A stretch of 64,000 bases of DNA from a bacterium. Lineage in GTDB: Bacteria; UBA10199; JAIBAG01. Under the pieces are notes generated by a model that saw only the letters and a program-made list of their open reading frames with translations, did not search any database and was not told where the DNA came from. Positions 1 through 64,000 of the stretch are shown in pieces. A program made the translations under genes and the position numbers. The DNA is taken from positions 62,001 through 126,000 of the forward strand of contig JAIBAG010000003.1 of assembly GCA_019695305.1 (NCBI GenBank), written 5' to 3'. How positions within the stretch are numbered: the first letter of the stretch is position 1; each line of letters starts with the position of its first letter.

Positions 1-1304
1 CCATCGCCAGCGCGAACAATGAGTGCCGAGATAATGGCCAGCGTGAGAGGTATTTTAATTTTGATGCATGTACCCACTCCAACGGTACTCGAAATATCAA
101 CCGAGCCCCCAATGCTTTCAATGTTACTGCGTACCACGTCCATGCCTACGCCGCGTCCTGAGACTTCGGTAACTTTGGCCGCTGTAGAAAAACCTGGTTC
201 AAAAATATAACGTAATATTTGTGTGTCCGATAAATTATTGGCAATTTCTTTTGATACAAGTCCTTTTTCAATAGCTTTCGCTTTAATGATATCCGGATTA
301 ATGCCGCCGCCATCATCTTCAATTGCAATAATGATGTGACCGCCCTCATGAAAAGCCTTTAATGTAATTTTACCAACGGGCGATTTTCCAGAGGTGGCAC
401 GTTTGTCGGGCTTTTCAATGCCGTGATCGGCTGAATTACGCACACAATGTGTGAGAGGATCTTGTATGGCTTGCAAAATCTGGCGATCAATTTCGGTTTC
501 CTGTCCAATCATCACCAGTTCCAGTTTTTTTCCCGTTGCCTGTTCTAAATCGCGCACAATACGGGGGAGTTTAGACCAGGCATTGCCAATGGGTTGCATG
601 CGCGTTTTCATAACAGCTTCTTGTAAGCCCGAGGTAACACGGTTTAATTGCTGAATAGGGTTTAGATAGGGCGATTCATCTTCACCTCTTACTAATTGCA
701 ATAATTGATTGCGATTTAATACAAGTTCACCCACTAAGTTCATGAGTTGATCTAATATACCAATGTTGACTCTTAGTGATTGATCACTTGCAGGAGCTTT
801 AGTTTCCATTTTTGGCGTAGTTTCAGACTGTGCGATTGAAGCAACAGGTTTTGATTCTTGTTGAGGGGTATTCTGACTAGTTGTATCTGTTATGGCTGTT
901 GTATTTTCTTCTCTCGATATAATATTGTCAGTATCGAGTACGGATTTTAAGTTTTGAATAGCGACCGAATCATCGCCAGTGGGTTCTTCGCCTGTTCTTT
1001 CAAGGCACTCGGCAATATGTTTGACGATATCAATAGCAACTAGTATGGCGCTTATAGCTTGAGCTGTAACGGGGATGGCTCCATCACGTAGTTTAGCCAA
1101 AACATCTTCGGCCACATGAGATATTTTTTCCATGCGGCCAAGGCCAAACATACCACATGTTCCTTTGATGGTGTGCATGGCCCTAAAAATAATTTTTAGA
1201 ACATCCAAGTTGTCCGGCTTTTTTTCTAATTCAACAAGTCCGTTTTCAAGGCGTTCTATGTTTTCAGAGCATTCAACTAAAAATTCATTAAGAATCTCAT
1301 CCAT
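1..1304 (-). CDS. cheA: Chemotaxis histidine kinase CheA (3' end outside window)
   Basis: Autokinase of the chemotaxis array; it phosphorylates CheY and CheB. The frame opens with ATG at 1304 and runs off the left edge, so the end of the kinase domain and the CheW-like domain are missing. Visible in order: an HPt domain (about residues 1-105) with phospho-His44 in MHTIKGTCGMFGL; a short Ser/Thr/Gln-rich linker; the P3 dimerisation helices (VNIGILDQLMNLVGELV); then the ATPase domain with N-box HCVRNSADHGIE, G1 DDGGGI and G2 GRGVGMDVV. The linker of roughly 60 residues leaves no room for a normal P2 CheY/CheB-docking domain. It lies 79 bases downstream of the PAS-LuxR gene on the same strand, so the two may be cotranscribed. 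Identity is secure from the motifs. Confidence 0.96.
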   Translation of the reverse strand, partial: MDEILNEFLVECSENIERLENGLVELEKKPDNLDVLKIIFRAMHTIKGTCGMFGLGRMEKISHVAEDVLAKLRDGAIPVTAQAISAILVAIDIVKHIAECLERTGEEPTGDDSVAIQNLKSVLDTDNIISREENTTAITDTTSQNTPQQESKPVASIAQSETTPKMETKAPASDQSLRVNIGILDQLMNLVGELVLNRNQLLQLVRGEDESPYLNPIQQLNRVTSGLQEAVMKTRMQPIGNAWSKLPRIVRDLEQATGKKLELVMIGQETEIDRQILQAIQDPLTHCVRNSADHGIEKPDKRATSGKSPVGKITLKAFHEGGHIIIAIEDDGGGINPDIIKAKAIEKGLVSKEIANNLSDTQILRYIFEPGFSTAAKVTEVSGRGVGMDVVRSNIESIGGSVDISSTVGVGTCIKIKIPLTLAIISALIVRAGD

Positions 1305-1383
1305 TTTGCCCAAGAATACATTTATTTTAAATTATGGAAATGATGAGAAAATGAGGACAAGTATTGACATGATTAGTGACAAG

Positions 1384-2199
1384 CTATTGAGTGTTTTGGG
1401 TAGTAAGGTGCCGTGTGAGATTAACTTTATGATTTTTTAGGCCCATTTTTTTTCTCATGCGATTTCTATATGTAGTTACAGTATGGGTAGAAATATGAAG
1501 GAGGTTCGCTATTTCTTTGGTGGAATGGCCAATTTTAATGAGGTTTGCTACTTCTTCTTCTTTTTGCGAAAGTGGGTTATCGTTGTTTAGTGCAAGTATA
1601 GAGGAGCTATTATCAACTAATCCTAATATATTCTTTTCTAGTCTTAACATTAGTTGTGGCTTAAATAGCTTATTGATTTTAATTTGGTTTATCACGGGCA
1701 ATACAAGCAAGCATATTTTATTTTTTAAATTTTCTTTGATCTCTGTTTTTTCACTCACAAACGTTTCAATAATTTCTTTGATTGTTGTTGTTTTTTTCTC
1801 CACTTGCAATTTAAGTGATAAATTTTGTTCCTCTAGCAATGCCTCCGAATTTATGTCTCTAATATGACCAATAGCTATTTTTTGATCGATCAATTTAATT
1901 CCCCGGTTTCGTACCCAGCGTATTTCTCCGTTTGCTTGTAAAATTCTGTACTGGATATCAAAATTTGTTTCTTGTGGTGGTATGAGTATTTTGTCTAGAG
2001 GATGAATAGAATGAAACCAATAATTTATTCCTAAAGTAGAGTCGTCTGAGTCAAGGTTCCACAGCGTATTAAATCCATTGCTCATGTAATAGATGCTGCT
2101 AAAATTTTCGGTAGCAATCCAAAAACATTCGGATGTCAGTTTGTTAACGAGCGAGATTAATAAATTACTGATGGAATTTTCACTTAGTGACAGATTCAT
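1384..2199 (-). CDS. PAS-domain LuxR-type transcriptional regulator
   Basis: Probable DNA-binding sensor protein of 271 residues. The N-terminal part (about residues 15-120) looks like a PAS fold: the stretch FDIQYRILQANGEIRWVRNR followed by a GHIRDI strand is typical of PAS-PAC. A coiled-coil-like linker follows (LKLQVEKKTTTIKEIIETF). The C-terminus (about 208-265) is a LuxR/GerE helix-turn-helix: LSQKEEEVANLIKIGHSTKE then IANLLHISTHTVTTYRNRMR. No transmembrane segment or receiver domain is visible, so the signal is probably cytoplasmic. It sits directly upstream of cheA on the same strand and diverges from hflX. A 21-base inverted repeat in the divergent gap is a candidate site for it or another regulator. 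The ligand and target genes are unknown. Confidence 0.82.
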   Translation of the reverse strand: MNLSLSENSISNLLISLVNKLTSECFWIATENFSSIYYMSNGFNTLWNLDSDDSTLGINYWFHSIHPLDKILIPPQETNFDIQYRILQANGEIRWVRNRGIKLIDQKIAIGHIRDINSEALLEEQNLSLKLQVEKKTTTIKEIIETFVSEKTEIKENLKNKICLLVLPVINQIKINKLFKPQLMLRLEKNILGLVDNSSSILALNNDNPLSQKEEEVANLIKIGHSTKEIANLLHISTHTVTTYRNRMRKKMGLKNHKVNLTRHLTTQNTQ

Positions 2200-2256
2200 T
2201 TGTTTAGTAGAGAATGTTTAAATATTTTTTTAAAACAATTTAGTTTATTTTTATGT

Positions 2257-2317
2257 TTTTGTTAACAAAATAATCTATATATTTCATGTAGATATGGATA
2301 GTTAATGGGTAACTATC
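2257..2317. promoter_or_regulatory. Inverted repeats in the luxR-type/hflX divergent gap
   Basis: Two perfect dyads lie in the 158-base AT-rich gap between the divergent PAS-LuxR gene and hflX. One is TTTTGTTAACAAAA at 2257-2270. The other has arms GATAGTTA (2297-2304) and TAACTATC (2310-2317) with a 5-base spacer. LuxR-family proteins bind dyads of about 20 bp, so the second is a plausible operator for the adjacent regulator. Binding is inference only. Confidence 0.4.
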
Positions 2318-2357
2318 AATGTTGATGTGGATAATTTTTTTCTGACGGAGTTTTTGT

Positions 2358-3596
2358 ATGGAGTTTAAAAATGACAAGGCCTTTTTGGTTGGAATTGTTA
2401 AGCCTGGAGAAAAAATATCCATAGGAGAAGACTCTTTGGTGGAATTGCGTTCGCTTTCTGATACCTCGGGAGTGCATGTTATAGGAGAAACCCTTGCTGT
2501 TTTGCGCAAAATTACGCCAGCTACTTTTATTGGTTCTGGAAAAATGGAAGAGCTTGCAATGCTAGTGGCAGAAAAGTGCGCATCGGTGGTAATTGTAGAT
2601 ACCAATTTATCGCCAGCGCAAAATAGAAATTTGGAAGAAGGTTTAAAAGTGCGCGTGATTGATCGCACTAGTCTTATTTTAGATATTTTTGCTCAGCATG
2701 CAACATCCCGCGAGGGGAAATTGCAGGTGGAACTCGCTCAATACGAATATTTGTATCCACGTTTAACCGGCATGTGGACTCACTTATCCAAGCAACGTGG
2801 CGGTGGAGTGGGGTTAAGAGGTCCGGGTGAAACACAGCTTGAAGTTGATCGCAGACGTGCTCGCGAGCGGATGGTACATGTTAAAAAGAATCTTGAAAAA
2901 GTATCACAAAGTCGAAGTTTACATCGCGAAAAACGTGAAACTATCCCTATTCCTACCGTTACATTTGTGGGTTACACCAATGCAGGTAAATCAACTTTAT
3001 TTAACGCGCTTTGTAAGGCCGATGTGCTGGCCGAAGATAAACTATTTGCCACACTCGATCCCAAAACAAAAAAAATAAGATTGCCCTCTAATCGCGAAGT
3101 TCTTTTTACCGACACGGTGGGTTTTATACGCAATTTACCTCACCAGTTAGTTGAATCATTTAAATCCACTTTTGAAGAAGCTCGGGCGTCCAATTTACTT
3201 TTGCATGTCATTGATTACTCTCGTGACGATTATAAAGAACACAAAAAAGTAGTGGAAGACGTGTTGGCCGAATTAGAACTTAGCTCCATCCCCATGCTGA
3301 ATGTGTACAACAAAATTGATCTCAAAGATTTGGAACCTCGTCAGGAAGACGACAATGTTTATATTTCGGCTTCCAAAAAAGATGGTCTTCATCTTTTGCT
3401 CACAGCAATTGATAGTGCGCTTTCAAGTCGTTATCCTCTGGTTCATATGTTTTTGCCCTATCCATACGGGGCTGTGCTGCGTGATTTGTACAATCACGGT
3501 AAGGTAGAATGGACCAAAAACCAGGAAAATGGGGTAGAATTGATGGTGGCAATACCCGAAAAATGGGTCAAGAAGTACCAAGCCTATGTGATCTAG
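2358..3596 (+). CDS. hflX: GTPase HflX, ribosome-associated
   Basis: A 412-residue HflX, which splits stalled or heat-damaged ribosomes using GTP. The N-terminal glycine-rich HflX domain carries GPGETQLEVDRRRAR, typical of the family. The GTPase domain has G1 GYTNAGKS (about residues 204-211), G3 DTVGFI (about 251) and G4 NKID (about 317). The length fits the family. The start ATG at 2358 is preceded by GGAG seven bases upstream. It is monocistronic here: the upstream neighbour is divergent and a sigma-54 promoter begins the next unit 109 bases downstream. No terminator stem could be identified after the stop. Confidence 0.95.
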   Translation: MEFKNDKAFLVGIVKPGEKISIGEDSLVELRSLSDTSGVHVIGETLAVLRKITPATFIGSGKMEELAMLVAEKCASVVIVDTNLSPAQNRNLEEGLKVRVIDRTSLILDIFAQHATSREGKLQVELAQYEYLYPRLTGMWTHLSKQRGGGVGLRGPGETQLEVDRRRARERMVHVKKNLEKVSQSRSLHREKRETIPIPTVTFVGYTNAGKSTLFNALCKADVLAEDKLFATLDPKTKKIRLPSNREVLFTDTVGFIRNLPHQLVESFKSTFEEARASNLLLHVIDYSRDDYKEHKKVVEDVLAELELSSIPMLNVYNKIDLKDLEPRQEDDNVYISASKKDGLHLLLTAIDSALSSRYPLVHMFLPYPYGAVLRDLYNHGKVEWTKNQENGVELMVAIPEKWVKKYQAYVI

Positions 3597-3704
3597 AAGC
3601 GGCAATATTTTCCCTCTTTCCTATAAAGCCTTCATTTTTCCCTATTTTCTTCTTAAAAAATGTAATAATATCAAAGGGATAATATTTACTCTCCAAGGGG
3701 ATGC

Positions 3705-3720
3705 TGGCACTGGGCTTGCT
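3705..3720 (+). promoter_or_regulatory. Sigma-54 (-24/-12) promoter for the SLT-TPR-activator unit
   Basis: TGGCAC, five bases, TTGCT: a full match to the RpoN consensus with the GG and GC doublets ten bases apart. It lies 24 bases before the ATG of the lytic transglycosylase, on the correct strand. The downstream operon ends with a sigma-54 activator, so the unit may include its own activator in a feedback loop. No upstream activator site could be identified. Confidence 0.85.
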
Positions 3721-3743
3721 ATCTATAGAGGGCTGGAGGCTAT

Positions 3744-4481
3744 ATGATATCGTCAATTAAACCGCAGGTAGTTGATAAAAAAGAAGTTAATCCCAGTTTA
3801 TCGCCGGGGTCTCAAAACGTTTCCAAACAAAATCCCTATTATAATTTAATCAACAAATACATGGATACGGCCAGTAATAGTGCTTCTCCTGTTTCGGGTT
3901 TACCACACATAACAACTTTAGGTTCGGGCTTTGCTCATACAATTCGTGATTATTTAGCGGATGCGGGTCTTGTTGAACGCGAAGCGCATGCCGAGACAAA
4001 ACAGGCAGAGTCTGTTGCACCTAAGGTTGAGGCGCAAACCAACGCTATTCGTACACCTGCCGAGCATGCCAATCGTCATCCTATGCCAAAACTTGATAAC
4101 ATTTCGCCCGAAATTAAACAGGCCATTGAAGAGGCTGCTGATAAGTACGATGTTTCCAAAAAATTAATAGCCGCTGTTATTAAACAAGAATCTAATTTTA
4201 ATCCTAAGGCACGCTCAGCTGTTGGAGCTCAGGGGTTAATGCAACTGATGCCTGGAACCGCTCGTGATCTAGGTGTTAAAAATGCATATAATATCCGTGA
4301 TAATATCGATGGAGGCGTGCGGTATTTAAAAAGTATGATGGATAAGTTTGGTGATGTTAAAAAAGCTTTAGCTGCTTACAATGCCGGACCTGGAGCGGTT
4401 CAAAAATATCAGGGAATTCCACCCTATAAAGAGACAATGGCATATGTTTCAAAAATAATGGATAATTACAAAAAAGTATAA
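3744..4481 (+). CDS. SLT-type lytic transglycosylase, probably flagellar
   Basis: Cleaves peptidoglycan glycan strands. A 245-residue protein: an N-terminal region of about 120 residues of no recognised fold, then a transglycosylase SLT domain (about 122-243). The SLT domain has catalytic Glu149 in [13 protein letters not shown], then GLMQLMP (164-170) and the [10 protein letters not shown] motif (210-219). No Sec signal peptide or lipobox is visible at the N-terminus ([17 protein letters not shown]). This is odd for a periplasmic hydrolase and could mean export through the flagellar apparatus, as FlgJ uses. GGAGG four bases before ATG 3744 fixes the start. It heads a sigma-54 operon inside the flagellar cluster, where FlgJ (18.1 kb) lacks a hydrolase domain. 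A role in passing the rod through the wall is inferred. Confidence 0.88.
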
Positions 4482-4484
4482 TTC

Positions 4485-6767
4485 ATGGCGCAATTTTTTA
4501 AACAAATATTGATGGCGGTGGTGTTGGGGTTTACCCTGGTGTATTCTGCTTGGGCAACCGACGCGGTAGTGCCCGCAGCTTCACCCGAAAAACCTGCTGC
4601 CGAATCTCCAAAAAAACTAGAGCCAGCAAAGGAAGCTACTCCATCACCTCCGCCTGTAGTGCCACCATCCGACCCTATTGCTAAAAAAAATGCGTTAAGA
4701 GACATGGCCGATTTGATTGATTTGGTTTCTCCCTCGCATGAGCCATATCTAGAGGTATATTTGCCTAAAGTACCCGAAATTTTGGTGATTCATAAAGCGA
4801 TCTATCCTTGGGAAGAAATGGGCTATCCCCAAATTAAGGATTGGGATTTTAATGCTAAAGAAATAAAAATTCACGAATATCACGATGTGATTGCTTTGCT
4901 TAAAAAGGATTTAGCAAACAAAGATACGCTTTTAAGAATGGAAAAAGAGTATCTTTTAGCCGATTTACTTTTAGTGACTGGGTTAAAGGATCGCAAAAAG
5001 GATTTGAATGATTCCTACAAGGCATATCAAGCAGCATTGGCTGATTATCCACGTTCATCCTATGGCTTGGCCGCTAGTTATCATATAGGTCTTATTCTAC
5101 TTAATTTACACCAGTACACCGATCTGATTGCGCTTTCTCGGCGTCAGGAAACCTTATGGTCTTCCGATGATTACTGGGCCAGTATGTTTCGTTCGCTGGT
5201 ACTTGAGTCGTATTATCAGCGTGGGCGTTATTTGCGTTTAGAAGATTATATTTGGGAGTTAGCTTCAAAAATTAACAAAGATGAACTTAAATCTCATTAT
5301 GCGCGCCGGTATGCCGATGCTCTTTTTTGGCAAAAAAAATATACCGATGTTGTGGAATGGTACAAAAACGATAGTGTTCGTACGTTTTTAAATGATGCTA
5401 ACGATTCGGCTCGGGCTTCGCGTTTGTATTATGCTGAATCGCTGTATCAAATTGGACGCTTTGTAGATGCCAAAAATGAATTTTTAGCCTTCCAAAGCTC
5501 GTTTGAAGGGGATTATCAAAAAAGCGTTATCATTTATCGTTTGTATCAGTGTGTGTTGATGGAAAAAAAGGATTTGGATACTTCCATGGAGGATTTTTAC
5601 CGTTTCTTTTTACGTGATGATCATCCCGTTATTAAAAATATGGCCCAAATCCAGTGGGCACGCCTTGTAGCCAAGCTTGATAATTCTCGTTTACATATGA
5701 ATGCGCACGTCTATATGGATGGGCTACTAGCTAAAGAAAAATCTGGAAGTATTCGTAAAGAAATTCATTATGTAAAATCTCTCTTAGAATGGCGACTTAA
5801 CGATCCAGCTCAAGCCTTTCAAACAATTGTTCGTGTAATCCCACGTTACTTCTTTCACGAAACAGCCGATGAACTTACAAAATCGGCCAGCGATATTGCT
5901 GTACAACTTTTATTAAACCAGGCTCCACATTATTGGGATAAAAAAGATTATGTAGGTTTTTTGGTGCAGTGCGATAGGTTGAGTACGTCCATTCAAGTAT
6001 CAAGTCTTAAAGAAGATATTTTGATGTGGGTTGGGCGTGCTTATGTAGAAAGTGGTATGGTGCCTTCTGGCGCTCGTTTATTTGAACGTCTTTTGTTTGA
6101 AATGGATGAATCTAAAAAAGGACGGTTGGCTCTGGAATTGGCACGTGCCTATGGTATTATGGGCGATACCGACTTTATGGGGCAGGCTCTCGATATGGTA
6201 AAGGCTGTTCCTTCCGATCCTCAAGAAAAAATTTTGTATTATTTAACTTGGGCTATTTACGATTTAGCTAAAGAACGTTACACCGATTGTGTACAGCAGT
6301 TTGATTCTTTGTTGCAGCAAGGTGTAACTGGTAGTGAGTTGTTTAATTATAGTTTGCAGGGTGCGCAGTGTGCGCGTAAGGGCAAAATGTATGACCAGGC
6401 TTTAAAATTTATTAGTCTTTTGGGTGCTAAAGATGATACGATTCCACAAAATTTACCACCAGAAATTATGCGTTGGTACGAAGAAGGTTTGTTTGAAAAA
6501 ATAAATATTTATGTTGAAAAGGGAGATACAGATAAAGCATTAAAATTGTTTGAAACCATGAAAAGTGCTTTTAACCAGTTTGACCCACCGGTGGAGACTA
6601 TATTTTTAATAGTTGATGCTTATCGCAAGGAGCATCAACCTGATATGGCGGCTTCGATATGGAAAACATACACCGAAGATTCTCCTACAATTCCAAAAAA
6701 GTTTAGCGAGCAATATGCCGAATTGTTGGAGATGTTGAGCCGGGTGGAACTGTTGCCGGGTGAATAG
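4485..6767 (+). CDS. Large periplasmic helical-repeat (TPR-like) protein
   Basis: A 760-residue exported protein of unknown function. It has a Sec signal peptide (hydrophobic core LMAVVLGFTLVYSAWA, cleavage near residue 24), a Pro/Ala/Lys-rich linker (about 27-66), then about 690 residues of helical, TPR-like character. Examples of repeat-like helices are SSYGLAASYHIGLILL, ARRYADALFWQKKYTDVVEW and ARLYYAESLYQIGRFVDAKN-type segments. Repeat boundaries were not assigned. The gene starts three bases after the SLT stop and is followed by the sigma-54 activator, so all three are likely one transcript. An envelope scaffold linked to flagellar assembly or wall remodelling is suggested by context only. 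It could instead resemble the TPR-rich N-terminus of soluble transglycosylases, but no SLT domain is present. Confidence 0.8.
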   Translation: MAQFFKQILMAVVLGFTLVYSAWATDAVVPAASPEKPAAESPKKLEPAKEATPSPPPVVPPSDPIAKKNALRDMADLIDLVSPSHEPYLEVYLPKVPEILVIHKAIYPWEEMGYPQIKDWDFNAKEIKIHEYHDVIALLKKDLANKDTLLRMEKEYLLADLLLVTGLKDRKKDLNDSYKAYQAALADYPRSSYGLAASYHIGLILLNLHQYTDLIALSRRQETLWSSDDYWASMFRSLVLESYYQRGRYLRLEDYIWELASKINKDELKSHYARRYADALFWQKKYTDVVEWYKNDSVRTFLNDANDSARASRLYYAESLYQIGRFVDAKNEFLAFQSSFEGDYQKSVIIYRLYQCVLMEKKDLDTSMEDFYRFFLRDDHPVIKNMAQIQWARLVAKLDNSRLHMNAHVYMDGLLAKEKSGSIRKEIHYVKSLLEWRLNDPAQAFQTIVRVIPRYFFHETADELTKSASDIAVQLLLNQAPHYWDKKDYVGFLVQCDRLSTSIQVSSLKEDILMWVGRAYVESGMVPSGARLFERLLFEMDESKKGRLALELARAYGIMGDTDFMGQALDMVKAVPSDPQEKILYYLTWAIYDLAKERYTDCVQQFDSLLQQGVTGSELFNYSLQGAQCARKGKMYDQALKFISLLGAKDDTIPQNLPPEIMRWYEEGLFEKINIYVEKGDTDKALKLFETMKSAFNQFDPPVETIFLIVDAYRKEHQPDMAASIWKTYTEDSPTIPKKFSEQYAELLEMLSRVELLPGE

Positions 6768-6810
6768 ATGTGATTTTGCCCTTGGTAGATTAACAGACTC
6801 TAAGGAGGTT

Positions 6811-8208
6811 ATGATGAAAGCGATTATTGCTGAAAAAGAACGGGCCATTCGCCGATTAGCGGTGTCAGTTTTTGAGAAAAAAGGTTTTGATGTTACTCGT
6901 GCCGAAGATGGGCATGGATTGGAAACTCTTTTACAGGAACGATCGGATGTACTTTATATAGATACAGCTATTCTTGATTCGCGTACCTTGTCTAGTATTC
7001 GCATTTATCAGGAATTTAATCCTTCTTCGGTTATTATTTTATCGGTTCATGATATTGCCAACTCACATTTGGGAATTTTTTCTGGCCCTGTTGAAGTAAT
7101 TTATAAGCCTTTTACCGATAAAGAAATTGAAAGTGCTTTAAATAACGCTTGTGAAAAAATGCCAAAGTTAGATCCAAGTATTCCGGAAGTTCATGAATCA
7201 GTTTATCTCGATTTAGAAACTCTCCCCAGTATTAAATCGCATCCTGGCATGAAAAAAGCCGTTTCTCTTATTAAAAGCGTGGCTGCCAGTGATATTACCG
7301 TTTTAATTAGTGGCGAATCTGGTGTGGGAAAAGAAGTTTTTGCGCGTACCCTTCATTCGCAATCACTCAGGGCCGATAAACCGCTAATTGCTATCAATTG
7401 TGCGTCGGTTCCCTCTAATTTGCTAGAAGCTGAGTTGTTTGGTAGTGAAAAGGGGGCTTATACCGGGTCGTCGCAACGTCGTTTGGGAAAATTTGAAGCG
7501 GCGCAAAATGGAAGTATTTTGCTGGATGAAATTAGTGAAATGGATTTAACTTTACAATCCAAATTGTTGCGTGTGATTCAAGAAAAAGAAATATATCGCA
7601 TTGGTGGCAACGAAAAAATAAACCTTGATGTAAGGCTTGTGGCCATGACTAACCGCGACTTAAAAACATGGGTTGAAGCCGGAAATTTTAGGGAAGATTT
7701 GTTTTATCGTTTAAATGTTATATCTATTCATATTCCTCCCTTGCGTGAACGAGTAGACGATGTGCCTGTTTTGGCCGAACATTTTATTGCCCGTTTTAAT
7801 CGGGATAATCCTGGACGCAATTTAAAACTTACTGACGATGCCTTAAAGCAGCTTAAAGAGCATACTTGGCCTGGTAACGTGCGTGAACTTGAAAATATTC
7901 TTCTAAGATCAGCTTTTTTAACAAAAGGTTCGCTTATGAACCGCATTTATTTTGATGAAAACCAGGCTCGCGATTTGGCATCAATACCCTTGTCTACATG
8001 TACTCTTGATGAAATGGAGCGCATGATGATTCAAAATGCGCTTGGCATGCATGACGGCAACCGCGTGCGTGCTGCAAAGCAATTGGGTATTAGTGTGCGA
8101 ACATTGCGTAATAAGTTACGGCAATATAGAGAAGAAAATAAAACGGGAGCTCCCCTTATTGCAGATGCCGGCGATGCCGATGAAGAAGAGGCTGTTTTGG
8201 CCTCATGA
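6811..8208 (+). CDS. Sigma-54-dependent response regulator, FlrC/FlgR-like
   Basis: Transcriptional activator of 465 residues. Receiver-like domain (1-110) with candidate phospho-Asp51 (VLYIDTAIL) and Lys99 (IYKPF), but the first acidic pair is reduced to AEKE. AAA+ domain (about 138-370) with Walker A GESGVGKE (168-175), sigma-54 contact loop GAYTGS (215-220; consensus GAFTGA) and Walker B ILLDE. Fis-type helix-turn-helix at the C-terminus (AAKQLGISVRTLRNKL). AAGGAGG at 6802-6808 points to ATG 6811 or 6814; an upstream in-frame ATG at 6760 lies inside the previous gene and lacks such a site. As last gene of a sigma-54 unit in a flagellar cluster, it most likely activates the flagellar sigma-54 promoters near 3.7 and 13.7 kb. 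Its partner kinase is not in the window. Confidence 0.9.
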   Translation: MMKAIIAEKERAIRRLAVSVFEKKGFDVTRAEDGHGLETLLQERSDVLYIDTAILDSRTLSSIRIYQEFNPSSVIILSVHDIANSHLGIFSGPVEVIYKPFTDKEIESALNNACEKMPKLDPSIPEVHESVYLDLETLPSIKSHPGMKKAVSLIKSVAASDITVLISGESGVGKEVFARTLHSQSLRADKPLIAINCASVPSNLLEAELFGSEKGAYTGSSQRRLGKFEAAQNGSILLDEISEMDLTLQSKLLRVIQEKEIYRIGGNEKINLDVRLVAMTNRDLKTWVEAGNFREDLFYRLNVISIHIPPLRERVDDVPVLAEHFIARFNRDNPGRNLKLTDDALKQLKEHTWPGNVRELENILLRSAFLTKGSLMNRIYFDENQARDLASIPLSTCTLDEMERMMIQNALGMHDGNRVRAAKQLGISVRTLRNKLRQYREENKTGAPLIADAGDADEEEAVLAS

Positions 8209-8754
8209 GTTTTCGTTATGTTTTGTTTTTTTAATGTTGTGACGCTGCAGATGATTCACGTATTTAATGATGATGTCACGGTGTGATTCGTCAATGTTTG
8301 TAAAACCTAATTCCACTTTATAAAAATTTCCTTCTTGTAGGCACGATAGTACTGTAACCTCGCATTCTACAGTTTTAAAAGGATAACCCGGAAAACCGAT
8401 GAGTATAGTCAGTATGTCTTCGTGAATGAGTGAAGTGTTATGGTTTAAAACCATTTTTTCACCACTTAATGTCACTGTTGTTTTGCGTAGTTCTATTTTT
8501 TTTTGTTCTACCGGTCTTTGTATGCTGTCGTAAAGTGAGTTTACTAAAACGGTCAATCGTGTTAAATCTTCTGTGTCTTCCCGTTCATTATATAAAAGAG
8601 AATCCTTAAAGTTTTTAATTTCCAAAGAAATAAGATTTAAAGTTGGTGGATAATCATCGGTCTGTGTTGTTTGATTTTTTTTCAGAAAAGCCAGATAAAC
8701 GTCTCCCGTTTCTTCATGGTATGAACTATTAGAATGGTTATCTGTTGTGTTCAT
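8203..8754 (-). CDS. PilZ-like domain protein, flagellar operon
   Basis: A 183-residue protein, last gene of the leftward fliD operon. The C-terminal half (about 85-170) resembles a PilZ beta-barrel: a VTLSGEKMVL strand, an ILTILIGFPGY strand, and a YKVELGFTNIDE strand followed by a terminal helix (SHRDIIIKYVNHLQR). The classical c-di-GMP-binding RxxxR motif is not evident, so binding may be lost or altered. The N-terminal part is polar and helical. It starts seven bases after the preceding gene ends and its 3' end overlaps the sigma-54 activator by six bases, tail to tail. A motility role such as YcgR-like braking is a contextual guess. Confidence 0.6.
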   Translation of the reverse strand: MNTTDNHSNSSYHEETGDVYLAFLKKNQTTQTDDYPPTLNLISLEIKNFKDSLLYNEREDTEDLTRLTVLVNSLYDSIQRPVEQKKIELRKTTVTLSGEKMVLNHNTSLIHEDILTILIGFPGYPFKTVECEVTVLSCLQEGNFYKVELGFTNIDESHRDIIIKYVNHLQRHNIKKTKHNENS

Positions 8755-8761
8755 AATAAGA

Positions 8762-9142
8762 TTAAAAAGAGGTGTTAAGGCTCTGTGGTTCTTTTTCTTC
8801 TGGTATGTTGATGTTAATTTTATTTAAATTGATCATGGTTTCAAGGCAGTTCTTCTTTTCATTTTCTAATACCTGAAGCAGACGTGGTATGAGTAATTCC
8901 ACTTCCTTCATGTGGCCAATAACATTTTTTTGCATGATTTGATTAGGGCAGGGGTGTTGTAGATTTTGAATGTTCTGATCTACCTTTTCAAAAAGATCCA
9001 TGAAGGTTGCTATGTTTTTTTCAGAATAGTTTTCATTTTGGGGTAGGGTGACATCGGCCAAAATACTAATAGCCAACGATTGCAGTGTTTTCCATGCGGT
9101 AAGATGATCTTCCCATGTTGTAATATTAGGAACGTTCTTCAT
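8762..9142 (-). CDS. Small helical protein in FliT position
   Basis: A 126-residue, largely alpha-helical protein of no firmly recognised family. The start is set at ATG 9142, overlapping the fliS stop by 17 bases; a longer in-frame opening would run deep into fliS. Segments such as WEDHLTAWKTLQSLAISIL and MKEVELLIPRLLQVLENEKK look like the helices of FliT-like export chaperones, and the order fliD-fliS-fliT is common. Sequence identity is too low to call FliT outright. It probably serves in export of FliD or in assembly regulation. Confidence 0.55.
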   Translation of the reverse strand: MKNVPNITTWEDHLTAWKTLQSLAISILADVTLPQNENYSEKNIATFMDLFEKVDQNIQNLQHPCPNQIMQKNVIGHMKEVELLIPRLLQVLENEKKNCLETMINLNKININIPEEKEPQSLNTSF

Positions 9143-9521
9143 TTTGCTTTTTTTCCAAACCTTTCCACGCTTGAAGTAACGATTCCAATACGGCAAGCGC
9201 GTTTTTAAGATGTAGAACCGGGTCTTCTTTGGGAAGAACAGCAAGTGACAATTCGTGTATGGTGTAATGATACAATTGAACAAGTTTCACAGCTACATCG
9301 CCGCCCTCGGAAGTATTTACATGTTCCATTAGGGCATCCACTATTTTAATAGTTTTATTTACGGCTTCCAAAGCAGGGATGCGTTGCTGCATTTTAAAGC
9401 GTTCGTCGGCTTGCTTTAGTTTGGTGATCGCATTTTCAAATAGCATCACCATGAGTGTTTCGGTGGATGAGCTTCCAATACGGTCGGTCATTGCCTTTTG
9501 GTATGCCATGTAATTATTCAT
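9126..9521 (-). CDS. fliS: Flagellin export chaperone FliS
   Basis: Binds the flagellin C-terminus in the cytosol and stops early polymerisation before export. It has 131 residues, the usual length. The N-terminal YQKAMTDRIGSSSTETLMVM and the following LFENAITKLKQA helix are characteristic of FliS. An AAGGGG site lies seven bases before ATG 9521. It sits nine bases downstream of fliD and overlaps the next gene, so it belongs to the fliD operon driven by the FliA-type site at 10967-10993. Its client fliC lies divergently next to fliD. Confidence 0.93.
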   Translation of the reverse strand: MNNYMAYQKAMTDRIGSSSTETLMVMLFENAITKLKQADERFKMQQRIPALEAVNKTIKIVDALMEHVNTSEGGDVAVKLVQLYHYTIHELSLAVLPKEDPVLHLKNALAVLESLLQAWKGLEKKQNEERS

Positions 9522-9530
9522 AAATGCCCC

Positions 9531-10940
9531 TTATAAGAGTTTGTTCGAATTTTGAGAGTAAACATCAAAAAATGATGTGATTTTGCTTTCGTTTGCTTTT
9601 AATTTATTCATTGTCACTTCCAGCGCGGCAAATTTTTTGGCCATGCGGTCTTGATATTGCACCACCATGGCTTTTCTTTCTTTAATGAGCTTTTCGTAAT
9701 AATCTTTACTGTGGGTTAATTCTCTATTTTTGCTTGTTAAAGTTCCGCTGGCGTTCACAAGGCCATCAGCAAATGTGAACATTTTTTCGGTAATCCCGTC
9801 TTCGTTGGTAGATCCATCAAAAAGTTTTTTAACATCTTCTACGTTTTGTTCAATGGCGCGGGTAAGTGTGGGGGTATCTATTTGAATTTTGCCTTTTATA
9901 TCACGCGAAATCCCTATTTCGGCAAGTGACGAGTACTCGTAACCGGCCAAGCTTCTAAACTTGGTAGCCATGATATTGCTTAAATTAAGAGCGGCGCTAC
10001 TAAAGGTAATGTCAAAAGCTAAGGGGCCATATTGATCGGTTTCGGGATCTTTGTTGATGGCCGTATTAATAGAAGTGCGCAAACTTTCGTAAGCCGATAC
10101 AAAATTAGTGATTTTGGTTACGATGCTGGCTGTATTTTGAGATACTTTAATAACCACGTCGCTAGTGCTATTGGTTTGCAGTAAATTAAATGAGACGCCC
10201 TGGATAGCATTGGTTACCGAGTTGCTGGCGCTTTCTACGTCAATACCATTCACTTTAAACATGGCGTTTTGGGCCTGATTAACGGCAAGGTTTGTCAGTA
10301 CGTTATCAACAGTAAGGCTAACTCCGGTTACGTTTACGCTAATGTCGGTATCTTCGCCGGTAGTTGAGGAAGTGAGCACAAGACGGTAAGGAGTGGCTCC
10401 GCCGTCATTAATAATGCTGGCTCTTACTCCCATGTCCTCATTGTTAATGGCGGCTGCTATGTCGATAAGGGTAGAATCATCAGACGCAATATCTATATCA
10501 CGTGTGCTTCCATCATAAGTAATAGAAATAGTGCCGGCGCCCCAATTACTGCTGCTGGAATCAGCTTTCCCTTCAAAAATAACTCTATCAGGTTGTGCTA
10601 ATTGAGATACATCACTAATAACGGTATTTCCCACTGTTGATGTTTGAGAGTTTAGTGTGGTAACGGTTATATAACTTGCATCCGAAGAAGAGGCCGATTT
10701 TGTTTCCCAAATAGAATTAAGAGGATTGTTAAATTCTTTCGCGGTTTGACTAAAAGATTGAATGGAGCTTATCAGTGGCGCCATAGCGTTTTGGCGCGCC
10801 TTCAGTAATTCAATTTTTTCCTGAATAGGTGTAACTATTTGAAGATTTTTGATATTCACTAGAGACTCTAAGATGCTCTGTGTATCAAGTCCTGAAGCTA
10901 AACCTCCAAAATTAATGGTTCCTGTGCTGGTTGTTCCCAC
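9531..10940 (-). CDS. fliD: Flagellar filament cap protein FliD
   Basis: Secreted cap that folds flagellin at the filament tip. It has 469 residues. The N-terminal motif GTINFGGLASGLDTQSILES is a hallmark. A flagellin hook IN-like motif (STLIDIAAAINNEDMGVRAS) sits near residues 160-180, and the C-terminal coiled coil contains YYEKLIKERKAMVVQYQDRM. The start codon is GTG at 10940 with GAGGAGG seven bases upstream. It diverges from fliC across about 300 bases and is first in the fliD-fliS-fliT-like-pilZ operon. Confidence 0.95.
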   Translation of the reverse strand: MGTTSTGTINFGGLASGLDTQSILESLVNIKNLQIVTPIQEKIELLKARQNAMAPLISSIQSFSQTAKEFNNPLNSIWETKSASSSDASYITVTTLNSQTSTVGNTVISDVSQLAQPDRVIFEGKADSSSSNWGAGTISITYDGSTRDIDIASDDSTLIDIAAAINNEDMGVRASIINDGGATPYRLVLTSSTTGEDTDISVNVTGVSLTVDNVLTNLAVNQAQNAMFKVNGIDVESASNSVTNAIQGVSFNLLQTNSTSDVVIKVSQNTASIVTKITNFVSAYESLRTSINTAINKDPETDQYGPLAFDITFSSAALNLSNIMATKFRSLAGYEYSSLAEIGISRDIKGKIQIDTPTLTRAIEQNVEDVKKLFDGSTNEDGITEKMFTFADGLVNASGTLTSKNRELTHSKDYYEKLIKERKAMVVQYQDRMAKKFAALEVTMNKLKANESKITSFFDVYSQNSNKLL

Positions 10941-10966
10941 TCAAAATCCTCCTCGATCTTTCTTCC

Positions 10967-10993
10967 ATAACGGCTCTTTAGCCTAATTTATTA
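10967..10993 (-). promoter_or_regulatory. FliA-type (sigma-28) promoter for fliD operon
   Basis: On the minus strand, TAAT (10993-10990), 15 bases, then GCCGTTAT (10974-10967). The flagellar consensus is TAAA-N15-GCCGATAA. It lies about 27 bases before the fliD GTG. Spacing and core agree with four other sites in this cluster, which supports the call. Confidence 0.65.
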
Positions 10994-11140
10994 CCCTTAT
11001 TTTTTATTTTATCTTTAATAGGTAAAAATTAAAACTAAAATGTGTTAAATGATAAGTATTTAAATATATGAAATATAATGATATTTTAAAATATATTAAA
11101 AATAAGGGTATAAAAAAACACTGTTTTTTGAATTTATTTT

Positions 11141-11167
11141 TCAAGTTTTCAAATGAGCTTCCGTCTA
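11141..11167 (+). promoter_or_regulatory. FliA-type promoter for fliC
   Basis: TCAA (11141-11144), 15 bases, then TCCGTCTA (11160-11167). Weak against the classical consensus, but it matches the local pattern at flgM in both spacing and the CCGT core. The start codon is about 70 bases downstream. The rest of the 297-base fliD-fliC gap is very AT-rich and shows no gene. Confidence 0.5.
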
Positions 11168-11193
11168 AGTGACCTGAGGGACTAAATCTCTCA

Positions 11194-11208
11194 AACGCAT
11201 TTTGCGTT
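11194..11208 (+). other. Stem-loop in fliC leader
   Basis: AACGCA (11194-11199), loop TTT, TGCGTT (11203-11208) in the predicted 5' untranslated region, about 30 bases before the fliC start and upstream of its strong AAAGGAGG site. It may stabilise the flagellin mRNA or bind a regulator; function is inferred. Confidence 0.45.
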
Positions 11209-11237
11209 AGGGTAATTAACTTTAAAGGAGGAATAAA

Positions 11238-12734
11238 ATGGGATTAAGAATTAACACAAACGTGGCCTCATTACAGGCCCAACACGGTTTAGATCGTTCT
11301 AGCAAACGCTTGAACATCGCTCTCGAAAGACTGTCCAGCGGTTCGCGCATCAATCACGCGTCCGATGACGTGGTAGGTCTTTTGAAATCAGAAAACTTAA
11401 GATCACAGATTCGTGGTATTGCCGTTGCTAAAACCAACGCTTCCAACGCTTTATCTGCCCTTCAGTCTGCTGAAGGTGGTCTTTCACAGTTAACAGAAAT
11501 CGCGCAACGTATTCGTGAATACGTGTTGACTGCTGCCGATGAAAACATCTCGGCTGCTGACCGTTCTAACATCACGACCTCAGTGTCGGATTTGACGAAC
11601 GAATTCAACCGTATTGCTACCGCTACCGAATTTGACGGCAACAACTTACTCACCGGTAACTACGTTGGTAAGGACTTCCAAATTGGTCCTCGTGCTAACA
11701 ACTACGTAAGTATATCCATCGACGATGCCCGTGCTTCGGCTATTGGTCAGGTGTATACTCTTACTTCTACAACCACACTCGACATCACAGTAGGCAGCGC
11801 TTCGGCTTTGGCCGCACTTGACACCACCATGGAAATCAACAACATCGCTTTGGATGCGGCTGATTTCAGTGATGACGGTGTTTCTTCTGTAGATGGCGAC
11901 AAATCGGCTTTGGCCTTTGTGAATGCCATCAACAACATTTCGGGTTCTACCGGCGTGTTGGCTCAGGTAAATACAAACTCTTACGTTGTAACTTATGCTA
12001 CTTCGGGCGACATTTTGGCCGCCGATGAGTTTATGGTGAATGGTGTAAGTGTAGCTCAAGCTGCTTATACCATGAACGATGATACCGATATGACGGCTCT
12101 TGTTGCTGCTATTAACAACAAGACCAACCAAACCGGTGTTACCGCCGCCATCGATACAACCAACAACACCATTACGTTTGAAGCGAACGACGGTCGTAAC
12201 ATCCAGATTAGCTGGGATATGGCTGCCGCTTTAACGGCTACGGGTTATCTTTTCAACACTATCGGCGGCACTCATGCTGTATCGGTTGGTGCTGATTCGA
12301 TTGACGAAATATACCGTGGTACCTTCAAACTGTTCTCGGATGAAAACTTCACTGTAGATAACGCCGGACCCGAAATCGCTTCCAGCGATGCCGCAACCGG
12401 TTCCTTAAATAGCTCCACTTCGCTTAACGACGTAGATGTGAGCGATGCTGCTGGTGCTACTGAAGGTCTGTTTATCTTAGATAACGTGATTCGTCAGCTG
12501 CAAAATCGCCGTTCGGATGTGGGTTCTAAGTCCATCCGTATGGAAATTGCCGTGAACGAATTGGACATACGTTCTGAAGCTTTCTCTTCTGCGGAATCCA
12601 TCATCCGTGATGCCGATATCGCAAAAGAAACAGCAGAACTCACCTCGTCCCAGATCTTGCAACAAGCTGGTGCGTCGGTGCTCCAGAGAGCAAACGCTCT
12701 CCCGCAAATCGCTTTGACATTACTCCAGTCTTAA
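11238..12734 (+). CDS. fliC: Flagellin
   Basis: Filament subunit of 498 residues, exported by the flagellar type III system. The conserved N-terminal D0/D1 (MGLRINTNVASLQAQHGLDR, then LERLSSGSRINHASDD) and C-terminal D1/D0 (residues about 410-498, ending LPQIALTLLQS) flank a variable Ala/Asn/Asp-rich centre. That centre holds two hook-IN-like segments, for example TALVAAINNKTNQTGVTA. The usual AAD-D-A-AGLAIS stretch is altered to ASDDVVGLLKSE. The start has a near-perfect AAAGGAGGA site. Frequent aac and acc codons, unlike most neighbours, fit very high expression. It is the only flagellin in the window and is cotranscribed or adjacent with flaG. Confidence 0.97.
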   Translation: MGLRINTNVASLQAQHGLDRSSKRLNIALERLSSGSRINHASDDVVGLLKSENLRSQIRGIAVAKTNASNALSALQSAEGGLSQLTEIAQRIREYVLTAADENISAADRSNITTSVSDLTNEFNRIATATEFDGNNLLTGNYVGKDFQIGPRANNYVSISIDDARASAIGQVYTLTSTTTLDITVGSASALAALDTTMEINNIALDAADFSDDGVSSVDGDKSALAFVNAINNISGSTGVLAQVNTNSYVVTYATSGDILAADEFMVNGVSVAQAAYTMNDDTDMTALVAAINNKTNQTGVTAAIDTTNNTITFEANDGRNIQISWDMAAALTATGYLFNTIGGTHAVSVGADSIDEIYRGTFKLFSDENFTVDNAGPEIASSDAATGSLNSSTSLNDVDVSDAAGATEGLFILDNVIRQLQNRRSDVGSKSIRMEIAVNELDIRSEAFSSAESIIRDADIAKETAELTSSQILQQAGASVLQRANALPQIALTLLQS

Positions 12735-12766
12735 TGATGGAGTAGTAAAGAAGTAAGGGATAAAAG

Positions 12767-12795
12767 GGCCGGGGCCTTAAAGAAGCCCCGGCCCA
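12767..12795 (+). terminator. Strong GC hairpin between fliC and flaG
   Basis: A perfect 10-bp stem: GGGCCGGGGC (12767-12776) and GCCCCGGCCC (12786-12795), with a 9-base loop. No U-tract follows directly; the next bases are aaatcccc. It probably protects the 3' end of fliC mRNA or partly attenuates readthrough into flaG, giving much more flagellin than FlaG. Confidence 0.65.
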
Positions 12796-12817
12796 AATCC
12801 CCTGAAGTGAGGTTTTT

Positions 12818-13189
12818 ATGATGACCGAAGGCATTAAACAGGTAAGTCCCCTGGCTCCTGTTCAAGGCAGTGTAGCCATCGGGACAAAAATGGAAGGGGC
12901 TTCACATGACGAAGCTCCAAAAAAAGAAAAGGAAGTTACGTTTGCCATGGCCTCTAAAGTGGCCCAAGAATTAAACAGGCAAATTGAACCTTCGCACAAA
13001 GTCCGTTTTCATGTGCGCGACATTAGTAAAACATCGGGAAATAATATCGTGATTCAGATTTTGGACGGGGAAGGGAAAGTGATTACCGAAATTCCTAGCG
13101 AAAAGGTAAAACAAATGGCCGAAGCCGTAGCTAGCCAGGCTTTTGGAGAAGCCTCGCACGGGATGATTGTGGATCACGTGGCCGCTTGA
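12818..13189 (+). CDS. flaG: FlaG family protein
   Basis: A 123-residue FlaG-domain protein. The conserved core spans about residues 57-115: RFHVRDISKTSGNNIVIQIL and KVITEIPSEKVKQMAEAV. FlaG proteins affect filament length or are minor filament-associated factors; the mechanism is unsettled. The N-terminal 50 residues are charged and low in complexity. GAAGTGAGG precedes tandem ATGs at 12818 and 12821. It follows fliC after the strong hairpin and ends against the convergent IscA-family gene with no gap. Confidence 0.88.
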   Translation: MMTEGIKQVSPLAPVQGSVAIGTKMEGASHDEAPKKEKEVTFAMASKVAQELNRQIEPSHKVRFHVRDISKTSGNNIVIQILDGEGKVITEIPSEKVKQMAEAVASQAFGEASHGMIVDHVAA

Positions 13190-13519
13190 TTAAACGGTAA
13201 ACGAAACACCACAACCGCAAGTGCCTGTAGCATTAGGGTTACTCACAGTAAAGCCAGTCCCTTTAAAATCATCCACAAAATCAACTGTTGATCCATTTAA
13301 ATAGCTCATGGCTTGAGGTGCTACTAATACTTCTATGCCATCTGCTAAAATGGTTAAGTCATCTTCTTGTTTAGCATCAAAGCCAAAATCATATTGATAG
13401 CCGCTACAGCCACCCGCTTCTACGGAAATTCTAAAAAACTTGCCTGGAGTCTTGTTTAAAAAGCCTTTTACACGCTCAATGGCGGGCTGGGTGAGGTACA
13501 AAGTAGGTTGTGTTGACAT
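13190..13519 (-). CDS. A-type iron-sulfur carrier (IscA/ErpA family)
   Basis: Carries Fe-S clusters to target enzymes. A 109-residue protein with the three conserved ligand cysteines: one in GGCSGYQYDF and two in GTCGCGVSF near the C-terminus. The start is chosen at ATG 13519, preceded by a GAAAGAGA site; an upstream in-frame extension adds only a basic tail unlike the family. It is a lone leftward gene between flaG and flgF, unrelated to motility by function. ErpA-like is likely because no isc or suf genes adjoin it, but the subtype is not certain. It could serve the radical-SAM LipA at 62 kb. Confidence 0.9.
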   Translation of the reverse strand: MSTQPTLYLTQPAIERVKGFLNKTPGKFFRISVEAGGCSGYQYDFGFDAKQEDDLTILADGIEVLVAPQAMSYLNGSTVDFVDDFKGTGFTVSNPNATGTCGCGVSFTV

Positions 13520-13703
13520 AAATCTCTTTCTTTTCAAAGATTTACGCTTATTTTTACTATCTGTCAACCTTCTTTATAGGTGTTTTTTTAAAAGTGTACG
13601 CTGAAAAAAATTCCTACTTGAGGAAAAAGCTCATTATCTTACATTTTATAATAAACCCATATTTTTCAATATCTTATAATATAAATGGGCCGCAGGCCTC
13701 AAA

Positions 13704-13719
13704 TGGCATCCTGATTGCT
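13704..13719 (+). promoter_or_regulatory. Sigma-54 promoter for flgF operon
   Basis: TGGCAT, five bases, TTGCT, with GG and GC ten bases apart, 24 bases before the flgF start. The remainder of the 223-base gap to the divergent IscA-family gene shows no other feature. It would be served by the FlrC-like activator at 6.8 kb. Confidence 0.82.
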
Positions 13720-13742
13720 GTTTAAGGCCATGAGGAGAAGTT

Positions 13743-14462
13743 ATGCCATCAGGTGTTTATTTAACAATGCAAGCCATGAAGCTCAAGTTAGAAGAGCTTG
13801 ATAATTTGGCACACAACCTAGCCAACGTGAATACGGATGGCTTTAAGGAAGAGAACGTCAATTTTGAATCGGTGCTTACTAATGCTGAAGGTGGTGATGG
13901 GCAAAAGGAAAATACAGCTGTGGCTTTTAAGTCTATTAATTTTGCACAAGGTCCCATTGTCACAACAGGCGATGAAATGAATGTGGCGCTTCAGGGTCCT
14001 GGTTTTTTTGAAGTTCAAACCGAAACGGGCAATTTTTATACGCGTGACGGTGTTTTTGGAATTAATGCAAGCGGTGAGTTGGTAGATACCAAAGGTGGAA
14101 AGGTAATGGGGGAAAGCGGCAGTATTGTTCCAGGTAATGGCAGAATAGAAATTAGCCCCAGTGGTGTGGTGATGGTGGATGGGGAAGAAAAAGGAAAAAT
14201 TAAAATGGTTGAGTTTGGTGATTTGGGACAGGTTAAATCGGTAGGGAGTTCGCGCTTTAAAGCCAGTGACCAAGCTAGCCCTCAAGTAGCCAAGCACAGT
14301 GAGCTATTACAAGGAAAAGTAGAACAATCGAACACGAGTACGGTTGGAAATTTGGTGAAACTGGTTGAAGTAACTCGTCAGTATGAAACATACCAGAAGA
14401 TTTTAAGTCAGCAATCGAAGATGGATGAAGAATCGGCAAATTCATTAGGACGATTAACGTAA
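13743..14462 (+). CDS. flgF: Flagellar proximal rod protein FlgF
   Basis: Rod subunit of 239 residues, exported by the flagellar type III system. The N-terminal rod motif is LDNLAHNLANVNTDGFKEEN, and the C-terminal helix is VKLVEVTRQYETYQKILSQQ. A central FlgE/F/G domain is also present. It is shorter than FlgG and precedes it by 16 bases. GAGGAGAAG lies just before ATG 13743. First gene of a sigma-54 unit flgF-flgG-flgA-flgH-flgI-flgJ; hook gene flgE and flgB/C are not in the window. Confidence 0.93.
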   Translation: MPSGVYLTMQAMKLKLEELDNLAHNLANVNTDGFKEENVNFESVLTNAEGGDGQKENTAVAFKSINFAQGPIVTTGDEMNVALQGPGFFEVQTETGNFYTRDGVFGINASGELVDTKGGKVMGESGSIVPGNGRIEISPSGVVMVDGEEKGKIKMVEFGDLGQVKSVGSSRFKASDQASPQVAKHSELLQGKVEQSNTSTVGNLVKLVEVTRQYETYQKILSQQSKMDEESANSLGRLT

Positions 14463-14478
14463 TTTTTAGGGAGGTTTT

Positions 14479-15267
14479 ATGTCACTTAAAGCATTGTATT
14501 CGGCAGCAACCGGAATGGAAGCGCAAGAAACGCGTATTAATAACATAGCAAACAATCTCTCAAACCTTAATACCGTGGGTTATAAAGCCTCACGCGAAAC
14601 TTTTGAAGATATGGTGTATGAACAGGTACAAACGCCCGGACAAAAAACAGCCACCAACACAGTGTCTCCCATTGGTATCCAAATTGGGCATGGTACGCGC
14701 TTGGTAGGTGTATATAAGCAGTTTACCGCTGGCGAATTAACCCAAACAAATCGTGAGTTGGATGTGGCTATTGAAGGTAACGGTTTTATAAAAGTAACCT
14801 TGGATGATGGTAGCAGCGCTTATACACGCGATGGATCATTCCGCGTAAATTCCGAAGGTATTTTGGTAAACAGTCGCGGCTATAAAATTGATGGTGATTT
14901 AACTATTCCGCTTGAAGCCGAATCGGTCACTATTGGCAAAGACGGTACTGTATCAGCGAGTCTCACAGGTGAAGCTACCGCTACCACTATCGGTAATATA
15001 CAACTGCAACTCTTTAGAAACCCTGCAGGTTTAAAGGCTATGGGCCAAAATTTGTATGCCGAAACAGAAGCATCCGGAACGCCTACAGAAGCTACTCCGG
15101 GCACAGCGGGTGCCGGAAGTATTGCTCAGGGATTTGTTGAAAATTCCAATGTGAATATTGCCGAAGAATTGGTGAGCATGATTATTGCTCAAAGAAGTTA
15201 TGAAGCTAATTCTAAGGTGTTGTCGTCAACCAGTGAAATGCTAAGAAACTCAAATAACGTTATATAA
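14479..15267 (+). CDS. flgG: Flagellar distal rod protein FlgG
   Basis: Main distal rod subunit, 262 residues, the typical FlgG length. The N-terminus LYSAATGMEAQETRINNIAN plus NNLSNLNTVGYKASRETFED, and the C-terminus VNIAEELVSMIIAQRSYEAN, are diagnostic. GGGAGG precedes ATG 14479. It is the most conserved gene of the cluster and fixes the identity of the neighbouring rod gene as flgF. Confidence 0.97.
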   Translation: MSLKALYSAATGMEAQETRINNIANNLSNLNTVGYKASRETFEDMVYEQVQTPGQKTATNTVSPIGIQIGHGTRLVGVYKQFTAGELTQTNRELDVAIEGNGFIKVTLDDGSSAYTRDGSFRVNSEGILVNSRGYKIDGDLTIPLEAESVTIGKDGTVSASLTGEATATTIGNIQLQLFRNPAGLKAMGQNLYAETEASGTPTEATPGTAGAGSIAQGFVENSNVNIAEELVSMIIAQRSYEANSKVLSSTSEMLRNSNNVI

Positions 15268-15274
15268 TTTTTTT

Positions 15275-16225
15275 ATGAACTTTAAAAAAATTACAATTTG
15301 CTTCTTTATTTTAACAGTTTCATTCCATGTGTGGGCGGATGCTCCCATGAATGTAAAGCTTAAGGCAAAAGCCGATGTGGATGTTCATAATATCCGTTTT
15401 GAAGATATTGTGGACGTAGCATCCACAGACCCTCGTTTTATTAAACAGTTTGGGTCGTATGTTTTTAGTTTAGACGATGCTAGCGATTATATCCATCCCT
15501 CTGATATTTTAACTTCTCTTGTTCGTTACGGTGCTAATTTAGAAGATATCAACCTATTGTCCACAGAACCTATCAAAGTTTTAAAAACATCCAATGCGGG
15601 CATTATGGATGAAGTACGTTATAAGTTGTTACAAGCGCTATCTTCAAAAGGGGTTAAGTTTGCGGGAGATAAAAAAATGGTAGTGCATGATATTGAAAAT
15701 CTTCCGGCGCCAACTTTATACCAGTCAATCGATTTAGATGTGGCGCAATTTGACCCTTCTCAAAGTCAGTCGCAAGCTCTGGTTCGTTTTTTAAATAAGA
15801 CAGGACAACTGGTTTATAGTTCTATGGTGCGTATAAGTTTTGAGACAGAATTTAAGGTGCTAGTTTCCAAAAGAAATTTATTACCTGGATCTAACGCTGC
15901 TGCCGGTGATTTTGAAGAAAAAATTGTTTCTGTAAAACCGGCAAGTGCAGTGATGAATATTCAGGAAAACACACAATTTCAGGTTTTAAATCCCATTCAG
16001 GCAGGTCAGGTTTTAATAGAAGGTGATTTAAGCGTTTCAACCAAAATGAACAAGGGAGATATGGTAACCGTGCTTACCGGTGATAAGAGGTTTCAGGTAA
16101 GAACTTTAGGACGTGTAAAAGATATTTTAGATAATGGTTCATCGGTTGTGGTTGAAAATCTGGAGTCTAAAAAAGAACTGATTGGCAAACCGTTAAATTC
16201 TACTGAGGTACAAGTGATTTACTAA
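15275..16225 (+). CDS. flgA: P-ring assembly chaperone FlgA
   Basis: Periplasmic chaperone for FlgI. A 316-residue protein with a Sec signal peptide (residues 1-21, cut near VWA-DA). The C-terminal half carries an SAF-like domain: VSKRNLLPGSNAAAGDFEEK, then NPIQAGQVLIEGDLSV and a KGDMVTVLTG strand. It is longer than enteric FlgA (about 220 residues) because of a larger N-terminal domain. Its position between flgG and flgH supports the name. Only seven bases separate it from flgG. Confidence 0.9.
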   Translation: MNFKKITICFFILTVSFHVWADAPMNVKLKAKADVDVHNIRFEDIVDVASTDPRFIKQFGSYVFSLDDASDYIHPSDILTSLVRYGANLEDINLLSTEPIKVLKTSNAGIMDEVRYKLLQALSSKGVKFAGDKKMVVHDIENLPAPTLYQSIDLDVAQFDPSQSQSQALVRFLNKTGQLVYSSMVRISFETEFKVLVSKRNLLPGSNAAAGDFEEKIVSVKPASAVMNIQENTQFQVLNPIQAGQVLIEGDLSVSTKMNKGDMVTVLTGDKRFQVRTLGRVKDILDNGSSVVVENLESKKELIGKPLNSTEVQVIY

Positions 16226-16227
16226 TT

Positions 16228-16965
16228 ATGAAAAAGTTTATTTTTCCAATTTTACTTTTACTGTTTCCTCATGAAGGCGTGGCCAAGTCCAAGTCTAAAC
16301 ATGTTGAAAAAGACGCTAAACGCATAGAGGAAACGTCTCCTAATCGCGAAAGCTATTACGATTCCGATTTGGCAAGTATGAAACAGAAAGTAAAAGAGAA
16401 CAAAAGTGGCTCGTTATGGATGGATGCCTATTCGTCACGCTTGTACGACAATATGTATCGTGCTGCAAAAATTGGCGATACCGTTATGATTATTATTGAA
16501 GAACAGGCTCAGGCTAAAAACAACGGTACAACCAAAGCCAACAAGAAGACCGAGCAAGATAACAGTATCAGCCAGTTAGGCGGTTTAATGGCTAAACTGT
16601 CTCAAATTGTAAAGCTAGTAGATCCCACTCAGCTTATTGGGGCAAAAAGTGAAAGTAAATTTCAGGGTGATGGTTCTACGCAGCGCGCTGGAAGTTTGTC
16701 GGCAAAAATTTCTGCAGAAGTAGTGGATGTATTGCATAACGGAAATATGGTGATTAGAGGAGAACAGCACATTAAAGTAAATAAAGAAGAACAAGTGCTG
16801 ATTGTAGAAGGGATCATTCGTCCCTACGATATTAAACCCGATAACACAGTTTTATCGAGCTCAATAGCTGATGCGCGCATTAGCTATAATGGATTTGGAG
16901 TGGTGGCCGAGAAGCAGAGCCCAGGTTGGCTGGTTAGGGCTTTAGATATGATTTGGCCCTTTTAA
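16228..16965 (+). CDS. flgH: L-ring protein FlgH, without lipobox cysteine
   Basis: Forms the outer-membrane L-ring bushing. A 245-residue protein with the FlgH core: GSLWMDAYSSRLYDNMYRAA, GDTVMIIIEE, and the C-terminal VEGIIRPYDIKPDNTVLSSS with ADARISYNG. The N-terminus is a signal peptide (MKKFIFPILLLLFPHEGVAK), but no cysteine occurs in it or anywhere in the protein. The standard FlgH lipid anchor is therefore absent, which is odd for the family. It starts two bases after flgA and is followed by flgI. Confidence 0.93.
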   Translation: MKKFIFPILLLLFPHEGVAKSKSKHVEKDAKRIEETSPNRESYYDSDLASMKQKVKENKSGSLWMDAYSSRLYDNMYRAAKIGDTVMIIIEEQAQAKNNGTTKANKKTEQDNSISQLGGLMAKLSQIVKLVDPTQLIGAKSESKFQGDGSTQRAGSLSAKISAEVVDVLHNGNMVIRGEQHIKVNKEEQVLIVEGIIRPYDIKPDNTVLSSSIADARISYNGFGVVAEKQSPGWLVRALDMIWPF

Positions 16966-17002
16966 ATAAGAAAATTATTCCGCAAGGCGGGATTAAATAA
17001 TT

Positions 17003-18106
17003 ATGAAGAAGACTTTGCACATTTTGTTACTCATCACACTTTTGATTCCACAATTGTGTTATGCCACTCGTCTTAAAGATATAGCCAATTTTAAAGGCGT
17101 GCGTTCCAACCAATTGATTGGTTACGGTTTAGTGGTAGGTCTTGATGGTACCGGCGATTCATCGAGTTCGGACGTGATGAAAAAGACGCTCGCAGAAGCG
17201 TTAGCCAAAATGGGTGTGGGTGTAGATGCTGAAAAGTTTCAGATTAAAAACGTAGCATCGGTGATGGTAACGTCCACACTGCCAGCTTTTGCTAAAATGG
17301 GTTCTACTGTAGATGTTTTAGTGTCCTCCATTGGCGATGCCAAAAGTTTACAGGGTGGTACCTTATTGATGACGCCTCTTAAGGCTGCCAATCAAGAAGT
17401 TTATGCTGTGGCTCAAGGGCCTGTTTCTATTGGCGGCTATCAGGCCGAAGCCCCTGCTGGTGGATCTCAGGTTAAAACCAATCACCAAACTGTAGCCAAG
17501 CTCACCAATGGCGCTACTGTTGAACGAGAAGTAGATTATGGTTTAGAAGGTGCTACCGAATTAACTCTTGCTATTAACGAGCCCGATTTTACTACTGCGG
17601 TGCGTATTGCCACCGTAATTAACGAAAAATTAGAAAGTAAATCCGCCACTGCCGAAGATTCGGGTGGTATTAAAATTAAAGTTCCGCCTGCCTTTAAAGA
17701 TAAAATTGTAACACTTATTGCCTCACTAGAATCTCTTGAAATTGAACCCGATGTTGCTGCTCGTGTGGTGCTGAATGAGCGTACAGGTACAGTAGTAATG
17801 GGTGAAAACGTACGAGTATCTACAGTGGCTGTGTCGCATGGTAGTTTAAGTATTCAAATTGACCAAAGTTACAATGTATCGCAGCCCAATGCTTTGGCAA
17901 AAGGTGAAACTGTAGTTACTCCCGAAACCGACTTTTATGTGGATGATTCTAAAGAAAAGAAATTGGTGTTGGTTCCAGAAGGGGTGAATATTGGCGAAAT
18001 TATCCGTGCACTGAATGCGATTGGTGTGACGCCGCGTGATTTAATATCGGTGTTACAAGCTATTAAGGCTGCCGGAGCTTTGCAGGGAGAGTTGGTACTC
18101 ATATGA
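17003..18106 (+). CDS. flgI: P-ring protein FlgI
   Basis: Periplasmic P-ring subunit around the rod, 367 residues, the standard length. A Sec signal peptide (1-21, ending LCYA) is followed by the conserved start TRLKDIANFKGVRSNQLIGY and GLVVGLDGTGD. Conserved ERTGTVVMG and the C-terminal PRDLISVLQAIKAAGAL are present. It overlaps flgJ by four bases (ATGA). Confidence 0.97.
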   Translation: MKKTLHILLLITLLIPQLCYATRLKDIANFKGVRSNQLIGYGLVVGLDGTGDSSSSDVMKKTLAEALAKMGVGVDAEKFQIKNVASVMVTSTLPAFAKMGSTVDVLVSSIGDAKSLQGGTLLMTPLKAANQEVYAVAQGPVSIGGYQAEAPAGGSQVKTNHQTVAKLTNGATVEREVDYGLEGATELTLAINEPDFTTAVRIATVINEKLESKSATAEDSGGIKIKVPPAFKDKIVTLIASLESLEIEPDVAARVVLNERTGTVVMGENVRVSTVAVSHGSLSIQIDQSYNVSQPNALAKGETVVTPETDFYVDDSKEKKLVLVPEGVNIGEIIRALNAIGVTPRDLISVLQAIKAAGALQGELVLI

Positions 18107-18471
18107 TTTCTACGCTTATGCCAGCATCGGGTTATTTACATGCCGACAAGGCAGGGGATACCAAAACGCGCGAAGAGCAGTGGAATGAGATGAAGCAGTC
18201 AGCCAAGGATTTTGAAGCTTATTTTGTAGGTTCTATTTTTCAAAGTGCGTACCAGTCGATTGAAAAGTCCGACTTATTTGAAGGCGGGTCGGCCAACGAG
18301 TTGTATCAATCGCTGTTTATTGAAGAAATGACCAAGGCAGGGGCTAATTCACCAAGAGGTTTTGGTTTGGCCGATGCTATGCTCAAACAAGTATCGGGTC
18401 GCTATGGGATGACAGAGGCTGATATAGCCCCAAAAGAGACTCAAGTAACTGAAAAGACTAAGGAATTATAA
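18103..18471 (+). CDS. flgJ: FlgJ-type rod-binding protein, no hydrolase domain
   Basis: A 122-residue protein equal to the N-terminal rod-capping half of FlgJ. Conserved core: AKDFEAYFVGSIFQSAYQSI, then ELYQSLFIEEMTKAG. The muramidase half found in enteric FlgJ is absent; such short FlgJ forms are common outside Enterobacteria. The separate SLT gene at 3.7 kb, also under sigma-54, may supply the missing activity. It overlaps flgI by four bases and ends the sigma-54 unit. Confidence 0.9.
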   Translation: MISTLMPASGYLHADKAGDTKTREEQWNEMKQSAKDFEAYFVGSIFQSAYQSIEKSDLFEGGSANELYQSLFIEEMTKAGANSPRGFGLADAMLKQVSGRYGMTEADIAPKETQVTEKTKEL

Positions 18472-18486
18472 ATGTTAAAAAAGTAT

Positions 18487-18513
18487 TTAAGTTTTTCTGT
18501 AATCTTCCGTACA
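18487..18513 (+). promoter_or_regulatory. FliA-type promoter for flgM operon
   Basis: TTAA (18487-18490), 15 bases, then TCCGTACA (18506-18513). It shares the AAGTTTT stretch and CCGT core with the fliC site. It lies in the 71-base gap between flgJ and flgM and starts about 30 bases before flgM. It would place the anti-sigma factor FlgM under its own target, as in other flagellar cascades. Confidence 0.55.
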
Positions 18514-18542
18514 GAATTGGTAGGAAGGGAACTTTGTAGAGT

Positions 18543-18848
18543 ATGAAGATCATACCACAAGAAATAAGTCCTGCGGGCGTACAAGCTCGTAAGACTTCAA
18601 AAGCTCAAGGTTCTAAAACCGCCAATTCTCAATCGGGAGAGAAAGCTTCGGCGGGAGAAGGGGATAGTGTAGACATCTCCTCCACCGGAAGCCAACTCAA
18701 ATCGTTGGGGGCCCAGTTAAAACAGGTCCCTGACATCCGGACTGAACGTGTCCAGAGTCTTAAGGCGGAAGTAGAATCGGGTCAATACAACCCTCCTGCA
18801 GATCAGGTTGCCCAAGCGCTTATAGACACTGTACGTCTGTTCGGCTGA
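18543..18848 (+). CDS. flgM: Anti-sigma-28 factor FlgM
   Basis: Binds and holds FliA until the hook is complete, then is exported. A 101-residue protein of typical size. The N-terminal half is disordered (Ser/Lys/Gly-rich) and the C-terminal FliA-binding part is RVQSLKAEVESGQYNPPADQ then VAQALIDTVRLF. VDISSTGSQL is also typical of the family. flgN follows 12 bases later. Confidence 0.92.
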   Translation: MKIIPQEISPAGVQARKTSKAQGSKTANSQSGEKASAGEGDSVDISSTGSQLKSLGAQLKQVPDIRTERVQSLKAEVESGQYNPPADQVAQALIDTVRLFG

Positions 18849-18860
18849 TGGGGAACCTTC

Positions 18861-19370
18861 ATGTCTGAAAATATTTTGGACCGTCTAGGGCATGTCCTGA
18901 CGGAACTAACCAACCTGCTTCATAACCTTGTTGAGGCCTTACGTGAAGAACGTGAAGCTATCATCGATTTTAATCTTTCACAAATTCAGGAAATTTATAA
19001 GAAGAAGAATGATATTTTAAATCGTATTCCTGTTTTGGAAAGGGAGCGCACCGAAACAACCCGCACCTTGGCCGCAGAACTAGGATTTAAAACTGTTCCA
19101 ACATTAAGTGTTATATTTGAAAAACTTACCGATAGGCAAAAAGCCGAAATATTAAGCGATAAGCTTTCTTGCTTAAAATCTCTTGCTCAAGCCGCTCAGG
19201 AATTTAACGATACTCAAAAACAATTTGTAGCTCACACGTTGGCGCATATCCAAAATTCACTTAAATTTATTGAAGCTATGCAGGGAAGAGCCAGTTTTGC
19301 TGGTTATAACAAAACAGGCAATATGACTGATACCAGTTTGGTAATGAGTACCACCAGTAGAACGGCATAA
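18861..19370 (+). CDS. flgN: FlgN-like export chaperone for FlgK/FlgL
   Basis: A 169-residue, mostly helical coiled-coil protein with ENILDRLGHVLTELTNLLHN and REEREAIIDFNLSQIQEIYK, typical of FlgN. FlgN binds the hook-filament junction proteins before export, and both clients are encoded directly downstream. GGGGAA lies ahead of ATG 18861. Its C-terminus (about 145-169) is polar and disordered. Confidence 0.86.
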   Translation: MSENILDRLGHVLTELTNLLHNLVEALREEREAIIDFNLSQIQEIYKKKNDILNRIPVLERERTETTRTLAAELGFKTVPTLSVIFEKLTDRQKAEILSDKLSCLKSLAQAAQEFNDTQKQFVAHTLAHIQNSLKFIEAMQGRASFAGYNKTGNMTDTSLVMSTTSRTA

Positions 19371-19379
19371 GGGGACACC

Positions 19380-21164
19380 ATGGGAAGTAATTTTACAGTC
19401 TTTCAATCAGCGGTAACAGCTCTTACGGCTAATTCGCAAGCGCTAAGCGTTACGTCACAAAATATTTCTAATATTAATACCCCGGGTTATTCTCGTCAGA
19501 CTGTTTCGTTTGAAACACGTCAACCGCAAACTATTGGTACTATTGAGTTAGGTTTGGGTGTGCAAATAGGAAGCATTTTACGTAGTGTCGATTCGTTTGC
19601 TGAATTAAGGTTGCAGGAAGCAAATAGTGATAATGGATATCAAAAATCGGTATCCGAAAACTTACAGGCGCTTGAAGCTATTTTTAATGAAATTAATACA
19701 GCTGGTTTGTCACAGTTCATGAGTGATTTTTTTAATGCATTTCACGAAGTTTCATCCGATCCAGAAAGTATTGCAAGCCGTTTAGGTGTATTGGGGAAGG
19801 CGGATGTACTCAGTCAGCATTTTCATACACTGTCGGAAGGATTAGACAATGCCAAAGAGTTTATTGATACCAGTATCAATGATTCAGTTGCGGCCATTAA
19901 CGATTTACTTAGGCAAATTTCTGATTTGAGTGTGAGTATTAATAGTACCAATGATGAAGCGGGACTTGTACTTAAAGATCAAAGAGGTCAAAAACTACAG
20001 GAATTGGCGCATTATTTAGATATTTCTTCTATTGAAACCAGTGATGGTACTTTTCAGGTATATACGGCTAATGGTATTCAAATGGTTAACGGTTCTACTT
20101 ATGCCACAGTAGCCACTGCAGTGAACATCGATAATGAAAACCAGCTCGATGTTACAATAGCCATTGGTAATAATTCAACCCCGGTTGATCTTACTAACAA
20201 GATTAGTAATGGATATTTGTCGGGGCTTATTTCTGTACGTGATGACAGTATTTTATCTTATCAGCGTCAAATTGATGAGTTGGCATTTGAATTATCACGG
20301 CAGGTTAATTTGATACATCAAGGTGGCTATGCACTCGATGGTACGACAAACCTTGATTTCTTTGATGATGTTCTAACCAACTATGCTGATACCAATGAAA
20401 AGTTAACTCAACTTAGAAATAGTAGTGGCGATCGTTTGGATATTGGAATTGGAGATACCATCTCTATTGGGGGTACTGTTGGGGTTACTGCCATAAGTGG
20501 AACGCTCAATGTTGATAAATTTACAACTCTAGGCGATTTAGCTTCTTATGTTCAAACCCGTCTTCGTGCAGCCGGTGATGGAACAGAAACTGCGGTAATA
20601 CAAAGCGACGGTTCTATTTTGGTAACTGCTGGTGCAAGTGCAATAACGGGGCTCACATTCTCAATTAGTGGTAATTCAGCCTTTAATTCAGTTTTTACTT
20701 ATCCAACACCCATTGCTATTGCAGGTACAGGTGATTCTGGAGGATTGGTAACGGCCACTGGTGTTGCTGAAAGCATTGGTGTTAGCTCCGATGTTGAAGG
20801 CGCACCTGCCAAACTTGCGGCAGCAGGCTCATCTTCTGAATTGCCTGGGGGTAATTCTAATGCATTAGATTTGGTGGCTTTGCAAAGCAGTAATATTGAT
20901 TTATCGACAGGGAGTACCAATTTCACATCATTTTATGGAAACCTTTTGGCGCAAATTGGTAGCGAAACCTCATCGGCTAAACATTCGCTTGAATTTACAG
21001 ATGGTGTGTTGCAACAGGCGCAACTTGATCGTGAACGTACTTCGGGTGTGTCTCTTGAAGAAGAACAGATTAATCTGGTGAAATTCCAGGCTGCTTTCCA
21101 AGCGGCTTCCCAGCTTATTAATGTTGCCAGTAAACTTTTGGAAATATTGTCTAATTTGGGATAG
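19380..21164 (+). CDS. flgK: Hook-filament junction protein FlgK (HAP1)
   Basis: First junction protein on the hook, 594 residues. The N-terminal motif NSQALSVTSQNISNINTPGY and the C-terminal LEEEQINLVKFQAAFQAASQ plus LINVASKLLEIL are diagnostic. An extra domain at about residues 350-455 contains QTRLRAAGDGTE, VTAGASAITGL and FTYPTPIA. Nearly the same segment occurs in FlgL next door. AAGGGGA precedes ATG 19380. It belongs to the flgM-flgN-flgK-flgL unit. Confidence 0.95.
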   Translation: MGSNFTVFQSAVTALTANSQALSVTSQNISNINTPGYSRQTVSFETRQPQTIGTIELGLGVQIGSILRSVDSFAELRLQEANSDNGYQKSVSENLQALEAIFNEINTAGLSQFMSDFFNAFHEVSSDPESIASRLGVLGKADVLSQHFHTLSEGLDNAKEFIDTSINDSVAAINDLLRQISDLSVSINSTNDEAGLVLKDQRGQKLQELAHYLDISSIETSDGTFQVYTANGIQMVNGSTYATVATAVNIDNENQLDVTIAIGNNSTPVDLTNKISNGYLSGLISVRDDSILSYQRQIDELAFELSRQVNLIHQGGYALDGTTNLDFFDDVLTNYADTNEKLTQLRNSSGDRLDIGIGDTISIGGTVGVTAISGTLNVDKFTTLGDLASYVQTRLRAAGDGTETAVIQSDGSILVTAGASAITGLTFSISGNSAFNSVFTYPTPIAIAGTGDSGGLVTATGVAESIGVSSDVEGAPAKLAAAGSSSELPGGNSNALDLVALQSSNIDLSTGSTNFTSFYGNLLAQIGSETSSAKHSLEFTDGVLQQAQLDRERTSGVSLEEEQINLVKFQAAFQAASQLINVASKLLEILSNLG

Positions 21165-21179
21165 CAGAAAGGATTTTTT

Positions 21180-22457
21180 ATGTCAGTTAATCGTGTTACA
21201 TTTAGTTCGCAGCAACTTGTTATTCGAGATAACTTATCACGTGTACAGCGGCAATATGAAGAGGCTAGTGTCCCGGCTACCACGGGCAAGCGCATCAATT
21301 CACTTTCAGACGATCCTTCGGTTTCTTCCCGTCTTTTATTAACGCGTCGTAATGTGGCAAGTAATGAACAGTTTCAAAAAAATATCACCAGTGCTCGTTT
21401 ACGTTTTAACGAAACAGATTCGGCTTTAGGTACAGCGGGTGATATTTTGCAAAAAATACGTGACCTGGTACTAGATGGTAATAATGCTACCATTTCTAGT
21501 GGTGCTCTTAGTCTTATTTCCGATCAGCTTCAAGCCCTCAAAGACGATTTGGTAGGTGAGGCCAATTCACAAGTTGATGGCAAATACATTTTTTCTGGTA
21601 CAGCTACCGCGACTCAACCTTTTACAGGAAGTCCTGGTATTTTTAACGGCAATAGCAATTCATTAGCATTGTATGTTAATGAAACTCAAACAACTGATTT
21701 GTCGCTAGACGGTAATGAAATTTTTACAGGCTCGGTTGCAACGGCAACGGGCTCATCTTTACTCACAACTTTAAAAGACAGTTCTGGAAACAGTTTTAAG
21801 CTTGAAGCTGGAGATAGCATTAGTTTTGCGGCTACAATTGGTGCAGGAACTGTGAATACAACTTACACTGTAACAGCCAACAGTACGCTTACGGATGTGG
21901 CAACTTCTCTTCAAACCGCGTTACGAGCTGCTGGAGATGGCACTGAAGTAGTAACCGTAACTGCCGGTGGTGCCTTAAGGGTTACCGCAGGAGCTACAGC
22001 TATTACGGGTTTAGAATTAAGTGTTTCCGGGAATACCGATTTTAATACAGCTTTTACTTATTCATCGCCCATTGCACCATCAGCATCGGCCAATTCGGAT
22101 ACGCTAAAAAGCGGGAGTGGTATTGATATTTTTGAAACCATCGACAAGCTTATTGAAGGCTTGACGAATCGTGATTCGACCCAGGTAGGTGTGTATTTAG
22201 ACGATTTGGATACAGGTATTAACCAGGTATTAAACGGTCGGGCAGCGGTTGGTTTGCGTCAGCAGCGCTTGGATATTATTGAAGCTACAGTAAATGATGC
22301 GTCGGTTCGTTTGATAGCGTCATTGTCGGATATTGAGGATGCTGATTTGGATAAATCTCTTAGTGATCTGGTAACGCGTGAAACGGCTTTAAGGCTAGTA
22401 TTTTCGAGTGCGTCGCGTATTTTGTCGACGGTAAGCGGAATTCAGTTGAATACCTAA
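21180..22457 (+). CDS. flgL: Hook-filament junction protein FlgL (HAP3)
   Basis: Second junction protein, 425 residues, longer than enteric FlgL (about 317). The flagellin-like N-terminus (QRQYEEASVPATTGKRINSL then SDDPSVSSRLL) and C-terminal coiled coil (LSDIEDADLDKSLSDLVTRE) identify it. The extra length is mostly an inserted domain at about residues 195-307 that resembles one in FlgK (QTALRAAGDGTE, VTAGATAITGL, FTYSSPIA). AGAAAGGA precedes ATG 21180. It converges with the E/K-rich gene three bases on. Confidence 0.93.
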   Translation: MSVNRVTFSSQQLVIRDNLSRVQRQYEEASVPATTGKRINSLSDDPSVSSRLLLTRRNVASNEQFQKNITSARLRFNETDSALGTAGDILQKIRDLVLDGNNATISSGALSLISDQLQALKDDLVGEANSQVDGKYIFSGTATATQPFTGSPGIFNGNSNSLALYVNETQTTDLSLDGNEIFTGSVATATGSSLLTTLKDSSGNSFKLEAGDSISFAATIGAGTVNTTYTVTANSTLTDVATSLQTALRAAGDGTEVVTVTAGGALRVTAGATAITGLELSVSGNTDFNTAFTYSSPIAPSASANSDTLKSGSGIDIFETIDKLIEGLTNRDSTQVGVYLDDLDTGINQVLNGRAAVGLRQQRLDIIEATVNDASVRLIASLSDIEDADLDKSLSDLVTRETALRLVFSSASRILSTVSGIQLNT

Positions 22458-22460
22458 ATA

Positions 22461-23750
22461 CTAAAAGATGAGCTGCGAAACAGCTTCAGGTGTGATGCGT
22501 TGTTGTGCTTTTCTAAAGTTTTGGGCTGGAATACCATCGGTTATTTCTTCTAAAATCTTTTTTACTTCCTCAAAACGTTCCACTTTTTTAACTTGTATTT
22601 GAGGGGTTGAAGCTTTGGTGTTATTTTTAAGTGAATGTTCGTAGTAAGCTTTCATTTCTTTTAACGAGCTGCGTGTCTCTTGAATGTCTTGTAGTGTTTT
22701 GTCGAAATAATTGAGTAGTTTCCCACTTACCTCCGACTCAAGAGATGATGCCGGTGTTTGAGCTATTACATTTGCCAGTTCGTGTGACTGTTGATTGACT
22801 TTGTGTGAGAGATCGTCCACTTTTTCGAGGTCAAATTCCACACGGGTTAATGCTGGAAGAGGAGTTGTTGGGGTACTATCTTCCTGGTTTTGTAAGTTAA
22901 GACGTAAGCTTTCAACTAAATCGCCTAATGATACGTTTTTTTCATGGTTACTTTTTTTTGTAACTTTAGATGGATTTTCGTCGGTTGTGGGAGGCGCTTC
23001 ATCGTTTTTCTTTAATTCGGTGTTTTCTTCTATAGCAGCGGCATTTTTCGCATCTTCTTTCTCTTTAATATTTGCTGCACGGGTGTCTTCGGCGCTAATT
23101 TCATTTTGCTTGGCTGCTACATCGTGACTTTCATCTTTTTCCGTTTTTGGATGAGAATGAGTATCTTTTTCGGCAAATTCTGTTTTTTTACGAGAGAGCT
23201 TTTCTTTTTTAAAGTTTTCTTTTGCGTATTCAGATGCAGCAAAAAGATCGTCGGCTTTATGGTGATGCTCTTTTGATTTTTCAGAATCCTCAAAGGATAC
23301 TTTAGTGTATTTGGATGAGTCAAAAAGGTCGTCGGCTTCATGGTGATACTCCTTTGGTTTGCCAGACGTTTCAATGTGAATTTTTTCGGCTTCTTTTTTA
23401 TAGGTATCAAATTTTTGAATAAATTCCTGCTTTTGGACTTCTTTTTTTTCGGGAGCCTTTTCGGCTGCTGCTTTTTTAAAACGTTCAATAACGTCCTCCG
23501 ATTTATTCAGCTTTTCTTCCACTTTTTCAGTTTTTTCCATCACCTCCGATACCCGTACTTCAAAGTCGGTTTGGTGTTTGAGGGGAGTTTCTTCTTTTTT
23601 AAGCGAAATTTGGGTGCTTTGTGAATTGACTTCCGGTACACGGGTAGGAGATGGGCTTTTAAGCTCCGTTTTTTTCATTTCCCCTGTATAAACAGGCGCT
23701 GTATCGCGTGTAACCGATCCCAACTTATTATAGCTTAAAAATTCATTCAT
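22461..23750 (-). CDS. E/K-rich coiled-coil protein under FliA-type control
   Basis: Unrecognised protein of 429 residues. The start is set at ATG 23750, which has GGAG nine bases upstream and a FliA-type promoter just before it; a longer in-frame opening to 23831 would begin upstream of that promoter. Residues about 30-270 are highly charged and probably disordered or helical, with an imperfect repeat (KE-HH-ADDLF-S-Y-K-F, two copies). The C-terminal 140 residues are less charged and coiled-coil-like (LPALTRVEFDLEKVDDLSHK, LNYFDKTLQDIQETRSSLKE). No signal peptide or membrane segment is seen. It lies between flgL and motA on the opposite strand. A secreted or cytoplasmic flagellar accessory role is possible; FliK-like hook-length control was considered but no FliK C-terminal motif is seen. 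Confidence 0.7.
   Translation of the reverse strand: MNEFLSYNKLGSVTRDTAPVYTGEMKKTELKSPSPTRVPEVNSQSTQISLKKEETPLKHQTDFEVRVSEVMEKTEKVEEKLNKSEDVIERFKKAAAEKAPEKKEVQKQEFIQKFDTYKKEAEKIHIETSGKPKEYHHEADDLFDSSKYTKVSFEDSEKSKEHHHKADDLFAASEYAKENFKKEKLSRKKTEFAEKDTHSHPKTEKDESHDVAAKQNEISAEDTRAANIKEKEDAKNAAAIEENTELKKNDEAPPTTDENPSKVTKKSNHEKNVSLGDLVESLRLNLQNQEDSTPTTPLPALTRVEFDLEKVDDLSHKVNQQSHELANVIAQTPASSLESEVSGKLLNYFDKTLQDIQETRSSLKEMKAYYEHSLKNNTKASTPQIQVKKVERFEEVKKILEEITDGIPAQNFRKAQQRITPEAVSQLIF
23211..23354 (-). repeat. Tandem 27-residue repeat in the E/K-rich gene
   Basis: Two copies lie at 23292-23354 and 23211-23273, with an 81-base period. The protein units are KEYHHEADDLFDSSKYTKVS and KEHHHKADDLFAASEYAKEN, each followed by F. 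Thirteen of 21 aligned positions match. The His-His-x-Ala-Asp-Asp core could bind metal, but that is a guess. Confidence 0.75.
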
Positions 23751-23770
23751 CTTAAAAGTCTCCACTAATA

Positions 23771-23797
23771 CAGACGGCAATTTCTGCCTAATCTTTA
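23771..23797 (-). promoter_or_regulatory. FliA-type promoter for the E/K-rich gene
   Basis: On the minus strand TAAA (23797-23794), 15 bases, GCCGTCTG (23778-23771). The -35 and the GCCG core match the sigma-28 consensus exactly. Transcription would start near 23764, leaving a short leader holding GGAG before ATG 23750. This is one of the two best FliA-type sites in the window. Confidence 0.7.
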
Positions 23798-23885
23798 GCT
23801 CTTTTTTTGACCAATCTTTGCCTAGCCCCATTATTAGTATAATAAGTATATGAAATTATTATGTAATTTTTTTTATCTTTTTATT

Positions 23886-23912
23886 TAAGATATGGGAAGG
23901 GTGTGCCGTAAA
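23886..23912 (+). promoter_or_regulatory. FliA-type promoter for motA-motB
   Basis: TAAG (23886-23889), 15 bases, GCCGTAAA (23905-23912), close to the TAAA-N15-GCCGATAA consensus and 33 bases before the motA ATG. It is divergent from the E/K-rich gene's promoter across about 90 AT-rich bases. Confidence 0.68.
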
Positions 23913-23944
23913 GGTAGTGTATCCAATAATAAAGAGGTTCAATC

Positions 23945-24718
23945 ATGGATTTGGCAACAATCATTGGGCTGGTGGTAGCTTTAGGCGGGATTATCGGCGG
24001 ACTTATTGTGGAAGGGGGTAATATTATGCAAATTACCGCCCCAACAGCTGCCATGATTGTGCTTGGGGGCACCATTGGTGCCACCATGATTACCTTTCCA
24101 CTCAAAACCTTTATTACAGCGATGAAAGGTATTTCTAACTTGTTTAAGCCCAAAATGCTGGACCCCGGCACGATTATTGAAGACTTAGTTAAATATTCAG
24201 TGAAAGCCAGAAAGGATGGCATTATCTCTTTGGAAGCTGATGTTAAAGAAATCCAAGATCCCTTTCTTAAAAAGGCACTGATGATGGCCATAGATGGTGC
24301 TGATCCTAAAGAGCTGCACGAAAGTTTAGAAATGCAATTAGGTTATATGGCAGAGCACGGAGCAAAAGCCCCCAAAGTTTGGGAAGCGGCTGGTGCGTAT
24401 GCTCCCACAGTAGGTATTATCGGTGCCGTGATGGGTCTTATTCAGGTTATGGGTCACTTAGATAATATTGAAGAAGTGGGTCATGGTATTGCCGTAGCGT
24501 TTGTGGCCACAATCTACGGTTTGCTTTGTGCTAACATTATTATGTTACCTGCTGCCGGAAAACTGGCGGCTCTACATAAAAGCAATATGGTGGTTTACGA
24601 AATGGTTATTGCCGGCGTGCTTCTAGTAATAGAAGGTGTAAACCCCATGGTAATGCGCGATAAATTGGCTGCGTTTTTTGTGGATAATGTTTTAAAGGCT
24701 GAAGAAGAAAAGAAATAG
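23945..24718 (+). CDS. motA: Flagellar stator protein MotA
   Basis: Proton- or sodium-conducting stator subunit of the inner membrane, 257 residues. Four membrane segments are visible: TIIGLVVALGGIIGGLIVEG, AAMIVLGGTIGATMITFPLK, and two late segments around YAPTVGIIGAVMGLIQVMGH and FVATIYGLLCANIIMLPAAG. The cytoplasmic loop carries the charged torque region. The MDLATIIGL start and short loop look more like the PomA/MotA type of non-enteric bacteria; the coupling ion cannot be read. AGAGGT precedes ATG 23945. Confidence 0.95.
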   Translation: MDLATIIGLVVALGGIIGGLIVEGGNIMQITAPTAAMIVLGGTIGATMITFPLKTFITAMKGISNLFKPKMLDPGTIIEDLVKYSVKARKDGIISLEADVKEIQDPFLKKALMMAIDGADPKELHESLEMQLGYMAEHGAKAPKVWEAAGAYAPTVGIIGAVMGLIQVMGHLDNIEEVGHGIAVAFVATIYGLLCANIIMLPAAGKLAALHKSNMVVYEMVIAGVLLVIEGVNPMVMRDKLAAFFVDNVLKAEEEKK

Positions 24719-24727
24719 GGGGCCTAG

Positions 24728-25567
24728 GTGTCTAAGAAAAAAGCGCATGCCGAAGAACATGTTAACCACGAACGTTGGCTGGTATCCTACGCCGATTTCA
24801 TCACTCTTTTGTTTGCTTTCTTTGTTGTTCTTTTTTCATCTGCACAGGTTGATTCATCTAAATCTCAGGCTATGTCGGTAGCAATGGAGCGAGCCTTTGA
24901 ACGTTTTTCAATTTTTAAATACGTCTCCGGCGATGAAATAGGTCAATCCAATTCAGGGAGTGCAGCGGGCAATACTAAAAAATATCGTGATTATCTGATG
25001 CGCAACGAAGAAGGCGTTCCTATCATGGTTCCTTCCATAGTGAGTGATGTGGATGTAATGCCCAAAGGTTTGGATGATTCACAAGATGAAAAGTCTTTAA
25101 GTGACGATCAAAGTAAAAAAATGGCTGAGCTCGAAAAGCTAAGCCAGGTTCAAATGCAAATTATGGATATACTGGGCAAAAATGATGAGAAAAAAATGGA
25201 AGTTAAAAGAGAAGCTCGTGGTGTGGTGATAAGTCTTAAAGAAGCCGCGTTATTTCAGGCAAATTCAACTGAGATTAGCCCCGATATGCTCCCTTTTTTA
25301 ACGGGAATTAGCTATATTTTGTCGGGTGTTCCCAATTTTGTGCGTGTGGAGGGATATTCTGGCGCTTCTAATATTCAAGAGGCTTGGTCAATTTCGGCTA
25401 AAAGAAGCGGAAGGGTTATTGAGTGGCTTTCTACTACTGGTAAACTAGATGCCAAACGATTTGTATCTATTGCTTACGGGAATCAAAGAAGCAGGCATCT
25501 TGAGGCAGAAAATGACGATCGTGTAGATATTGTGTTGATGTCACGTGAAAACGAAAAATATAGGTAA
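24728..25567 (+). CDS. motB: Flagellar stator protein MotB, copy 1
   Basis: Anchors the stator to peptidoglycan, 279 residues, starting at GTG 24728 with an AGGGGG site six bases ahead. One N-terminal membrane helix with the ion-binding Asp23 (SYADFITLLFAFFVVLFSS). The OmpA-like C-terminal domain (about 155-275) has SLKEAALFQANSTEISPDML and VEGYSGASNIQEAWSISAKR. The usual G-H-T-D element reads GYSG, so wall binding may differ from E. coli MotB. Its first 38 residues are identical to those of the next gene. Confidence 0.93.
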   Translation: MSKKKAHAEEHVNHERWLVSYADFITLLFAFFVVLFSSAQVDSSKSQAMSVAMERAFERFSIFKYVSGDEIGQSNSGSAAGNTKKYRDYLMRNEEGVPIMVPSIVSDVDVMPKGLDDSQDEKSLSDDQSKKMAELEKLSQVQMQIMDILGKNDEKKMEVKREARGVVISLKEAALFQANSTEISPDMLPFLTGISYILSGVPNFVRVEGYSGASNIQEAWSISAKRSGRVIEWLSTTGKLDAKRFVSIAYGNQRSRHLEAENDDRVDIVLMSRENEKYR

Positions 25568-25570
25568 TAT

Positions 25571-26566
25571 ATGTCGAAGAAAAAAGCACATGCCGAAGAG
25601 CACGTGAACCACGAACGTTGGTTAGTTTCGTATGCCGACTTTATTACTCTTTTGTTTGCGTTTTTTGTGGTGTTATTTTCATCGTCGGCTGTAGAGCACA
25701 GTAAAACCAACAAATCGGGTTTGGCCATTGAAGCTGCCTTCGATTCATTTTCAATTTTTAAAGAGCCTTCGGGAGACTCATTTGAACCTTCCGATAAAGG
25801 TGGTGCTGGTGGTAATGCGCAAAGAAACCGTGAAGTATTGGTGGTAAGTGATAATGAAAGTTCCCGCATTGCTCCTGCACAGGTAAATCCTAAGGAAACC
25901 AGCGAAAAAATTATTCCAAAAGGTGATCCGGCACTTAATCAAAACACGGGTTTTTTAACCCCACCCGATGATATTGTAAGTGACAAGCACAAAGAGCTTT
26001 TGGAACTTATAGATGCGCGCAAATGGAATCAAGTTATTGCAGCCACTATTGATGATAGGGGACTTGTGATTACCGTAGATGATTCGATTATTTTTGAACC
26101 GGGAACTATCCAGTTAACATCGGCATCACGTGATTTTTTGGAGAGTTTAGGAAAACTTTTAAAAGATATTCCTAACCAGGTGAAAGTAGAAGGCTATATA
26201 GATGAGGCGGGAAAAATTTCTTCTCCTCTCGATTTATCAATGGAACGAGCTTTGTTTGTTATTCAATGGCTATCAACACACTATTCTATTAACGGAGGAC
26301 GTTTTATTGCGAGTAGTTTTGTGTCTGCAGAGGAAGCACATAAAAACCAGATTGAGATTATTGTTTTGTCTAAGGATGCCGAAGCTATAGAGGCTCCTGT
26401 AACTAGAAATGTGGCCAAAGATGTGAAACAGAACCAACCTGTTAATGTGCCAACTAACCTGGAAAAACATCCCTTGGTTAATTTTAAACAAGAAGTAGAG
26501 GATGATAATATTAACAAAGACAGGGAAAGAAATAATTACAACTACGTTCCTCCTGTTAAGTTTTAA
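25571..26566 (+). CDS. Second MotB-like stator protein
   Basis: A 331-residue MotB paralogue in tandem with motB, three bases on. Residues 1-38 are identical to copy 1, including Asp23 and the membrane helix, but the rest is strongly diverged. The OmpA-like part (about 155-265) has DSIIFEPGTIQLTSASRDFL and VEGYIDEAGKISSPLDLSME. A unique charged tail of about 60 residues (about 270-331, Asn/Asp/Lys-rich) follows. It could form a mixed stator or a second stator with the single MotA. Its stop overlaps the convergent PIG-L gene by four bases. Confidence 0.88.
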   Translation: MSKKKAHAEEHVNHERWLVSYADFITLLFAFFVVLFSSSAVEHSKTNKSGLAIEAAFDSFSIFKEPSGDSFEPSDKGGAGGNAQRNREVLVVSDNESSRIAPAQVNPKETSEKIIPKGDPALNQNTGFLTPPDDIVSDKHKELLELIDARKWNQVIAATIDDRGLVITVDDSIIFEPGTIQLTSASRDFLESLGKLLKDIPNQVKVEGYIDEAGKISSPLDLSMERALFVIQWLSTHYSINGGRFIASSFVSAEEAHKNQIEIIVLSKDAEAIEAPVTRNVAKDVKQNQPVNVPTNLEKHPLVNFKQEVEDDNINKDRERNNYNYVPPVKF

Positions 26567-27261
26567 CCTTCAATAACACGTGCGCAAACAAAAGCTTCAC
26601 AGGCTTTGCGTCCAACCACAGCTCCATGCTGGCGCGCTAAATTTTCAACTGCCTTATAAGAACGCGCATGTGGCCATGGTCTCATTTCGGAGGCATAGGC
26701 ATGGAGTGCTTTTATTTTTTGTTTAAGCGTACGGCTTATATCTACAAAATAATTGGGTTTAAATGATTCTGAGAGTTGCCAGTCGGTAGAGGAAGGTATT
26801 TCAAAAAAGATTATTTTTTTAACCGATGAACCCGGTATAGGTCTAAAGGCTGTTTGTACGGCCTGAGATGTTATTTGATGATCTACATTTAAGTCGGATG
26901 GAAAGTGTGTGTATACAATTGTCGGTTTAAAGTTCTTAGATTCCTTTTCAATGACCTTAACAACATCTAGCATATCTACCGAGTCCATCCGGTTATCTGG
27001 AAAGGCACATAGTTTGACATTTTTGGCACCTACAGCTGCATTAGCCTTAAAGGCTTGAGCATGCAATTTCTTTAATTCTTTATCTGCTTTTTTTCCTGGT
27101 TCAAGTCGTGAGGTAATACCTTCGGCCATGATAAGTACCAGGATGTCGTCACCATTTTTTTTATGCAGGGCTATAGCACCTCCACATCCCAAGATTTCAT
27201 CGTCGGGGTGAGCGGCTACCACCAATACTTTTTCTTTTTTATTTTTTTGAGGCATATCCAT
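26563..27261 (-). CDS. PIG-L/LmbE family N-acetylglucosamine deacetylase-like enzyme
   Basis: Zn-dependent de-N-acetylase fold of about 232 residues. The metal motif AHPDDEILGCGGAI lies near the N-terminus, and the third ligand is in HFPSDLNVDHQITSQAVQ. Family members remove acetyl groups from GlcNAc-linked lipids, mycothiol precursors or antibiotics. ATG 27261 is chosen; a TTG at 27288 adds nine unlike residues and ATG 27255 is also possible. It diverges from the GMC oxidoreductase and probably belongs to the envelope glycan locus. The substrate is unknown. Confidence 0.85.
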   Translation of the reverse strand: MDMPQKNKKEKVLVVAAHPDDEILGCGGAIALHKKNGDDILVLIMAEGITSRLEPGKKADKELKKLHAQAFKANAAVGAKNVKLCAFPDNRMDSVDMLDVVKVIEKESKNFKPTIVYTHFPSDLNVDHQITSQAVQTAFRPIPGSSVKKIIFFEIPSSTDWQLSESFKPNYFVDISRTLKQKIKALHAYASEMRPWPHARSYKAVENLARQHGAVVGRKACEAFVCARVIEG

Positions 27262-27338
27262 TTTTAACACAAAAAATAGAGCGCCCAAAGGGTTTCTTTT
27301 TACTTTGCGATAAGGCTATTCCTTGATACTTCTCAATT

Positions 27339-28787
27339 ATGACTTTTAAACAATATGAGGCCGATACTGTGGTTATAGGTGCCGGTGTGGGCGGAGTGAT
27401 GGCTGCTTACAAAAGACACCAAAAAGGTGAAAGGGTGATTCTTGTAGATAGAGGTATTCGCCTCGGTCCTCAGCAGGTAAGAGATATATTTGACTCTCAG
27501 AGTTTTATGTCCGGGGCATCGGATGTTTCTAAAATTAAAATTGATATTTATAAAAAGTCAAAAATAACCAAAAAAGAGTATCCTGAAGTATTTGGTGGGT
27601 TGGCACGGTTTTATGCCGGTGTTTCTCTTCGTATGCGTGAGAGGGAATTTGACAAATGGCCTGTATCGTACGCTGATACCGAACCTTATTACATGGAAGC
27701 TGAAAGGTTATTGCAGGTATCAGGATTAACGGGTCATGATCCTACCGAACCCCCGCGAAGTGGACCTTATCCTTTAAAATTACCACCCATGAGTGAGCTT
27801 TCTCAAAAGCTTATGGGGGGCGCTCAAAAAATGGGGCTTAAGCCTTTCATGCATCCATTTGCGATTAACTTTTCAAAAAACTGCGTGCGATGTAATTATT
27901 GTAATCAGGTTCCTTGTGCTTACGGGGCCAAATGGAATCCGGATGATTTTATTAAAGACTATGAAAATGAAAGTTTAATGTGTCATGCGCAAACTGATGC
28001 GTTATCTCTTGTTTTTGAAAAAGAAAAAGCCATTTTGTTAAAAGCCAAAAGGGGTGACGAGGATGTAGAATACCGTGCAAGAAATTTTATAGTTGCGGGC
28101 GGGGCTGTTTTTTCACCTCTTTTTTTATCGGGATCTAACTTACCCTATGCAAGTCCTCATTTAGGCCGATCGTTTATGACGCATTGTTTGGGTTTGGTAG
28201 TGGGAGTATTTCCTTTTAAGATTAGCAAAGAAGATGATTTTCATAAATGGTTTTCGGTGAGCGATTATTATTTTGAGCCTAACGGTGATGTTTGTGGTTT
28301 AATTGAGCAAGATCACCTGACAACACGTAAAACCATCTATAAAAAAATTCCTACTTGGCTTCATTCTACATTAGATCGTTTTTATTATAATACTTGCCAA
28401 TTGTTGGTGGTAGCCGAAGATGAACCCTCGTTTGAAAACAGGATTGAGAAAGATGGTAATCGTGTTAAGATCACTCAGGTATTTTCTAAAAAGGATGAAG
28501 AACGTCGTTCTTTTTTAATGAAGCGTGCCAAAGAAATAATGAAAGCGGCGGGTTCCATATTTTCTTTTGGGCTTAAAGGGGAGTCGTTTTTTCATGCCTG
28601 TGGAACATGTAAAATGGGGACCAATCCAACTAATTCGGTAGTTAATAAAAATGGGCTTTTGTGGGGCGCTCACAATGTTTATGTGTGTGACGCTTCTATT
28701 TTTCCTACATCTAGCGGGGTAAATCCAAGTCTTACTATTGCGGCGCAAGCTTTGCGTATTGCTGATAAGATAGGGGAAGTTTTATGA
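27339..28787 (+). CDS. GMC-family FAD oxidoreductase
   Basis: Flavin-dependent oxidoreductase of 482 residues. Rossmann FAD motif VVIGAGVGGVMAAYKRHQKG starts at residue 11. A cysteine cluster (CVRCNYCNQVPCAYGAK, about 187-203) and the C-terminal ACGTCKMGT plus SSGVNPSLTIAAQALRIAD match bacterial GMC enzymes. These act on sugars, polyols, sterols or alcohols. Its stop overlaps the following Gfo/Idh gene by four bases, so the pair probably acts in one pathway, for example oxidation and reduction of a sugar. The substrate is not readable. Confidence 0.88.
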   Translation: MTFKQYEADTVVIGAGVGGVMAAYKRHQKGERVILVDRGIRLGPQQVRDIFDSQSFMSGASDVSKIKIDIYKKSKITKKEYPEVFGGLARFYAGVSLRMREREFDKWPVSYADTEPYYMEAERLLQVSGLTGHDPTEPPRSGPYPLKLPPMSELSQKLMGGAQKMGLKPFMHPFAINFSKNCVRCNYCNQVPCAYGAKWNPDDFIKDYENESLMCHAQTDALSLVFEKEKAILLKAKRGDEDVEYRARNFIVAGGAVFSPLFLSGSNLPYASPHLGRSFMTHCLGLVVGVFPFKISKEDDFHKWFSVSDYYFEPNGDVCGLIEQDHLTTRKTIYKKIPTWLHSTLDRFYYNTCQLLVVAEDEPSFENRIEKDGNRVKITQVFSKKDEERRSFLMKRAKEIMKAAGSIFSFGLKGESFFHACGTCKMGTNPTNSVVNKNGLLWGAHNVYVCDASIFPTSSGVNPSLTIAAQALRIADKIGEVL

Positions 28788-29815
28788 ATATTACTTTTAT
28801 AGGCGCCGGGGCTATGACCGAAAAACATATTCGTATTATCAAAAACCTGGGGCTTCCTGTTACTTTGTCTATTGCCAGCCGTGATTATCAAAAAGCTAAA
28901 AATTTTCGCGATAAATTTAGTTTGGATTCTTTTTATGCGTCGTACGATGAAGCCATAAACTCCCCAAAATCGGATGTGCTGGTGATAGCAACACCACCGG
29001 CTTTTCATGCCGAACTTATTAAAAAGGGAATGGCATTTAAAAAACATCTCATAGTTGAAAAACCCGTCTTTCAAAGTTTTACCGAGCTTAAAGAATTAGG
29101 CGAGGCCATGCTGCAATATAACAACTTTATAGCGGTGGCCGAAAATCAGCATTACAATGCCTTTCAACAAAAAATTAAAAGGAAACTTTTAGATAAGCGT
29201 TGGGGAAGGCCCATTGCTATTGAAGTGACACGCTTTGGCGTACAAAAACGTTTGGGGTGGCGGCAGGATAGTGGTCAAATGCCTTTAGGTGCTTTGCACG
29301 AAGGCGGCGTGCACTGGATTCATCGCTTGCTCGATTTAACCGCAGTGTTTGAAGAAAATCCATTTCAATCTGTTTCATCAGTGCACGCCTTTAAACCCCA
29401 AAAACCACTCTCGATTACCCCTTTTGAAGATACAGTCTATGCAGTTTCTCACCATCGTTCTGGTTTAGTGGGGCGACTTTTTCATAGTTGGGGTTTAAAG
29501 AGACGTCTTTTTTCAAATGTGTGCCGCGTGGTGATGGAAAAAGGTAACTTTGTTTTTCATGCCGATAATTTATGGGGTTTTTCAAATGGTACTCAAACTC
29601 GCATATTAAAACCGCATATAAAAGATGGATCGGGTTATGGAGCTATGTGGAAAAACTTTGTGGCAAGCATTGATAAAGGTGAAAAACCTCTTTTAAAGTT
29701 AGAGCAGATTTTTTACGATTTTTGTTATATGGATGCCTGTTATCGTTCCATAGCTTCGGCTTTGCCGGTTTCGCTTGATGTTCCTTCCTTTTTGGGAAAA
29801 AGTTCGTCGGGATGA
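28784..29815 (+). CDS. Gfo/Idh/MocA-family oxidoreductase
   Basis: NAD(P)-dependent sugar dehydrogenase-type protein, 343 residues. Rossmann motif FIGAGAMTEKHIRIIKNLG at residue 4, conserved EKP (VEKPVFQ, about residue 96) and the C-terminal substrate region with HEGGVHWIHRLLDL. Family members make or oxidise nucleotide sugars and inositols. It overlaps the GMC gene by four bases. Its last 76 bases overlap the PAP2 gene on the other strand. Confidence 0.88.
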   Translation: MNITFIGAGAMTEKHIRIIKNLGLPVTLSIASRDYQKAKNFRDKFSLDSFYASYDEAINSPKSDVLVIATPPAFHAELIKKGMAFKKHLIVEKPVFQSFTELKELGEAMLQYNNFIAVAENQHYNAFQQKIKRKLLDKRWGRPIAIEVTRFGVQKRLGWRQDSGQMPLGALHEGGVHWIHRLLDLTAVFEENPFQSVSSVHAFKPQKPLSITPFEDTVYAVSHHRSGLVGRLFHSWGLKRRLFSNVCRVVMEKGNFVFHADNLWGFSNGTQTRILKPHIKDGSGYGAMWKNFVASIDKGEKPLLKLEQIFYDFCYMDACYRSIASALPVSLDVPSFLGKSSSG

Positions 29816-30417
29816 GGAATTTTAACCGTTTTTTCAATAAACATTAAACTTACCAGCCATGCTAGTAAAGCGGCCGCTAATACATCTACAATATAGTGTT
29901 GTTTTACAAAAAGAGTGGAAAGAGAAATGAGTAATACAAGTGTTCCCACTACCCATTTGTGCTCGGGTAAATAACGCCGTACAAAATAATACGATAAAAA
30001 AGAAAATGACACATGCATAGACGGAAAATTATTGATAGGTTCGTCCAAAAAATAAATCCATTTTAATGTAAACAAAACTCCGTGTGCATTTTCGGATGCA
30101 ATTAATGGACGGTATATGTATTGAACAGGATAAAAAGTAAAAATAGTAAAATGAATAAGCGAAGTAACCATAAAGGCTGATAGTACTTTAATCATACGGC
30201 CTTTTTCGTGGATATTGAGCATGAGCCACGGGGGTAAAATATAACAGCCAATGTAAAAGATGGTAAATAGAGGAATAAAAGGAATTTTTTCTTCAAATGG
30301 CAAGCCAAGGGTAACGGGTTGAGTTATGTGTGGCGCCAAATATTGACAGATTTTATAAAACAAGAGTGAAAAAATACCAAAGCCCAATGCACATAAAAAG
30401 CGCGATTTAAAAGACAT
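29740..30417 (-). CDS. PAP2-superfamily membrane phosphatase
   Basis: Integral membrane phosphatase-like protein, 225 residues with about five or six hydrophobic segments. The PAP2 motifs are PSMHVSFSF (C2) and KQHYIVDVLAAALLA (C3, His and Asp); C1 is weaker (VQYIYRPL). PAP2 enzymes dephosphorylate lipid phosphates such as undecaprenyl diphosphate, or transfer head groups. It is reversed with respect to the flanking genes and its 3' end lies antisense to Gfo/Idh. A role in recycling a lipid carrier for the locus is inferred. Confidence 0.82.
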   Translation of the reverse strand: MSFKSRFLCALGFGIFSLLFYKICQYLAPHITQPVTLGLPFEEKIPFIPLFTIFYIGCYILPPWLMLNIHEKGRMIKVLSAFMVTSLIHFTIFTFYPVQYIYRPLIASENAHGVLFTLKWIYFLDEPINNFPSMHVSFSFLSYYFVRRYLPEHKWVVGTLVLLISLSTLFVKQHYIVDVLAAALLAWLVSLMFIEKTVKIPHPDELFPKKEGTSSETGKAEAMER

Positions 30418-30528
30418 GGCACACTATAGCAGAAAAAGAGAAGAATGGGCCACGGGAAAGAGTGTTATATAGAAAGAAAATTTATTGTTTTAAGAGGGGA
30501 GTTTGCATACACTCTTGACCTTTTCTTT

Positions 30529-31653
30529 ATGGCTAAAATTTTAGTACTTAACTATGAATTTCCTCCGGTGGGTGGCGGTGGAGGGCGTGTGTGCCAGGAG
30601 ATTTGTTCTGGATTGGCGGCACGCGGGCATAATATCCATCTTCATACCACATGGTTTAAAGGTCTTTTAAAAACTGAAACTGATTCAGGCTATACCATTC
30701 ATCGCAGTTTTACCTTTAGGCGTTATGCAGATCGTTGTCGTGTATGGGAAATGGCTTTGTATATAATATGTAGCGTTATTCCGGTATTACTACTGGTGCG
30801 TCGTTTTAAGCCACAAGTTATTCATGCTCATTTTGCGGTTCCTACTGGTGTATTAGCTTGGATTGTTTCGCTGTGCACGGGCATTCCCTATGTGCTCACG
30901 GCTCATTTGGGAGATGTGCCAGGAGGAGTGCCTGAACAAACGGATGGATTATTTAAAAAGTTAAATTTTGTCATTCGTCTTATTTGGAAGCGGGCCAAGG
31001 GCGTGACAGCTGTAAGTGGTTTTGTGGCCACCCTTGCTAAAAAGGCCTATCAGGTTCCGGTACACATTATACATAATGGCCTCAATTTTAGCGGGCTACC
31101 GGCTCAGTCAGCTCCTGTAGCGTCACCTGTTCGTCTTTTGTTTGTTGGACGTTTTAATCCTCAAAAAAACTTGCCTTTTTTAGTTCATATTTTAAAGGAT
31201 ATTCGTTCTACAAATTGGGAGGCTCATTTTGTTGGGGAGGGCCCTGATTTTACCCAGGTAAAAGGTTTGATTGAGAAATTTTCCCTTAAAAATAAAATTA
31301 CACTCCATGGTTGGCAAAATCCTCAGGATATTAAAAAAATGATGGCCTCTTCTGATGTGTTGCTCATTCCTTCTCTCTCGGAGGGACTGCCCATGGTAGG
31401 GGTAGAGTCTTTAGGTTATGGCTTATGTATTTTTGGGAGCAATATTGACGGATTAACAGATGTGCTTGAAGATGGAGTAAATGGAGTCGCTTGTCCCTTG
31501 GGCAATCTTTCTTTGTTTGCACAAAAATTAGACGAGCTTTTGGATGTTCAAAACGGTAAACTGATGTCCATGAAAAAGGCCTCCTTATTAAAAAGAGATT
31601 TGTTCAGCATGTCTCACATTATTGACGCGTACGAAAAAGCTTTAGGAGTCTAG
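30529..31653 (+). CDS. GT4-family glycosyltransferase
   Basis: Transfers a sugar from a nucleotide donor, 374 residues. N-terminal NYEFPPVGGGGGRVCQEI, HAHFAVPTGVLAWI, donor-domain FVGRFNPQKNLPFL, and the EX7E element EGLPMVGVE (about residue 285) are typical of GT4. The start is ATG 30529, matching the family's KILVL strand; ATG 30445 with an AGAGAAG site would add 28 residues. galE starts two bases after its stop. Donor and acceptor are unknown. Confidence 0.87.
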   Translation: MAKILVLNYEFPPVGGGGGRVCQEICSGLAARGHNIHLHTTWFKGLLKTETDSGYTIHRSFTFRRYADRCRVWEMALYIICSVIPVLLLVRRFKPQVIHAHFAVPTGVLAWIVSLCTGIPYVLTAHLGDVPGGVPEQTDGLFKKLNFVIRLIWKRAKGVTAVSGFVATLAKKAYQVPVHIIHNGLNFSGLPAQSAPVASPVRLLFVGRFNPQKNLPFLVHILKDIRSTNWEAHFVGEGPDFTQVKGLIEKFSLKNKITLHGWQNPQDIKKMMASSDVLLIPSLSEGLPMVGVESLGYGLCIFGSNIDGLTDVLEDGVNGVACPLGNLSLFAQKLDELLDVQNGKLMSMKKASLLKRDLFSMSHIIDAYEKALGV

Positions 31654-31654
31654 T

Positions 31655-32629
31655 ATGAAAACAATTTTGGTGACAGGTGGAGCGGGATACATTGGCTCAC
31701 ATATTGTAAAAAAATTAATTTCACAACAATATCAGGTGGTGGTGCTTGATAATTTTTATTCGGGTCATCGGCAATATGTAGATTCTCAGGCCGTAATTGT
31801 AGAGGGTAATACGGGTAACAGAAAAATATTGGATGATATTTTTGAAAAAAATTCTATCCATGCGCTTATCCATATGGCGGCGCATATTGAAGTAGGGGAA
31901 TCGGTAGAAAATCCTTTTAAATATTATACCAACAATACGCTTAATTCTTTAAATGTTATAAAAGCGTCTATTGATCATAAGATTCCTAAAATAATTTTTT
32001 CATCTACTGCTGCGGTGTATGGAATGCCCAAGGTAAATCAGGTTGACGAGAAAACGCCACTTTTACCTATAAATCCTTATGGCCATTCTAAATTAATGAC
32101 CGAGCAAATGTTACAAGATTTAGCTGCTTATTCTCAAACTAAGTATATTATTTTGCGCTATTTTAACGTAGCTGGTGCTGCGGTAGATGGCTCCATAGGT
32201 CAGGCTACTCCTCGGGCCACGCATCTCATCAAAGTATGTTGCGAGGCGGCATGTGGTAAGAGAAAGTCGGTTACTATTTTGGGTACCGACTATCCTACGC
32301 CCGATGGTACCGGTGTGCGCGATTATATCCATGTAGATGATTTAGCCAGTGCCCATATTCAATCTCTTGCTTATTTAGATAACCACCCCTCCGACATTTT
32401 TAACTGTGGTTATGGCACGGGTTATTCGGTACACGATATCATTAATACAATCAAAAAAATTAGTGGTGTTGATTTTAAAGTAATAGAAGGCGATCGCCGC
32501 GCTGGTGATCCGCCCAGTTTAACGGCCAATAATTCTAAAATAACTTCTCAAATGGCTTGGAAGCCTCAGTATAACCAGCTCGAAACCATCTGCCGTACTG
32601 CTTATGAGTGGGAGAGAAAGCTGCTTTAG
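31655..32629 (+). CDS. galE: UDP-glucose 4-epimerase
   Basis: Interconverts UDP-glucose and UDP-galactose (or the GlcNAc forms). A 324-residue SDR enzyme with VTGGAGYIGSH (residues 6-16), the S-YGHSK catalytic part in INPYGHSKLMTEQM (Tyr near 143, Lys at +4) and RYFNVAGA. RAGDPPSLTANNSKI near the C-terminus is typical of GalE. Shape and length fit GalE well. It supplies sugar donors next to a glycosyltransferase. Separated from it by one base. Confidence 0.92.
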   Translation: MKTILVTGGAGYIGSHIVKKLISQQYQVVVLDNFYSGHRQYVDSQAVIVEGNTGNRKILDDIFEKNSIHALIHMAAHIEVGESVENPFKYYTNNTLNSLNVIKASIDHKIPKIIFSSTAAVYGMPKVNQVDEKTPLLPINPYGHSKLMTEQMLQDLAAYSQTKYIILRYFNVAGAAVDGSIGQATPRATHLIKVCCEAACGKRKSVTILGTDYPTPDGTGVRDYIHVDDLASAHIQSLAYLDNHPSDIFNCGYGTGYSVHDIINTIKKISGVDFKVIEGDRRAGDPPSLTANNSKITSQMAWKPQYNQLETICRTAYEWERKLL

Positions 32630-32680
32630 GCACTTAAACATTATCTTGTCAGGTAATAGGTTTTATTATAGGAAAACCGG

Positions 32681-32881
32681 ATGAACGGAACTTTTATTAT
32701 TATTCTTTTGGTTATTTTACTAGCTCCTATTCAGAATGCTCATGCCTATCTGGATCCCGGTACTGGCAGCATGATTGTTCAGGTTGTTGTTGGTGGCTTT
32801 TTGGCGGCTTTATACACTGTAAAGGCTTACTGGCACAAAATTAAAAAGTTTTTTAAACGCTCTAAAGATATTCAAGAATGA
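32681..32881 (+). CDS. Small membrane protein with YLDPGTGS motif
   Basis: A 66-residue protein with one or two membrane segments: a signal-like start (TFIIILLVILLAPIQNAHA), the motif YLDPGTGSMIVQVVVGGF, and a basic tail (WHKIKKFFKRSK). Small proteins with this LDPGTGS motif commonly occur beside membrane sulfatase-like genes; function is unknown. It overlaps the sulfatase start by four bases (ATGA), which implies translational coupling. Confidence 0.72.
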   Translation: MNGTFIIILLVILLAPIQNAHAYLDPGTGSMIVQVVVGGFLAALYTVKAYWHKIKKFFKRSKDIQE

Positions 32882-34434
32882 AGCATGTTTTTACTCATGC
32901 CGGCCTACTAGTTTTTTTCATTATTTATCCATTCTTTTCATTTCTTTCGCACCATCAGTATCCTCTTTTTCGCTTAGAGCTTTTTGTAATGGTAGGGCTA
33001 AGCATTTTTTTAGTTTTGCTTGTATTTTCGTGTTTTAAGAAGCATCCCAGGTTTTATCTGGTTTTTTATTATCCTGTTTTTTTATTTTGGATTACCATTT
33101 CTCCTCATCGTATTGTTCCCCTTTCTATTTTTATTTATTCAGGAGTTTTATTGCTAGGCTGTTTTTTTGCACTTCTTATATTTAATAAGCTTCATAAGAT
33201 TTTATTCTTCTTTGCTGTTGGTTTATTGCTTTCGTCTTTAATTTTAAATTTGACCAATAAAGAAAATATTCAATTAAAAAATGAGTTGCAAGCAACATTG
33301 GGTGACAATGATTTGGTTGTGTATATCATTTTAGATGAACACTTAGGAGTAGACGGTTTTCCCAAGGCTTTGTCTTCATCGTTTAAACGTAGTGAGAGCG
33401 TGAGTAATTTTTTTACCCAGAGGCAATTTACGGTATTTACCAAAGCGTATAGCCCATATTTTTATACCGAAAATGCTATACCCGCCATTTTAAATATATC
33501 ATATCCCACAATGGATGGTTTTTATTTAGCCAGCGAAAAAAGAGATATAGATGATCGTTCTCTTAAGGAAAATTATCTGTTTAAATATTTTTCTAAAAAA
33601 GATTATCAGATTAGTGTTTATCAGCCCAATTATCTTGATTTTTGTACCGATAAAAATGTGGACTTTTGTTTTAGATACAAGCGTAATTCGCCTACTACTA
33701 TTTTATCTCAAAATTATTCATTGCCTCAAAATTTAAGTGTGTTGGGTTCACTGTATTTGTATACCAATACAATTTTTTATGAGTTTAATAAGCGCTTTTT
33801 GTATGCTGATTTTTTTCCTATTCGTACCGGCCCCTTAGAAGCAATGCCGTCTCTCTTTTCGCATTTAAGTGCAGATGTTGAAATATATAAAACAGGAAAG
33901 CATCTGATTTTTGCACATATTTTAGCGCCTCATTCACCGTATGTTTATAATCAAGATTGCACGGCTTTAGTCCCATCGGCTTGGCTAGACAGAAGTGAGT
34001 TTAATAATGAAGGACATTTAAATTCCGAAAAGGGTTATGAAGAGCGATACAATAACTATTATCATCAAATGGAATGTACGCATAAACAGCTAGGTCTTTT
34101 TTTAGAAAATTTGCGGGCTGCGGGCTTATACGATAAGGCCACTATTGTTGTGCATGGCGACCATGGCTCAAGAATTAATCGTGCTTATAATCCATATTAC
34201 GATTATAATTCTCATTTAACCCCTGAAGACTTAACAAGTTCCTTTTCTGCTTTACTCGCTATTAAAAAACCTCATCAGATGCAGGGAGGAGTAGATGTTA
34301 GGCAAAATGATTTGATTTCTATCTTAAAAACGCAATTGTATGATGAAGTGTCTTCTGATAAACCGAGTCCTGTTTATTTAAAACAAAAAAAGGGGAAGCA
34401 AGAACTTATTGCCGTACCTATGGTTTCTTTTTAA
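32878..34434 (+). CDS. Membrane sulfatase-like / phosphatase-superfamily protein
   Basis: A 518-residue protein of the alkaline phosphatase fold. About four or five membrane segments occupy residues 1-125, then a periplasmic sulfatase-like domain. Candidate metal-site elements are VYIILDEHLGVD (about 148-160), APHSPYVY and HGDHGSRINRAY. A nucleophile Thr or Ser is likely in SPYFYTENAIPAIL. The layout resembles phosphoethanolamine or LTA-type transferases, so it may modify a surface polymer rather than remove sulfate. No cysteine-formylglycine CxPxR motif is visible. It is coupled to the small upstream gene and the methyltransferase. Confidence 0.78.
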   Translation: MKHVFTHAGLLVFFIIYPFFSFLSHHQYPLFRLELFVMVGLSIFLVLLVFSCFKKHPRFYLVFYYPVFLFWITISPHRIVPLSIFIYSGVLLLGCFFALLIFNKLHKILFFFAVGLLLSSLILNLTNKENIQLKNELQATLGDNDLVVYIILDEHLGVDGFPKALSSSFKRSESVSNFFTQRQFTVFTKAYSPYFYTENAIPAILNISYPTMDGFYLASEKRDIDDRSLKENYLFKYFSKKDYQISVYQPNYLDFCTDKNVDFCFRYKRNSPTTILSQNYSLPQNLSVLGSLYLYTNTIFYEFNKRFLYADFFPIRTGPLEAMPSLFSHLSADVEIYKTGKHLIFAHILAPHSPYVYNQDCTALVPSAWLDRSEFNNEGHLNSEKGYEERYNNYYHQMECTHKQLGLFLENLRAAGLYDKATIVVHGDHGSRINRAYNPYYDYNSHLTPEDLTSSFSALLAIKKPHQMQGGVDVRQNDLISILKTQLYDEVSSDKPSPVYLKQKKGKQELIAVPMVSF

Positions 34435-34436
34435 TT

Positions 34437-35798
34437 ATGACTATTACTTTAGAGAGTTCATTTCGTGATCCTTCCGGTTTTGTATTTGAACAAAACGGCC
34501 AAATATTTAGGCAGGTAAATCCTGTTTATAAAATTCATTACGATCATTTGTTGTCTTCTGGTCTCGCTCAAGATCTTATTTCAAAAAATTGTCTTATTCC
34601 CTTTATTGAAAGCCCAGATTTAAGCAAGGAAGGGGCCTATAAAATTTTAAAAGCCGAAAAAATTCCCTTTATTTCCTATCCCTACGAATGGAGTTTTTCC
34701 CAGCTTAAGGATGCGGCATTGTTAACACTAAAAATTGCATTGGCTTCCATTCAAAAAGGAATGATTTTAAAAGATGCCACAGCCTATAATATTCAGTTTT
34801 ACAAAGGTAAGCCCATTCTTATCGATTTATTATCGTTTGAAAAATATGAAGAAGGAACTCCCTGGGTAGCCTACAAACAGTTTTGCCAACATTTTTTAGC
34901 GCCTCTAGCATTAATGGCCCGTGTGGATATTCGTTTGGTGTCACTGCTTAAAAATTATATTGATGGCATTCCGCTCGATTTGGCCTCACAGCTCTTGCCG
35001 TTTTCCACTAAATTTTCGTTTGCTTACCTAACGCATATTCATTGGCATGCTAAAACACAGGCAAAGTATTCGGATGCGCAAACCAAGGTGGTGCGTAAAT
35101 TGCCCAAAAATTCTTTAGTAGCCATGCTGTCACATCTTCAGGATTTTATTAAAAGCCTTGAATGGACACCCCAGGGTACCGAGTGGGCCGACTATTACAG
35201 CGATACCAATTATACTTCCGGCGATCATGAGGAGAAAAAGAAGATTATTTTAGATTGTGTGGGGAGTACTGCTTATACACAAGCCTGGGATTTGGGTGCT
35301 AACACTGGGTTATTTAGCCGTGTTTTGGCCGAAAAAGGAATTCCTGTTATCTCGTTTGATATTGATCCGGCCTGTATAGAAAAAAACTACCGTCAGTGTA
35401 AAAAAGAAAATCGCGATAATATTTTACCGCTCTTTTCCGATTTAACAAATCCAAGTCCGGGTTTGGGTTGGGCACATTCCGAGCGTGATTCCATGATGGG
35501 AAGAGGGCCTGCGCCTTTAGTTATGGCGCTAGCCCTTATTCATCATTTGGCACTATCTAACAATGTGCCTCTTCATAAAGTAGCGTCCTTTTTTGGATCT
35601 ATTTCCCAAAATCTTATTATTGAGTTTGTGCCTAAAGAAGATTCACAGGTTAAGCGTTTACTGGCTACTCGTGAAGATATTTTTCCGCATTATAACGAAT
35701 CTGGATTTGAAGAAGCGTTTGGATCCTATTTTTCTCTTATTAAAAAACAAAAAGTAGGCAGTAGTCACCGTACTCTTTATTTCTTTAAAAAAATATAA
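34437..35798 (+). CDS. Kinase-like N-domain fused to SAM methyltransferase
   Basis: A 453-residue protein. The C-terminal half is a class I methyltransferase with the SAM motif AWDLGANTGLFSRVLAEKG (about residue 280) and FDIDPACIEKNY. The N-terminal half has a kinase-like pattern: ILKDATAYNIQFYKGKPILI then DLLSFEKYEEGTPW, resembling an aspartate-N catalytic loop followed by a metal-binding Asp. Similar proteins are annotated as nodulation NoeA-like methyltransferases, but the biochemical role is not established. It starts two bases after the sulfatase-like gene, so a joint role in surface-polymer modification is likely. Confidence 0.78.
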   Translation: MTITLESSFRDPSGFVFEQNGQIFRQVNPVYKIHYDHLLSSGLAQDLISKNCLIPFIESPDLSKEGAYKILKAEKIPFISYPYEWSFSQLKDAALLTLKIALASIQKGMILKDATAYNIQFYKGKPILIDLLSFEKYEEGTPWVAYKQFCQHFLAPLALMARVDIRLVSLLKNYIDGIPLDLASQLLPFSTKFSFAYLTHIHWHAKTQAKYSDAQTKVVRKLPKNSLVAMLSHLQDFIKSLEWTPQGTEWADYYSDTNYTSGDHEEKKKIILDCVGSTAYTQAWDLGANTGLFSRVLAEKGIPVISFDIDPACIEKNYRQCKKENRDNILPLFSDLTNPSPGLGWAHSERDSMMGRGPAPLVMALALIHHLALSNNVPLHKVASFFGSISQNLIIEFVPKEDSQVKRLLATREDIFPHYNESGFEEAFGSYFSLIKKQKVGSSHRTLYFFKKI

Positions 35799-35874
35799 AT
35801 ACTCTTTTAATCCTTTCGTACAATCCACTGATATCTTGCTATTTTAGCTCTAATTCATTAAAGTTTTAGGCTCA

Positions 35875-37140
35875 ATGAGCCTTTTTTCCAAAAAAGCAAA
35901 ATATAATTATGAGTTGGTGTTTCGTAAACTCATGAGTCAGCTTGAAACCTTAGATTCAAGTAGCGAGCATGTAGAAGAAATGATTCGCTCTATTTTGGGA
36001 ATTGTTCATGCCGATAGTGGTTCACTATTTTTATATCACGATGAAACACGTCAGTTTGTTTTAAATAAGTGGGTAGGCGAAAAACCTCTTCATGTATCCA
36101 TTGAGCACGATTACGAATTTTTACTTTACGTGCGCCAAATTCAAAACGTTCTTTTTAAAGACGAAATTATCCAGGAAAATCGCTATGTCGATATACGTTC
36201 ATCCGGCATTCATTATTTTACCCAAATTGCCTGCCAGGGTGTTATTCCACTCATGTTAAAGAACCGCTGGATTGGTATTTTAAATATTGGCAAGCCACTT
36301 AAAGAAAAAGCTTTTGACGAAGAAGATCGCAGTATTCTTTTATTAATAGGGTATTGGTTTGGGCATCATATTTCTAATCTCACACTCTTTAGCCAAATTA
36401 AGGCACAAAATAAAAAACTGGCCGAAATTACCGAGCTTAAAAACCAGCTGATGGCCAATGTAACGCACGAGTTACGAACACCATTAAATGGCATTTTGGG
36501 TTTAACCGATCTTATTTACGAGGGTAGCGATGGTCCTATTACCGAAGATCAAAAACGTCATTTGGGAATGATAAAAGAGGCCGGTAATTCTCTGCTGGAT
36601 ATTGTTAATAATATACTCTCGCTTATTAAAGTGGAAGCCAGCCGCGGTGAAATTGAGATCCGCCGTTTAGATTTATCGCGCATGGTAGAAGAAGTGGCGG
36701 CCTTGTTTGAAGGAATTAATGCTGCCAATCAAAATGAATTTTTAACCTCGGTTGCTGGTAATACCACGGTATTTGGTGATGAAGATCAAATTAGAACAGT
36801 GCTGATGAATTTAGTGGGGAATGCCGCCAAGTTTACTAAAAACGGCCGCATTGAAGTAACCGCCCAGCGTAGTGGCGAAATGGTACGAGTTGTGGTTCGC
36901 GATACCGGCATTGGTATTTCGGAAGAAGACCAACACAAAATTTTTGAAGAATTTCGTCAGGCTAACGGCAGTATCACGCGTTCGTACGGCGGCACAGGTT
37001 TGGGGCTTACCATTGCTAAAAAAATCATCGAACTCCACGGCGGCCGTATTTGGGTAGATTCTATTTTAGGAAAGGGTGCCGAGTTTTGCTTTACGCTTCC
37101 CATCCGTCCTGGCAAGGTGCATGTGCAGGAATTAAACTAA
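35875..37140 (+). CDS. Soluble GAF-domain histidine kinase
   Basis: A 421-residue sensor kinase without membrane segments. An N-terminal GAF-like domain (about 20-165, for example GSLFLYHDETRQFVLNKWVG) senses a cytoplasmic signal. HisKA has phospho-His in NVTHELRTPLNGILGL (about residue 200). The HATPase domain carries the N-box (MNLVGNAAKFTKNG), G1 DTGIGIS and G2 YGGTGLGLTIAKK. No response regulator is adjacent; the nearest regulators in this window are the FlrC-like activator and the LuxR-type protein, with no evidence of pairing. Start ATG 35875 lacks a strong ribosome site. Confidence 0.92.
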   Translation: MSLFSKKAKYNYELVFRKLMSQLETLDSSSEHVEEMIRSILGIVHADSGSLFLYHDETRQFVLNKWVGEKPLHVSIEHDYEFLLYVRQIQNVLFKDEIIQENRYVDIRSSGIHYFTQIACQGVIPLMLKNRWIGILNIGKPLKEKAFDEEDRSILLLIGYWFGHHISNLTLFSQIKAQNKKLAEITELKNQLMANVTHELRTPLNGILGLTDLIYEGSDGPITEDQKRHLGMIKEAGNSLLDIVNNILSLIKVEASRGEIEIRRLDLSRMVEEVAALFEGINAANQNEFLTSVAGNTTVFGDEDQIRTVLMNLVGNAAKFTKNGRIEVTAQRSGEMVRVVVRDTGIGISEEDQHKIFEEFRQANGSITRSYGGTGLGLTIAKKIIELHGGRIWVDSILGKGAEFCFTLPIRPGKVHVQELN

Positions 37141-37860
37141 CTATCTTTTAAACAATATTTTATTAATAACCGATACGGGATTACGATAAATAGCAAAGCT
37201 TGAGCGGCCATATTCATCGGCTATATTAAGCGTTCTTTTTTTAGATTTATTTTGTTTCATATGCTCCAGTTCTTTAAATAAATCGGGAATGTGGTCTTGA
37301 TCCCAAATTACCATTAAATTACTGTAGCCCATGGAATTTTGTGAGCTAAATCCGCACATACGTTGAGCTTGTTCAAACTGTTGGCGGCTTTTTTGTATAT
37401 GACTGCCAGCATGCAAGCCGGGATCGTGATAGGTGACAGTGGTAGGAGAAATATCGGTGATGACTACGGCGTGAGGGCTGTGTCGGTCCGGTTCTAGGTA
37501 GTTATATTGAACGCAGGCAATTAACACAAAAGGTGCTTCATCATAATTATTTGCGCTATCTAAAATTAATTTATTTTTTTTTATTCCCAGATGCGCACCA
37601 TTGATTAAGCAGGTAGATAAATCGTGCGATTCTAGGCATTGAGCCACAACCCAGGAGGATAAACCCGTTCCGCCTGTTCCTCGGCGGGTAAGCCCCACTT
37701 GTTTTAAAAAATAATCAAGCCAATCAGAATTATTAAAAGGATCACTCCAGGTTTTTCCATCTGCATTAGGTGAGGCCCAAGGTTTAAGATGCATGAGAGC
37801 CATGATCATGCAGTTGAGATTGCAATTAGGAGCTCCGTTAAAGAAGGGGATGTTTTTCAT
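37141..37860 (-). CDS. C39-like papain-fold peptidase-type protein
   Basis: A 239-residue protein with a possible Cys-His-Asp set: NCNLNCMIMAL near the N-terminus, SPHAVVITDI (about residue 130) and TYHDPGLHAG (about 142). The spacing matches C39-like peptidases, but the Cys context is unusual because the usual QCGP is replaced by NCNLNC. No signal peptide is present. The C-terminal 60 residues are basic. Activity and substrate are unknown; it may be a peptidase-fold pseudoenzyme or a toxin or bacteriocin processing-like protein. It converges with the histidine kinase. Confidence 0.6.
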   Translation of the reverse strand: MKNIPFFNGAPNCNLNCMIMALMHLKPWASPNADGKTWSDPFNNSDWLDYFLKQVGLTRRGTGGTGLSSWVVAQCLESHDLSTCLINGAHLGIKKNKLILDSANNYDEAPFVLIACVQYNYLEPDRHSPHAVVITDISPTTVTYHDPGLHAGSHIQKSRQQFEQAQRMCGFSSQNSMGYSNLMVIWDQDHIPDLFKELEHMKQNKSKKRTLNIADEYGRSSFAIYRNPVSVINKILFKR

Positions 37861-37939
37861 CCTTCATACATCGTTTATACGAGAGGGTTTGGTTTAGGCT
37901 ATTTTGCGATATAAGATACTAATATTATTGATAAAAATA

Positions 37940-38809
37940 CTAACTTTTACTTAAAAGAACTTCGGCCACCGTTCCGGCTAAAAAGATAAAACCAATCCAT
38001 CCATTTACTGTAAAAAATGCCATATCTAGCTTAGATAAATCTTTGGGGCTAATAAGGCTATGTTCGTACGCTAAGAAAATAGCCATGATGGCTATAGTAA
38101 TAAAGTAGATGAAGCTTAAATGGAAATTCCAGCCTATAAAAACGAGAGTGGCAATTTCTAACGCGTGAAAGAGACGGGCGATGAAGAGGGATTTTTCTAT
38201 TCCCCATTTAACCACGAGGGAATAAACGCCCTTATCCACATCAAACACATAATCTTGTGCTGCGTAGATGAGGTCAAAGCCGGCCACCCAAAATAAAACG
38301 GATAAGCCGAGGAGGGCGGGAAAAAGATCAAACTGCGCTTTCACCGCAATCCAGGCTCCCAAAGGGGAAAGTCCCAGAGCAAGACCCAAAAAAATTTGCG
38401 TGTAATGGGTGAAGCGTTTAGTGAGCGAATAGAAAAAAAGTATTATTAAAGTAAAAGGTGATAATATAAAGCATAAATTATTGATATATTTAGATATTAT
38501 TATAAAAAATACAGCATTAACAACTACAAATCCAATGACAAAATTGGTTTTTAAAAGTCCTTTTGGAAGATGTCTAATTTGAGTCCGGGGATTTTCGGCA
38601 TCCATTTTAGCATCTACCACCCTATTAAAGCCCATGGCGGCGTTTCGAGCGGTAACCATGGCCAGCACAATTAAGATAAAAAGCTTAAAGGAAGGAAAAC
38701 CGTGTGCCGCGTATAGCATGCTGCTTAAAGCCCAGGGCAGGGCAAACACCGAGTGTGAAAATTTAATCATCTCAAGTGTATGTTTAATTTTGGTGGCTAA
38801 AGCTTCCAT
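37940..38809 (-). CDS. ubiA: UbiA-family aromatic prenyltransferase
   Basis: Attaches a polyprenyl chain to an aromatic acid during quinone synthesis, in the inner membrane. A 289-residue protein with about eight membrane helices. The first Asp motif is NRVVDAKMDAENPRT (about residues 62-76) and the second is QDYVFDVDKG (about 187-196). It overlaps ubiX by 13 bases and ends the ubiE-ubiX-ubiA operon. In bacteria using the futalosine menaquinone route such UbiA is called MqnP; either assignment is possible because the rest of the route is not in the window. Confidence 0.9.
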   Translation of the reverse strand: MEALATKIKHTLEMIKFSHSVFALPWALSSMLYAAHGFPSFKLFILIVLAMVTARNAAMGFNRVVDAKMDAENPRTQIRHLPKGLLKTNFVIGFVVVNAVFFIIISKYINNLCFILSPFTLIILFFYSLTKRFTHYTQIFLGLALGLSPLGAWIAVKAQFDLFPALLGLSVLFWVAGFDLIYAAQDYVFDVDKGVYSLVVKWGIEKSLFIARLFHALEIATLVFIGWNFHLSFIYFITIAIMAIFLAYEHSLISPKDLSKLDMAFFTVNGWIGFIFLAGTVAEVLLSKS

Positions 38810-39345
38810 CTTTTCATCAAATTATTGGGGATACCCAGATGATCCAGAATACGAGATGTCACCGTAGCGGCTACATCCTCAATTGTCTTTGGCTCACTAT
38901 AATATGAGGGATTGGCCGGAATGAGTGTGGCGCCCGCCAGGCTCAAGGTTTCCATGTTTTTAATATGGATGAGCGAAAGAGGGGTTTCGCGCGGCACTAA
39001 AATGAGTTTTCTTTTTTCTTTCAGGAACACATCGGCCGAACGGCTGATAAGATCACTCGCCAAACCTGTAGCAATCCGCGCCATGCTTCCCATACTACAA
39101 GGCACCACTACCATAGCATCGGCCATGGCTGATCCCGAGGCGAAAGGGCAGTTAAAATCGGTATGAGCAAAAGTGTTGAAACCGTAATCTTTAATTGTGG
39201 TATTAATTTCTTCTTTTAAAATGCGTTGGCCATTGGGGCTTGCCATGAGGGCTACTTCGTGTCCGCCTTCGTTTTTAAGAAAGCTTAAGAGCTGATGGGC
39301 ATAAATGGCTCCACTGGCTCCTGTAATGGCAATGACGAGTTTCAT
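38797..39345 (-). CDS. ubiX: UbiX-family flavin prenyltransferase
   Basis: Makes the prenylated FMN cofactor needed by UbiD-type decarboxylases, 182 residues. The FMN-binding start ITGASGAIYAHQLL and the conserved VVPCSMGSMARIATGLASDL (about 81-100), then VPRETPLSLIHIKNM are diagnostic. No ubiD is adjacent. It overlaps ubiE by four bases and ubiA by 13. Confidence 0.93.
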   Translation of the reverse strand: MKLVIAITGASGAIYAHQLLSFLKNEGGHEVALMASPNGQRILKEEINTTIKDYGFNTFAHTDFNCPFASGSAMADAMVVVPCSMGSMARIATGLASDLISRSADVFLKEKRKLILVPRETPLSLIHIKNMETLSLAGATLIPANPSYYSEPKTIEDVAATVTSRILDHLGIPNNLMKRWKL

Positions 39346-40034
39346 TTTACGCCTCGGATAATATCGGCAATACCAAGGGTTAATTTTTTAGCTTCAAGAT
39401 TTTGAAAGCCACCTGCTTTAAAAAGGCCAATAGCTTCGCTAGTAGTAATAAAGCTATCAATAGAGTTATGTAAATAACGATAGGCTTCGCTATTGCCCGA
39501 AACTAATTTGCCCACGGTAGGGAGTAGCACATTGCCGTATGTTTTATGAAAGAGGCGGGTAGTCAAGCGGGTGGGTTTAAAAAATTCTAAAATAAGGACC
39601 ACACCCTCTGGTTTTAACAGGCGGTACATTTCTTTAATGGCTTGGGTGCGATTGGGTAAATTTCTAAATCCAAAGCCACAGAAAATAACATCGTAAGAAG
39701 AATCGGGAAGTCCTGTGTTAAGGGCATCGGCACATAAAATTTGAGTGCGCGACAATTGCTCTTCATTTAATTTGGGTTTCCCCTTTTCAAGCATGGGGGC
39801 TGCAAAATCGAGCGAGGTAACAGTGGAAGCACTAAATTGATTTAAGAACTCTATAGTTAAATCGAGTGTTCCGGCACATAAATCGAGTGCATGAAGAGGG
39901 CTTTGTTTATCGGGATGAATAAGATTGATGGTTTTTTTTCTCCAGCGTTTATCGATACTAAAACTTAACAAATGATTGAGTAAGTCGTACGTAGGAGCAA
40001 TATCAGAAAAAAGGCCTTTAACGTCGGTGTTCAT
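39342..40034 (-). CDS. ubiE: UbiE/MenG quinone methyltransferase
   Basis: SAM-dependent C-methyltransferase for menaquinone and ubiquinone, 230 residues. N-terminal FSDIAPTYDLLNHLLSFSID with KRWRKKTI, SAM motif ALDLCAGTLDLTIEF, and GFGFRNLPNRTQAIKEMYRL are typical. The first gene of the three-gene quinone operon. Upstream at 40035-40126 is the short divergent gap with tRNA-Ala. Confidence 0.93.
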   Translation of the reverse strand: MNTDVKGLFSDIAPTYDLLNHLLSFSIDKRWRKKTINLIHPDKQSPLHALDLCAGTLDLTIEFLNQFSASTVTSLDFAAPMLEKGKPKLNEEQLSRTQILCADALNTGLPDSSYDVIFCGFGFRNLPNRTQAIKEMYRLLKPEGVVLILEFFKPTRLTTRLFHKTYGNVLLPTVGKLVSGNSEAYRYLHNSIDSFITTSEAIGLFKAGGFQNLEAKKLTLGIADIIRGVK

Positions 40035-40067
40035 AGATAACAGCCTGATATCCCATCAATATACGGC

Positions 40068-40099
40068 TTACAAGTTATTATTGACGGAAGTATTATAAT
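40068..40099 (+). promoter_or_regulatory. Possible tRNA-Ala promoter
   Basis: A TATAAT box lies at 40094-40099 and TTACAA at 40068-40073; TTACAA to TATTAT (40091-40096) gives a 17-base spacer. TTGACG at 40081-40086 is an alternative -35 for a weak TTAAAA. Which pair is used cannot be decided. Confidence 0.35.
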
Positions 40100-40126
40100 A
40101 CTGTTAAAAGGTTCGCTCTCAAATTT

Positions 40127-40199
40127 GGGGACGTAGCTCAGCTGGGAGAGCGCCGCAATGGCATTGCGGAGGTCGACGGTTCGATCCCGTTCGTCTCCA
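40127..40199 (+). tRNA. tRNA-Ala (anticodon GGC)
   Basis: A 73-base cloverleaf. The acceptor stem GGGGACG pairs with CGTCTCC (one G-U), the D-arm is GCTCAGCTGGGAGAGC, the anticodon stem CCGCA/TGCGG frames loop ATGGCAT with anticodon GGC, and the T-arm is CGACGGTTCGATCCCGTTCG. The discriminator is A at 40199. CCA is not encoded. Confidence 0.96.
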
Positions 40200-40214
40200 C
40201 TTTTACTTGGTTTA

Positions 40215-40278
40215 TCTCGGGGCCTGTAAGGCCCTGAGAGAAACCTAGAAAAAGTGTGTCCTTAACCGAAGGTTAAGG
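40215..40278 (+). ncRNA. Structured tRNA-Ala trailer with two hairpins
   Basis: Two strong stems follow the tRNA. Hairpin 1 pairs TCTC-G-GGGCC (40215-40224) with GGCCC-T-GAGA (40230-40239), a 10-bp stem with one G-U. Hairpin 2 is CCTTAACC (40260-40267) and GGTTAAGG (40271-40278) with a GAA loop. They precede a third, terminator hairpin. It may be a tRNA 3' trailer, a small RNA or a leader of the ThiE-like gene. No known RNA family was matched by eye. Confidence 0.5.
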
Positions 40279-40296
40279 GCCACCATATTTTATTTG

Positions 40297-40324
40297 AACC
40301 GGCAATAAAAAAGCCGGTTTTTTT
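40297..40324 (+). terminator. Rho-independent terminator abutting the thiE-like start
   Basis: AACCGGC (40297-40303), loop AATAAAAAA, GCCGGTT (40313-40319), T-run to 40324. The ATG of the next gene begins at 40325. It ends tRNA-Ala transcription; the gene downstream then lacks room for a leader or ribosome site of its own. Confidence 0.85.
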
Positions 40325-40927
40325 ATGCATTTATCCAAAGGTTTCTATCCCATTATCGACGAATCTCTCTTAAAAGAACAAAGTCCGTATCAATTAGCTG
40401 AATATTTTTTATCGAAAGGATATCAAACTCTCCAGCTGCGTCTTAAGAATTATAAAATAGAAGATTTTTTGCCAGTCGCTCAAGAAATTTATTATCTCAA
40501 AATTCATAATCCTTTTACCTTCATTATCAATCATCACGTAGATTTAGCCCGTGAGTTAGGAGCGGATGGGGCGCATCTCACTTACCAATCAATGAGCGTT
40601 GCCGAGGCCAGAAAAATATTAGGGCCTGATAAAATTATCGGTGTGTCTGTGCATTCTAGAGAAGAAGCGATTCAGAAAGAAAAAGAGGGAGCAAACTATG
40701 TTACCCTCGGAGCCATCTATAAAACTAAATCAAAACTAGAAGATTATCCGGCGTTAGGCCTTGATGTTTTAAAAAAAACCTGTGCGGCGCTTCAAATTCC
40801 CGTGTTTGCTATAGGTGGGATAAATAGCAGTAATATCAATGACGTTACAAGTGTTGGAGTGGCTGGTTTTTGTGCTTTAGGGGCTGCATTTGAGACAAGT
40901 AAGGCATTGACTAATGATAACAAATAA
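40325..40927 (+). CDS. ThiE-like thiamine phosphate synthase family
   Basis: TIM-barrel protein of 200 residues. FYPIIDESLLKEQSPYQLAE resembles the ThiE start, with INHHVDLARELGADGAHL (about 78-95), GVSVHSREEAIQKEKEGANY, VTLGAIYKTKSK and FAIGGINSSNIND. ThiE couples HMP-PP and thiazole phosphate; TenI is a close paralogue that acts differently. The enzyme residues are too loosely conserved for certainty, so TenI is possible. The ATG directly follows a terminator T-run and no ribosome site is seen. No other thiamine gene is nearby. Its stop lies inside the dyad ahead of vapB. Confidence 0.78.
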   Translation: MHLSKGFYPIIDESLLKEQSPYQLAEYFLSKGYQTLQLRLKNYKIEDFLPVAQEIYYLKIHNPFTFIINHHVDLARELGADGAHLTYQSMSVAEARKILGPDKIIGVSVHSREEAIQKEKEGANYVTLGAIYKTKSKLEDYPALGLDVLKKTCAALQIPVFAIGGINSSNINDVTSVGVAGFCALGAAFETSKALTNDNK

Positions 40928-40943
40928 TATAATTTTGTTATCA
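40915..40943. promoter_or_regulatory. Candidate VapBC-1 operator dyad
   Basis: Perfect 10-bp arms TGATAACAAA (40915-40924) and TTTGTTATCA (40934-40943) with spacer TAATATAAT holding a -10-like box. The right arm ends on the A of the antitoxin ATG. Type II antitoxins usually repress through dyads at this place, so this is a good candidate operator. Confidence 0.55.
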
Positions 40944-41170
40944 TGATGATTCGCACCCAAATTAGCCTTTCTCAGGATGAATATAAGTCTGCAAAAAGAG
41001 AAGCGGAGAAGCGGGGTTTATCTTTAGCTGAATTATTAAGACGTTCTTTAAGAAGTATTATTCCAGTATCCAAAGAAAAACCATGGATGAAGTATGCAGG
41101 CATGGTTGATTCACAAAATCCCAATTCCAGTCAAGAAATAGACGATATTATTTATGGCCAAAAAGATTAG
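40943..41170 (+). CDS. Ribbon-helix-helix antitoxin (VapB-like)
   Basis: A 75-residue protein with an N-terminal ribbon-helix-helix DNA-binding domain (IRTQISLSQDEYKSAKREAE then KRGLSLAELLRRSLR). The C-terminal about 30 residues should bind the toxin. It overlaps the PIN toxin gene by 17 bases, typical of toxin-antitoxin pairs. It neutralises the toxin and likely represses its own operon. Confidence 0.85.
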   Translation: MMIRTQISLSQDEYKSAKREAEKRGLSLAELLRRSLRSIIPVSKEKPWMKYAGMVDSQNPNSSQEIDDIIYGQKD

Positions 41171-41564
41171 TGTTTATGTTGATACGGGTGCTTTTATCGC
41201 GTTTTTAGATCAGGCCGATACGTTTCATCCTCTTTTTTTAAGACTTTTCAGTGATCCTCCCAAATTATTAACCTCATCATTAGTTATTGCAGAGGCTCAG
41301 GCGTGGTTTTTAAAACGTTACGACTCCTACAAAGCTTTGCAATTTATGAGCTTTATAGAAGATTTAAAAAATCTGGAAATTCAAGGAATGGAAAAAACAG
41401 ATATTGCTGGGGCTACACGTGTATTAAGAGATTATTCTGATCAAAAACTTACTTTAGCTGATGCGAGCGGTTTATGGTTGATGAAAAAATTTAAAATAAA
41501 ATCCTGCTGGTCTACAGATAGACATTTAAATCTAACAGGAGTGCCTTTAGTCATTTATCAATAA
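41154..41564 (+). CDS. PIN-domain toxin (VapC-like)
   Basis: A 136-residue PIN ribonuclease. Acidic residues are in YVDTGAFIAFLD (Asp9), VIAEAQAW (Glu near 41), LADASGLWLMKK (Asp near 102) and STDRHL (Asp near 120). VapC toxins cut tRNA or rRNA. The overlap with the RHH antitoxin shows a functional pair. Its stop is four bases before the palindromic element at 41569. Confidence 0.87.
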   Translation: MAKKISVYVDTGAFIAFLDQADTFHPLFLRLFSDPPKLLTSSLVIAEAQAWFLKRYDSYKALQFMSFIEDLKNLEIQGMEKTDIAGATRVLRDYSDQKLTLADASGLWLMKKFKIKSCWSTDRHLNLTGVPLVIYQ

Positions 41565-41568
41565 CTAA

Positions 41569-41699
41569 CAGTCTGTTGACAAAGTATGTTTTAACCACCT
41601 GTCATTCTGAGCGCAGCGAAGAATCCCGTTAAAATTACTCCAGATCCTTCGCTGCGCTCAGGATGACATTGCTTATAAATCGACTTTGTCAACAGACTG
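41569..41699. repeat. Palindromic MITE-like intergenic element
   Basis: Outer arms CAGTCTGTTGACAAAGT (41569-41585) and their exact reverse complement (41683-41699), 17 bp. Inner arms 41600-41625 and 41643-41668 match at 24 of 26 positions. The inner core resembles the widespread TGTCATTCTGAGCG-type repeats. It has no ORF. It lies between the vapC and glpK 3' ends, and its right end adjoins the glpK TAG. It could fold as a long hairpin and act as a shared terminator, and probably was spread by a transposase in trans. Confidence 0.75.
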
Positions 41700-43178
41700 C
41701 TAAGCTTTTTTAACAGCTGCTACCCAGCCTTTTAACAGTTCATCCCGTTTCTTTTTATTAATCATCGGCGTAAACGCAGCATCTTCTTTCCAGGAAGCTT
41801 TAATCTCATCTTGGTTTTTCCAAAGCCCTACAGCAAGTCCTGCCAAGAATGCAGCACCCAAGCCTGTGGTTTCCACCATTTTGGGACGAACAAGAGGAGT
41901 ACCCAAAATATCGCTCTGAAATTGCATCATCAAATTATTAACCGAGGCGCCACCATCTACTTTAAGCTGTTTTAATTTTCGTCCCGAATCTTTTTCCATG
42001 GCCGTTAAAATTTCCATTTGCTGAAACGCAATGCCTTCAAGCGTGGCGCGAGCAATGTGTGCTTTTGTGGTGCCGCGCGTAATACCGCCAATTACCCCTC
42101 GCGCATGCGGGTTCCAATGCGGAGCTCCCAGGCCAGCTAAGGCTGGAACAAAAGTAACGCCGCCACTATCAGGAACTTCTGATGCTAATGCTTCAATTTC
42201 GGAAGAGGAATGAATCATTTTTAAACCATCGCGTAACCACTGAACAGCAGCGCCAGCAATAAAGCTGGAACCTTCCAGCGCATACGACACCTTGCCACCC
42301 ACTTGCCAAGCAACCGTAGTAACAAGTCCTTTTTTAGAAAGGATAGGTTTGGGGCCAATGTTCATCAGTAAAAAAGAGCCTGTGCCGTAAGTGCATTTGG
42401 CTTCGCCCATACCAAAACAAGCTTGGCCAAAAAGTGCTGCTTGTTGATCGCCAGCAATGCCGGCAATGGGAATGCCATCGGGTATGCCTGGCACGTTTTT
42501 AGTAACGCCATAAACGTGAGAAGAAGGGCAGATGCTGGGTAAAAGAGATTCGGGAACGGTAAGAAGTTTTAACAGCTCCTTATCCCAAGCCAGCGTTTTT
42601 AAATTCATCAGTAGGGTACGTGAGGCATTGGATACATCGGTTACATGACTTTTTCCATTTGTAAGTTTCCAGGTTAAAAAAGTATCAATAGTACCAAAGG
42701 CCAATTGTCCATTTTTAGCCTGCTCACGGGCACCTTTTACATTGTCTAATATCCATTTAATTTTGGTACCCGAAAAATAAGGGTCGAGTAAAAGTCCTGT
42801 TTTGGCACGTACGTTTTTTTCTTTACCCGATTTTTTTAATTTTTCACACAGCGATGCTGTGCGCCTGTCTTGCCATACAATGGCTTTATGAATAGGTGCA
42901 GATGTTTCTCGATTCCAAACAACAGTAGTTTCACGCTGGTTGGTAATGCCAATGGCGGCAATACGTGCAGGATCCATACCGGCAAGTAAAAGTGCCTCGC
43001 CAATTGTTTTAACCGTAGATTGCCAAATCTCATTAGCATCGTGTTCTACCCAACCTGGCTCAGGATAATGCTGAGTAAACTCGTTATTTTTTTTGGCTAA
43101 AATGTTGAGGGCTTTATCTAAAATTAAAACGGTGGTACCGGTGGTGCCTTGGTCGATGGATAAAATTAGGTCTTGCAT
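41700..43178 (-). CDS. glpK: Glycerol kinase
   Basis: Phosphorylates glycerol to glycerol-3-phosphate in the cytosol, 492 residues. N-terminal LILSIDQGTTGTTVLILDKA, conserved GDQQAALFGQACF and DGGASVNNLMMQFQSDIL, typical of FGGY kinases. ATG 43178 has a GAGGGAG site six bases before; the in-frame TTG at 43193 is less likely. It is not accompanied by glpF or glpD here. The stop TAG overlaps the end of the palindromic element. Confidence 0.96.
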   Translation of the reverse strand: MQDLILSIDQGTTGTTVLILDKALNILAKKNNEFTQHYPEPGWVEHDANEIWQSTVKTIGEALLLAGMDPARIAAIGITNQRETTVVWNRETSAPIHKAIVWQDRRTASLCEKLKKSGKEKNVRAKTGLLLDPYFSGTKIKWILDNVKGAREQAKNGQLAFGTIDTFLTWKLTNGKSHVTDVSNASRTLLMNLKTLAWDKELLKLLTVPESLLPSICPSSHVYGVTKNVPGIPDGIPIAGIAGDQQAALFGQACFGMGEAKCTYGTGSFLLMNIGPKPILSKKGLVTTVAWQVGGKVSYALEGSSFIAGAAVQWLRDGLKMIHSSSEIEALASEVPDSGGVTFVPALAGLGAPHWNPHARGVIGGITRGTTKAHIARATLEGIAFQQMEILTAMEKDSGRKLKQLKVDGGASVNNLMMQFQSDILGTPLVRPKMVETTGLGAAFLAGLAVGLWKNQDEIKASWKEDAAFTPMINKKKRDELLKGWVAAVKKA

Positions 43179-43214
43179 AATAAACTCCCTCAAGTGTTTT
43201 AGCTAAGCTAAGAG

Positions 43215-44063
43215 TTATAAAAATCGGTTAAAAAATTCTGAAACTTTTCCCGCCACTAAATCTTTTTCGTAGTCAATTGTAATGACATGATACGAGTTTT
43301 CTAGTGTGACTGTTTCGGTAATATTAGAAGATACTTTTTGTGCTACTTTCATCATGGAATCGTAAGGAGCTGTAGAGTCGTGTCGTGAGTGAACAAGTAG
43401 TAGAGGGGTTGTAATTTTTTCCAGAGATTCATGCACCAAATTTTGCAATTCCATAATGCTAGCAACACACGATATGGGCATTTTATCGTAATTCCAAAAA
43501 TTCTTTTTGGCCATGGGGTCTTTAATATCAACTTCAAACTTTTTTTGAAACTTCCATACTTTTTTAATGGGGGTGCCAAATACAATAGGTAATAATCCGC
43601 GCACCCAGCCCTTCAAATAGAGTGGCGTTGCCAGGCACGCTGCACCCGAAATGGATTGAGGATAATCGATACACAATTTAAGCGACAAAAGGGCACCCAT
43701 AGATAAGCCACACACAAATACTTTAGAACATTGCTCGTTAAGTTCCATGTAGGCCTTTTGGGTGCTTTGATACCAATGGTGCCATGTGGTTTGAGCACAT
43801 TTTTCAGGGGTTGTGCCGTGGCCATCCAAAAGAGGTGCGTTTACGCTAAATCCTTGAGCATGGAGTTCATTAACTACGGGGCGCATTGAATCGGGAGTGC
43901 CGGTAAACCCATGAAGTACTAAAACTCCAGCCCCGTTGTTGCCGGTTTTTACAATTGAATCAATCTGAGGGTTATAAAACATAGTGGGTTCTATACTGGA
44001 TATTCTGTTAATTTCCAATGAGTTTCTGGTGCTCTTTTTTCTTTGACTCTTAAACTTTGCCAT
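43215..44063 (-). CDS. Alpha/beta hydrolase, Est30-like carboxylesterase
   Basis: Esterase or monoacylglycerol lipase-type enzyme of up to 282 residues. Oxyanion HGFTGTPDSM, nucleophile elbow GLSMGALLSL (Ser near 121), acid HSRHDSTAPY and catalytic His in NSYHVITIDYEK match the thermophilic Est30 type. The start is uncertain: ATG 44063 lies 14 bases from the divergent polyprenyl synthase start and has no ribosome site, and ATG 43982 (28 residues later) is also possible. It is 36 bases upstream of glpK on the same strand. Confidence 0.87.
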   Translation of the reverse strand: MAKFKSQRKKSTRNSLEINRISSIEPTMFYNPQIDSIVKTGNNGAGVLVLHGFTGTPDSMRPVVNELHAQGFSVNAPLLDGHGTTPEKCAQTTWHHWYQSTQKAYMELNEQCSKVFVCGLSMGALLSLKLCIDYPQSISGAACLATPLYLKGWVRGLLPIVFGTPIKKVWKFQKKFEVDIKDPMAKKNFWNYDKMPISCVASIMELQNLVHESLEKITTPLLLVHSRHDSTAPYDSMMKVAQKVSSNITETVTLENSYHVITIDYEKDLVAGKVSEFFNRFL

Positions 44064-44077
44064 AATAGACGCTAAGC

Positions 44078-45052
44078 ATGGACATAAAAGAAATTTGTAT
44101 TCCCATTGCCGCCGATATCAAACATTTGGACGAGTTTATGAGCGCAAGTCTTGTTTCCAAGGTTCCTTTTGTTCAGGGTGTGGTGGAATATGTGATTCAA
44201 AATGGTGGTAAACGCCTGCGTCCTATTCTTACAATTCTTTCTTCCAAAGTATGTGGGGCTCGTGATGACAGCGGTGTTCGCGTTGGAGCCGCTATCGAAT
44301 TTTTGCACACAGCCTCTTTACTGCATGATGATGTAATTGATAATGCCCAGATTCGCCGTGGTAAAAAGTCGGCCAATAACAATTGGGGTAATCAGGTGAG
44401 TGTGTTGGTGGGCGATTTTTTTTACTGTCGTGCCATGGATATTTTGGTGAATCAGGGAAGTCTTAAAGTATTGCGTGTTATTACCGATGCGGTAACCACC
44501 ACTACCGAAGGTGAAATTTTTGAAATTACCAAAACAAACGATGTAGAACTTACCGAAGCCGATTACATGAAAATTATTGATGGCAAAACGGCAGCTCTTA
44601 TTGCGGCTTCGTGCCAGGCTGGTGGTATTTTAGGAGGGGCTTCAGAAGAATTACAATTATCACTTTATAAATTTGGCCATTATGTAGGGCTTGCTTTTCA
44701 ATTGATGGATGACATTTTAGATTATACGGCCGATGAAAAAGAATTTGGCAAGGTAAACGGTGGTGATTTAAAAGAAGGTAAATTAACTTTGCCACTCATT
44801 GCAGCCATGAAGAAGTCAAATAACGAAGAACGTCATTTTATTAAAAATATTCTTTTATCTACTTCTATGAAGCCAGAAGATTTTTCCCGTGTTTTAGACC
44901 TTATCAAAAAATACGACGGCATCCAGGAAACCATTATTTTAGCCAAAAGTTATGTGTCTAAAGCAAAAGAAAGTTTAGACTATTTGCGTCCCTCACTAGA
45001 AAAAGAAGCGCTCATCAATATTGCCGATTATATTACCGAACGCCGCCATTAA
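44078..45052 (+). CDS. Polyprenyl diphosphate synthase
   Basis: Trans-prenyltransferase of 324 residues that builds the quinone or carrier isoprenoid chain. First Asp-rich motif LLHDDVIDNAQIRRGK (about residue 85) and second QLMDDILDYTADEKEFGKVN (about 209-228). The long-chain type, IspB or HepT-like, fits a quinone role with UbiA, but chain length cannot be read. It lies 14 bases from the divergent esterase start. A hairpin after its stop may terminate it. Confidence 0.93.
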   Translation: MDIKEICIPIAADIKHLDEFMSASLVSKVPFVQGVVEYVIQNGGKRLRPILTILSSKVCGARDDSGVRVGAAIEFLHTASLLHDDVIDNAQIRRGKKSANNNWGNQVSVLVGDFFYCRAMDILVNQGSLKVLRVITDAVTTTTEGEIFEITKTNDVELTEADYMKIIDGKTAALIAASCQAGGILGGASEELQLSLYKFGHYVGLAFQLMDDILDYTADEKEFGKVNGGDLKEGKLTLPLIAAMKKSNNEERHFIKNILLSTSMKPEDFSRVLDLIKKYDGIQETIILAKSYVSKAKESLDYLRPSLEKEALINIADYITERRH

Positions 45053-45053
45053 G

Positions 45054-45081
45054 AGTCTCAATACTGTTTCATATTGGGACT
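45054..45081 (+). terminator. Weak hairpin after the prenyl synthase
   Basis: AGTCTCAATA (45054-45063) and TATTGGGACT (45072-45081) form a 10-bp stem with one G-U; loop CTGTTTCA. The following bases (GTGTTTGTTT) are T-rich but not a pure run. The other 120 bases before the sigma-54 site show no gene. Confidence 0.45.
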
Positions 45082-45198
45082 GTGTTTGTTTCAAAATCGG
45101 ACTCTTGCGCTATGCCTAAATTTTTATCCAATAAAATTTTTAGCGAATAACATTTTGTTTTTTCTGCATTTTATTTTTTCATCTCACTATTTTTAATT

Positions 45199-45215
45199 TT
45201 GGCATTCTGCTTGCT
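45199..45215 (+). promoter_or_regulatory. Sigma-54 promoter for the small-protein/comEA-like unit
   Basis: TTGGCAT, five bases, TTGCT, with GG (45201-45202) and GC (45213-45214) ten bases apart. The same TGGCAT-N5-TTGCT core occurs before flgF. It is 44 bases before ATG 45259. It is the only such site seen outside the flagellar cluster. Confidence 0.75.
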
Positions 45216-45258
45216 TTCTCTCCAGCCAAAACCCATGGGGTTTTTGAAAGGAGAGAAT

Positions 45259-45465
45259 ATGAGTAGCGAATTAAAAGATGTGTATGTGATTACCGAAAAA
45301 AATAACGACGAAAAAGCGCAGTGGACGAGGGTGGGAACCGCCATTGTTAACCGCGATCAATCGCTCAATGTTATTTTGGATATGATTCCACTCTCGGGAA
45401 AACTGCATATTCGCAATCGTAAAGTCTCTGTCAATAAAGCCCCAATTAAAGGAGAACACAAATGA
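45259..45465 (+). CDS. Small conserved protein, unknown function
   Basis: A 68-residue protein with AAAGGAGAG before ATG 45259. KAQWTRVGTAIVNRDQSLNV then ILDMIPLSGKLHIRNRK looks like a compact beta-rich fold and recalls small proteins with a WTRVG/NxDxSLNV pattern found in several delta-type genomes. No signal peptide. It overlaps the ComEA-like gene by four bases and shares a sigma-54 promoter. It may be linked to DNA uptake or envelope function, which is unsupported. Confidence 0.7.
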   Translation: MSSELKDVYVITEKNNDEKAQWTRVGTAIVNRDQSLNVILDMIPLSGKLHIRNRKVSVNKAPIKGEHK

Positions 45466-45803
45466 AACAATTCATCAGCATGATGATGTTAGTAGTAACC
45501 TTATTTGCGGCAGGTGCAAGCTTTGCCGCTTCTCAAAAAAACTATAGCGGCGTGATTAACGTCAACACCGCTACTGCTCAGGAACTCATGATTTTACCCG
45601 GCATTGGCGAAGCCAAAGCTAAGGTAATCATTGAAGCCCGCACGGCTAAACCTTTTTCCAAAAACGAAGACCTTTTAAATGTAAAAGGAATTGGTGAAAA
45701 AACCTTGGCCGCTTGGCAGCCCTATATTGTGTTTGAAGGACAAACCACTTTAAAAGAAGTGGCCGCTAATGATAACACGCAAGCCGCTGTTAAAAAGCAG
45801 TAG
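45462..45803 (+). CDS. Secreted ComEA-like helix-hairpin-helix protein
   Basis: A 113-residue protein with a Sec signal peptide (MKQFISMMMLVVTLFAAGAS, cut near SFA-AS) and two HhH motifs: INVNTATAQELMILPGIGEA and NVKGIGEKTLAAW. ComEA proteins bind DNA outside the inner membrane during uptake. The small size fits soluble periplasmic ComEA-type proteins found in Gram-negatives. It is translationally coupled to the small gene upstream. A terminator follows. Confidence 0.85.
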   Translation: MKQFISMMMLVVTLFAAGASFAASQKNYSGVINVNTATAQELMILPGIGEAKAKVIIEARTAKPFSKNEDLLNVKGIGEKTLAAWQPYIVFEGQTTLKEVAANDNTQAAVKKQ

Positions 45804-45809
45804 AAAAAA

Positions 45810-45853
45810 GACCGCACCTTCGTAAACTTCCGGCGGGGGTGCGGTCATTTTTT
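45810..45853 (+). terminator. Rho-independent terminator after comEA-like gene
   Basis: GACCGCACC (45810-45818), long loop, GGTGCGGTC (45838-45846), then ATTTTTT. A perfect 9-bp stem with T-run. Confidence 0.85.
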
Positions 45854-45891
45854 ATTGTAACTATATGTATTTATTATATATTTAACTTTTA

Positions 45892-45908
45892 TAGCATATA
45901 AGATGCTA
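45892..45908. promoter_or_regulatory. Candidate VapBC-2 operator
   Basis: Arms TAGCAT (45892-45897) and ATGCTA (45903-45908) with a 5-base spacer, 29 bases before the antitoxin start, in AT-rich DNA that probably holds the promoter. It is a weaker candidate than the dyad at vapBC-1. Confidence 0.4.
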
Positions 45909-45937
45909 AATATTGACATCAAAGGTGTGTATTTATT

Positions 45938-46195
45938 ATGATTGATCTCATGAAACGAGCCACATTACTTTTGGAGAACGGGATTTACGAACAAGTGAAG
46001 TCACTCAGTCGTAAAAAAGGTTTAAGCATTAAAGAAGTGATTAATGACTTGTTAAGATTGGGCCTCAATATATCGCGAGAAAATAATTCTAAAAAAATAA
46101 AAGTTAAAATCCCCGTTTTTCATAACATGAAACCTCTTCCTGGTTTTGACGTTTCAGACAAGAGTACATGGGATTTTCTTGAAAGAAAACTATGA
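45938..46195 (+). CDS. Ribbon-helix-helix antitoxin of second VapBC module
   Basis: An 85-residue RHH protein: KRATLLLENGIYEQVKSLSR then KKGLSIKEVINDLLRLGL. The C-terminus is Pro-rich and ends FDVSDKSTWDFLERKL, likely wrapping the toxin. It is distinct from the first antitoxin in sequence. It overlaps the toxin by four bases (ATGA). Confidence 0.82.
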   Translation: MIDLMKRATLLLENGIYEQVKSLSRKKGLSIKEVINDLLRLGLNISRENNSKKIKVKIPVFHNMKPLPGFDVSDKSTWDFLERKL

Positions 46196-46629
46196 GTATA
46201 GCCATTGATACTAATATTTTTATTTATGCGCAGGTCAGTTTTTATTCTCAACATAAAAAAGTAAATTCTTATTTAGAAGCTCTTCTTAATTCTGGAAATA
46301 TTTTTTATATTAGCTGGCAGATATTTTACGAATATTGTCAGGTGATGACTTATCCAGGTTCGTATATTAAGCCTATGTCAATTCAAGAAGCGCTGAGTGC
46401 TTTTAATTTTTATTTAACTCATCCTTCTTGTCATCTTCTCAAAGAAACCACCGAGCATACTTCTGTTTTTGAAAGTTTGATTCAAGAGCTGCCATCCAGC
46501 AAAGGAGTGTTTATTCATGATCTTCATTATGCTACTTTGCTTAAAGAAAACGGCATTAACACGGTAGTGAGCTGCGATACTGATTTTAAGAAATTTGATT
46601 TTTTAAAGGTAATTAACCCGGCTTTGTAG
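46192..46629 (+). CDS. PIN-domain toxin of second VapBC module
   Basis: A 145-residue PIN ribonuclease with SIAIDTNIFIYAQ (Asp6), QIFYEYCQVM (Glu), FIHDLHYATLLKENG (Asp near 110) and SCDTDFKKF. Its divergent sequence places it in a different PIN branch from the first module. Converges with the patatin gene, which ends one base on. Confidence 0.85.
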   Translation: MSIAIDTNIFIYAQVSFYSQHKKVNSYLEALLNSGNIFYISWQIFYEYCQVMTYPGSYIKPMSIQEALSAFNFYLTHPSCHLLKETTEHTSVFESLIQELPSSKGVFIHDLHYATLLKENGINTVVSCDTDFKKFDFLKVINPAL

Positions 46630-48006
46630 TTATCTTCTTCCACCAGAAACTACGCGAAAACCTTTTTTAGGTTTAATAGAGGTATCTTCTAAAACTTCCA
46701 TAACGATTTGATCGTCAAAGTTGGATTTAGCCATGCGCATAGCATCCATATCAACGCGTTCGCGCGTAAATTGGAGGCCATGTTTTTGCATGATGGGGGC
46801 AATTTTATCAAAATTTTGATTAATAGATTCGGTAACCGAGTGAAAACCCTGAGAAGCTGCTTTAGCACGGTTCCAAAAGAAAAGAGGATTGAGAGCAAAA
46901 AAATCGCTGTCGTCTTCGGCGGGTTGCAGCAAAATGACATCTTTTTTAAACGAGGGATCTTCACGGTAATTTTGGATGACCGCCATAAGGCGTGAATGAA
47001 AAAGAGTACGAAACACCTGGTTAAAAATCATGCCGATGCCCCAGTTAGAAATACGTTTCGATTTGGTGACGTAATGATTTTCTTCACGTAAATATTCAAT
47101 CACCAATTTATTATTAAAAGGACGGAAAGGGTTGTAGCAAATAACCAAGTCGGCGCCTTTAGCCACAGCAATATCAATATTGGCCGTATTGCGCACACCA
47201 CCATCTATGTAATCAACGCCTTTAAGACAGGCTGGTTTATAAAAACCAGGGATGGCGGTAGAGGCTTGGATAGCTTCAGAAATGGTAACATCATTTTTTT
47301 CGTCAGGGCCAAATACCACTCGCTCTGATGTATCTAAATCCATGGCCGAAATATAGAGTGAGCGGCCCGACATGCGTTTTAAAACCTTAAAATTATTGGT
47401 CATCCGGTTGCTTTTCATATTATCGCGGATGAAGTTTTCAATAGAACTGTTATCAAATAAACCCGAGGGCATGAGCTCGCCAATGGTGGGGATGGTTCGG
47501 GTGGCATACATCACGCGCAAAAGAGGCGTCATAAACTGTTCGTAGGTAGAGTACGAGGGGTGCAGCAGCAGTTCCTTTAAATTTTTAACCAAGTCCAGTT
47601 TGAGGGATGGAAAAGCTTTGATTAAATCGTAAATAATGCCCGGAAAAAAAGTGAGATGCCCGTAAACAAATTTAAGAGGGCGTTCCAAAAACTCTAAAAC
47701 ATTGGGGCGGTATAAATGAAAAGGGGAGAGTTGCGAAAATTGTTTGGATTGGCCATCTAAACTTGCCAGCATTTCCTCCGGCGGAATGCCGCCGGCCAAG
47801 GGGGCAATGAGAAAAGCACCGGCCGATAAGCCTACATAAATATCAAAATTAGTAACTTTTTTATTAACCAGGTAATCGTTTAAGGCTTTAAGACCACCTA
47901 CTTTAAAAGCGCCTCCCGAAATGGCACCACCGGCCAACACTAAAGCAATTTTAGAGGCTTCTTTTTTTTGGGACGGTTGAAATTTGTTAATAATTGTTAA
48001 ACCCAT
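46630..48006 (-). CDS. Patatin-like phospholipase
   Basis: A 458-residue acyl hydrolase. Oxyanion-loop LVLAGGAISGGAFKVGGLKA (about 23-42), nucleophile in GLSAGAFL (Ser near 61) and the dyad Asp in DYIDGGVRNTANI (about residue 264). It has no signal peptide. Bacterial patatins act on phospholipids; cytoplasmic and envelope roles both occur. It starts one base after the small membrane gene's stop, with coupling likely. Confidence 0.9.
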   Translation of the reverse strand: MGLTIINKFQPSQKKEASKIALVLAGGAISGGAFKVGGLKALNDYLVNKKVTNFDIYVGLSAGAFLIAPLAGGIPPEEMLASLDGQSKQFSQLSPFHLYRPNVLEFLERPLKFVYGHLTFFPGIIYDLIKAFPSLKLDLVKNLKELLLHPSYSTYEQFMTPLLRVMYATRTIPTIGELMPSGLFDNSSIENFIRDNMKSNRMTNNFKVLKRMSGRSLYISAMDLDTSERVVFGPDEKNDVTISEAIQASTAIPGFYKPACLKGVDYIDGGVRNTANIDIAVAKGADLVICYNPFRPFNNKLVIEYLREENHYVTKSKRISNWGIGMIFNQVFRTLFHSRLMAVIQNYREDPSFKKDVILLQPAEDDSDFFALNPLFFWNRAKAASQGFHSVTESINQNFDKIAPIMQKHGLQFTRERVDMDAMRMAKSNFDDQIVMEVLEDTSIKPKKGFRVVSGGRR

Positions 48007-48007
48007 A

Positions 48008-48292
48008 TCACACTACAAAAATATCGCCGGCATCCAAACGGATGCCAAATATTTTGCTTAAAATGAAGTAGAGCACCAATAGGCTTGCAAATAAGGTAAA
48101 AAATGACCCGATGGCAACACCAACTAAAAAAACGGCTAAAATAAGAGCCACAACAGCTACAAGCGGTGAAAAAAGACTATCGTTTTTGGTGACATAGGTG
48201 GGGGTGAAATAAACAAGGGCATTTTCCATCTTTTTAAACCAGATGTCCCACTGCCGGGTTAAAAAACCGGGTATGAACTGTTTCCATGTCAT
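48008..48292 (-). CDS. Small two-helix membrane protein
   Basis: A 94-residue protein of unknown function. Residues about 43-80 are hydrophobic with two segments (PLVAVVALILAVFLVGVAIG and FFTLFASLLVLYFILSKIFG). It precedes the patatin gene in one operon and could anchor or regulate it. Confidence 0.65.
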   Translation of the reverse strand: MTWKQFIPGFLTRQWDIWFKKMENALVYFTPTYVTKNDSLFSPLVAVVALILAVFLVGVAIGSFFTLFASLLVLYFILSKIFGIRLDAGDIFVV

Positions 48293-48367
48293 GATCTTTT
48301 TTAAGTAAAAGACTTGGGTTTAAATGTCAATGGTTGGATGTAAGGTTCAATGAACTATGTTGCGCAT

Positions 48368-48395
48368 TTGATTGACTAATTTTGAGGTCTATATT
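48368..48395 (+). promoter_or_regulatory. Predicted promoter of tRNA-Pro
   Basis: TTGATT (48368-48373) and TATATT (48390-48395) with a 16-base spacer, 32 bases before the tRNA. Fits a sigma-70-type promoter. Confidence 0.5.
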
Positions 48396-48426
48396 AAAGG
48401 ACCGCACCCCTTCTTGTAGTACCGGA

Positions 48427-48500
48427 CGGGACGTAGCGCAGCCCGGTAGCGCACTCCCTTGGGGTGGGAGTGGTCGCTGGTTCAAATCCAGTCGTCCCGA
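48427..48500 (+). tRNA. tRNA-Pro (anticodon GGG)
   Basis: A 74-base cloverleaf. CGGGACG pairs perfectly with CGTCCCG; anticodon stem CTCCC/GGGAG frames loop TTGGGGT with anticodon GGG; T-arm GCTGGTTCAAATCCAGT. Discriminator A at 48500. CCA is not encoded. Confidence 0.96.
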
Positions 48501-48509
48501 CATAAGAAG

Positions 48510-48538
48510 CCTCTTAGTGAAAACTAAGGGGTTTTTTT
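48510..48538 (+). terminator. Terminator after tRNA-Pro
   Basis: CCTCTTAGT (48510-48518), loop GAAA, ACTAAGGGG (48523-48531), then seven T. One G-U pair. Confidence 0.85.
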
Positions 48539-48544
48539 ATTGGT

Positions 48545-48683
48545 GAAGAGTAACCCTCTCCTGACTTCCCCCTTAATCTAAGGGGGAGGGACATGTGTTT
48601 CTGATAATATCTAGTCCTCCTCCCTTAAATTACCCCACAGGGGCCGCTTCGAGGAGGGAGGAGACAGAGGTAGGTTACTCTTC
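48545..48683. repeat. Second palindromic intergenic element
   Basis: Outer arms GAAGAGTAACC (48545-48555) and GGTTACTCTTC (48673-48683). The inner part holds smaller GC/CT-rich dyads (for example CCCCCTTAATCTAAGGGGG near 48570). The ends differ in sequence from the 41.6-kb element, so they are not copies of it. No ORF. Its right end overlaps the TAG of the acyltransferase, as the first element does with glpK. Confidence 0.6.
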
Positions 48684-49573
48684 TACAGTGGGATAGGAAA
48701 AGATTTATTTGTATAGAAATAAGCTAATAGTTCATCTTTCTCTTCAAATACTTTTAGCAGCCAGTCCGATAAACCTTTTTCATCTTGAGGTAATTTGGAG
48801 AGCTCATAACGGCGTACGTATAAATGTGCGCGGCGTACTTGCCCAGTCATCCATTGCCATAAATCGGGTGGAGGATTTTCTTCGTAGCCGATGGTGAGGT
48901 CGTAAACAACCGTGGCGTGGTTTTTTAATCCTTTAACGGTACCTACAAAACCCTTGGTACGAGGAGTAAGTACATAATTGAGAGGTTTTAAACCGTTTTT
49001 GATAGCGTACTCCCGGCTTTTAGCAATTTTATGCGGACGTGACCGTGTTCCTTCTACAAACGAAATGATCCACATGGGAACTTTATATTGAATGAGGGTT
49101 GCAAAAGTTTCTTCAATTAATTGTTGATCGTCCATCCAGTTACGCCTAATAAAAAGTGCATCTAAAAAATTAAGGCCCCAACCCACGCCGGGAACTTTCT
49201 GCAAACTTTTTTTAACAAACCATTTTAAATCGCCTAAACGCTGTTTGGTGAGTGCGTATTTAAGGAGCACCAAAATATCGGTCATGTTTTGATGGTTGAT
49301 GATGACAATGGCATTTTCTTTAACAGGCACATTATCGCCGCTAATTATCACTTGTGTGCCGTTAATTTTTTCGGCCCACAGTACACACATGCCCCACCAG
49401 GTGTTGGCAATAAAACGGTTAATTTTTCTAAACACCGGTTGCGAAAAAGGTTTTACTACAATACTTGCCATTTGAAAAATATTGGCCAGCATCAAGGTGG
49501 GAAAGAGTACGAGGGAGGCTATGGTGCCGCGCATATTATTCCCTATTTTTTTGAAAAACCCATTTACTTTCAT
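48683..49573 (-). CDS. 1-acylglycerol-3-phosphate acyltransferase family protein
   Basis: Adds a fatty acyl chain to lysophosphatidate or a related lipid at the inner membrane. About 296 residues. An N-terminal hydrophobic stretch is followed by the HX4D motif INHQNMTDIL (near residue 92), then SFVEGTRSRPHKI and PLNYVLTPRTKGFVG. The start ATG 49573 leaves 56 bases to the divergent gene; ATG 49618 leaves 11. Neither has a strong ribosome site. Confidence 0.87.
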   Translation of the reverse strand: MKVNGFFKKIGNNMRGTIASLVLFPTLMLANIFQMASIVVKPFSQPVFRKINRFIANTWWGMCVLWAEKINGTQVIISGDNVPVKENAIVIINHQNMTDILVLLKYALTKQRLGDLKWFVKKSLQKVPGVGWGLNFLDALFIRRNWMDDQQLIEETFATLIQYKVPMWIISFVEGTRSRPHKIAKSREYAIKNGLKPLNYVLTPRTKGFVGTVKGLKNHATVVYDLTIGYEENPPPDLWQWMTGQVRRAHLYVRRYELSKLPQDEKGLSDWLLKVFEEKDELLAYFYTNKSFPIPL

Positions 49574-49629
49574 GCCTGTGTCTTTTAATACAAGTATTCT
49601 ATATAAAGCAATAAACATGTGGAGACTCT

Positions 49630-51318
49630 ATGGCTGAAGAAAATCAAAAAATTATATTTTCCATGGTGGGGGTATCTAAAACCTATCCACCCAAAAAGCA
49701 GGTTTTAAAAGATATTTATTTGTCATTTTTTTACGGCGCCAAAATTGGCGTATTAGGTTTAAACGGTTCTGGTAAATCGAGCCTCCTCAAAGTGATTGCC
49801 GGGCTCGATAAAGATATTACCGGCGAAGTGACTTTTTCCAAAGGATTCTCCATCGGTTTACTCGAACAAGAACCCCAGCTCGATCCCACCAAAACGGTTC
49901 GTCAAATTGTAGAAGAAGGTTGCGGCGAAGTAGTGGGCCTTCTCAAAGAATTTGAAGCCATTAATGCTAAATTTGCTGAGCCCATGGATGACGATGCGAT
50001 GACTAAACTTCTCGAGCGCCAAGCCGCTGTGCAGGAAAAACTGGAAGCTTCTGGGGGTTGGGAACTGGACACCAAGCTTAATTTGGCCATGGATGCCCTC
50101 CGTTGCCCCCCGGATGATGCACTTATTAAAAATTTATCGGGTGGTGAAAAGCGCCGCGTGGCGCTGTGTCGGCTTTTGTTACAAGAACCGGATGTTCTTT
50201 TGCTGGATGAACCAACCAACCATTTGGATGCCGAATCTGTTTTTTTCCTCGAACGTCATCTCCAACAATATAAGGGTACTGTTATTGCCGTAACCCACGA
50301 TCGCTACTTTTTAGATAATGTGGCGGGCTGGATTTTAGAACTCGATCGCGGGCATGGAATACCCTGGAAAGGTAATTACTCCTCCTGGTTAGAGCAAAAA
50401 GAAACCCGTCTTAAACAAGAAGAAAAGATGGAAAGTAAGCGCCAAAAAACTTTGGCTCGCGAACTGGAGTGGATTAATAAAAGCCCTGAGGCCCGTCGTT
50501 CTAAAAGCAAGGCGCGTATTGCCAATTATGAGCAGATGCTCAAAGAAGATAGTCAAAAGCGGGATGATGAATTGGAAATTTATATCCCACCAGGACCTCG
50601 CTTGGGTCAGCAAGTGATCGAAGCCAAAGGCGTTAGTAAAGCCTATGGCGATAAACTCCTATTTGAAAATCTAAATTTTGCACTCCCTCAGGGCGGTATT
50701 GTGGGTATTATTGGCCCTAACGGTGCCGGTAAAACAACCCTCTTTAAGATGATTATGGGTTTGGAAAAACCGGATAAGGGTACATTTACCGTGGGTGATA
50801 CGGTAAAACTGGCTTATGCCGATCAGAACCGTTTTGATCTTTCGGATAAACGCACGGTGTATGACGTCATCAGTGGTGGGCATGAAAATATAAAGTTAGG
50901 CTCACGCGAGCTTAATTCACGTGCTTACGTGTCGCGTTTTAATTTTTCGGGTACTGATCAACAAAAACCTATTAACGTTCTCTCCGGTGGTGAACGTAAC
51001 CGTGTGCATTTGGCTATTACTCTAAAAGAAGGTGGTAACGTTTTGCTTTTGGATGAACCGACCAACGATTTGGACGTGAACACACTCCAGGCTTTGGAAA
51101 CCGCCCTCGAAAATTTTGCCGGTTGCGCCGTTGTTATTTCGCATGATCGCTGGTTTTTGGATCGCATTGCCACGCACATGTTGGCTTTTGAAGGCGATAG
51201 TCAGGTGGTGTGGTTTGACGGCAATTTTTCGGACTACGAAGCTGATAAGCGTCGGCGTTTGGGTGACGATGCCGATAAGCTCACGCGTATTAAGTATAAG
51301 AAGTTTAAGAAGGAATAA
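49630..51318 (+). CDS. ettA: ABC-F translation factor EttA
   Basis: Ribosome-bound ATPase that gates entry into elongation by energy state. 562 residues, EttA-sized, no membrane domain. Two cassettes: Walker A GLNGSGKSS and GPNGAGKTT; signatures LSGGEKRRVALCRLLL and LSGGERNRVHLAITL; Walker B LLDEPTNHLD and LLDEPTNDLD. YIPPGPRLGQQVIEA between the cassettes is typical of EttA. Divergent from the acyltransferase. Confidence 0.95.
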   Translation: MAEENQKIIFSMVGVSKTYPPKKQVLKDIYLSFFYGAKIGVLGLNGSGKSSLLKVIAGLDKDITGEVTFSKGFSIGLLEQEPQLDPTKTVRQIVEEGCGEVVGLLKEFEAINAKFAEPMDDDAMTKLLERQAAVQEKLEASGGWELDTKLNLAMDALRCPPDDALIKNLSGGEKRRVALCRLLLQEPDVLLLDEPTNHLDAESVFFLERHLQQYKGTVIAVTHDRYFLDNVAGWILELDRGHGIPWKGNYSSWLEQKETRLKQEEKMESKRQKTLARELEWINKSPEARRSKSKARIANYEQMLKEDSQKRDDELEIYIPPGPRLGQQVIEAKGVSKAYGDKLLFENLNFALPQGGIVGIIGPNGAGKTTLFKMIMGLEKPDKGTFTVGDTVKLAYADQNRFDLSDKRTVYDVISGGHENIKLGSRELNSRAYVSRFNFSGTDQQKPINVLSGGERNRVHLAITLKEGGNVLLLDEPTNDLDVNTLQALETALENFAGCAVVISHDRWFLDRIATHMLAFEGDSQVVWFDGNFSDYEADKRRRLGDDADKLTRIKYKKFKKE

Positions 51319-51331
51319 GAAAAAGTGAATG

Positions 51332-51402
51332 GTGGATAGTGGATGGTGAATAGTAGAAGATCTTTTTGTCTTTCCATCCACCATTAACCATCCACTATCC
51401 AC
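51332..51402. repeat. Third palindromic repeat overlapping a start region
   Basis: Arms at 51332-51354 and 51380-51402, 23 bases each with two mismatches, built of GTGGATAGTGGATGGT-type units. The right arm ends just before ATG 51404, so the start codon and any ribosome site sit in a stable hairpin. No other copy was seen in this window. Confidence 0.7.
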
Positions 51403-51403
51403 T

Positions 51404-52723
51404 ATGTTTTCTCTCAAAGAAATCCTTTCTCTCTTTAAACCAACCGACACCCTGGCGGTGCCGCTGGCTAGTGGTCAGCCGTTAGCTCTTTTAGAAGCGC
51501 TTGCCGAGAGAAGTGACTGGGAGCATCTTGAAATTTTTTGCGGACTTTTACTCAATCCTCATCCCATCCTTTTAAATCCCAAAGTATTTATTAAAAGCGG
51601 GTTTTACGGCCCTATTGAACGTTTGATGAATGCGCAGGGGATGCATATGGAATATATCCCTCTGTCATTTACGGGCATTGAGGACTATGCCATTAAAACA
51701 AAGCCGCGTGTTGTAGCGGCGGTTTTATCGCAGCCCGATTCGGAAGGCTTTTGCACGTTTGGAACGCATGGGGCGGCGGTGTATCGTCCTTTTATAGAAG
51801 CTCTGGACGATCCCAAGCGCATAGCCATTGCCGAAATCAATGCCACCATGCCTGTTGTTTACGGTGATTCTCTTCATGGTGACAATAAAGTTCATATATC
51901 CAAACTTAAATATTCTTACGAAGTAAATTATCCGCAGCCGCAAATGAGCACTTTTAGTGTATCGCCCGAAGATGAGGCTATTGCCGAGCATGTTGTTAAA
52001 CTTGTTGAGGAGGGTGATACTCTCCAATTTGGTATTGGTGCTATCCCCAATTTAATTGCCGAAAAGTTAGCGCAGTCGTCAAAAGGTAATTTTGGTATTC
52101 ATTCCGAACTTGTATCGGATGGTTTTTTAAAATTATGTAAGGCCGGTAAAATTACAAATCATTCAAAAGGTATTTTTCCTAATCGTAGTGTTTTTGCTTT
52201 TGCTTTTGGTTCACAAGAACTTTACGATTTTTTAGATGAGCGGAACGGCCACAATAAACGCTCATCTGTTTGTTTGCCGGTATCGGTTGTGAATGAACCC
52301 TATCTCATGGCCCAAAACCAGCATATGGTGAGCATTAATTCGGGCCTCATGATTGATTTTGCAGGGCAGGTGTGCAGTGAGGCGATTGGGCTAAAACAAT
52401 ACAGCGGCGTAGGTGGACAGCTCTCGTTTGTTCAAGGGGCTAATCAGGCGCGCCATGGCAAAAGTATTATTTGTCTTAAATCTACGGCTAATCTGGATGG
52501 AAAACTCATTTCCAATATTTATCCCACGTTGCCACAAGGAAGCCTCATATCTACTCCCCGGCATTACACCCAATATATTGTCACCGAATATGGGGTTGCT
52601 AATTTGTATGGGGTATCGGATGAAAAACGGGCTGAAAAATTGATTGCAATTGCTCACCCAGGGTTTAAAGAAAGCTTAAGGGCAAAATGGGAAAAAATAA
52701 AAATTCAGTATTATAAAAACTAG
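51404..52723 (+). CDS. Acetyl-CoA hydrolase/transferase family protein
   Basis: CoA-transferase family enzyme of 439 residues, related to 4-hydroxybutyrate or acetyl-CoA transferases. Motifs: FGIGAIPNLIAEKL (about 207-220), DFAGQVCSEAIG with the candidate catalytic Glu (about 324), and QYSGVGGQLSFVQGA. The acyl partner cannot be read. The 5' end lies in a palindromic repeat and no ribosome site is visible, so the start could be later. Translation may be limited by the hairpin. Confidence 0.87.
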   Translation: MFSLKEILSLFKPTDTLAVPLASGQPLALLEALAERSDWEHLEIFCGLLLNPHPILLNPKVFIKSGFYGPIERLMNAQGMHMEYIPLSFTGIEDYAIKTKPRVVAAVLSQPDSEGFCTFGTHGAAVYRPFIEALDDPKRIAIAEINATMPVVYGDSLHGDNKVHISKLKYSYEVNYPQPQMSTFSVSPEDEAIAEHVVKLVEEGDTLQFGIGAIPNLIAEKLAQSSKGNFGIHSELVSDGFLKLCKAGKITNHSKGIFPNRSVFAFAFGSQELYDFLDERNGHNKRSSVCLPVSVVNEPYLMAQNQHMVSINSGLMIDFAGQVCSEAIGLKQYSGVGGQLSFVQGANQARHGKSIICLKSTANLDGKLISNIYPTLPQGSLISTPRHYTQYIVTEYGVANLYGVSDEKRAEKLIAIAHPGFKESLRAKWEKIKIQYYKN

Positions 52724-52734
52724 TTTTTCCCATT

Positions 52735-54582
52735 ATGACCAAACTATTCGAAAAAAATAAAAAGCTTTTAGCGCGCTATTACCCTCAACTTTTTAAAAGA
52801 ATAATAGAAGAGATTAATCGTGATGATCTTTTTTCTCTCTTATCTGATTATAAAGAATTATATCAGCCCAACCTTAAAGCTTGTGCCCAACAGTCTATAA
52901 AAGAAGCGAATATCAAAAGACCTAAAATTATTCTTTTGTATGGGAGCGGCCTTGGCGTTTGTTTAACAGAATTATTAAAAAAAATAGAAGGTGAAACGCG
53001 CCATATTTTAGTAATCGAAAAATCACTCTCTCGTTTTTGCGCTTCTTTAGCGCTAATAAATTATGAAAAAATTTTTAAGGATAAGCGCATCCGTTTTTTA
53101 GTGGGGGCCAACGAGAATCTTGATTTTGTTGATTTTTTTATTCCATTAGTACGCTCGTCTGAAAGTGTTTATTTAAAATCGATGGCCGTGGTACTTGATC
53201 CGGTTTTAACTACTGAAGACGAAGAATATTACGAAAGAGTAGCTCAGTCTTTTTATTTGGAGGTTAAACGTAGCAGTTATTATCTTAATGTGCCCCCCGA
53301 AGATACTTACTATGGTTTTCTTAATAGCATTGCTAATTTAAAAGAGTCTCTCACTATACCCTTGTTTGACTCTTTAGTGGGTAAATTTAAAGAGACTCCC
53401 GGTATTTTGGTATCCACGGGGCCTTCTCTTGTTAAAAATTTAAAATGGCTTAAAAAAGTGCAAGATAGAGCTATTATTGCCTGTTGTGATTCTGCTTTAA
53501 AGATATTGTTAAAAAATGGAATTACACCTCACATTGTAGGTTGTTTAGAACGCGTTCCAGAAACACGTCTTTTTTTTGATGATTTACCCAAACTCCCTCA
53601 CACTTATTTTTTAACCTGTCCTATTGTGGCTCCCGATACTTTTAAGGTTTATAAGGGGCCCAAAATGCAGATGATGCGTGGGTTGGCCCAGCTCAATTGG
53701 TTTTTTCCTGAAGCTAAAAATTATTTTACCGGTAATTCGGTAAGTCACATGCTGTACATGGCTCTTTTATGCATGGGGTGCCCTACCGTTTTTTTAACGG
53801 GCCAAGATTTAGCCTACGACCGTTATTCTTCCAAAAGCCATGCTGCCGCCATGCCTAAGCTTATTGAAAATTTTAATGCTAACATGCGTAACGAAGCCAA
53901 AGAGAGAGCTATAAAGGAGGGGAGCGAGTCTTCTTTAATGGTAGAAGGCAATAACGGTGAACCTATTTTAACTGGCTACTGGCTCAATCGTTTTAGAGAA
54001 ATTTTTAACGACATGCTGCGTTCTGCTTCTTCTAAAACATACAATGTGATCCCGGTCGATTACGGCGCAAAGCTTGATTTTGTAGAGCGTCTTAACCCGG
54101 ATGAAGCTTTAAATTATATCCCGCAACATAAAAAAGATATCTCTAAAACCATTAAAAATTATTTGGTGTCGCCCCCATGGAATAAAAAATTAATGAAACA
54201 ACGCGTGCGTGTATCCATTAAATATTTGGAACACTATTTTGAGACAGCTCAAGAAGCCTTGCATAAAATAGAGGTGGTTAGGCAGTATTTGGTATTAAAA
54301 TCGGATGAGGATCCTTGCGCCGTTGCAGATTTTTTTGAGGAATTAAGCTTTTTGTTAAAGTCTATTTGTGTAGATGACGATGGTTTTTATAATACCTTTT
54401 TTGCTTGCCAAATACAGCATGTAAGCAAGCCCTTGGCTTTGCAGGCTCAGGCGGCTCTCAATAGGGTACAAGAGAAGGGGACCGAGAGTTTAGAGAAACT
54501 TAATGCGATGTATTTTTGGTTTAGTACGGTACATTTTTGGTCGTCACGTATGCTGTGGAAAATAAAGCAGGTCCAATTATAG
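52735..54582 (+). CDS. Maf/DUF115-type motility accessory factor
   Basis: A 615-residue protein of the DUF115/Maf family, linked to flagellin glycosylation with nonulosonic acids. Central MptE-like domain: GILVSTGPSLVKNLKWLKKV, CCDSALKILLKNGITPHIVG and FLTGQDLAYDRYSSKSHAAA. The C-terminal 150 residues are helical. It starts 11 bases after the CoA-transferase stop. It is over 25 kb from the flagellar genes here, which is unusual for maf; no nonulosonate genes adjoin it. Confidence 0.86.
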   Translation: MTKLFEKNKKLLARYYPQLFKRIIEEINRDDLFSLLSDYKELYQPNLKACAQQSIKEANIKRPKIILLYGSGLGVCLTELLKKIEGETRHILVIEKSLSRFCASLALINYEKIFKDKRIRFLVGANENLDFVDFFIPLVRSSESVYLKSMAVVLDPVLTTEDEEYYERVAQSFYLEVKRSSYYLNVPPEDTYYGFLNSIANLKESLTIPLFDSLVGKFKETPGILVSTGPSLVKNLKWLKKVQDRAIIACCDSALKILLKNGITPHIVGCLERVPETRLFFDDLPKLPHTYFLTCPIVAPDTFKVYKGPKMQMMRGLAQLNWFFPEAKNYFTGNSVSHMLYMALLCMGCPTVFLTGQDLAYDRYSSKSHAAAMPKLIENFNANMRNEAKERAIKEGSESSLMVEGNNGEPILTGYWLNRFREIFNDMLRSASSKTYNVIPVDYGAKLDFVERLNPDEALNYIPQHKKDISKTIKNYLVSPPWNKKLMKQRVRVSIKYLEHYFETAQEALHKIEVVRQYLVLKSDEDPCAVADFFEELSFLLKSICVDDDGFYNTFFACQIQHVSKPLALQAQAALNRVQEKGTESLEKLNAMYFWFSTVHFWSSRMLWKIKQVQL

Positions 54583-54588
54583 ATGCAA

Positions 54589-54619
54589 AAAAAAGCCCCG
54601 AAATAAACGGGGCTTTTTT
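54589..54619. terminator. Bidirectional terminator
   Basis: AAAAAAGCCCCG (54589-54600), loop AAATAAA, CGGGGCTTTTTT (54608-54619). The A- and T-runs let it serve both the maf gene and the convergent Tat-protein gene. Confidence 0.88.
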
Positions 54620-54643
54620 AAAATCAATTTGCTGTATTAAAGC

Positions 54644-54976
54644 TTAAGGTAAATGATCGAGTAACCATTCACATAGGGCTTCGGGGTCACGAGCCAAGGC
54701 ATTGCGTAAGCGATGTCTTATGGCTGGTGGCAATCCCTGAAACATGGAAGGTGATAAGTCGGTGGCACAATCAGATAACTCATACACAGTATCCTGAAAT
54801 GGACCATAGCCTGTACATTCAGACAGATAGTATGTGTCTATTGCACCGGGTATCGTTGGATTCAATGTATCAGCACATTGATAAGCAAAGGCGTTGATTG
54901 GGCGAGCTACTAAAACTCCAGCTACAAGAGTAGCCGTGTTTTTTAAAAAATCACGGCGAGAATTTTTCTTATCCAT
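54644..54976 (-). CDS. Small Tat-exported protein
   Basis: A 110-residue protein of unknown function. The twin-arginine signal SRRDFLKNTATLVAGVLVA is near-consensus, with export of folded protein and probable cleavage near AFA-YQ. The mature part (about 75 residues) has four Cys (QCAD, SECTG, SDCATD, ALCEW) that could form disulfides or bind a metal. ATG 54976 has a GAGAGA site. It sits alone between a terminator and an intergenic hairpin. Confidence 0.72.
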   Translation of the reverse strand: MDKKNSRRDFLKNTATLVAGVLVARPINAFAYQCADTLNPTIPGAIDTYYLSECTGYGPFQDTVYELSDCATDLSPSMFQGLPPAIRHRLRNALARDPEALCEWLLDHLP

Positions 54977-55075
54977 TTTTTCTCTCTCTAAATTTCCCAT
55001 GCCCGGTTAAAATTAGGATAGAGATAATTGTAAAGATTTAGACCGTAAGGGTCAAGAGGGTAGAATAAAATTTTT

Positions 55076-55097
55076 AATAGGGCTAACCCCTATTTTT
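55076..55097. terminator. Hairpin in HAD/Tat intergenic gap
   Basis: AATAGGG (55076-55082), loop CTAAC, CCCTATT (55088-55094), T-run to 55097. It faces the HAD gene as a weak terminator or leader hairpin. The remaining bases of 54977-55185 show no gene. Confidence 0.4.
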
Positions 55098-55185
55098 ATA
55101 GCTTAAAAATTCTCTTAATTTCACAAAATCCACGCAACAAAATCACCTAAGCTATCGATAAAGGAGGTATCTCTGGGGAGGGACT

Positions 55186-56649
55186 ATGGGCATTTCAATA
55201 AATACATCATTATTAAGTAACGTTTTCATTAATAACCAATCGGCTGAAGCCATAGCAGTTTTGGGTAATAGCAAACTTTTAGAAATAGCTGATATTGAGC
55301 AGTCATTTTTGCTTTCAAACAAGAGCGATGCGGAGGCTATTTTAAATAGAGTGCTTCAAGAGGTAAAAGCCCGTCCTGGCAGTGACTATGCAGTTCGTCT
55401 TGAATTTAATTATTTACCCATAGCTGTGGCTTCTTCTTGTGCGGATGGTTCTGTATTTAATTCCCGTTATCCTCAACAAAGTTGTTTAAGCATTTCGGTT
55501 TCGCCTCATGATTTGCCTGTAGGCAATTGGGAACCCAATAATTATGCCAACATCAGCCAGTGGTTGGATGGTTTAAGTGTGTATGATCCCCAACATCTTT
55601 TATATTTAACCGATTGTGACAACACCTTATGGGCGGGTGATGTTACTGATGACGCTGTTTTTAAGGCTGCTGTAGAAATGGGACTTATTAGTTGGAAAAA
55701 TACGCAGCCGTTTACGGATAGACCACTTCCAAAACCAGACATGACTGTTTTGGAATATTACGATTATCTGGATAGTATAGATCCTTTTTTATCCTATAAT
55801 TTCCCTCTGCAGGCTTTTAGCGGTTTAACATTAAACGATATGAAGAAAGCTTTTGATTATGCGAGCGACCACGGTATGTTGCCGGTACCGTATCGAGAAA
55901 TGCGCAATTTGGTGCATACCTTACAAACTCGGGGCGTTGGCGTGGGTTTTGTATCGGCCTCCAGTTTTCCTCTTGTAGCGCTTATGCTGGAAGAAAGTGG
56001 TTTTACCGATGGCAAAGCCGGTTTTGGAAGTCTTGCCTATGTAGAAGGGGTAGATGGATATGTGATTGACCCTAAAGATCCCAATAAAAAAGAAATTCTT
56101 TTATCCGATTTGGTGCAAGCCAAAGCTCTTACTTCGGCCAGCCAAATGTTTGAAGAATTTGGCAATTATATTTTTACTTTTAGGCCCAGTGAAATTTTAA
56201 ATGGTCGTGAAGGAAAAGAAGTAGGGGCTTTATCTATTGCCCAGCGACATGCCCAGCGTTTGCATTTATCGGCCGATGAAATTTATGCGGCTGGTTTTTC
56301 GGGCGATAATATTGCTCCCTTTGCCGATTTGCCAGGGTTTAGCCCTCGTGCACAAGGCAACGACCAAGGTTTAGTACGGGCATTGCCTTTTGTGACTCAT
56401 CCTTTATGGCTTAATATTTACCGCGGTAAATTGACCCAAACAGGATTAGACTTGAAGAATAAAAAATCTAACTCCGATAATTTTTACGATTTTGTGGATC
56501 AAAACGCTACTTTGCACCAAAATGTATTTGTAGTTAATCAATTGGGTATTGCTCGGGCAGATTTGGCCAATCGAGATCAAGTAGGTTCTTTTGTTCCTCA
56601 AGCTATACCAACAGATGCCACCGATGTTGTTAGTGATGTAGGATTGTAA
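55186..56649 (+). CDS. HAD-superfamily hydrolase
   Basis: A 487-residue HAD-fold phosphatase-like protein. Motif I is YLTDCDNTLWAGDVTDD (about 142-158), motif II VGFVSASSFPLVALML and a late motif with SGDNIAPFADLPGF (about 366-379). The 140-residue N-terminal extension and 90-residue tail are outside the HAD core, and the cap insertion is large. A phosphoserine-phosphatase-like role is possible. AAAGGAGG and GGGGAGGG both lie before ATG 55186. No signal peptide. Confidence 0.8.
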   Translation: MGISINTSLLSNVFINNQSAEAIAVLGNSKLLEIADIEQSFLLSNKSDAEAILNRVLQEVKARPGSDYAVRLEFNYLPIAVASSCADGSVFNSRYPQQSCLSISVSPHDLPVGNWEPNNYANISQWLDGLSVYDPQHLLYLTDCDNTLWAGDVTDDAVFKAAVEMGLISWKNTQPFTDRPLPKPDMTVLEYYDYLDSIDPFLSYNFPLQAFSGLTLNDMKKAFDYASDHGMLPVPYREMRNLVHTLQTRGVGVGFVSASSFPLVALMLEESGFTDGKAGFGSLAYVEGVDGYVIDPKDPNKKEILLSDLVQAKALTSASQMFEEFGNYIFTFRPSEILNGREGKEVGALSIAQRHAQRLHLSADEIYAAGFSGDNIAPFADLPGFSPRAQGNDQGLVRALPFVTHPLWLNIYRGKLTQTGLDLKNKKSNSDNFYDFVDQNATLHQNVFVVNQLGIARADLANRDQVGSFVPQAIPTDATDVVSDVGL

Positions 56650-56683
56650 CCCCCCAATTTCCCAACAAAAAGCTTTACTTTTG

Positions 56684-56718
56684 AGGGTGCTTTATTATAG
56701 AAGCACCCTTCAAATTTT
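56684..56718 (+). terminator. Terminator after the HAD gene
   Basis: AGGGTGCTT (56684-56692), loop, AAGCACCCT (56701-56709), then a T-rich run. It separates HAD from EF-G. Confidence 0.8.
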
Positions 56719-56745
56719 TATTTAAGATATTTAGGAGATTTTCTT

Positions 56746-58845
56746 ATGGCTAATGACATTTCTGTAGTCCGCAACATCGGTATTTCGGCTCACATCGATT
56801 CGGGTAAAACCACATTAACGGAACGTATTCTGTTTTACACCAAAAAGATCCACAAAATCGAGGAAGTACGCGGTAAAAGTGGTGTGGGTGCTACCATGGA
56901 TTTCATGGACCTTGAACGTGAAAAAGGCATCACCATTCAGTCGGCTGCTACCTACGCCGAATGGAAAAAAACAGTTATTAACATTATTGATACCCCCGGC
57001 CACGTGGATTTTACCATCGAAGTGGAACGCGCGCTCCGTGTATTAGACGGTGCTATCCTGGTTCTCTGTTCGGTGTCGGGTGTTCAGTCTCAGTCTATCA
57101 CCGTAGATCGCCAAATGACCCGCTATAACGTTCCTCGTATTGCTTTTGTGAATAAAATGGACCGTGCGGGTGCCGATCCTTTCCGTGTTACTGGCCAGCT
57201 AAGAGAAAAATTGGGCCACAATGCTCACATGATTGTATTGCCCATTGGGGCCGAAGACCGCTTCCAAGGTATTGTTGATTTAGTAGAAATGAAAGCCAAT
57301 TATTATGATGGCGATAACGGTGAAAAAATCCGTATTGAAGAAATTCCTGCCGATCTTTTAGATAAAGCCAAAGAAATGCGCCACGATTTAGTGGGGGCTG
57401 TTTCCGATTTTGATGATCACGTAGCCGAACTCTTTTTAGAGGACAAAGAAGTTTCTGCCGATATTCTCCACAAGGCTATCCGTAAAGCTACCTTAAGCTT
57501 AAAATTTATTCCCGTGATGTGCGGTTCGGCTTACAAAAATAAAGGTGTGCAGCTATTATTAGATGCCGTGGCTCATTACTTGCCTAACCCTGCCGAAGTA
57601 GAAAACGTAGCCTTAGACCAAGATAAAGAAGAAGCTAAAGTAGTTCTCACGGCTGATCCTGCTAAACCCTTTGTAGGCTTGGCATTTAAGCTTGAAGACG
57701 GACGTTTTGGTCAGCTTACCTACATGCGTATTTATCAAGGTACCATCAATAAGGGCGACTTTATTGTGAACAGTACCAATCAGAAGAAAGTAAAAATCCC
57801 GCGCTTAGTACGTATGCATGCCGATGAAATGAACGATATTCAAAGTGCCAGCGCTGGTGACATTGTAGCTATCTTTGGTGTAGATTGCGCCTCGGGCGAT
57901 ACCTTTACCAATGGCGATATCCGTTACACCATGACCTCCATGCACGTACCCAATGCGGTTATTTCGCTTGCGGTAGAACCTAAAGAAAAATCGGCTGCGG
58001 CTAATTTTTCTAAAGCCCTTAACCGTTTTACTCGTGAAGATCCTACTTTCCGCGTGCACCGTGATGAAGAAAGTAACCAAACCATTATTTCGGGTATGGG
58101 TGAATTGCACTTGGAAATTTATATTGAACGCATGAAGCGTGAATATGCCTGCGAAGTGATTGCCGGCAAACCCCAGGTGGCTTATCGCGAAACCATTACG
58201 CAATCTACTCCCTTTGAATATCAGCACAAAAAGCAAACCGGTGGTTCGGGTCAATATGCTAAAATTTTGGGTATTTTTGAACCGCTCCCTGCCGATGCTG
58301 TAAACGATTACGAATTTGTGGATGAAATTGTGGGCGGTAAAATTCCCCGCGAATTTATCCCTTCTTGCGACAAAGGATTCCAAGAACAGCTTAAAAAAGG
58401 TTTGCTCATTGGTTTCCCCGTTGTAGGCTTCCGCGCCATTATTAATGACGGTGCGTACCACGATGTGGATTCGTCCGATTTGGCTTTCCGTCTTTGCGCC
58501 ATGACCGCTATAAGAGAATACTATGCCAAGTGTAAACCGGTAGTGCTGGAGCCCATCATGAAGCTACAAACACAGGCTCCCGAAGAATTTCAGGGTGCAG
58601 TAATTGGCCAGGTTAACCAACGTCGCGGTGTTATTTTGGGAACATCTACCACCAATGCCTATGTGCAGGTAGATGCCGAAGTGCCTTTGTCTGAAATGTT
58701 TGGTTACTCCACCGATTTACGTAGCTCCACCCAGGGTAAGGGCGAGTTTACAATGGAATTCTTAAAGTATGCTCCAGTTCCTCGCCCTGTGCAGGATGAA
58801 TTGGTGAAGAAATACCAAGAGAAGAGAGCTGCTGAAAACAAGTAA
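56746..58845 (+). CDS. fusA: Translation elongation factor G (spd/mitochondrial-EFG1 type)
   Basis: Translocase GTPase of 699 residues. G1 [10 protein letters not shown]3 DTPGHVD, G4 NKMD. The [20 protein letters not shown] stretch and [13 protein letters not shown] resemble the spd/mitochondrial EFG1 branch more than the common bacterial FusA. It stands alone instead of in the str operon with rpsL, rpsG and tuf. Frequent C-ending codons fit high expression. The next gene starts three bases on. Confidence 0.93.
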
Positions 58846-58848
58846 AAC

Positions 58849-59223
58849 ATGCTTCAACTATTACTTACAGAATTAGACTCTATCAAATTGAAATTTCAGG
58901 ATAATGTTGCCTGTTATTGGGATTTGAAGAAGAAGCTCGACTGGGCCAAAAAGGAGAGTGGAGAATGCAGCTTTTTAAGCCGTCGTCTTCATACTCGCTT
59001 TTTGGAAACCGAAGAAGAATTTGAAGTGTTATTAAATGAGCTTAACGAGCTTGTTCAACAGCATTTACACAATAGTCATTTGCTGCCGTTATCGAGTTTG
59101 GATGATGTGCAGGATGCCTTAAAGCTGCGCCGTAAAATCCGCTATTTGCGCAATGCCTATGCGCACAATAATCCTGTTATTGAAGATACTCTTAAAAAAT
59201 TAACCCGCGCTTTACCACGTTAA
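58849..59223 (+). CDS. Small helical protein coupled to EF-G
   Basis: A 124-residue alpha-helical, basic protein with no recognised family. Segments LLTELDSIKLKFQDNVACYW and ALKLRRKIRYLRNAYAHNNP are amphipathic. It starts three bases after the EF-G stop, so it is probably cotranslated, and ends three bases before the convergent efp stop. No function can be given. Confidence 0.6.
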   Translation: MLQLLLTELDSIKLKFQDNVACYWDLKKKLDWAKKESGECSFLSRRLHTRFLETEEEFEVLLNELNELVQQHLHNSHLLPLSSLDDVQDALKLRRKIRYLRNAYAHNNPVIEDTLKKLTRALPR

Positions 59224-59226
59224 AAA

Positions 59227-59793
59227 CTACTTTTTAACACGTTCCTGATAATCGCCGGTTTCGGTGTTGATGCGCAAGGTGTCGCCTTGTTTCACAAATT
59301 GGGGAACCTGCACTTGCAGGCCGTTAGAGAGCGTGGCTGATTTATAAGAAGCTGATGCTGTAGCACCCTTGATTTCGGGATCGGTTTCCACTACTTCAAA
59401 ATCTAAAGTTTGCGGAAGCGCAATGCCCAAAGGTGTGGTTTCGTGGAAAGTAACCCCAATCACAAGCTCAGGATAGAGGTAATTGGCATTATCGCCCAAG
59501 GTGGTTTTGGATAATTCCAATTGTTCAAAATTTTCGGTGTCCATAAAGTGATAGGTTTCACCGTCGTTATATAAAAACTGCATTTTACGTTCAATAATAG
59601 AAACACGTTCAATTTTTTCAGTAGATGAAAAACGGAAATCTTTTTGAGTACCGTCGCGCACGTTACGGGCTTTTACCTGTACAAAGGCGCGTAAGTTACC
59701 AGGGGTGCGATGTTCCACCGAAAGGCAGGTCCACAGCTTGTTTTCGTAGTTAATTACATAGCCTTTTCTTAATTCGTTTCCGTTCACGTTCAT
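59227..59793 (-). CDS. efp: Elongation factor P with Asn at the loop tip
   Basis: Rescues ribosomes stalled at polyproline, 188 residues with three beta-barrel domains. The domain I loop reads HRTPGNLRAF, so the residue aligned with E. coli Lys34 (or Arg32 of the rhamnosylated type) is Asn33. It probably cannot take the EpmA or EarP modification. No epm or ear genes are in the window. ATG 59793 is the only good start. Convergent with the small EF-G-linked gene. Confidence 0.93.
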   Translation of the reverse strand: MNVNGNELRKGYVINYENKLWTCLSVEHRTPGNLRAFVQVKARNVRDGTQKDFRFSSTEKIERVSIIERKMQFLYNDGETYHFMDTENFEQLELSKTTLGDNANYLYPELVIGVTFHETTPLGIALPQTLDFEVVETDPEIKGATASASYKSATLSNGLQVQVPQFVKQGDTLRINTETGDYQERVKK

Positions 59794-59878
59794 ATAAAAT
59801 CTCCATCAAGTTTGAAGTGTTGAAGCCGGATTCACTATATGATATCCCCAAAAAAGGAAACCTTTTTTTGCCCTCTTT

Positions 59879-61996
59879 ATGGAAAAATCACCCCTTACAA
59901 CCCCTGTCCAGTTTGTAAAAGGCGTTGGGCCCTATATAGCGGGTTTGCTCGAAAAACGGGATGTACGCACCGTGAGTGATTTACTCTATTACTTTCCCTT
60001 TAAATATCTCGATCGTCGTCAAATTGATACCAGCCGAACGCTGCAAAACGGCCCCAACAAAAGCTTTGTAGGCGAGGTGGTGGGTGTGGGTAGCCGCCCT
60101 ATGGGGCGTAATTTTAGGCGCAAGATCTATGAAATGGTTTTAAAAGATCAAACCGGCCTGGTACTTGTGGTGTGGTTTAACGGCAACGAAAAGTATCTAA
60201 AAAAACAATACCCCATTGGTAAAAAGCTGCTGGTTTTTGGAGAATGCCAATATTACAAAAACCACAAACAGTTTACGCACCCCGAAATATCCGAGTGGGA
60301 TGAAGAAGAAGGGGCCGCATTGCCACCCATTATACCCGTATATCCACTCACCGAAGGGCTTTATCAAAAAACCATACGCAAAATTATTTTTCATACGCTC
60401 GACCAGTATTTAAAAGATATTGATGATACCAATATAACGGTACGGGCTTCGGGTGAATCTAAAGTAGGGCTTCACGAATCTATTTTGCATCTCCATAAAC
60501 CACCTGCCGATGCAAGTATTGACGAATTAAATAATAAAAAAACAATCTGGCACCAGCGGGTTATTTACGATGAACTTTTCTTTTTGCAATTGGGTTTAGC
60601 CTTAAAGAAAAGAGGCTATCAAAAAGAATACGCCGAACCCCTGATTGCTACCTCTAAACAAATGGTTCAAAAAGCTTTGGGACTTGCACCGTTTAAATTA
60701 ACAGGAGCACAAGAGAGAGTGGTGAGTGAAATATTTCACGATTTATCCAAAAATCATCCGGCTAACCGTTTGGTGCAAGGCGATGTGGGGAGTGGAAAAA
60801 CATTTGTAGCCTTTTTATCGCTTTTGCGTGCTGTAGAAAATGGAGCACAAGGCGTGTTAATGGCACCTACCGAAGTATTAGCCGGACAGCATTTTAAAAA
60901 TTTAGAGCCGTTGGCCCTTCAATTGGGTATTTCACTTAAGCTTCTAATGGGGTCTACATCCAAATCTGAAAAGGAGATGATCTACCAAAATATTCAGTTG
61001 GGGAAAGTTGACATTGTAATTGGTACACATGCGCTTATTCAAGATGATGTTACCTTTAAAAATTTGGGACTTGTGGTTATTGATGAGCAGCATCGTTTTG
61101 GTGTGCGTCAGCGTTTGGCTCTTAAAAATAAGGGGAAGAATGATAAAATAGTGCCGCACATTTTGGTGATGACAGCCACTCCCATACCGCGCACTTTATC
61201 GATGACGCTGTATGGCGATTTAGACGTGTCGATTATTGACGAAATGCCACAAGGCCGAAAGCCTATTAAAACTTATGTGTATAACGAAAAAATGCGCGAG
61301 CGTGCTTACGATTTAATTCGCAAGGAGCTGGATAAAAAACACCAGGCTTATTTTGTTTATCCGCTTATTGAAGAAAGTGAAAAGATCGATTTAAAAAATG
61401 CACAAACCATGTGTGTGCATTTAAAAGACGTGTTTCAAAGTTATGCAGTTGAACTGTTACACGGGAAAATGAGCGCCGATGAAAAAGATGAGATTATGGC
61501 GCGTTTTAAAAAAGGTGAAATCCATATTCTTGTTTCCACCACGGTGATTGAAGTAGGAGTCGATGTGCCTAATGCAACAGTGATGGTTATTGAACATGCC
61601 GAGCGTTTTGGGCTGTCTCAGCTGCATCAATTGCGCGGACGGGTTGGGCGAGGAGGGCATCAGGGATATTGTTTGCTGCTTGCTGGGTATAAGCGCTCGG
61701 AAGAAGCGCGTTTTCGCTTAAAAGTAATGGAGGATACCAATGATGGTTTTGTGATTTCGGAAGAAGATCTTAAAATAAGAGGGCCTGGAGATTTTTTAGG
61801 AACCCGTCAGGCCGGCATGCCCGAATTGAGGCTTGCTAATCTTGTAACCGACACCAAATTACTGGCGGCAGCCCGTAACAGAGCATTAGAAATAGTTGAA
61901 GAAAACCCAACACTCGACAAACCAGATTACAGTATATTAAAGAAAATTTTAAAAGATCGCTGGGAAGGAAAGCTGGCCTTGGCCGATGTGTCGTGA
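59879..61996 (+). CDS. recG: ATP-dependent DNA helicase RecG
   Basis: Reverses stalled forks and branch-migrates Holliday junctions, 705 residues. The N-terminal wedge/OB region has FVKGVGPYIAGLLEKRDVRT and GEVVGVGSRPMGRNFRRK. Helicase motifs: Walker A GDVGSGKT, DEQH in VVIDEQHRFGVRQRLALKN, MTATPIPRT, VSTTVIEVGVDVPNATVMVI and QLRGRVGR. Standard length is slightly longer (about 690-770). lipA follows at once. Confidence 0.95.
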   Translation: MEKSPLTTPVQFVKGVGPYIAGLLEKRDVRTVSDLLYYFPFKYLDRRQIDTSRTLQNGPNKSFVGEVVGVGSRPMGRNFRRKIYEMVLKDQTGLVLVVWFNGNEKYLKKQYPIGKKLLVFGECQYYKNHKQFTHPEISEWDEEEGAALPPIIPVYPLTEGLYQKTIRKIIFHTLDQYLKDIDDTNITVRASGESKVGLHESILHLHKPPADASIDELNNKKTIWHQRVIYDELFFLQLGLALKKRGYQKEYAEPLIATSKQMVQKALGLAPFKLTGAQERVVSEIFHDLSKNHPANRLVQGDVGSGKTFVAFLSLLRAVENGAQGVLMAPTEVLAGQHFKNLEPLALQLGISLKLLMGSTSKSEKEMIYQNIQLGKVDIVIGTHALIQDDVTFKNLGLVVIDEQHRFGVRQRLALKNKGKNDKIVPHILVMTATPIPRTLSMTLYGDLDVSIIDEMPQGRKPIKTYVYNEKMRERAYDLIRKELDKKHQAYFVYPLIEESEKIDLKNAQTMCVHLKDVFQSYAVELLHGKMSADEKDEIMARFKKGEIHILVSTTVIEVGVDVPNATVMVIEHAERFGLSQLHQLRGRVGRGGHQGYCLLLAGYKRSEEARFRLKVMEDTNDGFVISEEDLKIRGPGDFLGTRQAGMPELRLANLVTDTKLLAAARNRALEIVEENPTLDKPDYSILKKILKDRWEGKLALADVS

Positions 61997-62010
61997 TACC
62001 CTGTAAATCA

Positions 62011-62886
62011 ATGAATCAACCACTTAGAAAACCTGAATGGCTTAAAAAGAAACTGCATGCGCAGGGTGTTTTGCCTATGAAAGACCGCCTGCGTGGGCTT
62101 AATCTGCATACGGTTTGCGAAGAAGCGCAATGCCCTAACTTAACCGAATGTTTTTCTAAAGGTGTGGCCACCATCATGATTATGGGCGATACCTGCACGC
62201 GTTCCTGTAAATTTTGTGCTGTAAAAACAGGCCGCCCGGGTAAGCTTGATCCCATGGAACCCAAAAATGTGGCCAACTGGATTGGTAACTTAAATCTCCG
62301 TCATGTGGTGATTACTTCTGTAGATCGTGATGATTTGCCTGATTTGGGTGCTAATCATTTTGCCGAAACCATTGAGGAAGTAAAAAAAGAACATCCTAAA
62401 CTCATCGTGGAAGTACTCACGCCTGATTTTCAAGGAAAAGGCCCACTCATTGAACGCGTGTGTCAGGCCGAGCCTAAAATTTTTAACCATAATCTCGAAA
62501 CAGTCGAGCGCTTAACACCATCAGTCCGTTCGGCGGCTAAATACAAGCGTTCGCTGGAAGTGATTAAATGGGTGAAAGATCATCATCCTAAACAAATCAC
62601 CAAATCGGGCATTATGTTGGGTTTGGGCGAACAGGTAGAAGAGGTTTTAAAATCGATGCAAGATCTTAAAGATCACGGCTGCGACCTGTTAACCCTGGGT
62701 CAGTATTTGCAACCCACCAAAAAGCACTTGGAAGTTAAAGAGTTTATCCATCCCGATCAATTTGAAGATTATAAGATAAAAGGGCTGGAAATGGGCTTTA
62801 AGGCCGTTTTTTCGGGTCCATTTGTGCGTTCGTCGTATTTAGCCGAAAATTTGTATGAGGAGAGTTTAGGTAATTTTGCCTGTTAA
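62011..62886 (+). CDS. lipA: Lipoyl synthase
   Basis: Radical-SAM enzyme that inserts sulfur into octanoyl-lipoyl domains. 291 residues from ATG 62011; a GTG at 61993 overlaps the recG stop and is less likely. Auxiliary cluster CEEAQCPNLTEC, SAM cluster CTRSCKFC and the C-terminal RSSYLAE are all present. It relies on Fe-S clusters, perhaps from the IscA-family carrier at 13.2 kb. Confidence 0.96.
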   Translation: MNQPLRKPEWLKKKLHAQGVLPMKDRLRGLNLHTVCEEAQCPNLTECFSKGVATIMIMGDTCTRSCKFCAVKTGRPGKLDPMEPKNVANWIGNLNLRHVVITSVDRDDLPDLGANHFAETIEEVKKEHPKLIVEVLTPDFQGKGPLIERVCQAEPKIFNHNLETVERLTPSVRSAAKYKRSLEVIKWVKDHHPKQITKSGIMLGLGEQVEEVLKSMQDLKDHGCDLLTLGQYLQPTKKHLEVKEFIHPDQFEDYKIKGLEMGFKAVFSGPFVRSSYLAENLYEESLGNFAC

Positions 62887-62930
62887 ACCCCTCGATACTA
62901 TTTGATTTCTTTTAGCTTTTTAGCTAATAC

Positions 62931-62997
62931 TACTGAGCAGTTCAAATCCTTCTATACACTATCCCCAAGCCTGCTCAGTACTAGCAGGGTCTTTTTT
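62931..62997 (+). promoter_or_regulatory. Mutually exclusive hairpins (terminator and possible antiterminator)
   Basis: TACTGAGCAG (62931-62940) can pair with CTGCTCAGTA (62971-62980). The latter overlaps a terminator-like stem, CCTGCT (62970-62975) with AGCAGG (62983-62988), followed by GTC and six T. The two folds exclude each other, as in attenuators. It could simply be the lipA terminator. No leader peptide was found. Confidence 0.5.
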
Positions 62998-63032
62998 AGT
63001 GTTAGAACTAATGACCTGCTTGTCCCCAAACC

Positions 63033-64000
63033 ATGAAACTCGATTTTCCTCGTTTAAAACGTCTTCCTCCTTACGTATTGGCGCAAGTGACAAGCCAGAT
63101 GGCCGATCAGCGTAAAAAAGGGGATGATGTGATTAATTTAGGGATGGGTAATCCCGATCTTTCTACCCCGCAACATATTGTTGATAAGCTTGTTGAAGCG
63201 GCCAAAAAACCTAAAAATCATCGCTATTCTGTGTCGCGTGGTATTCCCAAACTGCGTCAGGCTATTTGCAAATGGTACAAACGCCGTTTTGATGTTGATC
63301 TCGATTGGGACACCGAAGCTATTGCTACCATGGGAGCCAAAGAAGGTCTTTCGCATATGATTTTGGCTGTGACCCAGCCGGGCGATATTGTGCTGGTGCC
63401 TAATCCCAGTTATCCCATTCATTTGTACGCGGCTGTTATTGCCGGTGCCGATATCCGTGGTATCCGTATGGATAACATGGATGATTTTTTCCCGGCTCTT
63501 GAGCGCTCGCTTAAAACAATTTTTCCAAAACCAAAATTTATCATCGTTTCTTTTCCTTCTAACCCCACAACGCATGTGGTGGAACTGCCGTTTTTTGAAG
63601 AGCTGGTGCGTTTTGCCAAAGCGAACGATATTTTTGTGATTCACGATTTTGCATATGCCGATACGGTATTTGACGGTTACAAAGCGCCCAGCATTCTTCA
63701 GGTAAAAGGGGCCAAGGATGTAGCTGTTGAACTTACCTCGCTTTCTAAGAGCTACAGTATGCCCGGTTGGCGTGTGGGTTTTGTATGTGGGAACCGCGAA
63801 ATTATTGGCGCGTTGCAAAAAATTAAAAGTTATTTCGACTACGGGATGTTTCAGCCTGTACAAATTGCAGCTACGGTGGCGCTTGATGGCCCCGATAAAT
63901 GTGTATGGGAAGGAACGGCTATTTATCAAAAACGCCGCGATGTGTTGTGCGAAGGTTTAACCAAAGCTGGCTGGCCTATTGAAAAACCAAAAGCTACCAT
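63033..64000 (+). CDS. AlaC-like aminotransferase (3' end outside window)
   Basis: PLP-dependent class I/II aminotransferase. Start [20 protein letters not shown], then [39 protein letters not shown] and the PLP-lysine region [17 protein letters not shown]. The pattern is that of AlaC-type alanine aminotransferases, but aspartate or LL-diaminopimelate activity is possible. About 322 residues are visible; the C-terminus is cut. ATG 63033 has no clear ribosome site. Confidence 0.88.

Follow-up and report, generated by a model that had tools for sequence, protein, structure and literature searches.

Sigma-28-dependent proteins that are secreted through the flagellum and have no part in motility are known (PMC5223770, PMC8306008), and sigma-28 regulons can also include proteins without a motility role (PMC8306008). 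The flagellar co-expressed determinants (Feds) of Campylobacter jejuni need sigma-28 for both their production and their secretion (PMC5223770). Here we describe a gene that invites comparison with these systems. It lies in the flagellar gene cluster of a 64,000-nucleotide stretch of bacterial DNA (hereafter, the window), behind a promoter of the sigma-28 (FliA) type, and it encodes a protein (P0001) without known relatives. We consider this protein probably to be a lineage-specific flagellar accessory, judging from its sequence and surroundings. The relevant features of the locus are as follows.

22461 to 23750, minus strand: orphan open reading frame P0001, 429 amino acids, with its ATG at 23750 and its stop codon ending at 22461
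23760 to 23763, minus strand: Shine-Dalgarno-like GGAG, 9 nt 5' of the P0001 ATG, read from the sequence
23771 to 23797, minus strand: sigma-28 (FliA)-type promoter TAAAGATT-N11-GCCGTCTG, scored with a leave-out matrix against random and shuffle controls
23199 to 23360, minus strand: two adjacent 81-nt repeat units, residues 131-184 in the phase of the HH and ADDLF motifs
22620 to 22853, minus strand: predicted helical hairpin or coiled coil, residues 300-377, of low model confidence
21180 to 22457, plus strand: flgL-like gene (Flagellin_N and Flagellin_C domains), the convergent neighbour, which ends the flgM-flgN-flgK-flgL run
23945 to 24718, plus strand: motA, the divergent neighbour, with two motB genes behind it
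18543 to 18848, plus strand: flgM, the anti-sigma-28 factor, with its own sigma-28-type promoter at 18487

The orphan frame is a real gene. Its codon-position GC (0.53/0.31/0.32) resembles that of the adjacent genes, and its synonymous-codon score is positive in the called frame, at the low end among the genes of the window. A second in-frame ATG at 23831 would extend the product to 456 amino acids. Since that codon precedes the promoter, 23750 is the better start, as originally proposed from the promoter position, and use of the longer frame is unlikely.

The setting of this gene is flagellar on both sides. On the plus strand, the window carries fliC, flaG, two flagellar rod genes, genes resembling flgA, flgH, flgI and flgJ, then flgM, an flgN-like gene, flgK, flgL and motA-motB-motB, where genes without a domain match were named by inspecting their translations. 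P0001 and flgL run towards each other, their stop codons 3 bp apart (22457-22461), and the P0001 start lies 194 bp from the divergent motA. No terminator-like site was found between P0001 and flgL; because the two genes converge so closely, read-through of either sigma-28 transcript would run antisense to the other gene. In the tandem motB pair behind the single motA (24728-26566), both copies carry MotB_plug and OmpA domains and share identical first 38 residues. A second flagellar cluster, running from flgB-like to fliL-like genes and including FliK, occupies contig C7, with FliA encoded further along it (above the cut-off at C7:87050). The FlgM of the window was recognised by its domain (E = 2.1e-17). 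By eye, sigma-54-like sites precede an SLT gene at 3744 (CTGGCACTGGGCTTGCTA, 3704-3723) and a rod gene at 13743 (TGGCATCCTGATTGCTG, 13704-13720), and an NtrC-type regulator is encoded at 6760. Together these elements suggest a hierarchy of sigma-54 followed by sigma-28. Remote from the flagellar genes, at 52735-54582, is a Maf/MptE-like protein (PF01973, PF20157), likely a flagellin glycosylation enzyme.

The P0001 promoter reads in full TAAAGATT-aggcagaaatt-GCCGTCTG, and its -10 box ends 20 nt from the ATG. The original prediction had stressed an exact match to TAAA-N15-GCCG. The site is indeed present, but its exactness carries no weight, as the bare pattern occurs five times in the window vs 3.2 expected, which is no excess over chance. 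We thus relied on a 16-position motif of the clade, built from the best sigma-28-like sites upstream of fliC, flgM, motA and fliD, taken both from this genome and from three related ones, G028, G010 and G005. The scoring matrix held ten sites, with the P0001 site and its G028 counterpart both left out. Among clear sites the motif approximates T[ACT]AAG[TA]TT-N11-[GT]CCGT, or about TNAAGNTT-N11-KCCGT; the sites of this clade mostly carry CCGT, in contrast to the GCCGATA of E. coli, and scans with the E. coli-style motif were uninformative.

With this leave-out matrix the P0001 site scored 17.1, fifth in 144 kb of its own genome, behind the sites of fliC, a second flagellin-like gene and flgM and one opposite-strand site inside fliK. 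Nowhere in 2 Mb of random AT-rich sequence was this score reached; one in 300 shuffles of the gene's own 200-nt upstream region attained it. The strict consensus pattern by itself is not enough to define a regulon, because it occurs at 12 sites genome-wide vs 33 for a reversed-pattern control. The weight comes from score and place together: the site is intergenic, falls within a flagellar cluster and precedes the ATG by 20 nt. The promoter spacer is covered by a short inverted repeat (GGCAGAAATTGCC, 23776-23788) that extends into the -10 box, possibly by chance. Control of P0001 by FliA, as originally claimed, is thus well supported by comparative sequence, by the presence of FliA and FlgM and by a sigma-28-driven gene at the corresponding position in G028. 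With its late-gene-type promoter in a genome encoding both regulators, P0001 has the attributes of a class III gene, which FliA would be expected to transcribe and whose expression very probably coincides with that of the flagellar filament genes.

A similar MotA is found in only three of the 45 other genomes of the class, and the content of the flgL-motA slot varies. In G028, a 117-amino-acid protein (P0002, L012:2396-2749) is encoded between motA and a GNAT gene that is followed by flgL. Like P0001, it has the same orientation, an S/T/N/Q-rich N-terminus and a sigma-28-like promoter, TAAAGTTT-N11-ACCGTTCT, here 19 nt from the ATG. This promoter scored 15.6 with the leave-out matrix, and the whole G028 genome has four occurrences of its strict motif. 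Meanwhile, in G010 the GNAT gene is alone in the slot, and genes resembling csrA and fliW come after flgL in G005. Among Deltaproteobacterial motA loci fetched by similarity, the flgL-motA arrangement was not found, judging by their open reading frames.

Unlike P0001, the G028 protein is short, and the two are not demonstrably homologous, with no significant similarity by BLASTP (E = 4.6). At both ends the two proteins align a little better than shuffled sequences do (p about 0.04 and 0.016), and the sum of the N- and C-terminal z-scores (4.5) was reached by none of 147 control ORFs. We take this end similarity as a hint and not as homology, because the control ORFs were unmatched for disorder. 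A bolder reading, which we regard as improbable, is that the slot houses a fast-evolving sigma-28-driven family of this phylum that keeps its promoter, its place and perhaps both ends while its middle diverges until it is no longer recognisable, and that this family constitutes either a new flagellar component that is exported or a class of proteins secreted by the flagellum.

The description of P0001 as unrecognised was borne out by the homology searches. No relative was detectable in Pfam, NCBIfam, PDB, GTDB contigs, viral contigs, plasmids or 384 other genomes, a genome set drawn entirely from outside the genus and family of the source; the Pfam search gave no family up to E = 1. Homologues were absent among the 60 relatives searched and across the phylum. 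The C-terminal part, searched against 385 genomes, returned hits at per-genome E values of 0.004-0.009, about what chance gives for that many searches, and the one in G005 is a generic coiled-coil protein. A fold search with the low-confidence C-terminal model matched only generic long helices, none with E <= 0.001. Within the same genome, nothing significant emerged against FlgK, FlgL, FliD, FliC, FlgN, FliS, FliJ, FliH, MotB, a MotE-like protein or the second flagellin. Two candidate identities were rejected: P0001 lacks the Flg_hook domain (PF02120) of FliK, which this genome encodes elsewhere, and it lacks the FlgM domain, flgM being a separate gene.

The protein itself is highly charged (60 K and 59 E among its 429 residues), as had been noted, and its tandem repeat was likewise confirmed. 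Two adjacent 27-residue copies are identical at 16 of 27 positions in the best phase, from residue 127, a value reached by none of 200 shuffles; at the DNA level, the phase that begins with residue 131 gives an identity of 57/81. ADDLF occurs at residues 139-143 and 166-170, preceded each time by HH, and the protein holds 14 His residues, several of them as pairs. A coiled-coil tail had also been proposed. Residues 300-331 show strong helical hydrophobic periodicity (matched by 9 of 2000 shuffles), while the hairpin formed by residues 300-331 and 334-377 is a probable feature of low confidence, coming from an AlphaFold model made without an alignment (mean pLDDT 50 over the full length, 56 over residues 270-429).

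Neither a signal peptide nor a membrane helix is apparent in the P0001 sequence. Its first 50 residues have an S/T/N/Q fraction of 0.36 and a strong-hydrophobic fraction of 0.22. Among 22 other proteins of the window, most of them cytoplasmic, these fractions are 0.21 (sd 0.07) and 0.33 (sd 0.04). The corresponding values are 0.38 and 0.12 for FlgM and 0.36 and 0.24 for FliK. The N-terminus thus matches the flagellar export substrates of its own genome in composition and appears compatible with export, with the caveat that any disordered N-terminus would show such a composition.

Based on these findings, we tentatively favour P0001 as a sigma-28-dependent, fast-evolving flagellar accessory, probably exported via the flagellar type III gate. 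Once the hook is complete and FlgM has been exported, FliA would transcribe the gene together with flagellin, flgMNKL and motAB. The product would be a soluble, lineage-specific accessory with a disordered N-terminus (residues about 1-55), a charged middle that contains the His-bearing repeat and, at the C-terminus, a helical hairpin likely to oligomerise or to bind a partner. It would most likely leave the cell through the flagellar gate, in the manner of the C. jejuni Feds, and act outside or on the growing flagellum. Support comes from a promoter ranked with those of fliC and flgM, the presence of FliA and FlgM, the position between flgL and motA, the G028 slot gene, the N-terminus, the lack of an evident signal peptide or membrane helix and the precedent of the sigma-28-dependent secreted proteins cited above; the flagellar role originally suggested is plausible given the promoter, position and N-terminus. 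Against the favoured reading stand the undemonstrable homology with the G028 protein, the failure to find an orthologue from which the parts under selection could be read, a motif no commoner than its reversed control and an N-terminal composition generic to disorder.

Possible, and less probable in our view, is an accessory that stays inside: a cytoplasmic, sigma-28-dependent coiled-coil scaffold at the basal body, the stator or the cell pole. The adjoining motA-motB-motB genes and the E/K-rich heptad helices would suit such a protein, as would weak local similarity to two proteins encoded in the same genome, the MotE-like protein and a MotB (z about 1.9 and 1.8, neither significant), but the N-terminus is closer to export substrates than to cytoplasmic proteins and P0001 carries no known scaffold domain. 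We find it doubtful that P0001 is co-regulated by FliA and has no flagellar role, for instance as a surface, stress or metal-binding protein of the motile state. The repeat His pairs might bind metal, the other flagellated members of the phylum lack P0001, and non-motility proteins occur in sigma-28 regulons elsewhere (PMC8306008); the location within a late flagellar cluster and the sigma-28-driven G028 gene at the equivalent position argue otherwise. That P0001 is no functional gene, or its promoter a chance match, is very improbable: a homologue found nowhere, the commonness of TAAA-N15-GCCG and the equally high-scoring site inside fliK would fit, but 429 open codons with gene-like codon-position GC and a Shine-Dalgarno, a promoter so close to the ATG, a tandem repeat that stays in frame and a G028 counterpart with its own promoter speak against it.

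Other genes also lie behind the clade motif. In G010, TAAAGTTT-N11-GCCGTTCT stands about 18 nt before a gene for a 389-amino-acid protein (P0003, L134:1501-2715) that has no significant Pfam match and is another candidate late-flagellar protein by its sequence context. In G028, the motif precedes a Ser-rich 70-amino-acid ORF (L126:1501-1788), also without a Pfam match. Because the motif precedes these two genes as well, clade-specific sigma-28 genes may be usual here rather than exceptional. In the source genome, a sigma-28-like motif lies about 20 nt upstream of the gene for a single-domain response regulator (PF00072; L117:1501-1947, G000:C14:34955), off the flagellar clusters. Among the best motifs of the same genome is that of a 269-amino-acid flagellin-like gene with Flagellin_N and Flagellin_C domains (G000:C1:48151-49046; L104:4151-5046), which lies outside the flagellar clusters, behind a glycine-cleavage-like gene; its product calls to mind minor flagellins that are secreted, for example Campylobacter FlaC. 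The clade FliA motif allows such genes to be searched for in a little-studied phylum, and lineage-specific sigma-28 genes are one route by which flagella gain clade-specific parts and secreted cargo.

Returning to P0001 as a putative exported accessory, three known systems offer comparison. FliK shares a disordered E/K-rich middle and an S/T/Q-rich N-terminus with P0001, but the FliK of this genome (L038:15073-16596) carries PF02120 (E = 1.2e-19), and the similarity of P0001 to it does not go beyond shuffles. FlgM, the exported anti-sigma-28 factor, resembles P0001 in its sigma-28 promoter and N-terminal composition; P0001 differs in being encoded by a separate gene, in being about four times longer and in lacking the FlgM domain. 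The Feds of C. jejuni are secreted, whereas export of P0001 is predicted, and P0001, unlike the Feds, is encoded inside the core flagellar cluster. The likeness to them is drawn as an analogy: in both cases, flagellum-associated genes that depend on sigma-28, for P0001 as judged by its promoter, encode proteins with no biochemical function assigned.
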